Of a stretch of 39,421 nt of DNA, positions 1 to 39,421 are shown in pieces. This DNA comes from a virus. Under the pieces are notes generated by a model that made no database searches, was not told the DNA's origin, and saw only the letters and a list, made by a program, of their open reading frames with translations. The position numbers and the translations under genes are program-made. The stretch spans positions 1 to 39,421 of IMG/VR virus record IMGVR_UViG_3300038701_001484, one strand, 5' to 3'. How positions within the stretch are numbered: the stretch's first letter is position 1; the number at the start of each line of letters is the position of its first letter.

Positions 1-104
1 CCCTCAAGCGCAAAATCATCATGGCGGATCGCGGAATTGAAATCCGGCTTGTCGATCAACACGGCAACCGGAAGCGCACCCCTACAGGCAGGATCAAGAA
101 ATGA
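1..104 (+). CDS. 3' end of DUF1064 nuclease-like gene (duplicate of window end)
   Basis: This is the last third of the gene that is complete at 39045-39398. Frame and sequence agree from base 2 onward, and the stop is at 102-104. It is not a separate gene: the window was cut open inside a circular or permuted genome and the cut region appears at both ends. Base 1 differs from its counterpart at 39295 (C versus G). Confidence 0.9.
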   Translation, partial: LKRKIIMADRGIEIRLVDQHGNRKRTPTGRIKK

Positions 105-127
105 AGCTGACCGGCGAAGAGGCCCAC
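2..127 (+). repeat. Left copy of terminal direct repeat (126 bp)
   Basis: Bases 2-127 are identical to 39296-39421. The repeat crosses the junction of two coding genes and contains no LTR-like or cos-like structure. Its length is close to a large assembler k-mer, so it most likely marks a circular contig and not physical ends. Confidence 0.95.
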
Positions 128-283
128 GAGCGGGTCAAGATCATCCGCACGTCGAAGAACTGGCGCGAAGCACAACGCCGCGCGCTCTTTGAGTCCAAGC
201 GGCCCGCCACATACCAAGCCCTTATTGCGTGGTGCCAGCGGCGCGGGTTCGAGCCCAGCAAAATCATAGGAGCTGCGAGATGA
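101..283 (+). CDS. Small hypothetical protein, 60 aa
   Basis: Short basic protein with no recognised family. It starts at ATG 101, overlapping the stop of the DUF1064 gene (ATGA), and its own stop overlaps the next start at 280 (ATGA). This four-base coupling on both sides makes it a real member of the rightward early operon. The composition is charged and helical with many Arg/Lys, and there is no membrane segment. A nucleic-acid accessory role is possible but only from context. The first nine codons recur at 39395-39421. Confidence 0.7.
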   Translation: MKLTGEEAHERVKIIRTSKNWREAQRRALFESKRPATYQALIAWCQRRGFEPSKIIGAAR

Positions 284-645
284 ACAGCAAGGTCCGCACA
301 ATCGTTGGATATGTCGCCAAGCGCCACGGTGTCAGCCCTGAAGCTGTAACGGCACGCGGGCGTCGTGATCTGGCGGCGGTCAAGGCTCGCTATGAAGCCA
401 TGTGGCTACTGCGCCATAGCCTGCGCAAGCGCGCGGTCGATCCTAACGCCTACTCGCTCAACGCCATCGGCATGGCGCTCGGGGGCTTCCATCACTCGAC
501 CGTGATTCATGGCTTGCGCCAGCACCAACGCCGCATGAATGAGGGATACGAGAGCCGACGCGGCGAGAACTTCCGCGACGGTTCGGACAGGTACGTTCGG
601 CCCCGCGACATTCTGGCAGGCCGTGTTCTGGAGGCTGCGGAATGA
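280..645 (+). CDS. Stand-alone DnaA domain IV-like DNA-binding protein
   Basis: A 121-aa protein resembling only the C-terminal DNA-binding domain of the bacterial initiator DnaA. It shows the order expected for domain IV: a helix with VSPEAV, an arginine-rich helix, and the signature-like HHSTVIHGLRQH near residue 80 (compare DHSTVLHA in DnaA). There is no AAA+ ATPase domain. The start is ATG 280, chosen because AGGAG lies at 268-272 and the ATGA overlaps the previous stop; the longer reading from 229 lacks this. It lies directly upstream of the O-like replication gene (4-base overlap), so a role at the phage origin or in capturing host initiation factors is a reasonable inference. DnaA-type DNA binding is known for the family; the phage function is not. 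Confidence 0.8.
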   Translation: MNSKVRTIVGYVAKRHGVSPEAVTARGRRDLAAVKARYEAMWLLRHSLRKRAVDPNAYSLNAIGMALGGFHHSTVIHGLRQHQRRMNEGYESRRGENFRDGSDRYVRPRDILAGRVLEAAE

Positions 646-1385
646 GCCTCGAAGCAATCAACGCGGTCCGCCAGATGGATATTCGGCCCTGCGGCCGGAA
701 ATTCATTGCAATGGCATTGGCTGATTATGCCGACGAAGAGGGCTCTTGCTACCCGTCCGTCAAGACGCTGGCGCGCTACACTTCACAGGGCGAAAAGACC
801 GTCCGGGACCATCTCAACGCGCTTGAGGAAGTCGGCTTTCTGACCCGCGAACGTAGCCGGAACAACCGGGGCGAATTGGGGCAATATCGCTATAAAATCG
901 ACTACCGGCGAAATCCGCCAGTGGCGAAATCCGCCAGTGGCGAAAAACGTCAATCACCAGCGGCGAAATCCGCCGCTCATATACACCAGACTCCTTCTTC
1001 TAACGAAGAAGGGAACAGTAAGAGAGCGCGCAAGCGCGCCTTCCGCCTTTCTGAAGGTTGGACGCCTCCGGCTGAATTTATCGAATACGCGATTGGGCAG
1101 GGACTGTCCGAAGGCCAAGCACATGCGGAGGCCGAGAAGATGCGCGACTGGTCGTTATCCAGCCCTAACGGGGCGAAGCTGGATTGGCCGGCGACGTGGC
1201 GAAACTGGATCAAGAGAGTGAAGGAAAAGGGAAATGGCGGCAGCAAATCTGACAATACGCAGCGACACCGCAGCGCTTTTGCCGATGCTCTATCAGAGCG
1301 TTCCGCAGGCGTTGGAGGCGATCCGGGCGGCTGGGATGACGAAGACGCTGGCCCGCCACGCCTCACAATTGCGCGCTGCGCTTGA
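642..1385 (+). CDS. O-like replication initiator with winged helix (HTH_36-like)
   Basis: A 247-aa protein. Residues 14-80 form a winged-helix domain of the type found in phage replication proteins (SCYPSVKTLARYTS followed by EKTVRDHLNALEEVGFLTRER). A linker at about 89-128 carries repeated PVAKSASG-like units, encoded by DNA iterons. A C-terminal part at about 130-190 ends in LDWPATWRNWIKR, a motif seen in phage initiator or DnaT-like C-termini. The last 50 codons overlap the next gene in another frame and look less constrained. By analogy with lambda O the origin would lie inside this gene, and the repeats at 907-977 support that. It probably recruits the loader encoded next. Start ATG 642 overlaps the previous stop. 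Confidence 0.85.
   Translation: MSLEAINAVRQMDIRPCGRKFIAMALADYADEEGSCYPSVKTLARYTSQGEKTVRDHLNALEEVGFLTRERSRNNRGELGQYRYKIDYRRNPPVAKSASGEKRQSPAAKSAAHIHQTPSSNEEGNSKRARKRAFRLSEGWTPPAEFIEYAIGQGLSEGQAHAEAEKMRDWSLSSPNGAKLDWPATWRNWIKRVKEKGNGGSKSDNTQRHRSAFADALSERSAGVGGDPGGWDDEDAGPPRLTIARCA
907..1012 (+). repeat. Iteron cluster and hairpin, candidate replication origin
   Basis: Four 16-bp units: 907-922 and 923-938 are identical (GGCGAAATCCGCCAGT), 939-954 is degenerate (about 12 of 16), and 962-977 shares the first 13 bases. The core GGCGAAATCCGCC is an imperfect palindrome. A perfect 8-bp hairpin CCTTCTTC/GAAGAAGG follows at 993-1012. Tandem iterons inside the initiator gene match the lambda O/ori arrangement; origin function is inferred. 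Confidence 0.65.
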
Positions 1386-1677
1386 CGAGCGAAACCCCGG
1401 CAAGGTCGCGCTGGCGATTGAAGGTCTGGCCAGCCATTACCCACGCATGGACAGAGACGCGGCAGCCGCGAAGATTTGGGCGGACAACTGGCTTGACGAT
1501 ACGGCGCGCCTTCCGCCGCTGGTGATCGAAGAGGCTTGCCGGGAATGGCGCACGTCAACGGAGCGCTGGATGCCTACGCCGGGCCAATTGCTGGCGAAGG
1601 CCGACCGCATCCACGCCTTGCGGCTGGCGGAACTACGCCGCTGCGAGGAATTGCAAGGGGAGTTTGATGATGAGTGA
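1234..1677 (+). CDS. Putative helicase-loader-like / replication accessory protein
   Basis: A 147-aa alpha-helical protein. It contains LPPLVIEEACREWRTS...WMPTPGQLL in its second half, a pattern common in uncharacterised phage proteins encoded right after O-like initiators. That position suggests a loader or replisome-assembly role, as for lambda P or DnaC-like proteins, but no ATPase motif is present. Start ATG 1234 has AAGGAAAAGG at 1221-1230. The gene overlaps the initiator by about 150 bp in a different frame, which is unusually long. Function is inferred from position. Confidence 0.6.
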   Translation: MAAANLTIRSDTAALLPMLYQSVPQALEAIRAAGMTKTLARHASQLRAALDERNPGKVALAIEGLASHYPRMDRDAAAAKIWADNWLDDTARLPPLVIEEACREWRTSTERWMPTPGQLLAKADRIHALRLAELRRCEELQGEFDDE

Positions 1678-1975
1678 TATTGCAGAAACCAACCCAATTT
1701 CCGCGCTGCCGGATGAGTCTGTGGATTACGCTATTGGTGTCGGCGCGCTTGTCTGTGAGCCCTTCCCACACATCCCCGCGCTCGTCAAGAATGCGTTGAC
1801 CAATAAGCGCGACGGGTGCGGCGAAAGCTGTATTTGGTCTGCGTTCGCGTTCGACTCAACGCCTCAAGGCGCAGACTTTTGGGCGTCAGCCGCCGAACAG
1901 CAAGAGGCTGACGGAACCCTGCCCGAAGAGGCCGAGGCATATCTCCGCGAGCTTATCGGTGAGCCCAATGACTGA
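1670..1975 (+). CDS. Hypothetical protein, 101 aa
   Basis: Acidic protein with no family recognised. Three in-frame starts lie together (TTG 1664, ATG 1667, ATG 1670). ATG 1670 is preferred because AGGGGAG at 1656-1662 is then seven bases away. It overlaps the preceding stop by a few bases and the next gene at its own 3' end, as expected for a coupled operon member. Two cysteines (near residues 50-54) are too few for a zinc site. No signal or membrane segment is seen. Confidence 0.65.
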   Translation: MSDIAETNPISALPDESVDYAIGVGALVCEPFPHIPALVKNALTNKRDGCGESCIWSAFAFDSTPQGADFWASAAEQQEADGTLPEEAEAYLRELIGEPND

Positions 1976-2261
1976 AACCCCCCGCACAGCCCCCGAAATG
2001 GACCCGCGTCTTGTTGAAGACTGCGCTATCGCGGCAGACACGTTCCTGCGGATATACGACACGTCCAAGCCTTTGGACCCTACGGCGGCGGCACAAGCCT
2101 TTGCTGCGATATTCGGCGCGCAAGGCTGGATCAGGAAGCGCCGCGCAACGGTCGAGTCTGACGAGATAGACCCGCAGGCCGTTCTTGACCGCGTGCCGTC
2201 TGTTTTCGCCACAGCAAGCGAGGTTGTCGAACGTGAGCCGGAAAGCGGGGGTGGGTCATGA
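1968..2261 (+). CDS. Hypothetical protein, 97 aa
   Basis: Small helical protein, unrecognised. The middle (AAAQAFAAIFGAQGW) is alanine-rich and probably helical, and the C-terminus ends in a glycine/serine tail like the following gene product. ATG 1968 overlaps the previous stop; a GTG at 1959 is an alternative start. No strong Shine-Dalgarno sequence is seen, so translation is probably coupled to the upstream gene. Its stop overlaps the next ATG at 2258. Confidence 0.65.
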   Translation: MTETPRTAPEMDPRLVEDCAIAADTFLRIYDTSKPLDPTAAAQAFAAIFGAQGWIRKRRATVESDEIDPQAVLDRVPSVFATASEVVEREPESGGGS

Positions 2262-2686
2262 CGACTATAGCAATCAAAGACGGCTGTATCGCTGTAGATA
2301 GCTACATTGGCTTTGATGGGTCCAGGTGTGGGACGGCAAAAAAGCTATTCGCGGTTGGTGGTGGGGCAATGGCAGGGGCCGGGGAGTATGGCGAGATTCT
2401 CAAGATTGTTGAGTGGGCGCAGTCCGGCGCGCAGGACAGCAAGAGGCCAGAGCTAAAGGAATCGATTGTGGTTTGGCTACAATCACCCACCGAGGTGGTC
2501 GAGTTCGACCGGAGCGGGAAGATTAGCTACGACGCGCCGTTTTTTGCATACGGCAGCGGACGGGAGTTTGCCATAGGCGCTATGGCTGCCGGGGCAAGCG
2601 CGCGGGAGGCGGTCGAGATAGCATCCGATTGGTCGGAAGGAACTGGCGGCGAAATCCAAACCTTCAAGACTGGGGGCGGGTCATGA
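2258..2686 (+). CDS. HslV / proteasome-beta-like Ntn-hydrolase
   Basis: A 142-aa protein that begins Met-Thr-Thr-Ile like HslV, so removal of Met would expose an N-terminal threonine nucleophile. Mature Asp13 (AVDS) corresponds to the second conserved position, and AKKLFAV near residue 27 supplies the lysine of the Thr-Asp-Lys triad. GAGEYGEI matches the glycine-rich strand after it, and the C-terminal AIGAMAAGASAREAVEIAS helix is typical of phage proteasome-like proteins. The domain is shorter than host HslV (about 175 aa). There is no HslU-like ATPase in the window, so it would act alone, with a host unfoldase, or as a non-proteolytic Ntn enzyme. It lies in the early operon with 4-base overlaps on both sides. 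Confidence 0.8.
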   Translation: MTTIAIKDGCIAVDSYIGFDGSRCGTAKKLFAVGGGAMAGAGEYGEILKIVEWAQSGAQDSKRPELKESIVVWLQSPTEVVEFDRSGKISYDAPFFAYGSGREFAIGAMAAGASAREAVEIASDWSEGTGGEIQTFKTGGGS

Positions 2687-2847
2687 GGTGGTTTGCGTCA
2701 CACGCTTTGTTCGTGGTCGGGGATTTGTTGAGCAAGCCGATGATGGCGTTCGACTGGGGGTGGATTTACCCCGCCTACAATCGCCTCATGGGATGGTCGT
2801 CGGAGATTCAAGGCGACAGCGAGCGCGGCCCTTGGAGCAAGCCATGA
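2683..2847 (+). CDS. Small conserved phage protein with WIYPAYNRLMGWS motif
   Basis: A 54-aa protein with a hydrophobic N-terminal half (FASHALFVVGDLLSKPMMAF) followed by WIYPAYNRLMGWS. Short proteins with a W-x-YP-x-YNRLM-x-WS pattern recur in temperate phages, without a known function. It is probably membrane-associated or amphipathic. Start ATG 2683 overlaps the previous stop (ATGA), and the gene ends overlapping ATG 2844. Confidence 0.65.
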   Translation: MRWFASHALFVVGDLLSKPMMAFDWGWIYPAYNRLMGWSSEIQGDSERGPWSKP

Positions 2848-3377
2848 AAGGCAAGCGCGTTGTCTGCCGGTCCTGCAAGTGGGACTCGCAAGTCAGGGTC
2901 AACACCAAGATTTGCCCCAAGTGCAAGGCTCCCGTGTCAGCTTATCGCCAGCCTGACGGACGCCACGCCCAGCCGGTTGACGACCGCATCAAGCCCACGC
3001 CGGAATTGGTGAAGAAACGCAAGGAGGGCTTTCGTGATGAGACGGTGGACACACTTCTTGCGCAAAACGTAATCGGCAATGAACAGGCGCAGGCGTTCGC
3101 CAGATACAGCCGGGCAAGGCAGAGGCTTTACGGCCCGGTCAATGCGAAGGTGAACGCGCTTCAGCCGATGATACCAGGCGGCGCAGAAGAATTACCAGAC
3201 GAAGCCATATTGGCAGCAAGGCGGGATTATGACGCTGGCCTTGACGCGATGGATTCACGCCAGAGCGCGGCGGTCTATCATCTGCTTTGCAGCCGGGTGG
3301 GTTATCTTGACGACCTGATAGCGGGTCTGGACGCGCTTTGTGAGGCGTATGGATTGCAGAAGGAAAAGGCAGCATGA
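2844..3377 (+). CDS. Zinc-ribbon protein with helical C-terminal domain
   Basis: A 177-aa protein. The N-terminus has CRSC (residues 8-11) and CPKC (about 24-27), a four-cysteine zinc ribbon. The rest is helical and resembles DUF6456-like domains (a long helix with NEQAQAFARYSRARQRLYG and a C-terminal LDALCEAYG helix). Start ATG 2844 is preferred over the longer frame from 2688, because the extra N-terminus is the shadow of the 2683 gene and ATG 2844 overlaps its stop. A DNA-binding or regulatory role is possible; no function is known. Confidence 0.65.
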   Translation: MKGKRVVCRSCKWDSQVRVNTKICPKCKAPVSAYRQPDGRHAQPVDDRIKPTPELVKKRKEGFRDETVDTLLAQNVIGNEQAQAFARYSRARQRLYGPVNAKVNALQPMIPGGAEELPDEAILAARRDYDAGLDAMDSRQSAAVYHLLCSRVGYLDDLIAGLDALCEAYGLQKEKAA

Positions 3378-3742
3378 CGGATTTGGTTTCACTGCCCGCG
3401 CCGGACCCGGATGAGGATATAGACCCGCCAGAGGTTCGTAGGTGGCAGGCGCTGTTCTATCTCTACACAGGGCTCACGCCGTGGGCGTATAAAATACATG
3501 GCGACCGCCGCCCACGTATGCCCTTGTGCAAGGGTGACAACGGTGAGGCGGACGAGTGGATTATGTGTTGTGGGTGCGTGCTTGACGGGCCGACAGGCGA
3601 AGAGTGGCTCAAGTCCGGCGCTGTTGCCGAGGGTGTAGATGAGCGCGGAAGGCGCTGCCTCATCGCAGGGCATGAGGGGGATTTGCAGCACATGATTACT
3701 TTGGCTTGGGAAGCGCTGTTGGAGAAGGAAAGAGCAGCATGA
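3374..3742 (+). CDS. Hypothetical protein, 122 aa, cysteine cluster
   Basis: Unrecognised acidic protein. The middle has IMCCGCVLDG plus further cysteines near residues 52 and 94, which could bind a metal. It has 4-base overlaps with both neighbours, so it belongs to the same coupled operon. No membrane segment or signal peptide is present. Confidence 0.65.
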   Translation: MTDLVSLPAPDPDEDIDPPEVRRWQALFYLYTGLTPWAYKIHGDRRPRMPLCKGDNGEADEWIMCCGCVLDGPTGEEWLKSGAVAEGVDERGRRCLIAGHEGDLQHMITLAWEALLEKERAA

Positions 3743-4092
3743 AAACGACAAGACGTGAATTTCTCGGCGGCGCTCTGGCGCTTGCTGTTGCAACGCAGGT
3801 TGATGCCTCCGGGCTGACCGCACCAACACTTTACGGAGACGGGGTGCATGATGATACGGAGGGGCTAGAGGCAGCAATGAACGGGCGACCGTTTTGGGCT
3901 GATGGGGAGTTGGTTGCGCCAGCACCCGGCGAAAAGGTTTATCTTCGCGGGGGGAGATTCAAAATCCACAGAACCGTTGAGGTCTGGTCAACAAACAGCA
4001 TTAATGGTCAAGGCGCGATCATACGACGCGGCGAGCCGTTTGTTGGTGAGCTTATGGTTCGCTTCCGGGGCGCGCATCCGGAGGCGGCGTGA
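3739..4092 (+). CDS. Tat-signal protein with pectate-lyase-like N-terminal motif
   Basis: A 117-aa protein starting at ATG 3739 (overlapping the previous stop). It begins with a twin-arginine signal (TTRREFLGG), a hydrophobic stretch and VDAS as a possible signal peptidase site near residue 20. The mature part has GDGVHDDTEGLEAAMNGRPF, the motif that opens pectate-lyase-type beta-helix proteins, then about 50 residues of beta-rich sequence (KVYLRGGRFKIHRTVEVWS) and stops. It is far shorter than a beta-helix enzyme, so it is a truncated or minimal member. Export of a folded phage protein to the periplasm by Tat is the direct inference. It is the last gene of the rightward early operon. Confidence 0.75.
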   Translation: MKTTRREFLGGALALAVATQVDASGLTAPTLYGDGVHDDTEGLEAAMNGRPFWADGELVAPAPGEKVYLRGGRFKIHRTVEVWSTNSINGQGAIIRRGEPFVGELMVRFRGAHPEAA

Positions 4093-4111
4093 AAAAACTT
4101 CGCGCCCCGTC

Positions 4112-4141
4112 TTGACACTCTAGCTTCTTTGAAGCTATTGT
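4112..4141 (+). promoter_or_regulatory. Strong promoter, TTGACA - 18 bp - TATTGT
   Basis: -35 TTGACA at 4112-4117 is a perfect sigma70 hexamer, and -10 TATTGT is at 4136-4141 after 18 bp. Transcription would start near 4148, after the last early gene and before the structured leader. It is the best promoter match noted in the window. Confidence 0.7.
4121..4137. promoter_or_regulatory. Dyad operator inside the 4112 promoter
   Basis: TAGCTTC-TTT-GAAGCTA is a perfect 7-bp inverted repeat filling the -35/-10 spacer. Bound protein would block polymerase. It differs from the GTAAC...GTTAC operators near the repressor, so a second regulator, phage or host, may act here. As RNA it would lie upstream of the start and not be transcribed. 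Confidence 0.55.
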
Positions 4142-4186
4142 GCCGGTAGAAATGCACAGTCGATAATTGTGCTAGGAGGCAAGCAG

Positions 4187-4264
4187 GTGAACGACGATTG
4201 GATTTGGCCGGTTCACGGCGATGCCGAAGGCGCTCGCGATCTGACTGGCGAAACGGATATTTGA
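4187..4264 (+). CDS. 25-codon leader ORF behind a perfect Shine-Dalgarno
   Basis: A GTG start at 4187 lies seven bases after AGGAGG (4174-4179), and the frame stops with TGA at 4262-4264. The product would be an acidic peptide with two tryptophans (DDWIWPVHGD near the start). It is the first possible reading frame on the transcript from the 4112 promoter and ends just before the first hairpin, a layout like translational leader peptides. No run of one codon is seen to suggest amino-acid attenuation. Confidence 0.45.
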   Translation: MNDDWIWPVHGDAEGARDLTGETDI

Positions 4265-4525
4265 ACACAGCCCCTAAGTTCCGTGAGGGGCATGGGCAAG
4301 AGATTGGCGGCAAGAAGGGGGTGGTGCACAGCCCGAGCCCAAAGCCCGTGTTCCTAGCCGGGACCGCCAATACTAACACCGCCTGATCAGCGGTTAGGGC
4401 CACAACCGAGGCGGGATGAAAGCCCCGTCCTTCGCTTTCGAGCGTTAAAGGCGTGCTGGCGTCTGGCAAATCCAGCGGCCCAAAAATTGTTGAAAACAGG
4501 TGTCGCATTTCTTGCCTCATCTGGG

Positions 4526-4555
4526 CGCCGTCCTTCGGGGCGGCGTTTCTCTTTT
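4526..4555 (+). terminator. Intrinsic terminator before the late operon
   Basis: The stem CGCCGTCC (4526-4533) and GGGCGGCG (4538-4545), with a TTCG loop and one G-T pair, is followed by TTTCTCTTTT (4546-4555). It would stop the 4112 transcript about 400 nt from its start. Confidence 0.8.
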
Positions 4556-4725
4556 CAGTTTGGCCTCACCACTTTGGCTTAACCCTTAACAAGCCCCGCC
4601 TCGCAACCGGGTGATGCAGGCCGATCCTTTCCCCCGCAACCGCGAACAACCCGAAGAGAGCGCACCTATACGGCAGCGCATACTTACCAATGGGCGGTTA
4701 GCGGGGGTTCATCCTTGGAGATGCC
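4556..4725 (+). other. Non-coding stretch between terminator and first late gene
   Basis: No gene or clear promoter is seen in these 170 bases. Purine-poor tracts (CTTTCCCCCGC) and short repeats of the form GCGCA...TATACGGCAGCGCATAC are present. The position ahead of the packaging genes makes it a possible place for a cos or pac site, but no family signature was recognised. CTTGGAG at 4714-4720 serves as the ribosome site for the gene at 4726. Confidence 0.4.
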
Positions 4726-4971
4726 ATGTCTGACGGTGAGACGCTATCCCCGTCAGAAGTGGCCAGCCTTATGGAATCCGCGACGGCGCACAACAAGGCC
4801 GCTCGCAGGCAAACAGCACTAGAGGCGGCGTTGCTCTGCTACGGCATAGGCCCTGACTGCCCGATGAAACTTGAAAAGGCGGATCAGGACGGCGCGCTAA
4901 GGCTCGCTGACCGCATGGCCCGCTTTCTTGAAGGCGAGATTCCTGCCCGTTTGGAGGCTGTAGATGCTTAA
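4726..4971 (+). CDS. Small hypothetical protein, 81 aa, first late gene
   Basis: Helical acidic protein with no recognised family. It starts at ATG 4726 after TTGGAG and overlaps the start of the LamG-like gene at 4964. Its place at the head of the late operon suggests a virion or packaging accessory protein, but nothing in the sequence shows it. Confidence 0.65.
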   Translation: MSDGETLSPSEVASLMESATAHNKAARRQTALEAALLCYGIGPDCPMKLEKADQDGALRLADRMARFLEGEIPARLEAVDA

Positions 4972-5797
4972 CACGCTGTCCGGTCTCTCGACGCTATCGA
5001 CCTTCGGCGGGGATGGTGGTGGCGGCGCTGCTGGCTATTCATGGACGAATAGCGAGGGTTCAGACTTCGAGGCGCAGGCCGATGGGACCGGCTGGGATGA
5101 TACGCTTCGCGGCGACATTGACCAGCTCATTTCGGACCTGAAATCCGGCCAGATAAACGGCTCGAATGTCTATTCCGGCTTTGATCGCATCCTGCTTATG
5201 GACCTTCCGAACGAAGCGGATTCTCTGCGCTATCTCAATGCGCCGACTCTCACGGCCACGAATGTTTCGGCCACGTCCCACACGGCGAATCAGGGCTTCA
5301 CTGGCGATGGGACAGCGGATTATATCGACACCGGCTGGGACCCGTCAAATGACGGTAGCCAATACACGCAGAACAGCGCGTCTCTGGGTGTGTGGGTCCG
5401 CACGGCGCAAACGCTGTCTTCCCGGTCCTATACGGGGTCCGGCTCTCAAGCGGATATTATTTACGGAACCACAACAGGAAACCCGTTCAGGGTTGCGGGG
5501 CCAAACGGCGGCGGTGCTGTTGTGGCGTCAACGGCGATCAGCTCGGCGACGGGTTTGCTGGGTGTTAACCGCTCTGGTGCGTCTGCCACGCAAAACTACT
5601 TAAACGGGACGCAAGAAACGACAGGGGGCGGACCCTCGGCGTCGCCGGACGGTTTAGACATCAGGATACTAGACGGCGGCGGCAAGTCAGACGGCCAAGT
5701 CTCCATCTGGTTTGTAGGCCGCTCTTCCACCGCCGATGAATGGGCAGACATTCACGACGCATTCGACCGTTACCGCACTGCACGCGAAGCGGCTTAA
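4964..5797 (+). CDS. LamG / concanavalin-like domain protein
   Basis: A 277-aa protein. A helical N-terminal part (about 50-95, DIDQLISDLKSG and DRILLMDLPNEADSLRYLN) precedes a beta-rich domain with GFTGDGTADYIDTGWDPSN, SASLGVWVRTAQ, VNRSGASATQNYLNG and a closing helix SSTADEWADIHDAFDRYRTA. This layout matches phage proteins with a concanavalin/LamG-like fold that sit on the virion or bind glycans. It lies between the leader region and the terminase, so a capsid decoration or receptor-related role is possible. The enzyme or ligand is unknown. Confidence 0.65.
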   Translation: MLNTLSGLSTLSTFGGDGGGGAAGYSWTNSEGSDFEAQADGTGWDDTLRGDIDQLISDLKSGQINGSNVYSGFDRILLMDLPNEADSLRYLNAPTLTATNVSATSHTANQGFTGDGTADYIDTGWDPSNDGSQYTQNSASLGVWVRTAQTLSSRSYTGSGSQADIIYGTTTGNPFRVAGPNGGGAVVASTAISSATGLLGVNRSGASATQNYLNGTQETTGGGPSASPDGLDIRILDGGGKSDGQVSIWFVGRSSTADEWADIHDAFDRYRTAREAA

Positions 5798-5811
5798 ACA
5801 CGAGGTAAGAT

Positions 5812-6132
5812 ATGGGCAAGGCAATGATTGTTCAGTTCAAGGCTGTCGGGGCCGGAAGCCCCAAGCAGGCGCTTGACTTGGGCGTTGTTCACAAAGACGG
5901 GCTCGCGCCAGATGTCATCTCAACCAGCGCGTCCGTCGTCAACACGGACCTTGATAGCGACACGGTGGCTGTCCTGATCAGCGCGGAGACCGCCATTCGC
6001 GTTGACGTAGGTGTTGGGGTCACGGCTGACGAGGATAACTCGCTCAAGATAGCAGCAGACGCAAGCCGGTCCTTCGCAATTCCTGTGGGCTCGCCGGAAA
6101 CATGGCGCGTCTCAATTATTGATCCTGCGTAG
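5812..6132 (+). CDS. Hypothetical beta-rich protein, 106 aa
   Basis: Unrecognised small protein rich in Val, Ser and Asp with alternating hydrophobic residues (DTVAVLISAETAIRVDVGVG), consistent with a beta sandwich. Start ATG 5812 follows AGGTAAG. It sits between the LamG-like gene and the terminase small subunit. The composition fits a minor virion protein; function is unknown. Confidence 0.6.
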   Translation: MGKAMIVQFKAVGAGSPKQALDLGVVHKDGLAPDVISTSASVVNTDLDSDTVAVLISAETAIRVDVGVGVTADEDNSLKIAADASRSFAIPVGSPETWRVSIIDPA

Positions 6133-6142
6133 GGCGCAAGCA

Positions 6143-6547
6143 ATGACTGGCCGCCCGTCCAAATACGACCCAGCGTTCTGTGACCGCGTCGAGGAGCTGG
6201 GTAGGCAGGGCGCAAGTGTTTTGGAGTGCGCGCTTGAGCTGGGCGTCTGCAAGCAAACCCTGTTCAATTGGCAGGAAGAACACCCGGAGTTTCTAGACGC
6301 GCTAACGCGCGCGAGGGCTCATCGCCAGGTTTGGTGGGAGCGGGTGCACCGCAAATGTGCGCAGAGCGGCGAGGGCAACGCGGCCTCTATTCAGTTCGGG
6401 TTGAAGAACATTGCGCCAGAGGACTACGCCGACAAGGTGGACCTGAATCACGGGGGGCAGGCTGACAACCCCATGAGGGCCGTCACCCGAATTGAGCTGG
6501 TAGGGGTGCGCCCGGACGATGACGACGCTCAAGATACAGATACCTGA
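6143..6547 (+). CDS. terS: Terminase small subunit
   Basis: A 134-aa protein with an N-terminal HTH: MTGRPSKYDPAF, ECALELGVCKQTLFNWQEEHPEFLDALTRAR, then AASIQFGLKNIAPEDYADK. This is the usual terminase small-subunit pattern, which recognises phage DNA and positions the large subunit. ATG 6143 is chosen over 6119 because the family starts with the GRPSKY motif. It overlaps the large-subunit gene by 29 bases, as is common. Confidence 0.9.
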   Translation: MTGRPSKYDPAFCDRVEELGRQGASVLECALELGVCKQTLFNWQEEHPEFLDALTRARAHRQVWWERVHRKCAQSGEGNAASIQFGLKNIAPEDYADKVDLNHGGQADNPMRAVTRIELVGVRPDDDDAQDTDT

Positions 6548-7847
6548 AAAGCTAGTCTGGGTATTCGAGGGCGAGGCCAGGTATCGCGGCGCTTACGGAG
6601 GGCGTGGATCGGCAAAGACCAGAACGTTCGCCAAGATGGCGGCGGTCATGGGCAGGGTTTGTGCAGAGGCAGGCGAAACCGGCATCGTTCTTTGTGGCCG
6701 GGAGTATATGAACTCTCTTGATGAGTCGTCTATGGCGGAGGTCAAGGCGGCAATCGCGTCAGAGCCGTGGCTTGCAGAGTATTATGACGTTGGGGAGCGA
6801 TACATACGCACGGTCTGCGGGCGGGTTGAATTCAAATTCGCGGGGCTGCGGCACAACCTTGATAGCATCAAGTCGAAATCCCGCATCCTGATCCTTTGGG
6901 TGGATGAGGCGGAGCCGGTCAGTGAGAAGGCTTGGGTAAAGATTATCCCGACTGTGCGTGAGCAGGGCTCGGAAATATGGGTGACGTGGAACCCGGAGCG
7001 AAAGGCCAGCGCGACCAATAAGCGGTTCAGGATCGATTGCAAGGGCGACCCGGCATTCCGCATTGTGCAGATGAATTACCGGGACAATCCCTGGTTCCCC
7101 GACGTTCTTGAGCAAGAGCGGCTGCGGGACATGGAGAAGAGGCCCGAGCAATACGAGCATATATGGGAAGGCGATTACGCCACGGTTATTGAGGGCGCTT
7201 ACTACGCGGAGTCGCTTAGTGCGGCTCGCAAGGATGGGCGCATTGGCAGGGTCAGGGCGGACCCGTTGCTGCCGGTCTATTCGGTTGATGACATCGGCGG
7301 CGCTGGCGCAAAGGCTGACGCCTATTCAAAATGGATCGTCCAGTTTGTCGGCAAAGAAATACGGATTCTTGATCACTACACGTCGCAGGGCCAGACGCTT
7401 GATTTTCACGTAAACTGGATGCGCGACAATGGGTGGGAGCGCGGCAAGATCGTTCTCCCGCATGATGGCGTCAACACCAACAACGTCACGGGCAAGCGTT
7501 ACGAGGACCACTGGCGTGATGCCGGGTTTGATGTTGACGTAATCCCCAACCAGGGGCGCGGAGCTGCAATGCAGCGCGTGCAGGCGGCCCGCCGCGTGTT
7601 CCCGAATATCTGGTTTAATGAAGACACCACCGAAGCGGGGCGCGAGTCCCTTGGCCACTACCACGAGAAGCGTAGCGAAGACCGCGATATCGGGCTTGGC
7701 CCGGAGCACGATTGGTCAAGCCATGACGCTGACGCTTTCGGGCTTATGGCTGTCTTCTACGAGGAACGCCTAGGCGTGAATAAGGATTCTGCTGGATGGA
7801 AAGCAAAGCGAAAGAGCCGCAGTCCGAAGGCATGGATGGGGGCGTAG
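6519..7847 (+). CDS. terL: Terminase large subunit (PBSX / Terminase_3 type)
   Basis: A 442-aa packaging motor. Walker A is GGRGSAKT at residues 27-34, Walker B ILILWVDE at 123-130, and a coupling motif VTWN follows at about 155-158. The C-terminal nuclease half shows acidic clusters VDDIGG (256-261), LPHDG (313-317) and SSHDADAFG near the end, consistent with an RNase H-like nuclease. The length is normal for the family. It translocates DNA into proheads using ATP and cuts at headful or cos ends; which mode is used cannot be read here. Confidence 0.95.
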   Translation: MTTLKIQIPEKLVWVFEGEARYRGAYGGRGSAKTRTFAKMAAVMGRVCAEAGETGIVLCGREYMNSLDESSMAEVKAAIASEPWLAEYYDVGERYIRTVCGRVEFKFAGLRHNLDSIKSKSRILILWVDEAEPVSEKAWVKIIPTVREQGSEIWVTWNPERKASATNKRFRIDCKGDPAFRIVQMNYRDNPWFPDVLEQERLRDMEKRPEQYEHIWEGDYATVIEGAYYAESLSAARKDGRIGRVRADPLLPVYSVDDIGGAGAKADAYSKWIVQFVGKEIRILDHYTSQGQTLDFHVNWMRDNGWERGKIVLPHDGVNTNNVTGKRYEDHWRDAGFDVDVIPNQGRGAAMQRVQAARRVFPNIWFNEDTTEAGRESLGHYHEKRSEDRDIGLGPEHDWSSHDADAFGLMAVFYEERLGVNKDSAGWKAKRKSRSPKAWMGA

Positions 7848-9748
7848 ACGAAGACGAGTTTCTGAAAGAGGCGCGCGAGCGTTTCTCGGAGGCCCTTTCT
7901 GTCGATAGAGACAACCGCGAACAGGCTCTTGACGATTTGCAGTTTCTTGCCGGGGAGCAGTGGCCGGAAGACGTTAAGGACGCTCGCAGCACGGCGGGGC
8001 GGCCATGTCTGACGATCAACCGGCTGCCGCAGTTTGTTTCGCAGATTGAAGGCGACATACGGCTTAACCGCCCGTCTATTCGCGTTCGCCCCGTCGAGGA
8101 TGCGGACGACGATGTTGCGGACGTATACGAGGGCCTGATCCGCTCGATTGAGGATCACTCTGACGCGACGGGCGCTTATGCGTCTGCTGCTGTGAGCGCG
8201 GCGCAATGCGGGCTGGGGCATTTCCGCTTGAAGCTGGAAAATGCCAGCGATGAGACGTTTGACATTGATATTCGGATTCGCCGGATCAAGAACCCGCTAT
8301 CGGTGGTTTGGGACCCGGCAAGCGATGACCCGACGCAAGAGGATGCGCGCTATTGCTTTGTGATAGACAAAATGTCGCGCGACAAGTTCGAGGAAAAGTA
8401 TCCTGACCACGCGGTTGACGAGACGTTCTCCGAGGCGTTTGGTGACGAGCATTGGAATTACGAAGACAGCGTAACAATCGCCGAATACTGGACGAGCGAG
8501 ATAGAAATGCGCCGTTTGGTCATGGTGCCTAACCCGATGGCCCCTGACGATCCGTCGCAGTTTCAGACCTACGAGGCAACGCCGGAGCAATACGCGCAGC
8601 TTGAAGCGCAGAATCTTGTGGTGGCATCCCGTATGGTGCCGCGCAGGCGCGTTCAGATGTATTTGACGACCGGCAAGGCTATTCTTTCTGGGCCGCACGC
8701 ATGGCCGGGCAAGCGCATTCCCATCTTCTCCGTATGGGGTCGTGAAATTCAGGTCGGCGAGCGCACGATGCGCAAGGGATTGATCACTGACGCAAAGGAC
8801 AGTCAGCGGCTGTTCAACTACATGCGGTCAGCGTCGGCGGAAATGCTGGCACTGGCACCGAAAGCGCCGTGGCTGGTAACGGACAAGAACGTTGAGGGCC
8901 GCGAGGATGAATGGGCGGAGGCCAACACGGCGAACGCTCCCTATCTGACGGTTACGCCAGACCCACGCATGCCGAGCTTGCCGCGCCGTGAGGCACCGCC
9001 TCCGGTTCAGGCCGCGTTGCTGCAAGAAAGCGCGCTGGCATCGGACGATATGAAGTCCACGACCGGGATTTATGACGCGGCGCTTGGCGCGCGTTCGAAT
9101 GAGACGAGTGGGGTTGCTATCCGGCAGCGTCAGCAGGAATCGGACGTTGGTGCGTATGTATTCCAAGACAATCTCCGCAGGGCGGTAAGGGCGTGTGGCG
9201 GAGAAATCGTCGCGCTTATCCCGACCATCTATGACGCGCCGCGAACGATACGTATTTTGGGCGCGGACGAGGCTCCGAAGATTGCGAAGGTCAATCAATC
9301 GGGCGGCGTGGACCTGACGCGCGGCAAGTTCGACGTGACGGTTGAGGCTGGCCCCGCATTCTCGACGAAGCGGCAAGAGGCTGCCGAGTTGCTGACGCAG
9401 GTTGTTCAGTCGAACGGTGATGCGTTCCTGATGTTCGGCGATATATGGGCGCGGAATCTGGACATTCCGGGCTCTGATGAGCTTCGGGAGCGGCTGGAAA
9501 TGCTGGTCGCGCAACGTATGCAGTCCGGTCAGCCGGACCCGCAGCAGCAGCAAGTTCAGATGGCCATGCTACAGCAGCAGTTCGCGCGCGGGCAGGCGGA
9601 GATTGAAAAGCTTGCCGCGGAGGTCCAGAAGATCAGGGCGCAAACGGCAGAAGCGGCGGTTGATGCGCGCGGCGGGGAGATTGAAAACCAGCTTCGTGAA
9701 CGCGCAGTTGTGGACCCGCGGGCTTATGGCGCGGACGTAAACGTATAG
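7796..9748 (+). CDS. P22-type portal protein
   Basis: A 650-aa protein. The N-terminal part has DLQFLAGEQWP and GRPCLTINRLPQFVSQIEGD, then IRVRPVED and SAAVSAAQCGLGHFRLKLE, which is the signature series of P22-like portals. The centre has TDAKDSQRLFNYMRSASAEML and GARSNETSGVAIRQRQQESD, and the C-terminus is glutamine-rich and helical. It forms the dodecameric DNA gate at one capsid vertex. It overlaps the end of the terminase gene by 52 bases. Confidence 0.93.
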   Translation: MESKAKEPQSEGMDGGVDEDEFLKEARERFSEALSVDRDNREQALDDLQFLAGEQWPEDVKDARSTAGRPCLTINRLPQFVSQIEGDIRLNRPSIRVRPVEDADDDVADVYEGLIRSIEDHSDATGAYASAAVSAAQCGLGHFRLKLENASDETFDIDIRIRRIKNPLSVVWDPASDDPTQEDARYCFVIDKMSRDKFEEKYPDHAVDETFSEAFGDEHWNYEDSVTIAEYWTSEIEMRRLVMVPNPMAPDDPSQFQTYEATPEQYAQLEAQNLVVASRMVPRRRVQMYLTTGKAILSGPHAWPGKRIPIFSVWGREIQVGERTMRKGLITDAKDSQRLFNYMRSASAEMLALAPKAPWLVTDKNVEGREDEWAEANTANAPYLTVTPDPRMPSLPRREAPPPVQAALLQESALASDDMKSTTGIYDAALGARSNETSGVAIRQRQQESDVGAYVFQDNLRRAVRACGGEIVALIPTIYDAPRTIRILGADEAPKIAKVNQSGGVDLTRGKFDVTVEAGPAFSTKRQEAAELLTQVVQSNGDAFLMFGDIWARNLDIPGSDELRERLEMLVAQRMQSGQPDPQQQQVQMAMLQQQFARGQAEIEKLAAEVQKIRAQTAEAAVDARGGEIENQLRERAVVDPRAYGADVNV

Positions 9749-9756
9749 GAATCGGC

Positions 9757-9777
9757 CCGAGATGGCGCACGTCTCGG
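9757..9777 (+). other. Hairpin in the portal-scaffold gap
   Basis: CCGAGA/TCTCGG (9757-9762 with 9772-9777) forms a 6-bp stem without a T run, in the 96-base gap. A second weaker GGGG/CCCC hairpin follows near 9795-9811. It may affect mRNA stability or relative expression of the scaffold gene; it is not a terminator. Confidence 0.4.
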
Positions 9778-9844
9778 AACAAAGCCGCCAGTGCGGGGAT
9801 AGCTTGCCCCTTAGCGAGCGCTTCAATTCATCCAAGGTGATGCC

Positions 9845-10789
9845 ATGACTGACGAAACCAGCGCCGAAGAGACGCCGGAAGTTCTTGAGCCCACTTCCAG
9901 TGGGGTTGAGGTATTTTCAAGCCAGCCGGACCCGGAGCCGGAAAAGCCGGAGCAACCTGCCGAGGCAGAGGAAACAGCCGAAACGGCTGGCGAGACAGAC
10001 ACGGGGGATGACGCCCCGCAGGACGATGATGGTGAGGCCCCAAAGCCGAAGCCCAAAGGCGTTCAGAAGCGCATTGACGAGCTTACGTCTAACTGGCGTT
10101 CAGCAGAGCGGCGCGAACAGGAACGGGCAGACGAGGCCCGATACTGGCGCGAACTGGCGATGCGAGCGCAGCAGGAAGGACAGCAGGCCCCGCAGCCTCA
10201 AAACGCGCAACCTGATACAACGCAGGCCAAGCCGGACCCAAAGTCGTTTCGCGATGGCGAGTTTGATCCGGGCTATATCGAGGCGGTTGCCGGATGGCAG
10301 GCCGACCAACGCATAGCGTCTGCGCTGGAAAAGCAAAAAACAGAACTGGCAGAACAAAGAGCCGCCGACGAAACGCAGGCCAAGGCCAAGGCGTTTTATG
10401 ACAAGATCGCCGATTCAGGCGATGCGGGTGAGCGGGTGCTGGCATTGGCCAGCGACCCATCGGCGAATGTTACGGCCACGATGGTTGAAGTCGCGCAAGC
10501 CTCCGAGAACGGTATCAAGCTTCTCGCACACCTTCACGACGACCGGCGAGAGTTGCAACGCATCGCAGCGCTTCCAGAACACATGCAGCCGTATGAGATG
10601 GCGCGACTGGAAACGAAGATCATTGCGGAGCAATCGGGCCGTGTCGCAACAAAAGCACCGGACCCGCTTCCGAGTGCATCGGGACGGTCGGCGGCAATGC
10701 CGACTAAAGACCCGGCAAAGATGAGCCAGGCGGAATATGATGCGTGGCGCTCAAAAGAGGTAGAGCGTCGTCAGAATTCGGGCTGGTAG
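9845..10789 (+). CDS. Scaffolding protein
   Basis: A 314-aa, highly charged protein lacking cysteine. The first 75 residues are acidic and proline-rich (PDPEPEKPEQPAEAEE), the middle is helical (EQERADEARYWRELAMRAQQEGQQ and ALEKQKTELAEQRAADETQAK), and the C-terminus has KMSQAEYDAWRSKEVERRQ. This composition and its place between portal and coat identify a P22-like scaffold that guides coat assembly and then leaves the prohead. ATG 9845 follows AAGGTGATGCC. Confidence 0.85.
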   Translation: MTDETSAEETPEVLEPTSSGVEVFSSQPDPEPEKPEQPAEAEETAETAGETDTGDDAPQDDDGEAPKPKPKGVQKRIDELTSNWRSAERREQERADEARYWRELAMRAQQEGQQAPQPQNAQPDTTQAKPDPKSFRDGEFDPGYIEAVAGWQADQRIASALEKQKTELAEQRAADETQAKAKAFYDKIADSGDAGERVLALASDPSANVTATMVEVAQASENGIKLLAHLHDDRRELQRIAALPEHMQPYEMARLETKIIAEQSGRVATKAPDPLPSASGRSAAMPTKDPAKMSQAEYDAWRSKEVERRQNSGW

Positions 10790-10841
10790 CCCCTTTAACG
10801 CAGTGCCTCACGGCACCGCTTCCCATGATGGAGAGTAAAGA

Positions 10842-12059
10842 ATGGCCAATGGCATTCTTACCCCGAGTGTGATTGCTCGGGAGACGCTTTCGCGTCTGAA
10901 AAACAATCTCGTGGCCGCAAAGAAGGTCACTCGTGCCTTTGACAAGGAGTTCGGCGAAGTCGGCGATACCGTGAAGGTTGAGCGTCCGATCCGCTACGAA
11001 GTGAAATCCGGCAAGACCTTGCAGGTTCAAGACGTTGAGATGGGTAACACCACTATCGTTGTTGACCAGCAAAAGCACGTCGGCATTCAGTTCGATAGCC
11101 AGGACCTCGCCCTTGACCCGGTGAGCTTCGGTGAGAAATTCATCGAGCCGGGCGTGTCGCAGCTGGCGCATGAGGTCGACAAGTATATTCTCGGCCTCTA
11201 CGACGAAATCCCGAATTGGGCTGGAACGCCCGGCAACGACATCAATTCGTTTGCGGACTTTGCGAAGGGTCCAGAGCGGCTTGATCATATCGGTGTGCCG
11301 GACTCCATGCGCTGCGGCGTTTTGTCGGTCGCGGATTCCTGGGCCTTGCTCGGGTCGCAAACCGCCCTGTCTGACGGCGGCAAGATTGTGCAGGACGCTT
11401 ATCGCCGGGCTCTTATCGGTGATATCGGCGGCGTCGAGACTTTCAAGACGCAGCAAATCCGGTCGCACACTGTCGGTTCGTATGTCTCTGGTGCGTCGTG
11501 CACGGCTTCGGCTGTCACCTATGCGTCGGTGATGAACGGCGCAATGACGCAGGATGTGGGTCTGACCGGAGCTGGCAACGCGAAGACCTTCTTGGAGGGC
11601 GACGTGATCCAGTTCTCGGGCGTTTACGATGTGAACCCGAATACGAAGGACGCGCTTCCGCACCTGAAAGACTTTGTTGTAAGGGCTGACGCCACTTCAA
11701 CGTCTGGCGGCGCGGTAACGCTGACCATCTATCCGGCCATCATCACGTCTGGCGCGCATCAGAACTGTTCTGCTGCACCGTCAAGCGCGACTGTGACCCG
11801 CACCGGCACAGCGTCCACGGCCTATCGTCAGAACCTCGTATATCACCCGAAAGCGCTCGCGCTTGCTGTGCGCCCGCTTCCGATTGACCCCTCTATGTCG
11901 TTTGCGGCCACCGCGACCGACAAGGATACGGGGCTCGCGGTTCGTATCGCCCGCCAATACGACATCAACAACGACAACATTCCGTGTCGTATTGATATTC
12001 TGTTCGGCGGCAAGGCCATTTACCCGGAACTGGCTACGCGCCTGTCCGGCTCGGCATAA
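10842..12059 (+). CDS. Major capsid protein, P22 coat type
   Basis: A 405-aa protein starting MANGILTPSVIARETLSRL, the hallmark of P22-like coat proteins. It continues with FGEVGDTVKVERPIRY and QKHVGIQFDSQDLAL, and ends with RIDILFGGKAIYPELATRL. An HK97 fold with an extra I-domain is known for the family; the beta-rich residues at about 215-330 fit that domain. GGAGAG precedes ATG 10842. Confidence 0.93.
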   Translation: MANGILTPSVIARETLSRLKNNLVAAKKVTRAFDKEFGEVGDTVKVERPIRYEVKSGKTLQVQDVEMGNTTIVVDQQKHVGIQFDSQDLALDPVSFGEKFIEPGVSQLAHEVDKYILGLYDEIPNWAGTPGNDINSFADFAKGPERLDHIGVPDSMRCGVLSVADSWALLGSQTALSDGGKIVQDAYRRALIGDIGGVETFKTQQIRSHTVGSYVSGASCTASAVTYASVMNGAMTQDVGLTGAGNAKTFLEGDVIQFSGVYDVNPNTKDALPHLKDFVVRADATSTSGGAVTLTIYPAIITSGAHQNCSAAPSSATVTRTGTASTAYRQNLVYHPKALALAVRPLPIDPSMSFAATATDKDTGLAVRIARQYDINNDNIPCRIDILFGGKAIYPELATRLSGSA

Positions 12060-12071
12060 GGAGAAAGCATC

Positions 12072-12389
12072 ATGGCTGTTCGCTACCTTGATGACGACCG
12101 TCCTGACGGCACGGTCCTTGGGCAGGATTCGTCCGCCATTGTTGGTTTTTGGGGGGCGACCCCTGTTGACCAACCGGCTGCGCTGACTGCGCAGCTTACT
12201 ACGCTCACCCCGGCTGATGCAGAAGGCACGCCGGACTATGCCACAGCGGCGATTACCAACTCCACTCCGTATGGCTTCGCGTCTGCGCAGGAGGCGATCA
12301 CTGTTCTTTACGTGATCAAGAACCTGCAAGAGCGGTGCGCGGAAATGGAGGCCCGGCTGGAAGAAGCGGGTCTTATCGCCAGCAACTAG
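12072..12389 (+). CDS. Capsid-associated protein, head-fibre-like
   Basis: A 105-aa protein. The N-terminus RPDGTVLGQDSSAIVGFWGATPVDQPA matches short proteins encoded next to phage coat genes and described as head-fibre or capsid-decoration proteins. The C-terminus is a helix (ITVLYVIKNLQERCAEMEARLEEAG) likely to oligomerise. Translation starts 12 bases after the coat stop with AAGGAG, so expression should be high and linked to coat. The exact place in the virion is inferred. Confidence 0.65.
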   Translation: MAVRYLDDDRPDGTVLGQDSSAIVGFWGATPVDQPAALTAQLTTLTPADAEGTPDYATAAITNSTPYGFASAQEAITVLYVIKNLQERCAEMEARLEEAGLIASN

Positions 12390-12409
12390 CCTTCGGGCAT
12401 GTGACTAAC

Positions 12410-12435
12410 GGGGCGGTCTTCGGGCCGCCCCTTTT
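12410..12435 (+). terminator. Intrinsic terminator after the capsid genes
   Basis: GGGGCGGTC (12410-12418), TTCG loop, GGCCGCCCC (12423-12431), then TTTTCTTT. It lies between the capsid-associated gene and the tail-hub genes and would lower expression of the distal late genes relative to coat. Confidence 0.85.
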
Positions 12436-12449
12436 CTTTGGGGCGCGGC

Positions 12450-13148
12450 ATGGCAACCTTGACCGACATCATTAACGGCGCGCTCTACAAGCTTGGGGCC
12501 ATCCCCGAGGGGCAGGCTGCGTCCTCGTTTCAGGCAGCACGCGGGCTTGAGTTCCTACAGGACTATCTCTACAGCCTACCGCTTGTCGGGTATGGCGGGC
12601 GGCTGGACGAAGAGAGTGTCACGGAAAGCTTGACGGTAGACGTACCTGTTCGGCTTCTGGTGAGCGCATCATCGGCCATCACGGTTACTCTGCCGAAGAA
12701 TCCTTACAACGGTTACACCGTCGAGATTATCGACGTGGAGGACAATTTCGCGACATACAACGTCACGCTCGCCCGAAATGGGAGGAAGATTGCGGGCTCT
12801 GCTGCTAACGCAACGCTCTCATCGGACGGCGCGGCGGTTCGGTATGTTTATCGTGCAGACCTTGGCGATTGGCTGCTGTGGGACGATTCCCTTTCTGCCT
12901 CGGACAGCGTTCCGCTTCCAGCAGCATTTGACGAGTCGTTGAAGTCGGTTCTTGCGTTTGAGTTGGCATCGGTGCTGGGCATTGACTTGTCTGAACCGGC
13001 GCGTGCGTCGATACCAGGAAAGGCAGACATAGCATCGCGGCGTATCGCCGCTGCGTTCGGGCCAAAGCGCAGATTGCGCGCCGACGCGGGGCTGCTGAAC
13101 TTGCCTAGCCGTGCCGGGCGGGGCAACACAAGCGTGTATAGAAACTAA
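12450..13148 (+). CDS. Tail accessory factor, P22 gp4-like
   Basis: A 232-aa protein. The helical N-terminus (DIINGALYKLGAIPEGQAAS...GLEFLQDYLYSL) resembles P22 gp4, which binds under the portal and stabilises packaged DNA. A beta-rich insertion at about 50-150 (ITVTLPKNPYNGYTVEIID, NVTLARNGRKIAGS) interrupts it, and the gp4-like helical C-terminus returns (DIASRRIAAAFGPKRRLRAD). ATG 12450 is preferred over TTG 12438, which lies in the terminator T tract. Confidence 0.7.
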   Translation: MATLTDIINGALYKLGAIPEGQAASSFQAARGLEFLQDYLYSLPLVGYGGRLDEESVTESLTVDVPVRLLVSASSAITVTLPKNPYNGYTVEIIDVEDNFATYNVTLARNGRKIAGSAANATLSSDGAAVRYVYRADLGDWLLWDDSLSASDSVPLPAAFDESLKSVLAFELASVLGIDLSEPARASIPGKADIASRRIAAAFGPKRRLRADAGLLNLPSRAGRGNTSVYRN

Positions 13149-14587
13149 TGCCCGCGCAATATATCCCGCTAGGCGCAAATGCCTATGTGGACAGCGATTA
13201 CGGGCTTCCCTCGATCAAGCTGGAAAACTGGTTTGCCGAGGAAGCGGGGGACAGGCCGGATCGGCCCTACAGGCTGTTGCCTACGCCGGGCCTGACGAGC
13301 TGGAATTCAGACTTGGGTGTAAGTCCTATCCGGGGCTGGTTTCAGGCTGACGGGCTGGTGTCGGGCGATTTGGTGGTGTGCGCGGGGACGACGACCTATC
13401 GCATTAATTCGAGCGGCACAGAGACGGCGCTTGCGGTCAAGGCGGGCTCTACGGCGATTGGGTCGACCTATGATGCGCGCTTTGCGGGCTCGCAGGCCGA
13501 TCTTGTGATGACGGCAGGCGGCAACGCTTATTATCTCGACGGCACACCGGAATGGGTTGACATCACGGTAGGGGCGGCTTCGGGCGACATTACGGACGTT
13601 GCGGAAAGCGATCAGGTTCATTTCTTCCTTGAGGAAGGCACGGGCCGGGTTTGGTATTCCGATCCGGGCGATCCATCCACGGTTCAGGCCACGTCCTTTG
13701 TGACGGCGGAAAGCGAGCCGGACAATGTGAAGGCCATCCGGGTTTATGATGGCGTGCTGTATATGTTCGGCACGCAATCAACGGAATTGTGGGCGCTGAC
13801 GGGGGACACAGCGGTTCCGCTTCGCCCCTTGGGTAGAACTGTGGGAATCGGACTTCTTGGCCGCAATGCGGTGATTCAAGCGGATTTTGGCATCTTCGCT
13901 GTAGGTCATGAACGCAGCACGGGGCTTATTCGGGTTTACCGCATCGACGGCGGCGTCAGCTTTATCTCGACGCACGCCATTGACCGCCTGATTGAAGACG
14001 TATCGACCGCCAACAGGGACAATATCAGCCTTTCGGCGCATGGTTGGGGCGGGCATACTTTCATTGGACTGCACCTGCCGGGTGTGGGAGATTATTATTC
14101 TGACGTGGCCACGCGGACATGGCATCGCCGCAGGGAGACGGCGGAAACGCGCGGGTTCGTGGATCGCTATATCTCGTGTTTCAGCAAGGTCTTCGCGGCA
14201 AGCTATGACGAGGGCGAAATCTTCCGTCTGGATCGTGATGTGTTCACGGAGGACGGGGAGTATGTGCGCCGGGTCGCAACGGGCCTGGTGCCTGTTGAGG
14301 ACGGCCGGCCGGCGATAGATAATCTCGTGGTTGAGATGCAGCCCGGTGTGGGCTTGGCGTCGGGTCAGGGCTCTGATCCTGAAGTCATGCTTCGCCACTC
14401 CAATGACGGTCATAACTGGTCAAGCGAGGTCACACGGACCTTTGGGCAGATGGGTGAATATGGGCATGTGGCCCGCTTTGACTCGCTAGGCCGTTTCAAG
14501 CCGCCTTTCATGATGATTGAGGTTGCGGTGTCTGATCCGGTCAAGGCGGTGGTGACGGGTGTTGTAGCGAACAGGTCGAGGGCATGA
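13148..14587 (+). CDS. Tail hub, P22 gp10-like beta-propeller
   Basis: A 479-aa protein. It opens with AQYIPLGANAYVDSDYGLPS and continues with repeated beta-strand units (LVVCAGTTTYRINSSG, AVIQADFGIFAVGHERSTG, ISLSAHGWGGHTFIGLHLPG, FSKVFAASYDEGEIFRLD) expected for the P22 gp10 DNA-stabilisation hub. In P22 gp10 sits between gp4 and the needle and holds the tailspikes, and the gene order here is the same. The start overlaps the gp4-like stop (TAATG). Confidence 0.88.
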   Translation: MPAQYIPLGANAYVDSDYGLPSIKLENWFAEEAGDRPDRPYRLLPTPGLTSWNSDLGVSPIRGWFQADGLVSGDLVVCAGTTTYRINSSGTETALAVKAGSTAIGSTYDARFAGSQADLVMTAGGNAYYLDGTPEWVDITVGAASGDITDVAESDQVHFFLEEGTGRVWYSDPGDPSTVQATSFVTAESEPDNVKAIRVYDGVLYMFGTQSTELWALTGDTAVPLRPLGRTVGIGLLGRNAVIQADFGIFAVGHERSTGLIRVYRIDGGVSFISTHAIDRLIEDVSTANRDNISLSAHGWGGHTFIGLHLPGVGDYYSDVATRTWHRRRETAETRGFVDRYISCFSKVFAASYDEGEIFRLDRDVFTEDGEYVRRVATGLVPVEDGRPAIDNLVVEMQPGVGLASGQGSDPEVMLRHSNDGHNWSSEVTRTFGQMGEYGHVARFDSLGRFKPPFMMIEVAVSDPVKAVVTGVVANRSRA

Positions 14588-15546
14588 CTTCGCCACAGCC
14601 GCCTATTCGCAAGCCGATGTTCGACTTGGAAACGCCGATTGTTGATTCGGACGGCAATCCTACGTTTGAGTTCTGGCGGGTTATCGAGGCTATCCGCACA
14701 GCGATAGGTGGGGACTTTGACCTTGTGCACCTGCTGGGGGTGCTGGGGGATAGCTCAAGCGCGCAAATTCAGTCGCTCGCTGATGACGTAGTGAAGCTGC
14801 AAGCTGAATTGCTGGCCTCCAGAACAAGCAGCGGGCTCCTCGGCTCGCTTTTGGATGAGGTAACGGCGCTTAGGGCGCAAATGCTCGCACAGCAGGTGCA
14901 GGGCAATGTGTCGGATGCGTTAGAAGACGTGAGGGCGCAGCTTGCCGTTGTTCAGGCGCAGGTTGATCAAGTGGGCTTAAGGCCGACCGGTATTGATATT
15001 GTGACGAACTCGAATGTGGCTTCAAACGCAGGAATTGACCCGACGAAATTGAGCTACCCAACGGTCTCGACGGAATTGGCTTCCGACGTTACCGGGATTG
15101 GCAACACTGAAACCACGCTGATGCAGGTCAGTCTTTCGGACTGCCAGATACCAACAACGGTGAAGTTTCTGGACACGGTGGTCTTGCCGAAGAACGCCAG
15201 CACAGGCGGTATTCAGATTGAAGTTAAGGCGCGTGTGTCTGACGCCGACATGACATCAAACCCCACGGCTGGCACAACCAATTATGAAGTCTTTTCTGAC
15301 ACCGCAACGGAAAGCGGCGGCTCGTTCAGCCCGCTCACACTACAGCCACGCGCGTCATGGTTTGAAATCGCTGCGGGCGGTGACGACAACCCGAACGGCG
15401 TTGGCGGGCCAATTTCGGCCATTACCGGGACGGTTTATTTCGCAGTTACAGCCCGCACGGTCACGGCAAGCGAGACGTTCGACGCAGATTCAGCGTCTTC
15501 CGCAACACGCATGACTGTAACGGCGTGGGGCAAGGTTAAGGAGTAA
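14584..15546 (+). CDS. Tail needle candidate with coiled coil
   Basis: A 320-aa protein. The N-terminal motif FDLETPIVDSDGNPTFEFWR is common at the start of phage tail proteins that bind the hub. Residues about 45-135 show heptads (SLADDVVKLQAELLASR, ALRAQMLAQQVQ, EDVRAQLAVVQAQVDQV) fitting a trimeric coiled coil. The last 150 residues are beta-rich (TVVLPKNASTGGIQIEVKARV). Its position after the gp10-like gene fits a gp26-like needle that plugs the portal channel, although a tail fibre is an alternative. Confidence 0.55.
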   Translation: MTSPQPPIRKPMFDLETPIVDSDGNPTFEFWRVIEAIRTAIGGDFDLVHLLGVLGDSSSAQIQSLADDVVKLQAELLASRTSSGLLGSLLDEVTALRAQMLAQQVQGNVSDALEDVRAQLAVVQAQVDQVGLRPTGIDIVTNSNVASNAGIDPTKLSYPTVSTELASDVTGIGNTETTLMQVSLSDCQIPTTVKFLDTVVLPKNASTGGIQIEVKARVSDADMTSNPTAGTTNYEVFSDTATESGGSFSPLTLQPRASWFEIAAGGDDNPNGVGGPISAITGTVYFAVTARTVTASETFDADSASSATRMTVTAWGKVKE

Positions 15547-15549
15547 CGC

Positions 15550-15888
15550 ATGCCTTTATATCTTCGCACAGCGCGCGGGCAGGTGCCGTCTTCGGCTGCT
15601 TCGCAGCTCGCCGCTCCGTCAAATCAGGCTTACGTGATCACCAAGTTCCTGGTGCACAACCCTAGCGGCTCGGCTGTGACAGACCTTAAGATTTACGTCA
15701 ACGACAGCGGTGACGCCGCGACGGCCCACCAGATATATGAGCAGGCCAGCGTTGCGGATGCGGAAACCGTCATTATCCCGATTAACGGCCTCAACCTCTA
15801 CAATGGCGAGTTCATCGCTATGAGCGCGGGGACGAACAACGCGCTTGAGTGGCAGATTTCCTACTCGCAGGTCACGGGCAACCCGTAA
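15550..15888 (+). CDS. Hypothetical virion protein, 112 aa, beta-rich
   Basis: Short beta-rich protein (VITKFLVHNPSGSAVTDLKIYVND, TVIIPINGLNLYNGEFIAM) resembling small phage structural domains. It begins four bases after the needle candidate, and its stop overlaps the next start (TAATG). Probably a virion component; no family was named. Confidence 0.6.
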   Translation: MPLYLRTARGQVPSSAASQLAAPSNQAYVITKFLVHNPSGSAVTDLKIYVNDSGDAATAHQIYEQASVADAETVIIPINGLNLYNGEFIAMSAGTNNALEWQISYSQVTGNP

Positions 15889-16310
15889 TGATCCGAGAGG
15901 CAACGCGGGCCGATGTTCCTTTCATTTTGGAGCGAGGCCGGGCCTTCTTTGAATACTCTCCGTGGGCAACCCGAACAGAATATGACGAGGCCAGCACGAG
16001 GGCCACCATTGAACACCTGATCGCGGCCCCTGACGGGGTCATTTTTATATCTGAAGGCGGCGTTATCGGCGGGTTGATATTCCCGCTCTATTTCAACGCG
16101 GATTATCGCATTGCGCAGGAATTGTTCTGGTTCGCACCGGGGCGGGGCGTTGAGCTTCGCAAGGCGTTCGAGGCGTGGGCGAAGGAACGCGGTGCTAGCG
16201 CAATTCAGATGTCGTGTCTGGCGGACGAGCGCGAGCCTGCCATGCGGCGGCTTTACCGGATCAAGGGCTACGAGCCGATAGAGACCGGCTTGATTAAGGA
16301 GATTGCATAA
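15888..16310 (+). CDS. GNAT-family N-acetyltransferase
   Basis: A 140-aa protein. IREATRADVPFILERGRAFFE is the usual GNAT N-terminus, GGVIGGLIFPLYFN forms the central strands, and MRRLYRIKGYEPIE matches the C-terminal strand-helix of acetyltransferases. The canonical Q/RxxGxG/A acetyl-CoA loop is not sharply visible. ATG 15888 is used because the longer frame from 15849 has an unrelated N-terminus. GNAT proteins among ejection-protein genes are seen in other podoviruses; the substrate is unknown. Confidence 0.75.
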   Translation: MIREATRADVPFILERGRAFFEYSPWATRTEYDEASTRATIEHLIAAPDGVIFISEGGVIGGLIFPLYFNADYRIAQELFWFAPGRGVELRKAFEAWAKERGASAIQMSCLADEREPAMRRLYRIKGYEPIETGLIKEIA

Positions 16311-17416
16311 TGGCTGTCGGAACCGCAACGGCTATACTGGGTTCAGCCGCCCTTGGGGCTGGCGGGTCGCTTCTGGCCAGCCGTAACAATTCGCGCGCCA
16401 TTGATCAGGCATCTCAGGTCCAGCAGGACGCTGTGACCCAGCAAACGAACTTGCTGCGCGATATTTTCAACCAGAACCGGCAAGACCTCGCGCCGTTCCG
16501 CGATTACGAAATCCAGCAGCGCAACGCCTTGGGGGAAATCTTCGGATTCAACCCGATTGGTCAGGATGCGACCGGAGGCGGCACCAACCCGTTCAATCCG
16601 GGCGCTGGCCAGCCAAACCCCACGGGCTCATTCAATGGCCCTTCCGGCTTTGGTGGTGGGCGCAACAATCTACAGGACTTCCCGATTGTTCAGCGTGGCG
16701 GTTTCGAGACGGGCTTTATCCCGCCTGAATTCAACGGCGGCAATGAACCGGGATTGCCCAATGGCTTCAACTTCCCCAACGGCTTTGTGAACCCAAACAC
16801 CGGGACCAATGGTAACCCGAACGTTACCGCAACTCCGCTGCCCACTACGGGCGGCACAGGCGGGACGGGTGGCTTTGAGACGGTCGCGGTCAACGGGTCT
16901 ACAAACCCACTTGAAGGCGCTGTATTGCCCAACGAAGGCCGCGGGGTGACAATTCAGACCGGCGCGCCGGGCGGGCCTTCCGTCAATGGCGGTGTGGCGG
17001 GTATCAGCCCGACAATTGACCCGTCTGTAAGGGGCGCGGATCGCTTCAACAACTCCCTGTTCAATGCGGTCTTCACCAACAACTTCCGCCGCGACAATGA
17101 CCGCATTGATACCCGGCTTGCAAACGATGGCCTGCTTTATGCGGGCGTGCGAACGAACGCGGTTGAAAACTCACGCGCGCAGAACTTCGGCAATGCGCTG
17201 AATTCTTATCTTGCCACGCTGATGGGCGCTCCGCCTGCCGGGGCAACGCAGGCCGGTGTGAACAACGCCAATAACTACGCGGCACAGTCCGGCAATCTGG
17301 CCATGCAGGGCGCTAATGCCGGTGCGCAGTCTGCCTATGCCAATGCGGCGAACAACAACAATCTGATGAGCAATCTGTTCAACACCGGAGCCTTTGCATT
17401 GGGAGCGCTAGGATGA
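16310..17416 (+). CDS. Ejection (internal virion) protein 1
   Basis: A 368-aa protein. The N-terminus is hydrophobic (TAILGSAALGAGGSLLAS), a helical region follows (QQDAVTQQTNLLRDIFNQNRQ), then a long Gly/Asn/Pro-rich low-complexity centre (about 85-235), and an Ala/Asn-rich helical C-terminus with LMGAPPAGATQAGVNNANN. This is the pattern of podovirus proteins carried in the head and injected with DNA. It overlaps the GNAT stop at 16310. Confidence 0.7.
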   Translation: MAVGTATAILGSAALGAGGSLLASRNNSRAIDQASQVQQDAVTQQTNLLRDIFNQNRQDLAPFRDYEIQQRNALGEIFGFNPIGQDATGGGTNPFNPGAGQPNPTGSFNGPSGFGGGRNNLQDFPIVQRGGFETGFIPPEFNGGNEPGLPNGFNFPNGFVNPNTGTNGNPNVTATPLPTTGGTGGTGGFETVAVNGSTNPLEGAVLPNEGRGVTIQTGAPGGPSVNGGVAGISPTIDPSVRGADRFNNSLFNAVFTNNFRRDNDRIDTRLANDGLLYAGVRTNAVENSRAQNFGNALNSYLATLMGAPPAGATQAGVNNANNYAAQSGNLAMQGANAGAQSAYANAANNNNLMSNLFNTGAFALGALG

Positions 17417-18642
17417 CGCAGTTTAATACCAACGCGCTGTTCAATGCTTTTGGTGCCGGGCAGGACATGCGCCGCCAGAACATGCTTGCCGAGATGATGC
17501 AGCAGGACCGCCAGCGAGCAACCGGGCTGGCCAATACGCAGGGCAAGATTGAGAACGCCCTGTCATCTGGCGACCGTGCAGGCGCTCAACAGCTTGCGGC
17601 AGGGTCTGGTGATGCGGACGTGATGCGCGGTTTGCGGGAAGCTATCGCCGGTATGGACGAGCAGCAGCGCCAGCAGGCACGCGAACGGGCTCAAGCCTTT
17701 GCGGGTGTCGGCGCGTCCCTTCTGCAAATCCCCTATGAACAGCGACAGGCCGCTTTGTCTAACCCACAAGTGCAGGCTCAATTGCAGGGCTTCGGCATCG
17801 ACCCGCAGCAGCTTGCGGGCTTTGACCCTACGGACGCGAACATTCAAGCCGCTATCGGCCCGGCTGCGCAAATCAGCGACCTCCTTGAGCGCACCAATCC
17901 GGTTACGCTCGATACGGGCGACCAGCGCGTGCGCACGATTGGCGGTGTTGACACCACGACCGCAGAGAACGTGGATGAAGTCGGGCGTATGAACGCCGGG
18001 ACCCGCCGCCAAGAGCTTGCATTGAGCCGTGACGAGCTGGGAGAAAACCGCAGGCAGTTTAATATTGAGAACGACCCCGACCGCCCCAACCCGGATATTG
18101 CCGACGATGAGGACGCGCTTCGTCGTGAGGTCAACGCGGCGGCTGGCGACGCTGCCGAGCTGTTCCGTTCCTATGACGTGATGTTCAACTCCTACAATGT
18201 GGACAACGCGCAAGGCGATCTTGCCTTGCTTGTGGCGTTCACGAAGGCCCTGGACCCGGGCTCTGTTGCCCGTGAAGGTGAGGTTCAGTTGTCGCAATCG
18301 TCGGCATCTGCCGTGCAGAACGCGGCTAACTGGCGGCGTCGCCTTGAGGAGGGTAACACACGCCTTCCGCAAGCGGTCCGCGACGGCATGATTGAGTGGG
18401 CACAACAGCAAGCCGAGATTGACCGGCAGTCGTGGGCTCGTCAGCGCCAAGGCTATGAAGGTCTTGTTGAGCGCCGCCGCTACAACCCCGAAAACATCTT
18501 TATTCGTGCGCCGGGCGAGGCTGTGCGCCCGAACACTGGCGCGGCTCCGTTTGATGCGGCGGGCTATGAAGATGGCACGGTTATCGAGGGGCCTGATGGT
18601 GCCCGGTATGTAGTTAGAAATGGACGCGCGGAGCCTCAATAA
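17413..18642 (+). CDS. Ejection (internal virion) protein 2
   Basis: A 409-aa, helical and glutamine-rich protein. The N-terminus resembles the end of the upstream ejection protein in style (FNTNALFNAFGAGQDMRRQN). A conserved stretch LALLVAFTKALDPGSVAREG near 270-290 occurs in phage DNA-transfer proteins. No membrane segment is clear. It overlaps both neighbours by 1-4 bases, forming a three-gene ejection cassette. Confidence 0.7.
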   Translation: MTQFNTNALFNAFGAGQDMRRQNMLAEMMQQDRQRATGLANTQGKIENALSSGDRAGAQQLAAGSGDADVMRGLREAIAGMDEQQRQQARERAQAFAGVGASLLQIPYEQRQAALSNPQVQAQLQGFGIDPQQLAGFDPTDANIQAAIGPAAQISDLLERTNPVTLDTGDQRVRTIGGVDTTTAENVDEVGRMNAGTRRQELALSRDELGENRRQFNIENDPDRPNPDIADDEDALRREVNAAAGDAAELFRSYDVMFNSYNVDNAQGDLALLVAFTKALDPGSVAREGEVQLSQSSASAVQNAANWRRRLEEGNTRLPQAVRDGMIEWAQQQAEIDRQSWARQRQGYEGLVERRRYNPENIFIRAPGEAVRPNTGAAPFDAAGYEDGTVIEGPDGARYVVRNGRAEPQ

Positions 18643-20648
18643 TGCCACAGCTTCCCCCCGGTTTCCGTGTTGTCCAAGAGGGCGCGCAGCCGCGTCTGCC
18701 TGAAGGCTTCCGCGTGGTCGGGCGGGAGGAGCGCGAGAGCGGGCAGTCGGGCCTAACCCGCGAACAGCAAAACACCGTGGCGTTCCGCAATGAGCGCTCA
18801 CAATTGGATGAAAACCGTCTCGGGTTTGATTTGGGGATGAACCCGCGCAATCTGCTTCAAGCGTTCAATTTGAACGATGAGGCGGCGGGCCTAAATGCGC
18901 GTGTGTCCAATATCTTTCGGTCAGAAGAAGATCGGCTAGACCCGGATTACGCGGCAGAGCTGGAGCGCAACCGCGTCGATACGATGCGCGAAGAAACACC
19001 CGTTCGTGCTGGCGCTGCCGAATTTATGGGCGCTGTTCCGCTAGGCGCGGTTCGCACCGTCTCGGGTGGTGGTCAGCTTGTGAATTGGGGGCGCAATGCG
19101 CCCATGCGCACGGCTGCTGCAACGGGTGCAACTGGCGGCGCTGTGGCGGGCGCTGGCGAGGGTGTGACGCCTGAAGAACGCGCGGTCGGCGGCGGTATTG
19201 GAGGCGTTATAGGGGCTATCCTTGGCCCGGCAACACTGCAAGCAATCGGCCTGACGGGTGGCGCTGTCGGCGGCATTGTCAACGCTGTTCGTGGGGGCGC
19301 ATCGGCCCCGCGTCGTGCGGCGCAGGTGCTGGAGCGTTCCGGTGTTGCAAATGATATTCGCGCCAATCCTGACGCATTGAGCGCCGGGGATGCTGGCGAT
19401 TTTGTTGCCGAGCGTGTCGGCCAACGGGGCCGTAGGGCTGCGGCGGGCGTTGCCTTGACGGGCGGTCAAGCTGCGGACGTTGCCGATGATGCAATTGGTC
19501 GCCGCGCGGCTGGTCGTGCCGAACGTGTGAGTGAGGCGGCGTCTAGCGCAACTGAATTGGCTGGTGGGGACGGAGAACGCCGCGCTGTCGATGCCTTGAT
19601 GGGGTTGGACGAAGTGCGTGAGGCTGCAAGGCCGCTGTTCAACCAGGCCGACGAAGTGACGGGACGCCTGACGCCGCGTATGCGTGAGATTATCCGCAAC
19701 GCCGACCGTGCGGGCGTCAACTTCCGCCGCGCAGATGAATTGGCGGGCCGCACAGGTGATGCGCGGGTTCAGCTTTCCCGCTTTGCTGACGACATAGACA
19801 ATCTACCAGATGAAGTGCGATTAGGAGACGTTCGCGCCCTTGCCCGCACGATGGAAAATGAAGCCCGCCGCTTGAATCGTGCCGGAGAGGATGCGGGCGA
19901 ACTGTGGAACATGGCGCGTGAATTGCGCGATTCTCTTGGGCGGCAGTCGCCTGAATACCGCCAAGCCGCGCAAATGTGGCGCTCGGCAGCCCGCGACGAA
20001 GAGGCGTTCGATATTGGGGCGCGTATATTCCAGCCGGGCGCACGGGCAGAGCGTGACTTGCGCCGGTTTGTAACGGGCGGGGCTACGCAGTCGGAGCGTC
20101 GCACCTTCCTCGCCGGGATTGCTGACGCCATAGAGCGCCGCACAGGCAATGCTTCGGCAGATGGCAACACGGCCTCAAGGCTCAACACGGGCCGCATCCG
20201 CGACCGTCTACGCCGCTTCCTTGGCGATGATGCCGCCGAAGAATTGATGCAGCGCATTGATATCGAGAACCGCCAAGCGCGCTTTGAGACGGGGGCCAAT
20301 CCGAATGTGGGATCGCAGACCGCCTTACGCCAAGAAGGCCGCGACCTGATCCGCCGTGCGGGGCAAGGGCCGGTGCGCCGCTGGCTTGCCGAGATATTCC
20401 GCAACCCGGTTGGTGGTGGTTTGGTGCGGCAAGGCCGGGATCAAGTTTCGCAGCGCATTGAAAGCGCAAGCGATGAAACGCTTACCGAAGTGGCGCGCTT
20501 CCTGTTCTCGCAAGATGACATGGCGAACAGTGAGATTGCCGGGCTGATCATGCGCGAGGCTCAAAGGCGGTCTTTGCCGCTGCCTACCGCGCCCGCTGTG
20601 GCCGCTGTGGGGCAAAACCAAATTACAAGTACGGTGGCGTCAGAGTAA
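18642..20648 (+). CDS. Ejection (internal virion) protein 3, glycine-zipper
   Basis: A 668-aa protein and the largest of the cassette. It starts with two LPxGFRVV units (LPPGFRVV and LPEGFRVV), a short motif often repeated in ejection proteins. Residues about 155-216 form glycine-zipper hydrophobic segments (GGAVAGAGEGV, GGGIGGVIGAILGPATLQA, GGAVGGIVNAV) able to insert in a membrane. The remainder is arginine-rich and helical. A role in forming the DNA conduit across the cell envelope, like P22 gp16, is inferred from size, place and the membrane segments. Confidence 0.7.
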   Translation: MPQLPPGFRVVQEGAQPRLPEGFRVVGREERESGQSGLTREQQNTVAFRNERSQLDENRLGFDLGMNPRNLLQAFNLNDEAAGLNARVSNIFRSEEDRLDPDYAAELERNRVDTMREETPVRAGAAEFMGAVPLGAVRTVSGGGQLVNWGRNAPMRTAAATGATGGAVAGAGEGVTPEERAVGGGIGGVIGAILGPATLQAIGLTGGAVGGIVNAVRGGASAPRRAAQVLERSGVANDIRANPDALSAGDAGDFVAERVGQRGRRAAAGVALTGGQAADVADDAIGRRAAGRAERVSEAASSATELAGGDGERRAVDALMGLDEVREAARPLFNQADEVTGRLTPRMREIIRNADRAGVNFRRADELAGRTGDARVQLSRFADDIDNLPDEVRLGDVRALARTMENEARRLNRAGEDAGELWNMARELRDSLGRQSPEYRQAAQMWRSAARDEEAFDIGARIFQPGARAERDLRRFVTGGATQSERRTFLAGIADAIERRTGNASADGNTASRLNTGRIRDRLRRFLGDDAAEELMQRIDIENRQARFETGANPNVGSQTALRQEGRDLIRRAGQGPVRRWLAEIFRNPVGGGLVRQGRDQVSQRIESASDETLTEVARFLFSQDDMANSEIAGLIMREAQRRSLPLPTAPAVAAVGQNQITSTVASE

Positions 20649-20786
20649 GCCGACAATCCAATCCGTCAGAGATTCACGCAAAACGCCTGCCCAATACCAC
20701 ATGGCAATGAGCGCCGTGATGGTGAATGTCCATAACAGAACGATGATTGCCAGCCCCACGCGGGGCCGTCCGTAAAGCCAGTTCAT
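20640..20786 (-). CDS. Possible 48-aa membrane protein on the opposite strand
   Basis: A leftward frame from ATG 20786 to TGA 20640 encodes NWLYGRPRV, then a hydrophobic helix GLAIIVLLWTFTITALIAM and WYWAGVLRESLTD. The single membrane span and the fact that it fills the otherwise empty gap between the ejection and tailspike genes suggest a small moron. No good Shine-Dalgarno sequence is seen (TTTGCCCG precedes the start), and it converges on the ejection gene, overlapping nine bases. Confidence 0.4.
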   Translation of the reverse strand: MNWLYGRPRVGLAIIVLLWTFTITALIAMWYWAGVLRESLTDWIVGLL

Positions 20787-20822
20787 CGGGCAAATCTAAC
20801 CCAAAACCGAAGACATGAACAG

Positions 20823-20844
20823 CCCGCCTCGTGCGGGATTTTTT
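20823..20844 (+). terminator. Intrinsic terminator before the tailspike
   Basis: CCCGC (20823-20827), CTCGT loop, GCGGG (20833-20837), followed by ATTTTTT (20838-20844). It ends rightward transcription after the ejection genes and would also reduce read-through into the tailspike gene 18 bases later. Confidence 0.8.
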
Positions 20845-20861
20845 GTATGGGAGTCCCCCCA

Positions 20862-23570
20862 ATGGCCGCAACCCTGCCGACCTTTGCCTTTCAGGTGTTG
20901 GACAGCAATGGCGATCCCATTTCCGGTGCCAAGCTGAATTGCTATGCGGAAGGCACGACCACGCCGCAAACGGTGTATCAGGATGAAAGCCTTTCCACCG
21001 CACACGCTAACCCGGTTGTGGCGGACGGCGACGGACGCTTTGCACCGATCTACCTTCAGGCGCTGGCCTACAAATTCGTCCTGACGGATGCATCCGATAA
21101 CATTCTCCAGACAATTGACAATTACAACCCGGACGGCGGGTCTGTTTCGATCAGCGCCCTAACGGACGCGACCACCAGCTTTGTTGACGATGGCGACAAC
21201 ACCAAAGAGGGTAAGTTCCAGCTTTCGGGCGTTACGACCGGCAACACACGCGTTCTGACATGGCCAAACTTCGACGGCACGATTGCTACCGTGGACGGGA
21301 CGGAAACCCCCACGAACAAGACGATTGACCTTGGCAACAACACGCTGACGGGATCAAAGGCCGAATTTAACGCCGCGCTGTCTGATGGGACGTTCTACAC
21401 CGTAGGTGACACAGATGTTGCGGTTGCTGATGGCGGCACCGGGGCAAGCACTGCCGCCGCTGCCATGAACAATCTGCACCCGAGCCGGATGAAGAACGTC
21501 AAGGACGACTATTCGGCGGCGGGTGATGGCCAGCGGGTGTTTGACGGGGCGATTTCATCAAGCGGCACGACGCTTACATCAGCCAGCAATCTGTTTGTTT
21601 CTGGCGACGTGGGTAAGTCAATTTGCATCAAGGGCGCAGCGGCTGCGGGTGCGGACCTGATCACCACGATTGCGAGTTTTACCGGCGCGGGTGAGGTTGA
21701 GGTTACAGCATCCGCCAGCACGACTGTATCCAGCGCAGAGGTCCAGTGGGGGACAGACGACACTACGGCCTTGCAGAATGCGCTTGATGCGGGAATCCCG
21801 GTCTATATCCCGCGCGGCATTTATATCGTCACGGGTGAAATCTACTGGTCAGATGGCAGCTTCCTGCTGGGCGATGGCCCGTTCTGGAAGCCGCGCACCG
21901 GGTTTGTCTATAACGGCAGCAATTCGGCTACCCTCCTGTTCCACGGCAGCTTGGGGGCCAGCGGATCGGAAAACTGTGTCGCACGAGTCAGCGGTAAGGC
22001 GGTCGGCGTTGAAGGAGCGGACTTTACCGCGACCACGGGCGACCCGGCAACGGATGATCTGATTCCGGCGAAGGGCTGGGGCTTTCATATCGACGCCAAC
22101 AACCGGGCCTATTATGGCCTCTACGTTTACCGCGCTGGCAACCAGACCGCGCTTGGCGACATTACTGTTGAGCGCGCAGTTCGGGCCGATGCGATATTCC
22201 TTGGCTGCTTCACGGCGCGGTTCGGGCATTTCGGCCTTTACGAGTCCGATGGCCTTGGCGGCATTATCGGTCTTGATGACGGGTTCTCTCCGGCGTGGGG
22301 CGCTGGCGAGTTTTCATGCTTCAACATGTATGCTTCTTTTCATTGCCTGAACAACGGCGCTGCCGGGACGTTCGTTGAAGGTGACGCCACGTATGATGAG
22401 GACGGCGCGGGGCTTCTCATTGGCGCGGCGCGCGGGTCAATTATTGAAATCAACTCGGAAGTCAATGACGGGCGCGCATACATTGTTGACGAGCGCCCTG
22501 TTGCATCTGCGGCGGCTGGCCCGCTGTTGGTTCGCGCCCCCTATATCGAAGGCAACGGCGCTGGCCCGAAAATCATCAATTATTACGACCACACGGACGG
22601 CATCACTATTGATGGGGGTTACTGCCATCCTGGCAACGGTCATGTCTTCAATGACGCGGCGGGAACGTCTGCCGGGACCACACTGACGGCTGCGTCAGGT
22701 CCGTTTGTATCGGGCGACACCGGCAAGACGATTTATATTCGCGGTGCGGGCTCGGGGGGTGCGCTATACACCGGCACAATCAACACCTATACGAGCGCGA
22801 CGGAAGTTGAGGTAACGCCCGCCTTTGGTGCGACGTTCACGAATGGCAAGGCGCAGTTCGACCACACGAACCGTTCGCAGGACATTGTGATTGAGGGCAT
22901 CACGACCGATGACGGTCCGGCGGATGAAAACCAATGGCTGCGCTTCCGCAATGTGCATGGCGATCTGTTCGACATTCCGATTGAGATTGACTCCAACACG
23001 GACAAATTCGTGGTGGAAGACAATTGCGATTCCCGCATTACCTTTACGGACAAGAGCCCGGCCAATCTGTCGCTGGTCAATCGCGATATAGATTTCTCGG
23101 AAAACAACGTGACGATGACGAAGGCGGAGCTTAACTCCGCCCTTTCGGATCACACGCTTTTGGAGGGTCAGGGCGCGTCGTTCACGATGACCTTGGTGGG
23201 CGAAACATCGGCGGGGACGACCGGGAACACAGCGTCTGCGAACTATTATCGCGTGGCGCAGGATATGACCATCTATTTTGATGGCGATTACACGTCCTTC
23301 GACGGAACGGGGAACCTGAAGCTGACGGGGCTGCCAGAATCAGCACTCACCTCAAGCTACTTCCCCATCGTGGACATCCGGGCAGAGGATAGCGGCGCTA
23401 CGTTCGACTCAATTTGGGGCAGAACGACAGCCGCAAGCACGGAAATAACTCTCTGGAAGAAAACCATCGGCTCGGCAATTGCCCGGCTGACGGACTCGGA
23501 CCTTGACGGGTCGGCTAGCAACAGAAACGTCCGCTTGAGCGGAACCATCCAGTATAGAGCGAACGTGTAG
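20862..23570 (+). CDS. Tailspike / receptor-binding protein
   Basis: A 902-aa protein. The N-terminal particle-binding domain (PTFAFQVLDSNGDPISGAKL, NPVVADGDGRFAPIYLQ) is typical of podovirus tail fibres and spikes. A connecting region with VLTWPNFDGTIATVDG follows, then a pectate-lyase-like beta-helix start (TDDTTALQNALDAGIPVYIP) and a long glycine-rich central part. A module of about 70 residues occurs twice, at residues 226-297 and 595-668. It would recognise, and possibly cleave, a host surface polysaccharide. ATG 20862 has GGGAG upstream; ATG 20847 lies almost in the terminator and is less likely. Confidence 0.85.
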   Translation: MAATLPTFAFQVLDSNGDPISGAKLNCYAEGTTTPQTVYQDESLSTAHANPVVADGDGRFAPIYLQALAYKFVLTDASDNILQTIDNYNPDGGSVSISALTDATTSFVDDGDNTKEGKFQLSGVTTGNTRVLTWPNFDGTIATVDGTETPTNKTIDLGNNTLTGSKAEFNAALSDGTFYTVGDTDVAVADGGTGASTAAAAMNNLHPSRMKNVKDDYSAAGDGQRVFDGAISSSGTTLTSASNLFVSGDVGKSICIKGAAAAGADLITTIASFTGAGEVEVTASASTTVSSAEVQWGTDDTTALQNALDAGIPVYIPRGIYIVTGEIYWSDGSFLLGDGPFWKPRTGFVYNGSNSATLLFHGSLGASGSENCVARVSGKAVGVEGADFTATTGDPATDDLIPAKGWGFHIDANNRAYYGLYVYRAGNQTALGDITVERAVRADAIFLGCFTARFGHFGLYESDGLGGIIGLDDGFSPAWGAGEFSCFNMYASFHCLNNGAAGTFVEGDATYDEDGAGLLIGAARGSIIEINSEVNDGRAYIVDERPVASAAAGPLLVRAPYIEGNGAGPKIINYYDHTDGITIDGGYCHPGNGHVFNDAAGTSAGTTLTAASGPFVSGDTGKTIYIRGAGSGGALYTGTINTYTSATEVEVTPAFGATFTNGKAQFDHTNRSQDIVIEGITTDDGPADENQWLRFRNVHGDLFDIPIEIDSNTDKFVVEDNCDSRITFTDKSPANLSLVNRDIDFSENNVTMTKAELNSALSDHTLLEGQGASFTMTLVGETSAGTTGNTASANYYRVAQDMTIYFDGDYTSFDGTGNLKLTGLPESALTSSYFPIVDIRAEDSGATFDSIWGRTTAASTEITLWKKTIGSAIARLTDSDLDGSASNRNVRLSGTIQYRANV

Positions 23571-23579
23571 GTGGCTGAC

Positions 23580-23888
23580 ATGAGCGAGCAAGCCCCGCCC
23601 CAGCCGTCCGCAATCGAGCGTCATGCGCAAACCCTGATCGGTGTCGTCATCACGGGATTGATCTTCTGGATGGGCGTCACCATTCAGGACCAGTCAACAA
23701 CGCTTGCCGGGATGCGCGCCGAGCTGAACGGGATGCAAGCACAGCTTTCCCTTTATGCCCAGCAAACACAGGATCGCTACACCGCCTCAAGGGCTTCGAC
23801 CGATTTTGCGGCACGGGATCAGGTGATAGCGGATTTGCGCGAGCGCGTTCTCATGCTGGAACAGGGAAGGCGACGGGGCAATGACTGA
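23580..23888 (+). CDS. Single-span membrane protein, lysis-cassette holin candidate
   Basis: A 102-aa protein with an N-terminal cytoplasmic stretch, one membrane helix (TLIGVVITGLIFWMGVTI, residues 18-35) and a coiled-coil-like C-terminus (MRAELNGMQAQLSLYAQQTQ, VIADLRERVLMLEQG). AGGTGG lies five bases before ATG 23580; the GTG at 23571 is an alternative. It overlaps a second small membrane protein and lies just before the endolysin and spanins, so holin, antiholin or pinholin is a reasonable role. Confidence 0.6.
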   Translation: MSEQAPPQPSAIERHAQTLIGVVITGLIFWMGVTIQDQSTTLAGMRAELNGMQAQLSLYAQQTQDRYTASRASTDFAARDQVIADLRERVLMLEQGRRRGND

Positions 23889-24090
23889 CGCGCTTGAATT
23901 TGCGCGGGTCTGGCGGCGTCCTGCGGGGGCTTGGCTGTCCCTCATTCTGATTGCTTGGCAGGTCATGGCGGGCTCGCCTGACGTGGCTGTGCTGGGCGTT
24001 CTGGCGGGCATGTGGGCATGGGACAATGCCTCACGAACTGCCGAGCGGATCGGAACACGGAACGCAGGCGTCAGCGATGCATCGGGTTAG
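23881..24090 (+). CDS. Two-span small membrane protein, holin candidate
   Basis: A 69-aa protein with two hydrophobic helices (PAGAWLSLILIAWQVMAG and DVAVLGVLAGMWAWDNA) and a short charged tail. The size and topology fit class II holins. It overlaps the preceding gene by eight bases and lies 240 bases before the endolysin. Which of the two membrane proteins makes the lethal hole cannot be told by reading. Confidence 0.6.
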   Translation: MTDALEFARVWRRPAGAWLSLILIAWQVMAGSPDVAVLGVLAGMWAWDNASRTAERIGTRNAGVSDASG

Positions 24091-24193
24091 CCGGTCCCGT
24101 CCAGAACAAAGCGAAGCAATCCGGGTCTGAACACTGGCGGATATTGTAGCCGGTCCATTCGAACAATTCGGCCCCACAGTGCTGGCATATCAT
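24071..24193 (-). CDS. Small zinc-ribbon protein on the opposite strand
   Basis: A 40-aa product with CQHC (residues 3-6) and C...DPDC (about 22-27), a four-cysteine zinc ribbon (WTGYNIRQCSDPDCFALFW). ATG 24193 is preferred because AAGGA lies about ten bases upstream; the same frame extends to ATG 24280, without a ribosome site. It is embedded leftward in the rightward lysis region and its end overlaps the holin candidate tail by 20 bases. This suggests a moron or a lysogen-expressed gene. The stretch 24194-24333 holds nothing else clear. Confidence 0.5.
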   Translation of the reverse strand: MICQHCGAELFEWTGYNIRQCSDPDCFALFWTGPANPMHR

Positions 24194-24333
24194 CCCCGTT
24201 CGGTCCTTGGCGGCTTCGGCAAGCAGGGTGTGTTTAACGGTCGGCGGGCGTGTGGAGTCTGGCAAGGGCCTCCCTCCCATTGCGCGCCTAGATCGTAGAA
24301 CGAATAGAGCCCCGCAGCAAGCGAGTGGATTAC

Positions 24334-24777
24334 ATGAGGCTATCCAAACACTTCCACCTTGACGAGTTCACGCGGTCGGAAACGGCAGAGACGCGAGGGC
24401 TATCCAATGAGCCCGGCGAAGAACACCTTCGAAACCTGACGGCGCTCGCCTTGGGGCTTGAGCAGGTCCGCCTACTTCTCAACTCCCAGCCTATCCGCAT
24501 TATGTCTGGCTATCGCTCGCCAGCGGTCAACGCGGCGGTCGGCGGCGTTCCCAATTCAGCCCATGCAGAGGGCTGGGCGGCGGATATTACTGTTGCGGGG
24601 ATGAGCGCGTTCGAGGTCGCCACGGAATTGAGCCTGTCGGAGATTGCTTACGACCAGGTCATCTATGAGAAGTCGCGCGGGATTGTGCACATCAGCTTCG
24701 CCCCGGCGCTTCGCCAGCAGAATTTGACGCAACATAATGGCCCGCACGGCGGCACTATGGTGGGGATTGTTCCATGA
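24334..24777 (+). CDS. Endolysin, peptidase M15A type
   Basis: A 147-aa protein. It shows the M15 zinc-site series: SGYRSPAVNAAVGG, then NSAHAEGWAADI with His77 and Asp84, and VHISF with His119 as the third ligand. This family cleaves D-Ala-containing cross-links in peptidoglycan (compare phage L-alanyl-D-glutamate or D,D-peptidases). There is no signal peptide, so a holin is needed. ATG 24334 fits the family start (RLSKHFHLDEFTRS); GTG 24325 is possible. It overlaps Rz by four bases. Confidence 0.9.
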   Translation: MRLSKHFHLDEFTRSETAETRGLSNEPGEEHLRNLTALALGLEQVRLLLNSQPIRIMSGYRSPAVNAAVGGVPNSAHAEGWAADITVAGMSAFEVATELSLSEIAYDQVIYEKSRGIVHISFAPALRQQNLTQHNGPHGGTMVGIVP

Positions 24778-25196
24778 TTGGCGGGCTACTCACAAAGGTA
24801 TTGGGAGGCGTGGCAATCGGGCTGGTGATGCTCCTTGTCGCGGCTTGGTTTCGCTTACAGTTCGTGGAGAATGAACGTGACCGATACGAAGCAGAAAGAA
24901 ACGAGGCCATCGCTGTTGCGGAGGCTAACGAGGCGACTATTGAGACCCTTCTTGCCGAAACGGAGCGCCTTGATAATCTTCTCCTTCGCGCCGATGAGCG
25001 AGAGCGAGAAATCCGACAAGACGCCAGAAGAAATCGTCAGGCTCTACAGTCGGTAGCCGAGGACAATCCAGATGTTGAAGATTTTCTTGGCCAGCTTATC
25101 CCTGGTCCTTTGCGTGAGCTGCTCAACACCCCGCCTGTTGACGCGGACGGAGACGGTGAGGGTGACGCCGCCCAAGTCCCTGACAATCCCCTGTGA
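24774..25196 (+). CDS. Rz: Rz-like inner-membrane spanin
   Basis: A 140-aa protein with an N-terminal membrane helix (LGGVAIGLVMLLVAAWF, residues 10-26), followed by a long charged coiled coil (ERDRYEAERNEAIAVAEANEATIETLLAE...EREIRQDARRNRQAL). This is the i-spanin plan, with the coiled coil in the periplasm. The out-of-frame lipoprotein gene at 25072 overlaps its last 125 bases, the classic Rz/Rz1 nesting. It acts in the final outer-membrane step of lysis. Confidence 0.85.
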   Translation: MIGGLLTKVLGGVAIGLVMLLVAAWFRLQFVENERDRYEAERNEAIAVAEANEATIETLLAETERLDNLLLRADEREREIRQDARRNRQALQSVAEDNPDVEDFLGQLIPGPLRELLNTPPVDADGDGEGDAAQVPDNPL

Positions 25197-25326
25197 GCGT
25201 CCTGTCGATCCCCAAATGATAACGACGCGGGACATTATTGAATCCCGCGCCGTCTGGATGGAAGCGTTCGACCTTTGCTCTAGCCGTATTGAGGCTATCG
25301 CGGAGTGGGCTGAAGCGCCTGACTGA
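25072..25326 (+). CDS. Rz1: Rz1-like outer-membrane spanin lipoprotein
   Basis: An 84-aa protein with a lipoprotein signal: hydrophobic IFLASLSLVL followed by LCVSC with the lipobox cysteine at 17. The mature part is short and proline-containing (TETVRVTPPKSLTIPCERPV), with two further cysteines. It starts inside Rz in another frame and extends 130 bases past it, so it is a partly embedded Rz1. With Rz it would bridge inner and outer membranes and fuse them. Confidence 0.85.
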   Translation: MLKIFLASLSLVLCVSCSTPRLLTRTETVRVTPPKSLTIPCERPVDPQMITTRDIIESRAVWMEAFDLCSSRIEAIAEWAEAPD

Positions 25327-25361
25327 CCCCTGCCCGGACGGGCGCTACCGATAGGTGGAAC

Positions 25362-26603
25362 ATGCCTACAAGGCCGTTCACGGACGAGCAGGTGTTCGTC
25401 ACGCGAAGGTGCTACGTCAAGCATGGCGGGAATATATCAGCCATGGCCCGCGAGCTGGGTATTACACGAGCATCTGTCCGCAACCGCATCAAGAAAATGG
25501 AAATCAGCGAGGCCGATCTTGAGATTGTCACCGAGAACGTCAGACTCGCCAAGCAAAAGCAGAGGGGCCAAGACCTAAATCGGATCAGCAACAAGGCGTT
25601 CCGCGAACACGCCCGCATTGAAAACGCGGTTGAGGGTTATGCGGAGTCCCTTGTCGAATTGCTCCGCAAGCATGGCCTGCCGCCTGCTCATTTGCCACCC
25701 ATGCCAGAGGCGGGACCAGCGGTCGGCATCTTACACCTGACAGACATTCACTTCAACGAAGTTGTCCGCCTCGCGCAGAATGAATACGACTTCGAGATAG
25801 CCGGGAAGCGGCTTCGCAAGCTGGTCCACGCGGCGGCTCGTGATTGGCGCTCTTGTAACATAGGTAACACATTAATCGCGTTTACGGGTGATCTATTAAA
25901 CAGTGACCGGCGGTTGGACGAATTACTGGCGAACCAGGACAACCGCGCGCGGGCCACAATGGGCGCGGTTCACATTCTCCGTCAGCTCATCGACGAAGTT
26001 GTGAGCATGGGGTTTAACGTCACCGTCGCGGACGTGAACGGCAATGAGGGCCGGGTTCCCAAGGACGTTGGCTGGGTCGCAAAGGTCGCCTCTGACAATT
26101 ACGACGAAACCATCTGCCGGATGCTGGAATATCTCTTTGAGGACCACCCGCGCGTTCAATGGGTGGAGAATGAGGACGCGACAGAATGCGTTGTCGAGGT
26201 CGCCGGACAGAACGTCCTTCTGATCCACGGCCACCAGCTCGGCAAAGACATGGAAGCCAGCGTCGGAAAGCTGGTCAGCAAATACGCCAAGCGCGGCGTG
26301 ATGATACGCTTTACCATGTCGGGCCATATCCATTCCGGCTATCTCAATGAGAACTTCGCGCGCTCCCCAAGCCCTGTCGGCGACAATGCGTATTCAGACA
26401 AGGCTCTGAACCTGACAGGCCGGGCGGGCGGGGCATATTACACCGTCGAGCCTGACGGGTCTGTCCATGCCTCGCTGGTCGATACGCAGTGCGTGGACGG
26501 AATAGACGGCTATATGCCGCTCAAACAGTATCAGGCAAGCAACCCGAAATCCGCCATCAAAGCGCAAGGCGTCGGGACCGTGATCCACCAGGTTGTGATC
26601 TAG
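25362..26603 (+). CDS. HTH-metallophosphoesterase fusion
   Basis: A 413-aa protein. Residues 20-45 form a Fis-type helix-turn-helix (GGNISAMARELGITRASVRNRI). From 121 the calcineurin-like fold appears: HLTDIH (D128, H130), FTGDLLN (D177), NGNEGR (N228, E229), LIHGH (H289, H291), SGHIHSG (H322, H324). The usual GNH motif is GNE, so its histidine is glutamate. From memory this GNE variant also occurs in related phage proteins. The substrate (nucleic acid end or nucleotide) is unknown. It is the last rightward gene before attP, after lysis. Confidence 0.85.
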   Translation: MPTRPFTDEQVFVTRRCYVKHGGNISAMARELGITRASVRNRIKKMEISEADLEIVTENVRLAKQKQRGQDLNRISNKAFREHARIENAVEGYAESLVELLRKHGLPPAHLPPMPEAGPAVGILHLTDIHFNEVVRLAQNEYDFEIAGKRLRKLVHAAARDWRSCNIGNTLIAFTGDLLNSDRRLDELLANQDNRARATMGAVHILRQLIDEVVSMGFNVTVADVNGNEGRVPKDVGWVAKVASDNYDETICRMLEYLFEDHPRVQWVENEDATECVVEVAGQNVLLIHGHQLGKDMEASVGKLVSKYAKRGVMIRFTMSGHIHSGYLNENFARSPSPVGDNAYSDKALNLTGRAGGAYYTVEPDGSVHASLVDTQCVDGIDGYMPLKQYQASNPKSAIKAQGVGTVIHQVVI

Positions 26604-26656
26604 CTTGCGCAAACCCCCAACATTCCTCACCGGTTCTTGCGAACGAAGCAGGGACA

Positions 26657-26673
26657 GTGTGACCAATTTTGTG
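26657..26673 (+). repeat. Arm-type repeat left of attP core
   Basis: GTGTGACCAATTTTGTG recurs at 26865-26881 with one change (T to C), in the same orientation on the other side of the tRNA-like core. Paired repeats around the core suggest integrase arm-binding sites. Confidence 0.5.
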
Positions 26674-26736
26674 ACTCTTGATTCCCGTTTATTCCCGATG
26701 TTGCCTGTCCGTTCCCGCTCGACTGATTTACGTGAC

Positions 26737-26766
26737 TTGCGCGAATTGCCCTTATTTCCTTATGAA
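26737..26766 (+). promoter_or_regulatory. Possible phage-borne promoter for the restored tRNA-Leu
   Basis: TTGCGC (26737-26742) and TATGAA (26761-26766) are spaced 18 bp. A start near 26773 would fall three bases before the tRNA-like 5' end at 26776. After integration this phage DNA, not the host promoter, lies upstream of the rebuilt tRNA. Confidence 0.45.
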
Positions 26767-26775
26767 TAGCGCCGT

Positions 26776-26818
26776 GCGGATGTGGCGGAACTGGTAGACG
26801 CGCTGGATTTAGGTTCCA
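26776..26818 (+). other. attP core: 5' half of tRNA-Leu(UAG)
   Basis: These 43 bases read as a bacterial tRNA-Leu 5' half: acceptor strand GCGGATG, D-arm TGGCGGAACTGGTAGAC, anticodon 5' strand CTGGA, loop TTTAGGT with anticodon TAG (26810-26812), then TCCA before the match is lost at 26819. The 3' half is absent. The position beside the integrase gene identifies attP and predicts the host attB as a tRNA-Leu(UAG) gene. Confidence 0.85.
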
Positions 26819-27906
26819 CTCTGCGCCTTTGATTTCATTGGGTTATTTCGCTGTTTATCGCGACGTGTGACCAATTCTGTGCTTTTACTCTGCATTTCGA
26901 GCCCGTCTAGCACGTCCCGTTCGCTCGCGTGAGCATAGCGGGCGGTCGTTGCAATATTCTCATGACCAAGCAGGCGCTGGGTGGCTTTCAGGTTTCCCGT
27001 TTGCCGGGTGAACTGCGTGGCTGCGTGATGCCGCCAATCATGCGCTGGCCTTGCCCCCTCAATCCCCGCCTTCCTGTAGGCGTTCCGCATTGCGGACTGG
27101 AAGGATGATGGGCGAAGCGGCCAAAGCTCTGAGCGATCCTCCCTGAACCATACAATGCTAAGCCCTGCGCTTTCTGCACGGCTGGCCTTCACGGCGAGCA
27201 AGCGCCGGTCTTCGTCCAGAAGCGGCAAGGTGTGCGGAACACCACCCTTGCGCTCACGGAGAAATATGCGCCCTTCGTCCCGGTCAAAATTGGCCAGCGG
27301 AAAAAACGCTTCCCGCAAGCGCACGCCATAGCGGCCAAGGAAGCGCACCAGGTCATGATAATGTTCTGGCAGATTATCGAACACCGCCTGAACTTCGGCT
27401 TGCGTGAATTCCCTCACGCGTTCGCGCGGCTCTTTCAGCCGAACCTCCCCCCAATCAATTTCCTGAATACGCGCCCCCAGCACTTTCTTGGCGTGGCGCA
27501 AGATTGGTCGCAGCGTATCGATAATGTCGCGGTTTACTGTTGAGGGTGTCGGCAGGCGCTTATTGTGGGTCATCTGGCCGCGCCGCTTGGCCATCGCGCC
27601 TGCAATGTCGCCGGTCGATAGCGTGGCAATGTCCAGAGTAAAAGAAAGGCAGGATCGCAAGGTTTCCAGCCGGTAGGCCACGGTCTTTGCTGATTTGAGA
27701 TACTGGCCGCGATGGTGCCACCAGGACTCCGCCGCATTGGTTAGACTGACCGCCTCTTGATCTGCGAGACCCAGGGTAACTCTGTCACGTTCTCGCCGCG
27801 CGATGTCTTCGGCCTTGCGCTTGTTCGCTTGCCGCGTCGTGCCTCTGTGGAGGTGACCTTCGTGCATGAACCGGAAGTGCCAGATGTCACCGCGCTTGTA
27901 GAGCAT
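26809..27906 (-). CDS. int: Tyrosine recombinase integrase
   Basis: A 365-aa protein from ATG 27906 (AAGGGA upstream; the longer frame from 27960 starts inside the excisionase gene without a ribosome site). The N-terminal arm-binding region is followed by a core-binding SAM-like domain. The catalytic set is present: R196 (GVRLREAF), K220 (RKGGVPHTLPL), H289-x-x-R292 (AHDWRHHAATQF), H315 (LGHENIATTARY), Y324. The stop codon lies inside the tRNA-like attP core. It integrates the phage into the host tRNA-Leu gene and, with the excisionase, removes it. Confidence 0.95.
   Translation of the reverse strand: MLYKRGDIWHFRFMHEGHLHRGTTRQANKRKAEDIARRERDRVTLGLADQEAVSLTNAAESWWHHRGQYLKSAKTVAYRLETLRSCLSFTLDIATLSTGDIAGAMAKRRGQMTHNKRLPTPSTVNRDIIDTLRPILRHAKKVLGARIQEIDWGEVRLKEPRERVREFTQAEVQAVFDNLPEHYHDLVRFLGRYGVRLREAFFPLANFDRDEGRIFLRERKGGVPHTLPLLDEDRRLLAVKASRAESAGLSIVWFREDRSELWPLRPSSFQSAMRNAYRKAGIEGARPAHDWRHHAATQFTRQTGNLKATQRLLGHENIATTARYAHASERDVLDGLEMQSKSTELVTRRDKQRNNPMKSKAQSGT
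26865..26881 (+). repeat. Arm-type repeat right of attP core
   Basis: This is the second copy of the 17-base GTGTGACCAATTYTGTG element, lying within the 3' end of the integrase gene. It is 208 bases from the first copy at 26657 and 47 bases past the core. Confidence 0.5.
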
Positions 27907-28094
27907 TGGCGTTCCCTTTCGATATAGTCTTTCAGGTCCCCCGGATGAAACCGCACACACCTCTCACCGATCACAATGCGCCTGAGTTTGCCGGATTTGA
28001 CAAGCCCGCGCACGGTTTTCTCGTCAACGTGCAGGATGGCCGATACATCTTCAGTTGTCAGAAGCGAGGGCAAGGGGGTAGGGGCGGTGGTCAT
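27741..28094 (-). CDS. Excisionase-like HTH protein
   Basis: A 117-aa protein. Residues 9-60 form a MerR-type helix-turn-helix of the HTH_17/excisionase kind (LTTEDVSAILHVDEKTVRGL, then VRFHPGDLKDYIER). The following 55 residues are basic and low in structure, and lie over the beginning of the integrase gene in another frame (166-base overlap). It is placed immediately before int in the leftward operon, as an excisionase or directionality factor would be. A role in copy or integrase control cannot be excluded. Confidence 0.8.
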   Translation of the reverse strand: MTTAPTPLPSLLTTEDVSAILHVDEKTVRGLVKSGKLRRIVIGERCVRFHPGDLKDYIERERQCSTSAVTSGTSGSCTKVTSTEARRGKRTSARPKTSRGENVTELPWVSQIKRRSV

Positions 28095-28318
28095 TCAGAC
28101 ACTACGGCCCGTGAACCAGCCATACCAAGCCAGATGTTGCGCGCACGTTCTTCGGCGTCGGGCAAATTGTCGTGCCGCGAATGTTCTAGCCACATGAACC
28201 CCGCTAAAGTGAGGCACTTAGACTCAAAACAAAACGTGTCTTTACCACCGTTGGTGCTTTCTTTGGCTACCCTGACCCTTCCGTCCCATTTCCTGCGTCT
28301 CTTTTGAAACCGCAACAT
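28091..28318 (-). CDS. Hypothetical protein, 75 aa
   Basis: Basic, unrecognised protein with a cysteine pair (CFESKC) and a C-terminal NLPDAEERARNIWLGM helix. Its ATG at 28318 overlaps the upstream stop (TGATG) within the conserved junction TTGGGGAGTGAGTGATG, and its own end overlaps the excisionase start. It belongs to the coupled leftward operon. Function is unknown. Confidence 0.55.
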   Translation of the reverse strand: MLRFQKRRRKWDGRVRVAKESTNGGKDTFCFESKCLTLAGFMWLEHSRHDNLPDAEERARNIWLGMAGSRAVVSE

Positions 28319-28599
28319 CACTCACTCCCCAACAGTTGCTCACCAGCCCATTGCAGGCAGTGCTCGCGAATGTCCTCGTAATACTGCCGCACGTCGTCCC
28401 GCTCCATACGGTTCCAGTTCGGGGCGCTAATTTTGTTTGACTCAAACGTTGCGACGTAGAAACTGTCCGGTCGCCCCTCAATAACCGCAATAACCCCGCT
28501 GTCGGTATGGCCAAGGCACACGCCCCAAGCCCAATCAGGACCCGGCCCGCCCACAACGGCAGCAATAAGGTCGCCTCTGTTTGGCAGACGGTCAGCCAT
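28318..28599 (-). CDS. Hypothetical protein, 93 aa
   Basis: Acidic, tryptophan-containing protein. It starts MADRLPNRGDLIAAVVGG with a beta-rich centre (SGVIAVIEGRPDSFYVATFE), which could be a small barrel, and a C-terminal helix. No family is recognised. ATG 28599 is used because GAGGAG lies six bases upstream; a GTG directly before it is the alternative. Confidence 0.6.
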   Translation of the reverse strand: MADRLPNRGDLIAAVVGGPGPDWAWGVCLGHTDSGVIAVIEGRPDSFYVATFESNKISAPNWNRMERDDVRQYYEDIREHCLQWAGEQLLGSE

Positions 28600-28602
28600 C
28601 AC

Positions 28603-28833
28603 TCACTCCTCTTCTGCTGTCGGGCGGTATGTCCAGCCGAGAGCGCGGCGGCAAGCCACAAGGAACTTGCCCCAGGCCCATCTGATCGGCGCGCGGGCTC
28701 TGCGGTAGCGGTCAAAGGCAGTGTAGAGGTCTTCCCACTCGCTTTCGGAAAAGTTGCCGCCAACGAAGAAAAGGTCGTCATGATTCCCGCCATCGGAAAC
28801 CACACCAAGGTTCGGGTCGTTCTTGAATGTCAT
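28603..28833 (-). CDS. Hypothetical protein, 76 aa
   Basis: Small aromatic-rich protein (DDLFFVGGNFSESEWEDLYTAFDRYRRA then RWAWGKFLVACRRALGW). It starts in the repeated junction motif at 28831-28847 (TGATG overlap) and ends six bases before the next gene. No family is recognised and there is no membrane span. Confidence 0.6.
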   Translation of the reverse strand: MTFKNDPNLGVVSDGGNHDDLFFVGGNFSESEWEDLYTAFDRYRRARAPIRWAWGKFLVACRRALGWTYRPTAEEE

Positions 28834-29057
28834 CACTCACTCCCCAAGCGGTTACGGATTTCAGCGAGGCAAGCGTTGTGGCCGATCTTCCTCTCAATGT
28901 CGGAAGCGCGCTCCTTCGTGTAGAACTCCTGCTCCCCCGGCAACAGCTCCTCTACAGCAGCACGGATGGCGGCTTCAATTTCCACATCGGTGAACCCGTC
29001 AAGGTCCTTGTGCGTGTCTCTCGCAGCCTCTACGGCTTTATCCATGTGATTGGTCAT
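28833..29057 (-). CDS. Hypothetical protein, 74 aa
   Basis: Acidic helical protein (GFTDVEIEAAIRAAVEELLPGEQEF). ATG 29057 overlaps the upstream stop (ATGA). Its last codons (Leu-Gly-Ser-Glu-stop) form the ribosome-binding junction for the following gene. Unrecognised. Confidence 0.6.
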   Translation of the reverse strand: MTNHMDKAVEAARDTHKDLDGFTDVEIEAAIRAAVEELLPGEQEFYTKERASDIERKIGHNACLAEIRNRLGSE

Positions 29058-29347
29058 TGGGGTGCCTCTAGCGGCCTAACTCGGCCCTCTTCGACCGCCT
29101 CTTTAATGCGGTGCCTGTGCTTTTGCTTCGTGCCGATTGTCACTACGCTCGGCCTTTTGTATTTCCGCAACGCCCCCATAGACGCCGCCTGCATGGCTTT
29201 CGTGGGTTCGTCTGGAACAATTGCGAGCCGCGCCTTCGCCAAGCGCTCGACCAAAAAACGGGACACAAAATCGAGTTCGTGTTGATCGAGAATGATTGAC
29301 CGATCCTCAAGCGCTGCCTTCAATATGGGTGTGACCCGGTTGGCCAT
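29054..29347 (-). CDS. Hypothetical protein, 97 aa
   Basis: Helical basic protein (TPILKAALEDRSIILDQHELDFV, then RYKRPS-like basic tail region). ATG 29347 has GGAGG seven bases upstream and overlaps the preceding stop (TGATG); ATG 29353 would leave no spacing. Unrecognised; possibly nucleic-acid associated from the charge. Confidence 0.6.
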   Translation of the reverse strand: MANRVTPILKAALEDRSIILDQHELDFVSRFLVERLAKARLAIVPDEPTKAMQAASMGALRKYKRPSVVTIGTKQKHRHRIKEAVEEGRVRPLEAPQ

Positions 29348-29661
29348 CACCATCCCTCCGGTAGCTTGGAGAGGGCGTTCTTGAGCCTCTTGAACGACTC
29401 CCAATCCCCCATGCCATGCGCCTCGGCATAGGCAATCGTCCTTTTCGCAGCCTCCACAACCTCTCTGACTTCGGGAGGGGTGTCGGGGATCAGCGTCATG
29501 ATGCGGGCGACGGCTTGGTCATCTCTGGCCCGCGACACATCGCCAGCTGCGTGGGTGGTCTCCCGCGAAAGTGCGGCCTGGTAGTTGTTGTAGTCCTCAT
29601 AGCATCCGTGCCGAAATTCTTGCAGCACACTACGAACCAGTTCTTCCAATGTATCAGTCAT
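29347..29661 (-). CDS. Hypothetical protein, 104 aa
   Basis: Helical acidic protein (TLEELVRSVLQEFRHGCYEDY, EVREVVEAAKRTIAYAEAHGMG, SFKRLKNALSKL). The frame is open to 29865, but ATG 29661 is the likely start: GCGAGGCAC lies upstream and the region above is taken by the zinc-ribbon gene. Unrecognised. Confidence 0.6.
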   Translation of the reverse strand: MTDTLEELVRSVLQEFRHGCYEDYNNYQAALSRETTHAAGDVSRARDDQAVARIMTLIPDTPPEVREVVEAAKRTIAYAEAHGMGDWESFKRLKNALSKLPEGW

Positions 29662-29869
29662 GATGTTGTGCCTCGCTTTGGTAGCACTCTGGACAGATCG
29701 GCCCCTCGTCCTCGTCAACAACGATTTCATCCTCCTCGCACCGTCCGGTGGGGGACTCGCATCGCGCGCAAATCTGTAGAGTTCCGGGGTAGTTGTCGGC
29801 GTTCCACGCCTCATGTTCATCTTGAGAAAGCGCACGCCTTTCGCCACCTGGCCATGTGTTGTCACTCAT
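29654..29869 (-). CDS. Zinc-ribbon-like acidic protein, 71 aa
   Basis: CARC (residues 34-37), a further C near 44 and CPEC (about 60-63) form a cysteine cluster fitting a zinc ribbon, in a strongly acidic protein (EEDEIVVDEDEGPICPEC). Start ATG 29869 follows AAAGCGAGGCACACAA, a leader repeated before the next gene. It overlaps the cupin gene stop (ATGA). Confidence 0.65.
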   Translation of the reverse strand: MSDNTWPGGERRALSQDEHEAWNADNYPGTLQICARCESPTGRCEEDEIVVDEDEGPICPECYQSEAQHHD

Positions 29870-30339
29870 TTGTGTGCCTCGCTTTGCTCGGTGCGGTCCT
29901 CACTGGCGTTGCGGTCCGCTTCCCAGCCAGCGCCCACAAGGCGGACCTCTGCCACCTTTTTGAATCGAAGCCACAGCGACCAGCTCTCGTGACCGTTGCG
30001 CAATCCCGCAATGCGGTGAGTATCGCGCGGGCGGATCAGGCCGATGTATCCGGCGCGGCGCATTCGGTAGCGACCGTCTTCATATTCTTCGACATAGCCT
30101 CCGCGCAGAACGATGCGGACGGCCCACGCCGGGTGTGAATGATAGCAATGCGCCGCGTCTGGCCCGACGAATTTGTGAAGATCGCAACGCAGCCAGCCCC
30201 AATTAAAAAGCCGCCGTGTCCACATCGTAACCACGCCGCCAAAAGACCCGCGCCATTCATCGAAAAAGCCAAACTCCCGCACCGCAGCATCGCGAGGAGC
30301 GGAGCGAGAGGGGCTTTGCCCCGGAGCCACATCATTCAT
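29866..30339 (-). CDS. Cupin-fold protein
   Basis: A 157-aa protein. The centre has CYHSHPAWAVRIVLRGGYVEEYEDG and, about 25 residues later, RAGYIGLIRPRDTHRIAGL. These are the two cupin motifs with candidate metal ligands His-x-His, Glu and the later His. ATG 30339 has AGGAAG eight bases upstream. Cupin proteins recur in phage accessory regions; the substrate is unknown. It may be a metal-dependent dioxygenase, an isomerase or a simple binding fold. Confidence 0.65.
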   Translation of the reverse strand: MNDVAPGQSPSRSAPRDAAVREFGFFDEWRGSFGGVVTMWTRRLFNWGWLRCDLHKFVGPDAAHCYHSHPAWAVRIVLRGGYVEEYEDGRYRMRRAGYIGLIRPRDTHRIAGLRNGHESWSLWLRFKKVAEVRLVGAGWEADRNASEDRTEQSEAHK

Positions 30340-30508
30340 CTCTGTCTTCCTGTTGGCCACCATACGCCGATGCAATTCGTGCAATCTTGTTGGCTTCCCG
30401 TTGCGTGATAATCCCCGGCATTACGAGGTAGGCTACACGCTCCTCATCAAGCCGAACGGGGACAGAAACCAGCCCCGCCGATTCAAGCATGTCTGGAATA
30501 CCGAACAT
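30332..30508 (-). CDS. Hypothetical protein, 58 aa
   Basis: Small protein (FGIPDMLESAGLVSVPVRLDE, then PGIITQREANKIARIAS). ATG 30508 has GGAGGA upstream and overlaps the preceding stop; the frame extension to 30538 is shadow. Its stop overlaps the start of the cupin gene. Unrecognised. Confidence 0.6.
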   Translation of the reverse strand: MFGIPDMLESAGLVSVPVRLDEERVAYLVMPGIITQREANKIARIASAYGGQQEDRDE

Positions 30509-30852
30509 TACCCATCCTCCTGTTGAGAGCGGAGCCATTGGGGCGATCTGATTTGTCTGGCCGCGGACTCCATCCCTTCCGCTACCTGATGAAGTCTTTT
30601 GGCCTCATCTCGGCACTCCGCTTTCGACTTTGTCGGATGGTCGCCACCATTGAATAACCAGTTCGCCAGTTGCTCGCTTTGGCTTCGCAAATTTGCCGCA
30701 TTATCCTCAACCTTCCTCGCCAGCTCCTCGATAACCTTGCGGCGTTCGTCGGTGGGCTTCGCCTTGTGATACCCGCCGTATGACGGCTCAAACTTCGGGT
30801 CGCCATCGGGTGCAAGGTGGACGGGGGCTCCGCATGTCGGACACTTAGCCAT
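30508..30852 (-). CDS. Zinc-ribbon protein, 114 aa
   Basis: The N-terminus has CPTCGAPVHL, a single zinc knuckle (CxxC), followed by a long helical stretch (DERRKVIEELARKVEDNAANL, KSKAECRDEAKRLHQVAEGM). Full zinc binding would need dimerisation or a partner. It begins one base after the upstream stop and overlaps the next gene. Function is unknown. Confidence 0.6.
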   Translation of the reverse strand: MAKCPTCGAPVHLAPDGDPKFEPSYGGYHKAKPTDERRKVIEELARKVEDNAANLRSQSEQLANWLFNGGDHPTKSKAECRDEAKRLHQVAEGMESAARQIRSPQWLRSQQEDG

Positions 30853-31422
30853 CTACCCCTCCCTCACTGCTGCAATCATGGCGCGCGACTGCTTTGCCAA
30901 GCCACGCAACAGCTCTGCGATGATGAAGGGGCAGTACGCCCCAGATTCTTCCTTGCCGCAACCAGACGCATTGGTGTCCGACTCATGCCAAATGCTTTCG
31001 CATGCTGAGCCGCAGTCAATCTCGGTGGCGGCTTCCTCAAGCGCCTCCGGGTTTAACCAAAGGTCATGTTCGTTTAGGACCGCCTCCGGCACGAGGACAT
31101 AACCGGGCTTCGCCTGCACCATGAGGGAGAGGATGCGGTCTATCACCGGGTCCATCTGCGGCATGTGGTTGGTGCGCTGGACGTAATCTGCAACTAGTTG
31201 GAACTGCCGGGTGATTTCTTGGCGAGTGTCCCAATCGACCTCCCGCACGTCATCTGGTGCCTGGCGGTCGAGGAGGTCTTTCATGCGGGCGTATTCGCGG
31301 AGGGTGGCGACAATCGCGGGGGTCATCGGGTGGCACAAATTGTCCCCGGAAAATTTGGCGCGGGTCTTGTCAGCAAGGTCTGCTAGATTCTGCGCTTCGT
31401 CTGCGTTCATACAGTCAGCCAT
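30853..31422 (-). CDS. Hypothetical protein, 189 aa
   Basis: Larger acidic protein with no family recognised. The first half is helical (DEAQNLADLADKTRAKF, IVATLREYARMKDLLDRQ). The second half carries cysteines in CGSACESIWHESDTNASGCG and AYCPFIIAELLRGL, which could form a metal or disulphide site. AAGGA lies eight bases before ATG 31422. It overlaps the DUF3850 gene. Confidence 0.6.
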   Translation of the reverse strand: MADCMNADEAQNLADLADKTRAKFSGDNLCHPMTPAIVATLREYARMKDLLDRQAPDDVREVDWDTRQEITRQFQLVADYVQRTNHMPQMDPVIDRILSLMVQAKPGYVLVPEAVLNEHDLWLNPEALEEAATEIDCGSACESIWHESDTNASGCGKEESGAYCPFIIAELLRGLAKQSRAMIAAVREG

Positions 31423-31699
31423 GGTCGGAGTCCTTGGGCTGGGCGTCCAAGCTGAACACGCAAAACCCGGGCTCTATGCCAAACTGCCCGCCCTGCAAAA
31501 GCCATCCGATGCGAAAGGTCAGCTCCCGATTAAAGCTGTCGTAAAACCGCCCGCTAGAGTCGAGCTTCTTCAAGACAACCAAATCGCCCTTCTGAAATCC
31601 GCGATCATTACGGCGAACCTCAAATGTCTTTTCGCCGCGCTCAATCGCTTCGAAATACTGCGGCAGAGTTTTCAGCGTGTGGACGGTGGTTTCGGCCAT
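31415..31699 (-). CDS. DUF3850 / ASCH-like RNA-binding fold protein
   Basis: A 94-aa protein matching DUF3850: HTLKTLPQYFEAIERGEKTFEV, RRNDRGFQKGDLVVLK and a closing GGQFGIEPGFCVFSL. The fold is an ASCH/PUA-like beta barrel, commonly linked with RNA or modified-base binding. ATG 31699 has AGGAG seven bases upstream; ATG 31702 is also possible. It lies next to NinB in the recombination part of the leftward operon. Confidence 0.8.
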   Translation of the reverse strand: MAETTVHTLKTLPQYFEAIERGEKTFEVRRNDRGFQKGDLVVLKKLDSSGRFYDSFNRELTFRIGWLLQGGQFGIEPGFCVFSLDAQPKDSDHG

Positions 31700-32109
31700 C
31701 ATCCCTCTCCTGTGTGTTTCGGATATTTCAGCTCGATACCCTCACGAGCGGCAAATGCCAGTATGAGTTCGATCAGGCCCGAGAAGTCTTTCTTCGATAG
31801 TTGACTGGACCGATGGCCAAGCGGGATAACCCGGCCACCCTCAAGGCTTGGCGCGCAGTCTGTCTCCATTCCAAGCGCGTCCATGAAGGTGCCTTTCCAG
31901 CGGCCCTCGTTCATCGGCATGCCGTTCCATTCCGGTTTGGCCTCCGTGATTTCCGCCAGCATCGGCCAGAGCTTTTTGTTCTGCTCTGTCGTCCGCGTTG
32001 CGTCCTGAAACACGGCCACCATGCCGCCCCTGATGAAGGCGCGGTCTACGGCCTCCTTCGCTGTTGCGACGGCCTCCGGTGTGTCTATGTCAAGGATGAA
32101 TCGGGGCAT
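31699..32109 (-). CDS. ninB: NinB / lambda Orf recombination mediator
   Basis: A 136-aa protein with the NinB series: RTTEQNKKLWPMLAEITEAK, WKGTFMDALGMETDCAPSLEGG, SSQLSKKDFSGLIELILAFA. Lambda Orf helps load recombinase onto SSB-coated single strands. Its partner here is probably the SSB-like protein encoded immediately upstream (32112-32765). No phage exonuclease/annealase pair was recognised in the window. Confidence 0.88.
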   Translation of the reverse strand: MPRFILDIDTPEAVATAKEAVDRAFIRGGMVAVFQDATRTTEQNKKLWPMLAEITEAKPEWNGMPMNEGRWKGTFMDALGMETDCAPSLEGGRVIPLGHRSSQLSKKDFSGLIELILAFAAREGIELKYPKHTGEG

Positions 32110-32111
32110 GG

Positions 32112-32765
32112 CTAGAATGGAATCTCGTCGTCCATATCGTCATTCTGACCGCCGCCGTTTGCGTCGGGCTCGTCGTGTCCCGTTCCGGCAATCTTCCGGT
32201 ATTCAGGCGACCGCTCGATAACGCCACGCAGCTTGTCGTGAAGGCCGTTGAACACCTCCCAATCAAAGCGGTCCTCCTGCAAGGCAAGGTAGGTCAATGG
32301 GTTATGCGGCTTCGGCATATCCTCCTTGTCGCGCTTGGGTAGCGGGTTGGCTGACTTGATGTTGGCGTATGTCCTGCCGTCATTGGTGTTGTGAATGACG
32401 TTGAGGTAGCAGGGGACGCCGACAAGATTCTTGGTGTCGAACCCGCCTGCGGCCATATCAGCATCAGTAAAGCCTTTGCCGCGCCAGCTTTCGAGGAACG
32501 GGCGAAGATTGCCCTTCTCGTGCATCGACCAGGTGAAACGCTGGTGAACCGAATATGGGCGCTTGACCTTCTGGCCATCGTGCTCAAATTCCTCTAGCTC
32601 ATCGACTAACTCGAAGGACAGCATAATCTTGCGCTGGTGTTTGGTCTCACCTTTCCATTCGATTTCTTGGGTGCCGAGGTCGATAAAGCGATAGCAGATT
32701 GCGCGGTGCATTCCTGCTGGTGCGGGCTCAAAGTCGGACCCGGCTTGTGCGGTTGAAAGTTCCAT
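32112..32765 (-). CDS. SSB-like single-stranded DNA-binding protein
   Basis: A 217-aa protein. The body has EIEWKGETKHQRKIMLSFEL, the beta-strand core, and FDTKNLVGVPCYLNVIHN, as in phage OB-fold ssDNA-binding proteins. The C-terminal tip DDMDDEIPF is the acidic-hydrophobic tail of bacterial SSB proteins that recruits partners. AGGAG precedes ATG 32765, which overlaps the upstream stop. It would protect ssDNA in replication and recombination together with NinB. Confidence 0.82.
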   Translation of the reverse strand: MELSTAQAGSDFEPAPAGMHRAICYRFIDLGTQEIEWKGETKHQRKIMLSFELVDELEEFEHDGQKVKRPYSVHQRFTWSMHEKGNLRPFLESWRGKGFTDADMAAGGFDTKNLVGVPCYLNVIHNTNDGRTYANIKSANPLPKRDKEDMPKPHNPLTYLALQEDRFDWEVFNGLHDKLRGVIERSPEYRKIAGTGHDEPDANGGGQNDDMDDEIPF

Positions 32766-33007
32766 TATTCCTGCTCCTGTAAGATGCTCATGTGTTCGTC
32801 TTTTGCGGCCTCAAGCTCGCGAAACCATCCTGACGGCAGATCGCCGCGCCGGTCGGCGTCTTCGATTGAAAGCCAAACCGAATTGAGATCGGCGATTTTG
32901 CAAGTGTCACTGATGGCGGCGCACCACGCTTCCCACACGCCGCTTTTGCGGGCCTGATAGGGCTTCATGCGCTCATCGCGCTCGTCATTGGCGGTCGCGA
33001 GTTCCAT
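32765..33007 (-). CDS. Hypothetical protein, 80 aa
   Basis: Acidic helical protein (VWEAWCAAISDTCKIADLNSVW, GWFRELEAAKDEHMSIL). ATG 33007 is preferred, six bases after GAGG; ATG 33010 is the alternative. It overlaps the SSB-like gene by one base. Unrecognised. Confidence 0.58.
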   Translation of the reverse strand: MELATANDERDERMKPYQARKSGVWEAWCAAISDTCKIADLNSVWLSIEDADRRGDLPSGWFRELEAAKDEHMSILQEQE

Positions 33008-33230
33008 CATGTTCCTCTATCCATTGCAGCGTGTCGGTGAGGTAATCTCGTGCTTCTTCAATCAATTCCCGGTCGCCCTTGACCCGCCCGAGTGTCACGT
33101 CGCTGTGAATGTCCTTGCAGCGGTGTAAGAGGCGAATGTGGTCGTGCTCTGCGCGTTCGGCGGGCTCCCCGATGTAGTCGAACACCGGAACCGGCGAGAG
33201 GCCGAGGCGAGCGAATTGAACAAAGCTCAT
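32985..33230 (-). CDS. Hypothetical protein, 81 aa
   Basis: Charged protein (FDYIGEPAERAEHDHIRLLH, KGDRELIEEARDYLTDTLQWIEEHDG). ATG 33230 overlaps the upstream stop (ATGA); the extension to 33269 is shadow. The histidine-rich middle (EHDHIRLLHRCKDIHSD) might bind metal, but this is a guess. Unrecognised. Confidence 0.58.
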   Translation of the reverse strand: MSFVQFARLGLSPVPVFDYIGEPAERAEHDHIRLLHRCKDIHSDVTLGRVKGDRELIEEARDYLTDTLQWIEEHDGTRDRQ

Positions 33231-33481
33231 TGTCCTGCCTCCCGGCTTTTGGTGAGGGCCGCTGTGCAAAGGGGTAGGTCGTCAAAGCCCGGACCATCCA
33301 TCACGCCACAAGCGGGCGGGAATCCGTTTGAATCGTCGCCGCCAATTTGCTGCGGGGTGTAGCAATCCTCACAAATCGGGTCGCAAGGCTTGGTGCGGGT
33401 CGCCATGCCGTGCCAGCGCAATTCGACGCCAGTAGCGCCGCAGTAGCAGCAGTCTGGCATTTCGCTTGCGTGATGGCTCAT
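33227..33481 (-). CDS. Zinc-ribbon-like protein, 84 aa
   Basis: CCYCG (residues 11-15) and CEDC (about 37-40), with other cysteines at 33, 58 and 72, indicate a zinc-binding domain like those of small phage HNH or ribbon proteins. No HNH histidines are apparent. It has 4-base overlaps with both neighbours. Confidence 0.62.
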   Translation of the reverse strand: MSHHASEMPDCCYCGATGVELRWHGMATRTKPCDPICEDCYTPQQIGGDDSNGFPPACGVMDGPGFDDLPLCTAALTKSREAGQ

Positions 33482-34023
33482 TGTCCTACCTCCTCATCTG
33501 TGGGTTGGGGTGCCTCGCTACGCTCGGGGGAGATCGACGAAATGGCGCGGGGGTTCCAAATGCAGCCAGACGCGCAATCCCATCCGTAATACCAGTGCGA
33601 GGCATCGCCGTCTAAGCGCCTCTCCCACTGATAAGGGGCGATGATGATGCCATCGTAGAGCCGCCCAACTGCGGCCCAATCTACCCTCCCAGCATACGGG
33701 CTGGCCGTAAAAAATGACCGATGAAACTCGTCAATGTCCGCAACGGTCTTCAAGTGCAAAATTTGTGCGCTGGTGGAAAGCACAACAGAGTGCTTGATTT
33801 TCCCAAACAAGAAGCCGCCGCGCTCGGCCTCATTCCAAGATGGCCAGTCATCCGGGCCGTCAACGCTGACCCAAAGCCCTGCTGGCTTGCCCGGTCGGCT
33901 ATCCGTGTCAGGGCTCACCCTCCAAACACGAGTCACCGGCTCGGCAGACCAGTGCGAAAGGCTCAACCGGACCGCAGCAGAGCGAGGACCGGACCGAACC
34001 GAAGGTGAGGCACCCTTACTCAT
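33478..34023 (-). CDS. Conserved phage protein with LWVSVDG and WDCASGCIWNP motifs
   Basis: A 181-aa protein. The order is RLSLSHWSAEPVTRVWRV, KPAGLWVSVDGPDDWPSW, QILHLKTVADIDEFHRSFF, DWAAVGRLYDGIIIAPYQWE and YYGWDCASGCIWNP. The same series occurs in uncharacterised phage and prophage proteins as far as I recall. The alternating pattern loosely resembles ADP-ribosyltransferase-like folds, but the catalytic residues cannot be assigned. ATG 34023 overlaps the membrane-protein stop; ATG 34026 is alternative. Confidence 0.65.
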   Translation of the reverse strand: MSKGASPSVRSGPRSAAVRLSLSHWSAEPVTRVWRVSPDTDSRPGKPAGLWVSVDGPDDWPSWNEAERGGFLFGKIKHSVVLSTSAQILHLKTVADIDEFHRSFFTASPYAGRVDWAAVGRLYDGIIIAPYQWERRLDGDASHWYYGWDCASGCIWNPRAISSISPERSEAPQPTDEEVGQ

Positions 34024-34150
34024 CATAAACCTCCACATATTGAATGGGTCTGTTTGGGTCTTTTGCTGTGATGAACATCACCAATCCGCCGATTGCGAGC
34101 ACGAACAGAAGGCCAAGCAGGCTCGGCAGCATTTCGTTATCGCGGCGCAT
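34016..34150 (-). CDS. Small single-span membrane protein, 44 aa
   Basis: A leftward frame from ATG 34150 to TAA 34016, preceded by AGGAGGG. The product is RRDNEMLPS, a membrane helix (LLGLLFVLAIGGLVMFITA) and a short polar tail. Its end overlaps the start of the following gene (ATGATGAGTAA arrangement), so the two are translationally coupled. Function is unknown. Confidence 0.68.
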   Translation of the reverse strand: MRRDNEMLPSLLGLLFVLAIGGLVMFITAKDPNRPIQYVEVYDE

Positions 34151-34271
34151 TAGGCCCTCCTGTCTTTGCAAAGCGGATCAGTTCAGCCCTGCGCTTCATG
34201 ACTTCGGCTACGCTCCTGTCCAATTGGCGGATAAGACGCTCGCCTTCTTGTGTGAGTTCGGAGAGGGTCAT
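34137..34271 (-). CDS. Small coiled-coil protein, 44 aa
   Basis: ATG 34271 to the stop at 34137 encodes TLSELTQEGERLIRQLDRSV and AEVMKRRAELIRFAKTG, a single charged helix with heptads. It overlaps the upstream membrane-protein stop (ATGA) and the next start. It is too short for a family call. Confidence 0.55.
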   Translation of the reverse strand: MTLSELTQEGERLIRQLDRSVAEVMKRRAELIRFAKTGGPNAPR

Positions 34272-34423
34272 CGTTTCGGCTCCGAGATGACGACGAAGGC
34301 CCCCAGGAGAAACCCGCCGACGAGACCAGCAACGCCGCTTCCGCTGTGCGCAGCTGCGGCGGCAAGCGCCACACCGCTGGTAAGCACGAGCACTCGGATA
34401 GGTGTCAGAAGCGCGTCCCTCAT
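34268..34423 (-). CDS. Small two-span membrane protein, 51 aa
   Basis: A leftward frame ATG 34423 to TGA 34268. The product has two hydrophobic segments (IRVLVLTSGVALAAAAA and VAGLVGGFLLGAFVVIS) separated by a glycine/serine turn. It overlaps the neighbouring genes by four or fewer bases on both sides. Candidate superinfection-exclusion or antiholin-like protein by type only. Confidence 0.6.
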   Translation of the reverse strand: MRDALLTPIRVLVLTSGVALAAAAAHSGSGVAGLVGGFLLGAFVVISEPKR

Positions 34424-34887
34424 CACCCATCCCCCCGCTCTACCGGCACAAGGCGATATTCCTTGCCGTCAATCGTGACAGTCTTGCCAGAGCAATCGGG
34501 TTCAGGCTGTTCGGGCTCGGGGAGGATGAGTTCGTCCCGGACAAATCCGTGGATCGTTCGCCCATCCAAGTGGCGCGCCGATTCGGTCAGGTTTTTAGCC
34601 CGAACGATAAGCCCGAAGCCCACAACGTGTTGGTCCTCGCCCTTGTTCGTCTTATACGTCTTCCCGATTTCAAACGGTGTCTCGACAATGTGAACCTTGC
34701 CGATGACTTCGGTGACGTAGAGGTCGTCGTTTATGATGCCGTTGCGGGCGGCAAGCCGGTCACTCGGCTGCCCGCCGTCAAACTGGATGCAGAGAGGCCA
34801 TTTCGACGAGCCGATATCAAACAGAACAGCCCCAGTCCGGCCATCATTGAACTTCACCTTGTCATAGAGCTTGATTTCGAGTGTCAT
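34423..34887 (-). CDS. Beta-rich hypothetical protein sharing a C-terminal module
   Basis: A 154-aa protein. The N-terminus (LYDKVKFNDGRTGAVLFDIG) and middle are beta-rich. The C-terminal 30 residues contain CSGKTVTIDGKEYRLVPVE, a module that recurs at the end of the next protein upstream (CSGEIITVKGKKYRLQPVE). The shared end suggests a common binding partner or a duplicated tail. Function is unknown. Confidence 0.6.
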   Translation of the reverse strand: MTLEIKLYDKVKFNDGRTGAVLFDIGSSKWPLCIQFDGGQPSDRLAARNGIINDDLYVTEVIGKVHIVETPFEIGKTYKTNKGEDQHVVGFGLIVRAKNLTESARHLDGRTIHGFVRDELILPEPEQPEPDCSGKTVTIDGKEYRLVPVERGDG

Positions 34888-35462
34888 TGGTCTTCCTCCA
34901 CGGGCTGCAAGCGGTACTTTTTGCCCTTCACGGTGATGATTTCACCGGAGCAGCCGCCGGGCTTTTCAGGACGGAAGCCAAACACCTCCTCGAACACGTC
35001 AATGTCGAAATTGGGCAGCTTGAATGTCTTCGCCCGGTCTTCGGGGCTGGCCTTGTCCCATGCCTCGCGCCACGCATCTTGAAGACTGCCGTGGGCTTTG
35101 AGATAGCCGCCTGCTGTCGCGTAGGACGGATAAGCGCCCTTTTCCTTGTCGGTCATTTTCGACTCTGGCACCCATTGCGTAAGTTGTGCGTAAAGCCATT
35201 CCGGCTTGTCAGCGTCGATCCAGTCTTGACGCTTGGCGGGCTTGTTGAAGATCAGACAGTCTTCCGGCGCAATGCTGTTGCAGTAGCCGGTGTTGTAGTC
35301 GCCGGTGTTGTAGTCGCCGGTGTTGCGGTTGCCGGTGTTGTAGTCGCCGGTGTTGTAGTCGCCGGTGTTGCGGTTGCCGGTGTTGTAGTCGCCGGTGTTG
35401 CAGTAGCCGGTGTTGTAGTAGCCGGTGTTGTAGTAGCCGGTGTTGCCCTTATTGTCGGTCAT
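34884..35462 (-). CDS. Pentapeptide-repeat protein
   Basis: A 192-aa protein. Residues 6-60 are eleven units of the NTGxx type (NTGDY, NTGYC, NTGNR), giving a right-handed quadrilateral beta-helix. A conserved globular part follows (DCLIFNKPAKRQDW, TQWVPESKMTDKEKGAYPSYATAGGYLKAHGS, LPNFDIDVFEEVFGF), which I recall from pentapeptide-repeat proteins of unrelated phages. The C-terminal 25 residues are the module shared with the next gene. Pentapeptide proteins can mimic DNA, but this one is short. ATG 35462 lies in the operon with a 14-base overlap upstream. Confidence 0.75.
   Translation of the reverse strand: MTDNKGNTGYYNTGYYNTGYCNTGDYNTGNRNTGDYNTGDYNTGNRNTGDYNTGDYNTGYCNSIAPEDCLIFNKPAKRQDWIDADKPEWLYAQLTQWVPESKMTDKEKGAYPSYATAGGYLKAHGSLQDAWREAWDKASPEDRAKTFKLPNFDIDVFEEVFGFRPEKPGGCSGEIITVKGKKYRLQPVEEDQ
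35275..35450. repeat. 15-bp tandem repeats encoding the pentapeptide units
   Basis: GTAGTCGCCGGTGTT-like units repeat about eleven times in tandem within the gene above, differing at two or three bases. Length changes by slippage would add or remove whole pentapeptides without frameshift. This is not a CRISPR: there are no spacers. Confidence 0.9.
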
Positions 35463-35640
35463 TGGTCTTGTCCTTGTTCAGAGGGTCACGGCCATCAAGA
35501 CGAGCGGCCAGACGTTCACAGCGGGGGAGGTGTTGAAGCTGTTCGACGGCTTCCGGGGTCCATCCGTGGGCTTCCCGAAATCCCGGCAGCTCATTCCCGG
35601 TGAAATCATCTCGGGCAGGGGTGTAGATGTCGAAGGCCAT
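35449..35640 (-). CDS. Hypothetical protein, 63 aa
   Basis: Small acidic protein (FDIYTPARDDFTGNELPGFREA, WTPEAVEQLQHL). ATG 35640 overlaps the upstream stop, and its tail overlaps the pentapeptide gene by 14 bases. Unrecognised but consistent with the operon's spacing. Confidence 0.55.
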   Translation of the reverse strand: MAFDIYTPARDDFTGNELPGFREAHGWTPEAVEQLQHLPRCERLAARLDGRDPLNKDKTNDRQ

Positions 35641-36257
35641 TAGGCTGCCCCCCTTTTCAGCTTCGCAACTTTTGCAAAATGAACCTTGGCCAGCCCGATC
35701 AGGAGGCGGTGAAGTGTTCTCGCCTCACCTGCCGGGAGCCCTTCATCCTTGAAGCGGGCAGCGCCGTTTTTCTTCCACCAATCAAGGTCGTGATATTCAC
35801 ACCCGACTCGGATCATGGTGTCCGTGATTGTGACGGGGTATGGGAAGCCAATTACGTTGACAGGCGAGACCCTCGCATTGCCGTAGACCCTCGCATCGCC
35901 GTAGACCCTCGCATCGCCGCAGACCTCCGCATCGCCGTAGACCCTCGCATCGCCGCAGACCTCCGCATTGCCGTAGACCCTCGCATCGCCGTAGACCCTC
36001 GCATCGCCGCAGACCCTCGCATCGCCGCAGACCCTCGCATTGCCGTAGACCCTCGCATCGCCGCAGACCTCCGCATCGCCGTAGACCCACGCATTGCCTT
36101 CATGCGAAAGGTTCTTTTCGGCCTCAATCCAGCCTCCGACATCGCCAGCCGACACGCCAATCGCGGCAATTGAAACAAGCGCGCGAATTTGATGAAGCGT
36201 CCGGCCAAAAAGTTCTTTCGTCTCGCCGGTAAACTCATATTTCTTTTGATCGGCCAT
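35640..36257 (-). CDS. Hexapeptide-repeat (left-handed beta-helix) protein
   Basis: A 205-aa protein. The N-terminus (ELFGRTLHQIRALVSIAAIG, GDVGGWIEAEKNLSHEGNAWV) is conserved in phage hexapeptide proteins. Residues about 55-130 are DARVYG or DARVCG units, thirteen in all, expected to form a left-handed parallel beta-helix. After these comes PVTITDTMIRVGCEYHDLDWW and a basic C-terminus. ATG 36257 has GGGAGG seven bases upstream; the preceding GTG is alternative. There are no acyltransferase catalytic residues, so a binding or scaffold role is likely. Confidence 0.75.
   Translation of the reverse strand: MADQKKYEFTGETKELFGRTLHQIRALVSIAAIGVSAGDVGGWIEAEKNLSHEGNAWVYGDAEVCGDARVYGNARVCGDARVCGDARVYGDARVYGNAEVCGDARVYGDAEVCGDARVYGDARVYGNARVSPVNVIGFPYPVTITDTMIRVGCEYHDLDWWKKNGAARFKDEGLPAGEARTLHRLLIGLAKVHFAKVAKLKRGAA
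35868..36090. repeat. 18-bp tandem repeats encoding the hexapeptide units
   Basis: Units of the form ACCCTCGCATCGCCGTAG alternate with CCGCAG/CCGTAG and CTCGCA/CTCCGCA variants over about 220 bases. Each is one hexapeptide codon block, so copy-number change keeps the frame. They alternate Tyr and Cys at the fifth position. Confidence 0.9.
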
Positions 36258-36556
36258 CACGCCGCCTCCCTCTTCGAGAAATCCTTGAGAGCGGCGTTCA
36301 TCCCGTCCACGAAGCCAGCGTCGGCGTGATAAGGGTGTGACGCCTCATTCACGAGATGGCTGTTGTCGTGAAGCTGGTTGAGGAAGTCCGTCGCCTCATC
36401 GCCAACAAGCTGCTTGTGGGTCAGGGCCAGCTTCGCAAGGTCATAGCCAAACGCGAACCAGCGGTCGGCTGCATCGCCCTGCGCGGCAGCTTCCTGCTCT
36501 GCAATCCGGGCCTCAACCTTCGGCGGATATTCGTGGCGCTCTTCGCTGTAAGACAT
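36257..36556 (-). CDS. Hypothetical protein, 99 aa
   Basis: Helical acidic protein (PKVEARIAEQEAAAQGDAADRW, KLALTHKQLVGDEATDFLNQL). GGGAG lies seven bases before ATG 36556. It is the second gene of the leftward operon, after the hairpin at 36577-36596. Unrecognised. Confidence 0.62.
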   Translation of the reverse strand: MSYSEERHEYPPKVEARIAEQEAAAQGDAADRWFAFGYDLAKLALTHKQLVGDEATDFLNQLHDNSHLVNEASHPYHADAGFVDGMNAALKDFSKREAA

Positions 36557-36576
36557 GAGGTGTCTCCCTGAACGGG

Positions 36577-36596
36577 GGAGGGGCCGAAGCCCCTCC
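36577..36596 (-). other. Perfect UUCG hairpin between the first two leftward genes
   Basis: On the leftward transcript the stem GGAGGGGC and GCCCCTCC closes on a UUCG tetraloop, with eight pairs and no mismatch. No U run follows in either direction, so it is not a standard terminator. It may be a processing site, an attenuator or an antitermination (nut-like) hairpin. Confidence 0.55.
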
Positions 36597-36597
36597 G

Positions 36598-36990
36598 TTA
36601 TTCGGCGGCTACGGCGGTGGCGCGTGAAACCATGTCGGGGATGGCGACAAACAAGGAGTCGCCCTGAATGGAATAGGACGTTTGCGCAGACGCGAGCTTC
36701 TTGTTGGGATGCGGGATGCGGGTAGAGCCCGCGCGGACAGCGCGACCTTTGCGCGCAAGCCGGATGGCACCATCGCGCGATGCGGACAGAACCAACCAGC
36801 CTTCGTCCGATCCGGTTCCGACAAGACAGTCAACTCCAAGGCCGACCGTCCAGCCGAGTTGATCGGCGATTTCCGGCGCGACCGTGACTTGCGTCAGGAA
36901 GCAATTGCGGCTTGGGCGGGTGCGCGAAACGCGGACGCCTTTAACCGCCGACCGGGAGTGAGTGGGTTTCCTCAGTTTTTCGAACGGCAT
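36598..36990 (-). CDS. First gene of the leftward operon, hypothetical
   Basis: A 130-aa protein with an arginine-rich N-terminus (SAVKGVRVSRTRPSRN) and a beta-rich body (QVTVAPEIADQLGW, DCLVGTGSDEGWLVLSASRDGAIRLARKG), resembling a swapped-hairpin AbrB-type or small barrel fold. GAGGAG lies seven bases before ATG 36990. As first gene after the leftward promoter it takes the place of lambda N, and the arginine-rich stretch might bind RNA, but no boxB pair is evident. Function is unknown. Confidence 0.6.
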   Translation of the reverse strand: MPFEKLRKPTHSRSAVKGVRVSRTRPSRNCFLTQVTVAPEIADQLGWTVGLGVDCLVGTGSDEGWLVLSASRDGAIRLARKGRAVRAGSTRIPHPNKKLASAQTSYSIQGDSLFVAIPDMVSRATAVAAE

Positions 36991-37018
36991 TTTGTTTCTC
37001 CTCTGTTCGATAGAGGCA

Positions 37019-37047
37019 ACGTAACGCGAAGTTACGACACAAGTCAA
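37019..37047 (-). promoter_or_regulatory. Leftward early promoter
   Basis: On the minus strand TTGACT (37047-37042) and TTACGT (37024-37019) are spaced 17 bp. The operator at 37021-37035 overlaps the spacer and -10. It would drive the whole operon to the integrase. Confidence 0.6.
37021..37035. promoter_or_regulatory. Operator OL: GTAACGCGAAGTTAC
   Basis: Imperfect palindrome of 15 bp with GTAAC/GTTAC arms, matching the site at 37473-37487 at 13 of 15 positions. It sits over the -10 of the leftward promoter, where binding would repress it. Confidence 0.7.
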
Positions 37048-37089
37048 TAACTAAAAGTTCCGTTTTGCGGCAAAATTTTTTGGGGTGGG

Positions 37090-37413
37090 CTAGGCGGACT
37101 TCTTTTCGTCGCCGGAAAGCCCTTCCAGCATACGCAATGCGGCGTCCCGGTTTTCCGGTTCAATGCGGCTCCACAGGCGCATTACGTTGATGGTGTCGCC
37201 GTTCGCCGGGTCCTTGCCGCTTATCAACCATTCCAGGCTCACGCGGAACAGCCTGGCGATGTCGGGAAACCTTGATGTGGGCGGCACGCGCGTTCCCGCT
37301 TCATAATGACGGTATGCGTGCGGGTCCATAGACAAACGGCGCGCGGCTTCGGCGGCGCTCCGAAAGCCCGCCTTCACCCTTGCCTGCCTGATTCTCGCCT
37401 CTAATCCGTCCAT
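37090..37413 (-). CDS. Xre-family phage repressor, short form
   Basis: A 107-aa protein with one helix-turn-helix domain (ARIRQARVKAGFRSAAEAARRL, DPHAYRHYEAGTRVPPTSRF) followed by LEWLISGKDP and a helical tail. It lacks the Ala-Gly and Ser-Lys protease sites of LexA-like repressors, so RecA-driven self-cleavage is not expected. ATG 37413 is chosen because the domain begins there; the frame extends to 37515, but that runs over the operator. No Shine-Dalgarno sequence is seen. Divergent to the Cro-like gene, it is the likely lysogeny repressor. Confidence 0.78.
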   Translation of the reverse strand: MDGLEARIRQARVKAGFRSAAEAARRLSMDPHAYRHYEAGTRVPPTSRFPDIARLFRVSLEWLISGKDPANGDTINVMRLWSRIEPENRDAALRMLEGLSGDEKKSA

Positions 37414-37460
37414 GAGCAGGTTACTAGCAGGCAGGGCGGAACTATAGGTTCCCTTTTTGC

Positions 37461-37489
37461 TTGACCGCACCCGTAACTTCAAGTTACCT
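37461..37489 (+). promoter_or_regulatory. Rightward early promoter
   Basis: TTGACC (37461-37466), 17 bp, TTACCT (37484-37489). The operator at 37473-37487 covers spacer and -10, exactly as in the leftward promoter. A start near 37496 would give an mRNA with almost no leader. Confidence 0.62.
37473..37487. promoter_or_regulatory. Operator OR: GTAACTTCAAGTTAC
   Basis: Perfect palindrome (GTAACTT-C-AAGTTAC) and second member of the pair with 37021-37035. It lies on the early rightward promoter, 60 bases from the repressor start. Confidence 0.75.
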
Positions 37490-37496
37490 TTCGGAT

Positions 37497-37727
37497 ATGA
37501 CAGGCTATCAATCATTCCGGGACCTCATCGCAGCCTTCCCGACGCAGAGCGAGCTTGCCGCCTGCATCGGGACAGATTCGACGAATGTTCGCATGTGGCG
37601 GCACCGCAATTCGATTCCGGCGCGCTATTGGGCGCGGGTTGCCTCTGCGGCAAGTGATCTGGGCGTTGATGGTGTGACTGCCGATACACTTGCCGCATTG
37701 GCCGAGCGTCAACGGGAGTCCGTATGA
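37497..37727 (+). CDS. Cro-like (YdaS-type) helix-turn-helix protein
   Basis: A 76-aa protein. FRDLIAAFPTQSELAACIGT then STNVRMWRHRNSIPARYWARVASAA is the HTH of small Cro/YdaS-type proteins, with the conserved IPARYW turn. ATG 37497 lies eight bases after the -10, so the message may be leaderless; ATG 37461 is in the -35 and impossible. It opens the rightward operon and probably antagonises the repressor at the same operators. Confidence 0.75.
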   Translation: MTGYQSFRDLIAAFPTQSELAACIGTDSTNVRMWRHRNSIPARYWARVASAASDLGVDGVTADTLAALAERQRESV

Positions 37728-37933
37728 TGCCGTGGCAGCGGGATAACATCTGCCGCAGGCCGCCCCAGTTCGCGTCGAAGCCCTTCGAACATTTTGATGG
37801 CCTCGTGAAGCGGGAAAATTCCGGTGTCGCAGAGCTTCCCGCTCTGGACGCTGATCTTGATATGGGTCGCGTCGATACGCTCGACGGAATTAACGCGGTT
37901 ATAGAACCGCATCCCCGTGTCGCTTTCGTCCAT
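37709..37933 (-). CDS. Leftward hypothetical protein antisense to the cro end
   Basis: A 74-aa protein (MRFYNRVNSVERIDATHIKI, SGKLCDTGIFPLHEAIKMFE). AAGGGGA lies seven bases before ATG 37933. The rightward frame on the other strand is not protein-like, so this frame is the better gene. It converges on cro (19-base overlap), and its transcript would continue into cro antisense and the repressor gene. Function is unknown. Confidence 0.6.
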   Translation of the reverse strand: MDESDTGMRFYNRVNSVERIDATHIKISVQSGKLCDTGIFPLHEAIKMFEGLRRELGRPAADVIPLPRHHTDSR

Positions 37934-38226
37934 GGATATCCCCTTGCCTTCCCCGCAGGGATGCAAGCAAAAGTTTCTGCGCCTTGCAAGCAAAAGCTGA
38001 CTTTCATCAACCCGCTTTCGGTTAGCCCGGTGCCCCCACATGACCGCCGGGCTATAGCCGGGGCGCTCCTGCCTGTGCCTCCCTCGCGGGCGGTTGAGCG
38101 CCTCGGCACCCTTTCATCGTATGTCAGGCGTAAGTTGGCCATGTGCCAAGCCTGCCGCGCTTTTCTCAAACTGTGTAGGGGGGTTGTGGCTTCACGTTTC
38201 CCGCTGTTCGCGTCGGAGGCGAGATA
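37934..38226 (-). other. Gene-free switch region with repeats
   Basis: These 293 bases hold no convincing gene. The 12-bp direct repeat TGCAAGCAAAAG occurs at 37962-37973 and 37985-37996 (period 23), and a perfect 8-bp inverted repeat TAGCCCGG/CCGGGCTA lies at 38023-38030 and 38047-38054. GGAGGCGAG at the right end serves the gene at 38227. Confidence 0.6.
37962..37996 (-). promoter_or_regulatory. Direct repeats upstream of the leftward gene
   Basis: On the minus strand the unit is CTTTTGCTTGCA, twice, 23 bp apart, ending 29 bases before the ATG at 37933. The TTGCTTGC element recalls CII-type activator half-sites. An activator-controlled leftward promoter (PRE-like) is inferred. Confidence 0.45.
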
Positions 38227-38565
38227 ATGAGCATTGAATCACTTTTCGACAAAACCCCGCACGAGCTGGAAACGCAAATGTCTCGGCGAAATGGGCGTAG
38301 GACATCTCGGAGCGACATCGTTGCGGGCTTCTATGAGGGCATGACGCCAGACGAGATCGCGGAAGCTGCCGGAACGACCGTTAAGGTCGTGACCGAACAA
38401 CTCGGGCGTGCGGGTGTTTTCCACATAGCGGAGTCGGAGCGGCGCTGGCTGCAATTTTTGAGCGGCCCGATGTGCAAGTCCCGCATCGTTGATATTGCTG
38501 AAATCATGGATTGGAGCGCGGGCCGAACTTGCAGGGCGCTTCGAGAAATTGAGTCCGCCGCATGA
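38227..38565 (+). CDS. HTH protein, second gene of the rightward operon
   Basis: A 112-aa protein with FYEGMTPDEIAEAAGTTVKVVTEQL, a helix-turn-helix, and a C-terminal helix (GPMCKSRIVDIAEIMDWSAG). GGAGGCGAGATA precedes ATG 38227. Its place after cro corresponds to lambda cII, and it may activate the leftward promoter by the direct repeats at 37962, but it has no clear CII similarity. Confidence 0.6.
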   Translation: MSIESLFDKTPHELETQMSRRNGRRTSRSDIVAGFYEGMTPDEIAEAAGTTVKVVTEQLGRAGVFHIAESERRWLQFLSGPMCKSRIVDIAEIMDWSAGRTCRALREIESAA

Positions 38566-38693
38566 CCCCCGCACAGCCTGACCGCACATGGAAGCGCCTA
38601 AAGCACCGTGCCGACATTGCCCCGAAAGGCAAGAAAAAGGCCCGCTGGCGGGAATTGAACGCCCACGTCACAACGCTGTTGAGGGTGGGATGA
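38562..38693 (+). CDS. Small basic protein, 43 aa
   Basis: ATG 38562 to TGA 38693. The product (DRTWKRLKHRADIAPKGKKK then ARWRELNAHVTTLL) resembles short lysine/arginine-rich phage proteins with an ARWxELN pattern. It overlaps the previous stop (ATGA) and the HNH gene start (ATGA), strong evidence for a real coupled gene. Probably nucleic-acid binding from charge. Confidence 0.62.
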   Translation: MTPAQPDRTWKRLKHRADIAPKGKKKARWRELNAHVTTLLRVG

Positions 38694-39052
38694 GTAGGCG
38701 ACCCAATCACATACCGCCCCGCAAGGCCATCCCCAAGGAAACCGTTCGCACCATCATGGGCAGGTCCAATGGCCGCTGTGAATACATCGGCGGCTGCACG
38801 GAAGTCGGCGCGGAGATCGACCACATCATTCCGCAGGCCCTTGGCGGATCGAACGAGGCCGAAAACCTCGCTTTGCTTTGTCAAGACCATCATGCCGAGA
38901 AAACCAAACTCGACGTGAATATGATTGCAAAGGCGGATCGGCAAGGAGGCCGGGCGGGAAGGCAAAAGCGCCGCAAGGACAAGCCCAAAATGAAGGGCAG
39001 GGGCTTCCAAGGCTGGCGTAAATTCGACGGGAGCATTGTCTATCGTGACTAA
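38690..39052 (+). CDS. HNH endonuclease
   Basis: A 120-aa protein with CEYIGGC, then EIDHIIPQALGGSNEAENLALLCQDHHAEKT, which supplies the H-N-H residues and two cysteine pairs of the usual ribbon. The C-terminus is basic (RKDKPKMKGRGFQGWRK). ATG 38690 overlaps the previous stop; the upstream frame to 38588 is shadow. Early-gene HNH nucleases may nick DNA in recombination or act as homing-like enzymes; it is distant from the terminase, so a packaging role is less likely. Confidence 0.88.
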   Translation: MSRRPNHIPPRKAIPKETVRTIMGRSNGRCEYIGGCTEVGAEIDHIIPQALGGSNEAENLALLCQDHHAEKTKLDVNMIAKADRQGGRAGRQKRRKDKPKMKGRGFQGWRKFDGSIVYRD

Positions 39053-39398
39053 GTATCGCTCCAAGAAAGCCTCCGTTGACGGCATTACCTTCGACAGCAA
39101 GGCAGAGGCTACGCGCTATCAGGCTTTGAGGCTGTTGCAGCGGGCCGGGGAGATTGACGGTCTCGCGATTCAGCCGCGTTTCCCGTTCTGCCTGAACAGC
39201 AAGAAGTTGTTCGATTACGTCGCGGACTTCTCATACCAGCAAGGCGAGCAATTCATCGTCGAAGACGTGAAGGGCATGGATACGCGCCTGTCTCGCCTCA
39301 AGCGCAAAATCATCATGGCGGATCGCGGAATTGAAATCCGGCTTGTCGATCAACACGGCAACCGGAAGCGCACCCCTACAGGCAGGATCAAGAAATGA
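39045..39398 (+). CDS. DUF1064 family protein, nuclease-like
   Basis: A 117-aa protein starting at GTG 39045 (TKYRSKKASVDGITFDSKAE), as in DUF1064 proteins; TTG 39036 is alternative. Later parts are LDYVADFSYQQG-like: FDYVADFSY, FIVEDVKGMDT, and IKK at the end. The residues E(AEATRY), D(VADFSY), E-D-V-K fit a PD-(D/E)xK nuclease, and in phages this family is linked to recombination or Holliday-junction processing. The end of the gene is duplicated at window start 2-104. Confidence 0.8.
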   Translation: MTKYRSKKASVDGITFDSKAEATRYQALRLLQRAGEIDGLAIQPRFPFCLNSKKLFDYVADFSYQQGEQFIVEDVKGMDTRLSRLKRKIIMADRGIEIRLVDQHGNRKRTPTGRIKK

Positions 39399-39421
39399 AG
39401 CTGACCGGCGAAGAGGCCCAC
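39296..39421 (+). repeat. Right copy of terminal direct repeat (126 bp)
   Basis: Identical to 2-127, closing the circle. It includes the end of the DUF1064 gene and the first 27 bases of the 60-aa gene. The unit genome is therefore 39,294 bp. Confidence 0.95.
39395..39421 (+). CDS. First nine codons of the 60-aa gene (partial, duplicated)
   Basis: ATG at 39395 overlaps the DUF1064 stop. The frame runs off the window end and is complete at 101-283. Confidence 0.9.

Follow-up and report, generated by a model that had tools for sequence, protein, structure and literature searches.

A probable late-gene switch of the lambda pR'-tR' type at the early/late border of a P22-like phage

How does a temperate phage in which no Q gene is recognized open a late operon of ~22 kb, and what is the role of the stretch without ordinary genes that stands before it? 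We addressed this question in IMG/VR record IMGVR_UViG_3300038701_001484, taken over its full 39,421 nucleotides (hereafter, the window). The original prediction combined two ideas, a lambdoid-style late promoter followed by an early terminator and a leader that, as RNA or through its peptide, may itself control entry to the operon. The position at the early/late border and the layout in related phages agree with the former, and we consider it probable that the stretch is a late-gene control unit of the lambda pR'-tR' type, which would need antitermination to be passed; the latter idea fared poorly, for reasons given below.

The proteins of the 39.4-kb record identify it as a P22-like temperate podophage, with recognizable products for replication initiation, RuvC, integrase, a repressor-like protein, and TerL, together with a P22-type portal, scaffold, head protein, tail and injection proteins, and an M15 peptidase. 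The nearest named phages by TerL come mostly from alphaproteobacterial hosts (Sulfitobacter phages pCB2047-A/C, NYA-2014a, and phiGT1; Paracoccus KLEP18-1; Rhizobium RHph_Y1_10; Bradyrhizobium ppBeUSDA76-2), the single closest match is listed under Microcystis, and TerL identity to the closest IMG/VR relatives is 64%. If the record is circularly permuted, the early genes run rightward from ~37.7 kb across the record end to 4092. Within the early region, tandem 16-nt repeats of GGCGAAATCCGCCAGT at 907–945 lie inside the replication-initiator gene and are likely origin iterons (compare lambda O), and 2258–2686 encodes a protein of the HslV/proteasome-like peptidase family. The short last early gene (3739–4092) carries a twin-arginine-like signal and a stretch resembling a phage tailspike N terminus, which is apparently misplaced. 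Elsewhere, leftward genes contain tandem repeats of 15/45 nt (35276–35445, with an extreme folding score, z −14) and of 18 nt (35867–36098), both of which code for repetitive protein segments.

The features described from here on lie on the plus strand unless stated otherwise. All late genes (4726–26603) are read from that strand and comprise small genes, a TerS-like gene (6119–6547), TerL (6519–7847), portal, scaffold, major head protein, tail and injection genes, tailspike, M15 peptidase, and exonuclease. The gap of 633 bp that separates the last early gene from this operon (4093–4725) holds no ordinary gene, as had been predicted: every ORF in it other than the 25-codon frame discussed below has a negative codon score, and an antisense ORF of 170 aa at 4008–4520, also negative by codon score, was rejected as noncoding.

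The gap opens with a sigma70 promoter, TTGACA-18-TATTGT (4112–4141), in which the −35 element is perfect and the overall match is 10/12, just as originally described. It is the sole plus-strand site of such quality in 39.4 kb; since ~0.8 sites of this score are expected per strand by chance, its weight comes from its position, 20 bp past the last early gene. The predicted transcription start is at ~4148, and no second strong plus-strand promoter was found up to 6000. The record's best promoter match (TTGACG-18-TATAAT, 11/12) is on the minus strand at 5348–5319, inside a late gene and directed leftward toward the leader; it could be an antisense promoter or a chance match in coding sequence. 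The spacer of the late promoter contains a perfect dyad, TAGCTTC-TTT-GAAGCTA (4121–4137), whose 7-bp arms make it slightly larger than first reported; it touches the −10 element, is unique in the window, and has an equal in ~0.5% of random stretches of the same length. We regard it as a candidate binding site, which could be an operator or occupy the position of a Q-binding element; a shared operator was rejected, as a second convincing copy is absent. Q proteins bind between −35 and −10 and are loaded while polymerase pauses at a −10-like sequence (PMC6606751). Such a sequence, GATAAT (5/6), occurs here at 4163–4168, about +15 to +20 of the predicted transcript, and by comparison with published systems (PMC6606751, PMC9371919, PMC9378689) is a candidate sigma-dependent pause element, the −10-like element of HK022 putL being at +23 to +28 (PMC9378689). 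Most of the relatives examined by the same test have no −10-like element after the promoter. A GGTAG near 4145 was considered as an RfaH ops-like site and dropped because it is too short and a NusG-like gene is absent.

The predicted intrinsic terminator is indeed present between this promoter and the late genes, at 4523–4556, as a hairpin GGGCGCCGUCC-UUCG-GGGCGGCGUUU (4523–4548) followed by a T-rich tail. The record has two strong GC-rich UUCG terminators, of which the other (12410–12431) lies within the late operon, past the head genes, so that there are at least two terminators for late transcription to overcome. The untranslated stretch from the first terminator to the first late gene (4557–4725) contains an inverted repeat (4631–4643/4694–4707), and its folding is not significant (z −0.8). 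Based on these features, we propose that host RNA polymerase would start at ~4148 from the consensus −35 promoter and make a leader of ~400 nt encoding a 25-residue peptide, and we infer that this transcript ends in vivo at 4523–4556. A phage factor, probably loading at the promoter by way of the spacer dyad and the early −10-like pause element, would then make polymerase terminator-resistant, allowing expression of the late genes at 4726–26603; the same modified polymerase would also get past the terminator at 12410.

The leader contains an AGGAGG Shine–Dalgarno sequence (4174–4179; one of seven AGGAGG on the plus strand of the window) before a 25-codon ORF with a GTG start at 4187 (4187–4264; VNDDWIWPVHGDAEGARDLTGETDI), as the original prediction had it. 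Its codon score of 14.3 bits reflects window-like codon usage; 0.05% of antisense or out-of-frame segments score this high, vs. 7.6% of true in-frame segments, and by this measure the ORF looks truly coding. No similar peptide was found in phage records. During step-wise folding of the nascent RNA, AGGAGG pairs successively with 4270–4275, with 4511–4518, and with the 5' arm of the terminator (4527–4534), the last before the terminator forms. Since the 3' end of the leader can pair with the ribosome site, translation of the ORF is probably confined to nascent RNA; pairing of this site with the terminator 5' arm in midtranscription would make coupling of translation to termination possible.

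Structure in the leader RNA itself is possible, a cautious reading that reflects mild folding scores and a long-range pair that shuffled sequences also produce. The leader (4148–4522) has a predicted energy of −147 kcal/mol (z −2.2, equaled in 2/120 shuffles), and 160-nt windows across 4161–4481 fold unremarkably. The best-supported domain, predicted as one long irregular hairpin at 4379–4503, has z −3.0 and is matched by 1/120 shuffles, and the first hairpin, GCACAGU/AUUGUGC (4154–4172), has a predicted pair probability of 0.98. Several hairpins are indeed predicted, in an RNA that folds just mildly better than its shuffles. Similarly, the claimed 8-bp long-range pair exists, with a 5' strand at 4176–4183 that overlaps the Shine–Dalgarno sequence and a 3' strand at 4511–4518 immediately 5' of the terminator (predicted probability about 1.0), yet its length is within chance, since 23/200 shuffles contain a long-range pair of at least 8 bp.

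Searches for relatives of the leader were negative throughout. No DNA homologs were found in phages, where the sole match is the terminator hairpin; in plasmids and E. coli genomes; among 58 TerL- or portal-bearing loci; or in IMG/VR by an exact 18-mer scan. Using the antisense ORF as bait recovered no relatives of the region, and IMG/VR yielded none for the neighboring segments 2688–3377 and 4964–5797. A covariance search, which had been suggested as a check on the RNA, was run with a single-sequence model of 4379–4503 against 55 sources and matched only itself. The leader region contains no tRNA or tmRNA and no Rfam match above the gathering threshold, with weak matches limited to the terminator hairpin.

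Because the leader sequence is not conserved, we compared the relatives by layout, using 29 distinct representatives of the TerL family (window included) and the 2.5 kb upstream of TerL in each. A terminator directly before the late genes is present in 7/29, this phage included, and the density of strong terminators is 0.112 per kb in the 2.5 kb before TerL vs. 0.062 downstream; the same test finds none before TerL in the other 22, for some of which the upstream sequence is insufficient. Six of the seven terminators have a TTGACN promoter at most 700 nt upstream, vs. 14.8% of random positions, and three (in the window, L028, and L037) have a strict TTGACA promoter with 16–18 spacing, vs. 1.3% at random, a tally that lends support rather than serving as a clean test, because it includes the window and was designed after some of the cases had been seen. 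On reading by hand, the promoter of L037 overlaps the end of the upstream gene and is followed by a ~130-nt leader, a terminator, and terS; in L013, a TTGACC site precedes two terminators; the leader is short in L015 and L011, and in L028 it is 600 nt long and encloses a GIY-YIG gene; in EBPR podovirus 2, a TTGACA site and several terminators, one of them annotated, come right after gp13. Leaders vary among phages from tens of bases to about 600, without shared sequence, and the long leader of the window falls at one end of the range. The counts given above indicate that the promoter–leader–terminator unit recurs in the family, with unrelated sequence, and this recurrence is the strongest evidence for a late switch. 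In L041, a tRNA-like sequence was noted by eye at 3754–3815, in the gap before the late genes.

If a protein factor acts at this unit, which gene encodes it? As the original prediction stated, no Q-like gene is recognized: searches of the record for the Q families PF06530 and PF03589 gave no match. Q families lack mutual sequence similarity (PMC7171158), so an analogue can be missed, and the genes preceding the late promoter in relatives likewise belong to unnamed families; for both reasons, the absence of a Q match is weak evidence for an RNA mechanism. Nor does the window contain a NusG-like protein (phrog_6386; the same search was positive in 14/14 control genomes). The first candidate for a late regulator analogous to Q is a putative zinc-ribbon plus helical protein (2844–3377; CxxC...CxxC), a choice made solely on its position and zinc motif; its zinc-ribbon matches are weak and below the cut-off. 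Its single-sequence AlphaFold model is too poor for a fold search, and its placement in a DUF6456-like family (Bradyrhizobium phage ppBeUSDA76-2, L008), suggested by eye, was abandoned when hhalign was not significant. In L037, L013, and L030, the genes before the late promoter look Q21-like at first sight; this reading was left unused, as they have no Pfam or PHROG antiterminator match. The Sulfitobacter phages carry a NusG/RfaH-like antiterminator gene directly before an equivalent 510-nt gap, from which it follows that antitermination at the early/late border exists in the family. The stretches concerned, in which the gene stands just before the late leader, are 7139–8270 in L075 and 38671–39498 in L084. 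The leaders of pCB2047-A and phiGT1 are 81–83% conserved at their start and 3' end and have in common a GGTAGC similar to a portion of the RfaH ops sequence (GGCGGTAGCGTG).

Could the leader dispense with such a protein? That the leader itself, as a ~400-nt structured RNA and/or through translation of its ORF, passes polymerase through the terminator without Q seems to us distinctly unlikely. Its purely RNA-based form, in which the folded nascent RNA binds RNA polymerase in the manner of HK022 put and no dedicated protein is involved, we judge very unlikely. This form would explain why a known antiterminator gene is not found in the record and why the leader is far longer than in most relatives, and the domain at 4379–4503 does fold better than 119/120 shuffles; however, an RNA that is always active would leave the terminator purposeless without a further signal, HK022 put is ~70 nt with two stem-loops and serves early operons (PMC9378689), and here the fold is mildly significant, the long-range pair is within chance, homologs that could show covariation were not found, and relatives show the same layout without this RNA. 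The proposal of an antiterminator RNA is not supported. Also quite improbable is translation-coupled attenuation, in which terminator formation would depend on ribosomes translating the 25-codon ORF, given that the ribosome site can pair with the leader 3' end or transiently with the 5' arm of the terminator. Such attenuation draws on a coding-like ORF with a perfect Shine–Dalgarno sequence and on the step-wise pairing of AGGAGG with 4527–4534 before the terminator forms, but a stable antiterminator is absent, because the full terminator prevails once folding is complete and can coexist with the long-range pair, itself within chance; moreover, the ORF has no run of one regulatory codon.

Two further readings remove the switch altogether. 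The stretch might produce a free small RNA, a peptide, or both, with a separate function (host takeover, antisense, or lysogeny), the late operon being served by another promoter downstream or by the early operon, and we consider this reading unlikely. A promoter-to-terminator unit of ~400 nt with a clean end is what a free RNA would look like, and the coding-like ORF might encode a small protein; on the other hand, the plus strand up to 6000 lacks a second strong promoter, Rfam matches are absent, and the corresponding unit in relatives, unrelated in sequence, is easier to reconcile with a switch than with a conserved free RNA. It is highly improbable that the arrangement is a chance composition, namely, a decayed gap in which a terminator of the early operon sits beside a promoter, a dyad, and an ORF that are all spurious: taken alone, the promoter score is expected 0.8 times per strand and the local structure is mild, but one gap joins a coding-like ORF (0.05%), a good terminator, and a layout that recurs in relatives.

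The favored reading, a late switch that needs an antitermination factor, can be placed beside several known systems. As in lambda pR'-tR' (lambda Q, 21Q, and Q82), the unit sits between early and late genes and has a constitutive-looking promoter, a terminator before the late operon, a candidate binding element in the −35/−10 spacer, and a −10-like sequence, a candidate pause element, early in the transcript; unlike that system, the record has no PF06530 or PF03589 match, the leader is ~400 nt with a coding-like mini-ORF, the −10-like element is further downstream than usual, and the repeat in the spacer is inverted, in contrast to the direct repeat of the 21Q site (PMC6606751). AlpA follows the same plan as Q and passes one downstream terminator (PMC9371919), and its target, the alpB promoter of Pseudomonas aeruginosa, combines a promoter-located element, a pause element, and one intrinsic terminator (PMC9371919), much like the arrangement proposed for the window; here, by contrast, the unit precedes a phage late operon, a homolog of AlpA was not identified, the pause-like element is further downstream than at AlpA's promoter, and the AlpA element is a single direct GGGACG. 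HK022 put is likewise a phage leader RNA with terminators downstream of it, the analogy drawn in the original prediction, but nothing comparable to its two stem-loops was identified among the several hairpins predicted here, and no relation in sequence was detected. The Sulfitobacter phages pCB2047-A/C, NYA-2014a, and phiGT1 (TerL 47–60% identity) also have a long noncoding gap before the late genes; theirs directly follows a transcription-elongation-type gene, the counterpart of which is absent from the window, and the leader sequences are unrelated.

Late-gene switches are known in detail from a few enterobacterial phages. In this P22-like lineage, the layout stays constant while the sequence, the leader length, and the adjoining gene differ between phages. 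This pattern suggests an exchange of unrelated antitermination factors at a single fixed position in the genome, and it supplies candidates that can be tested as new factors of this kind.
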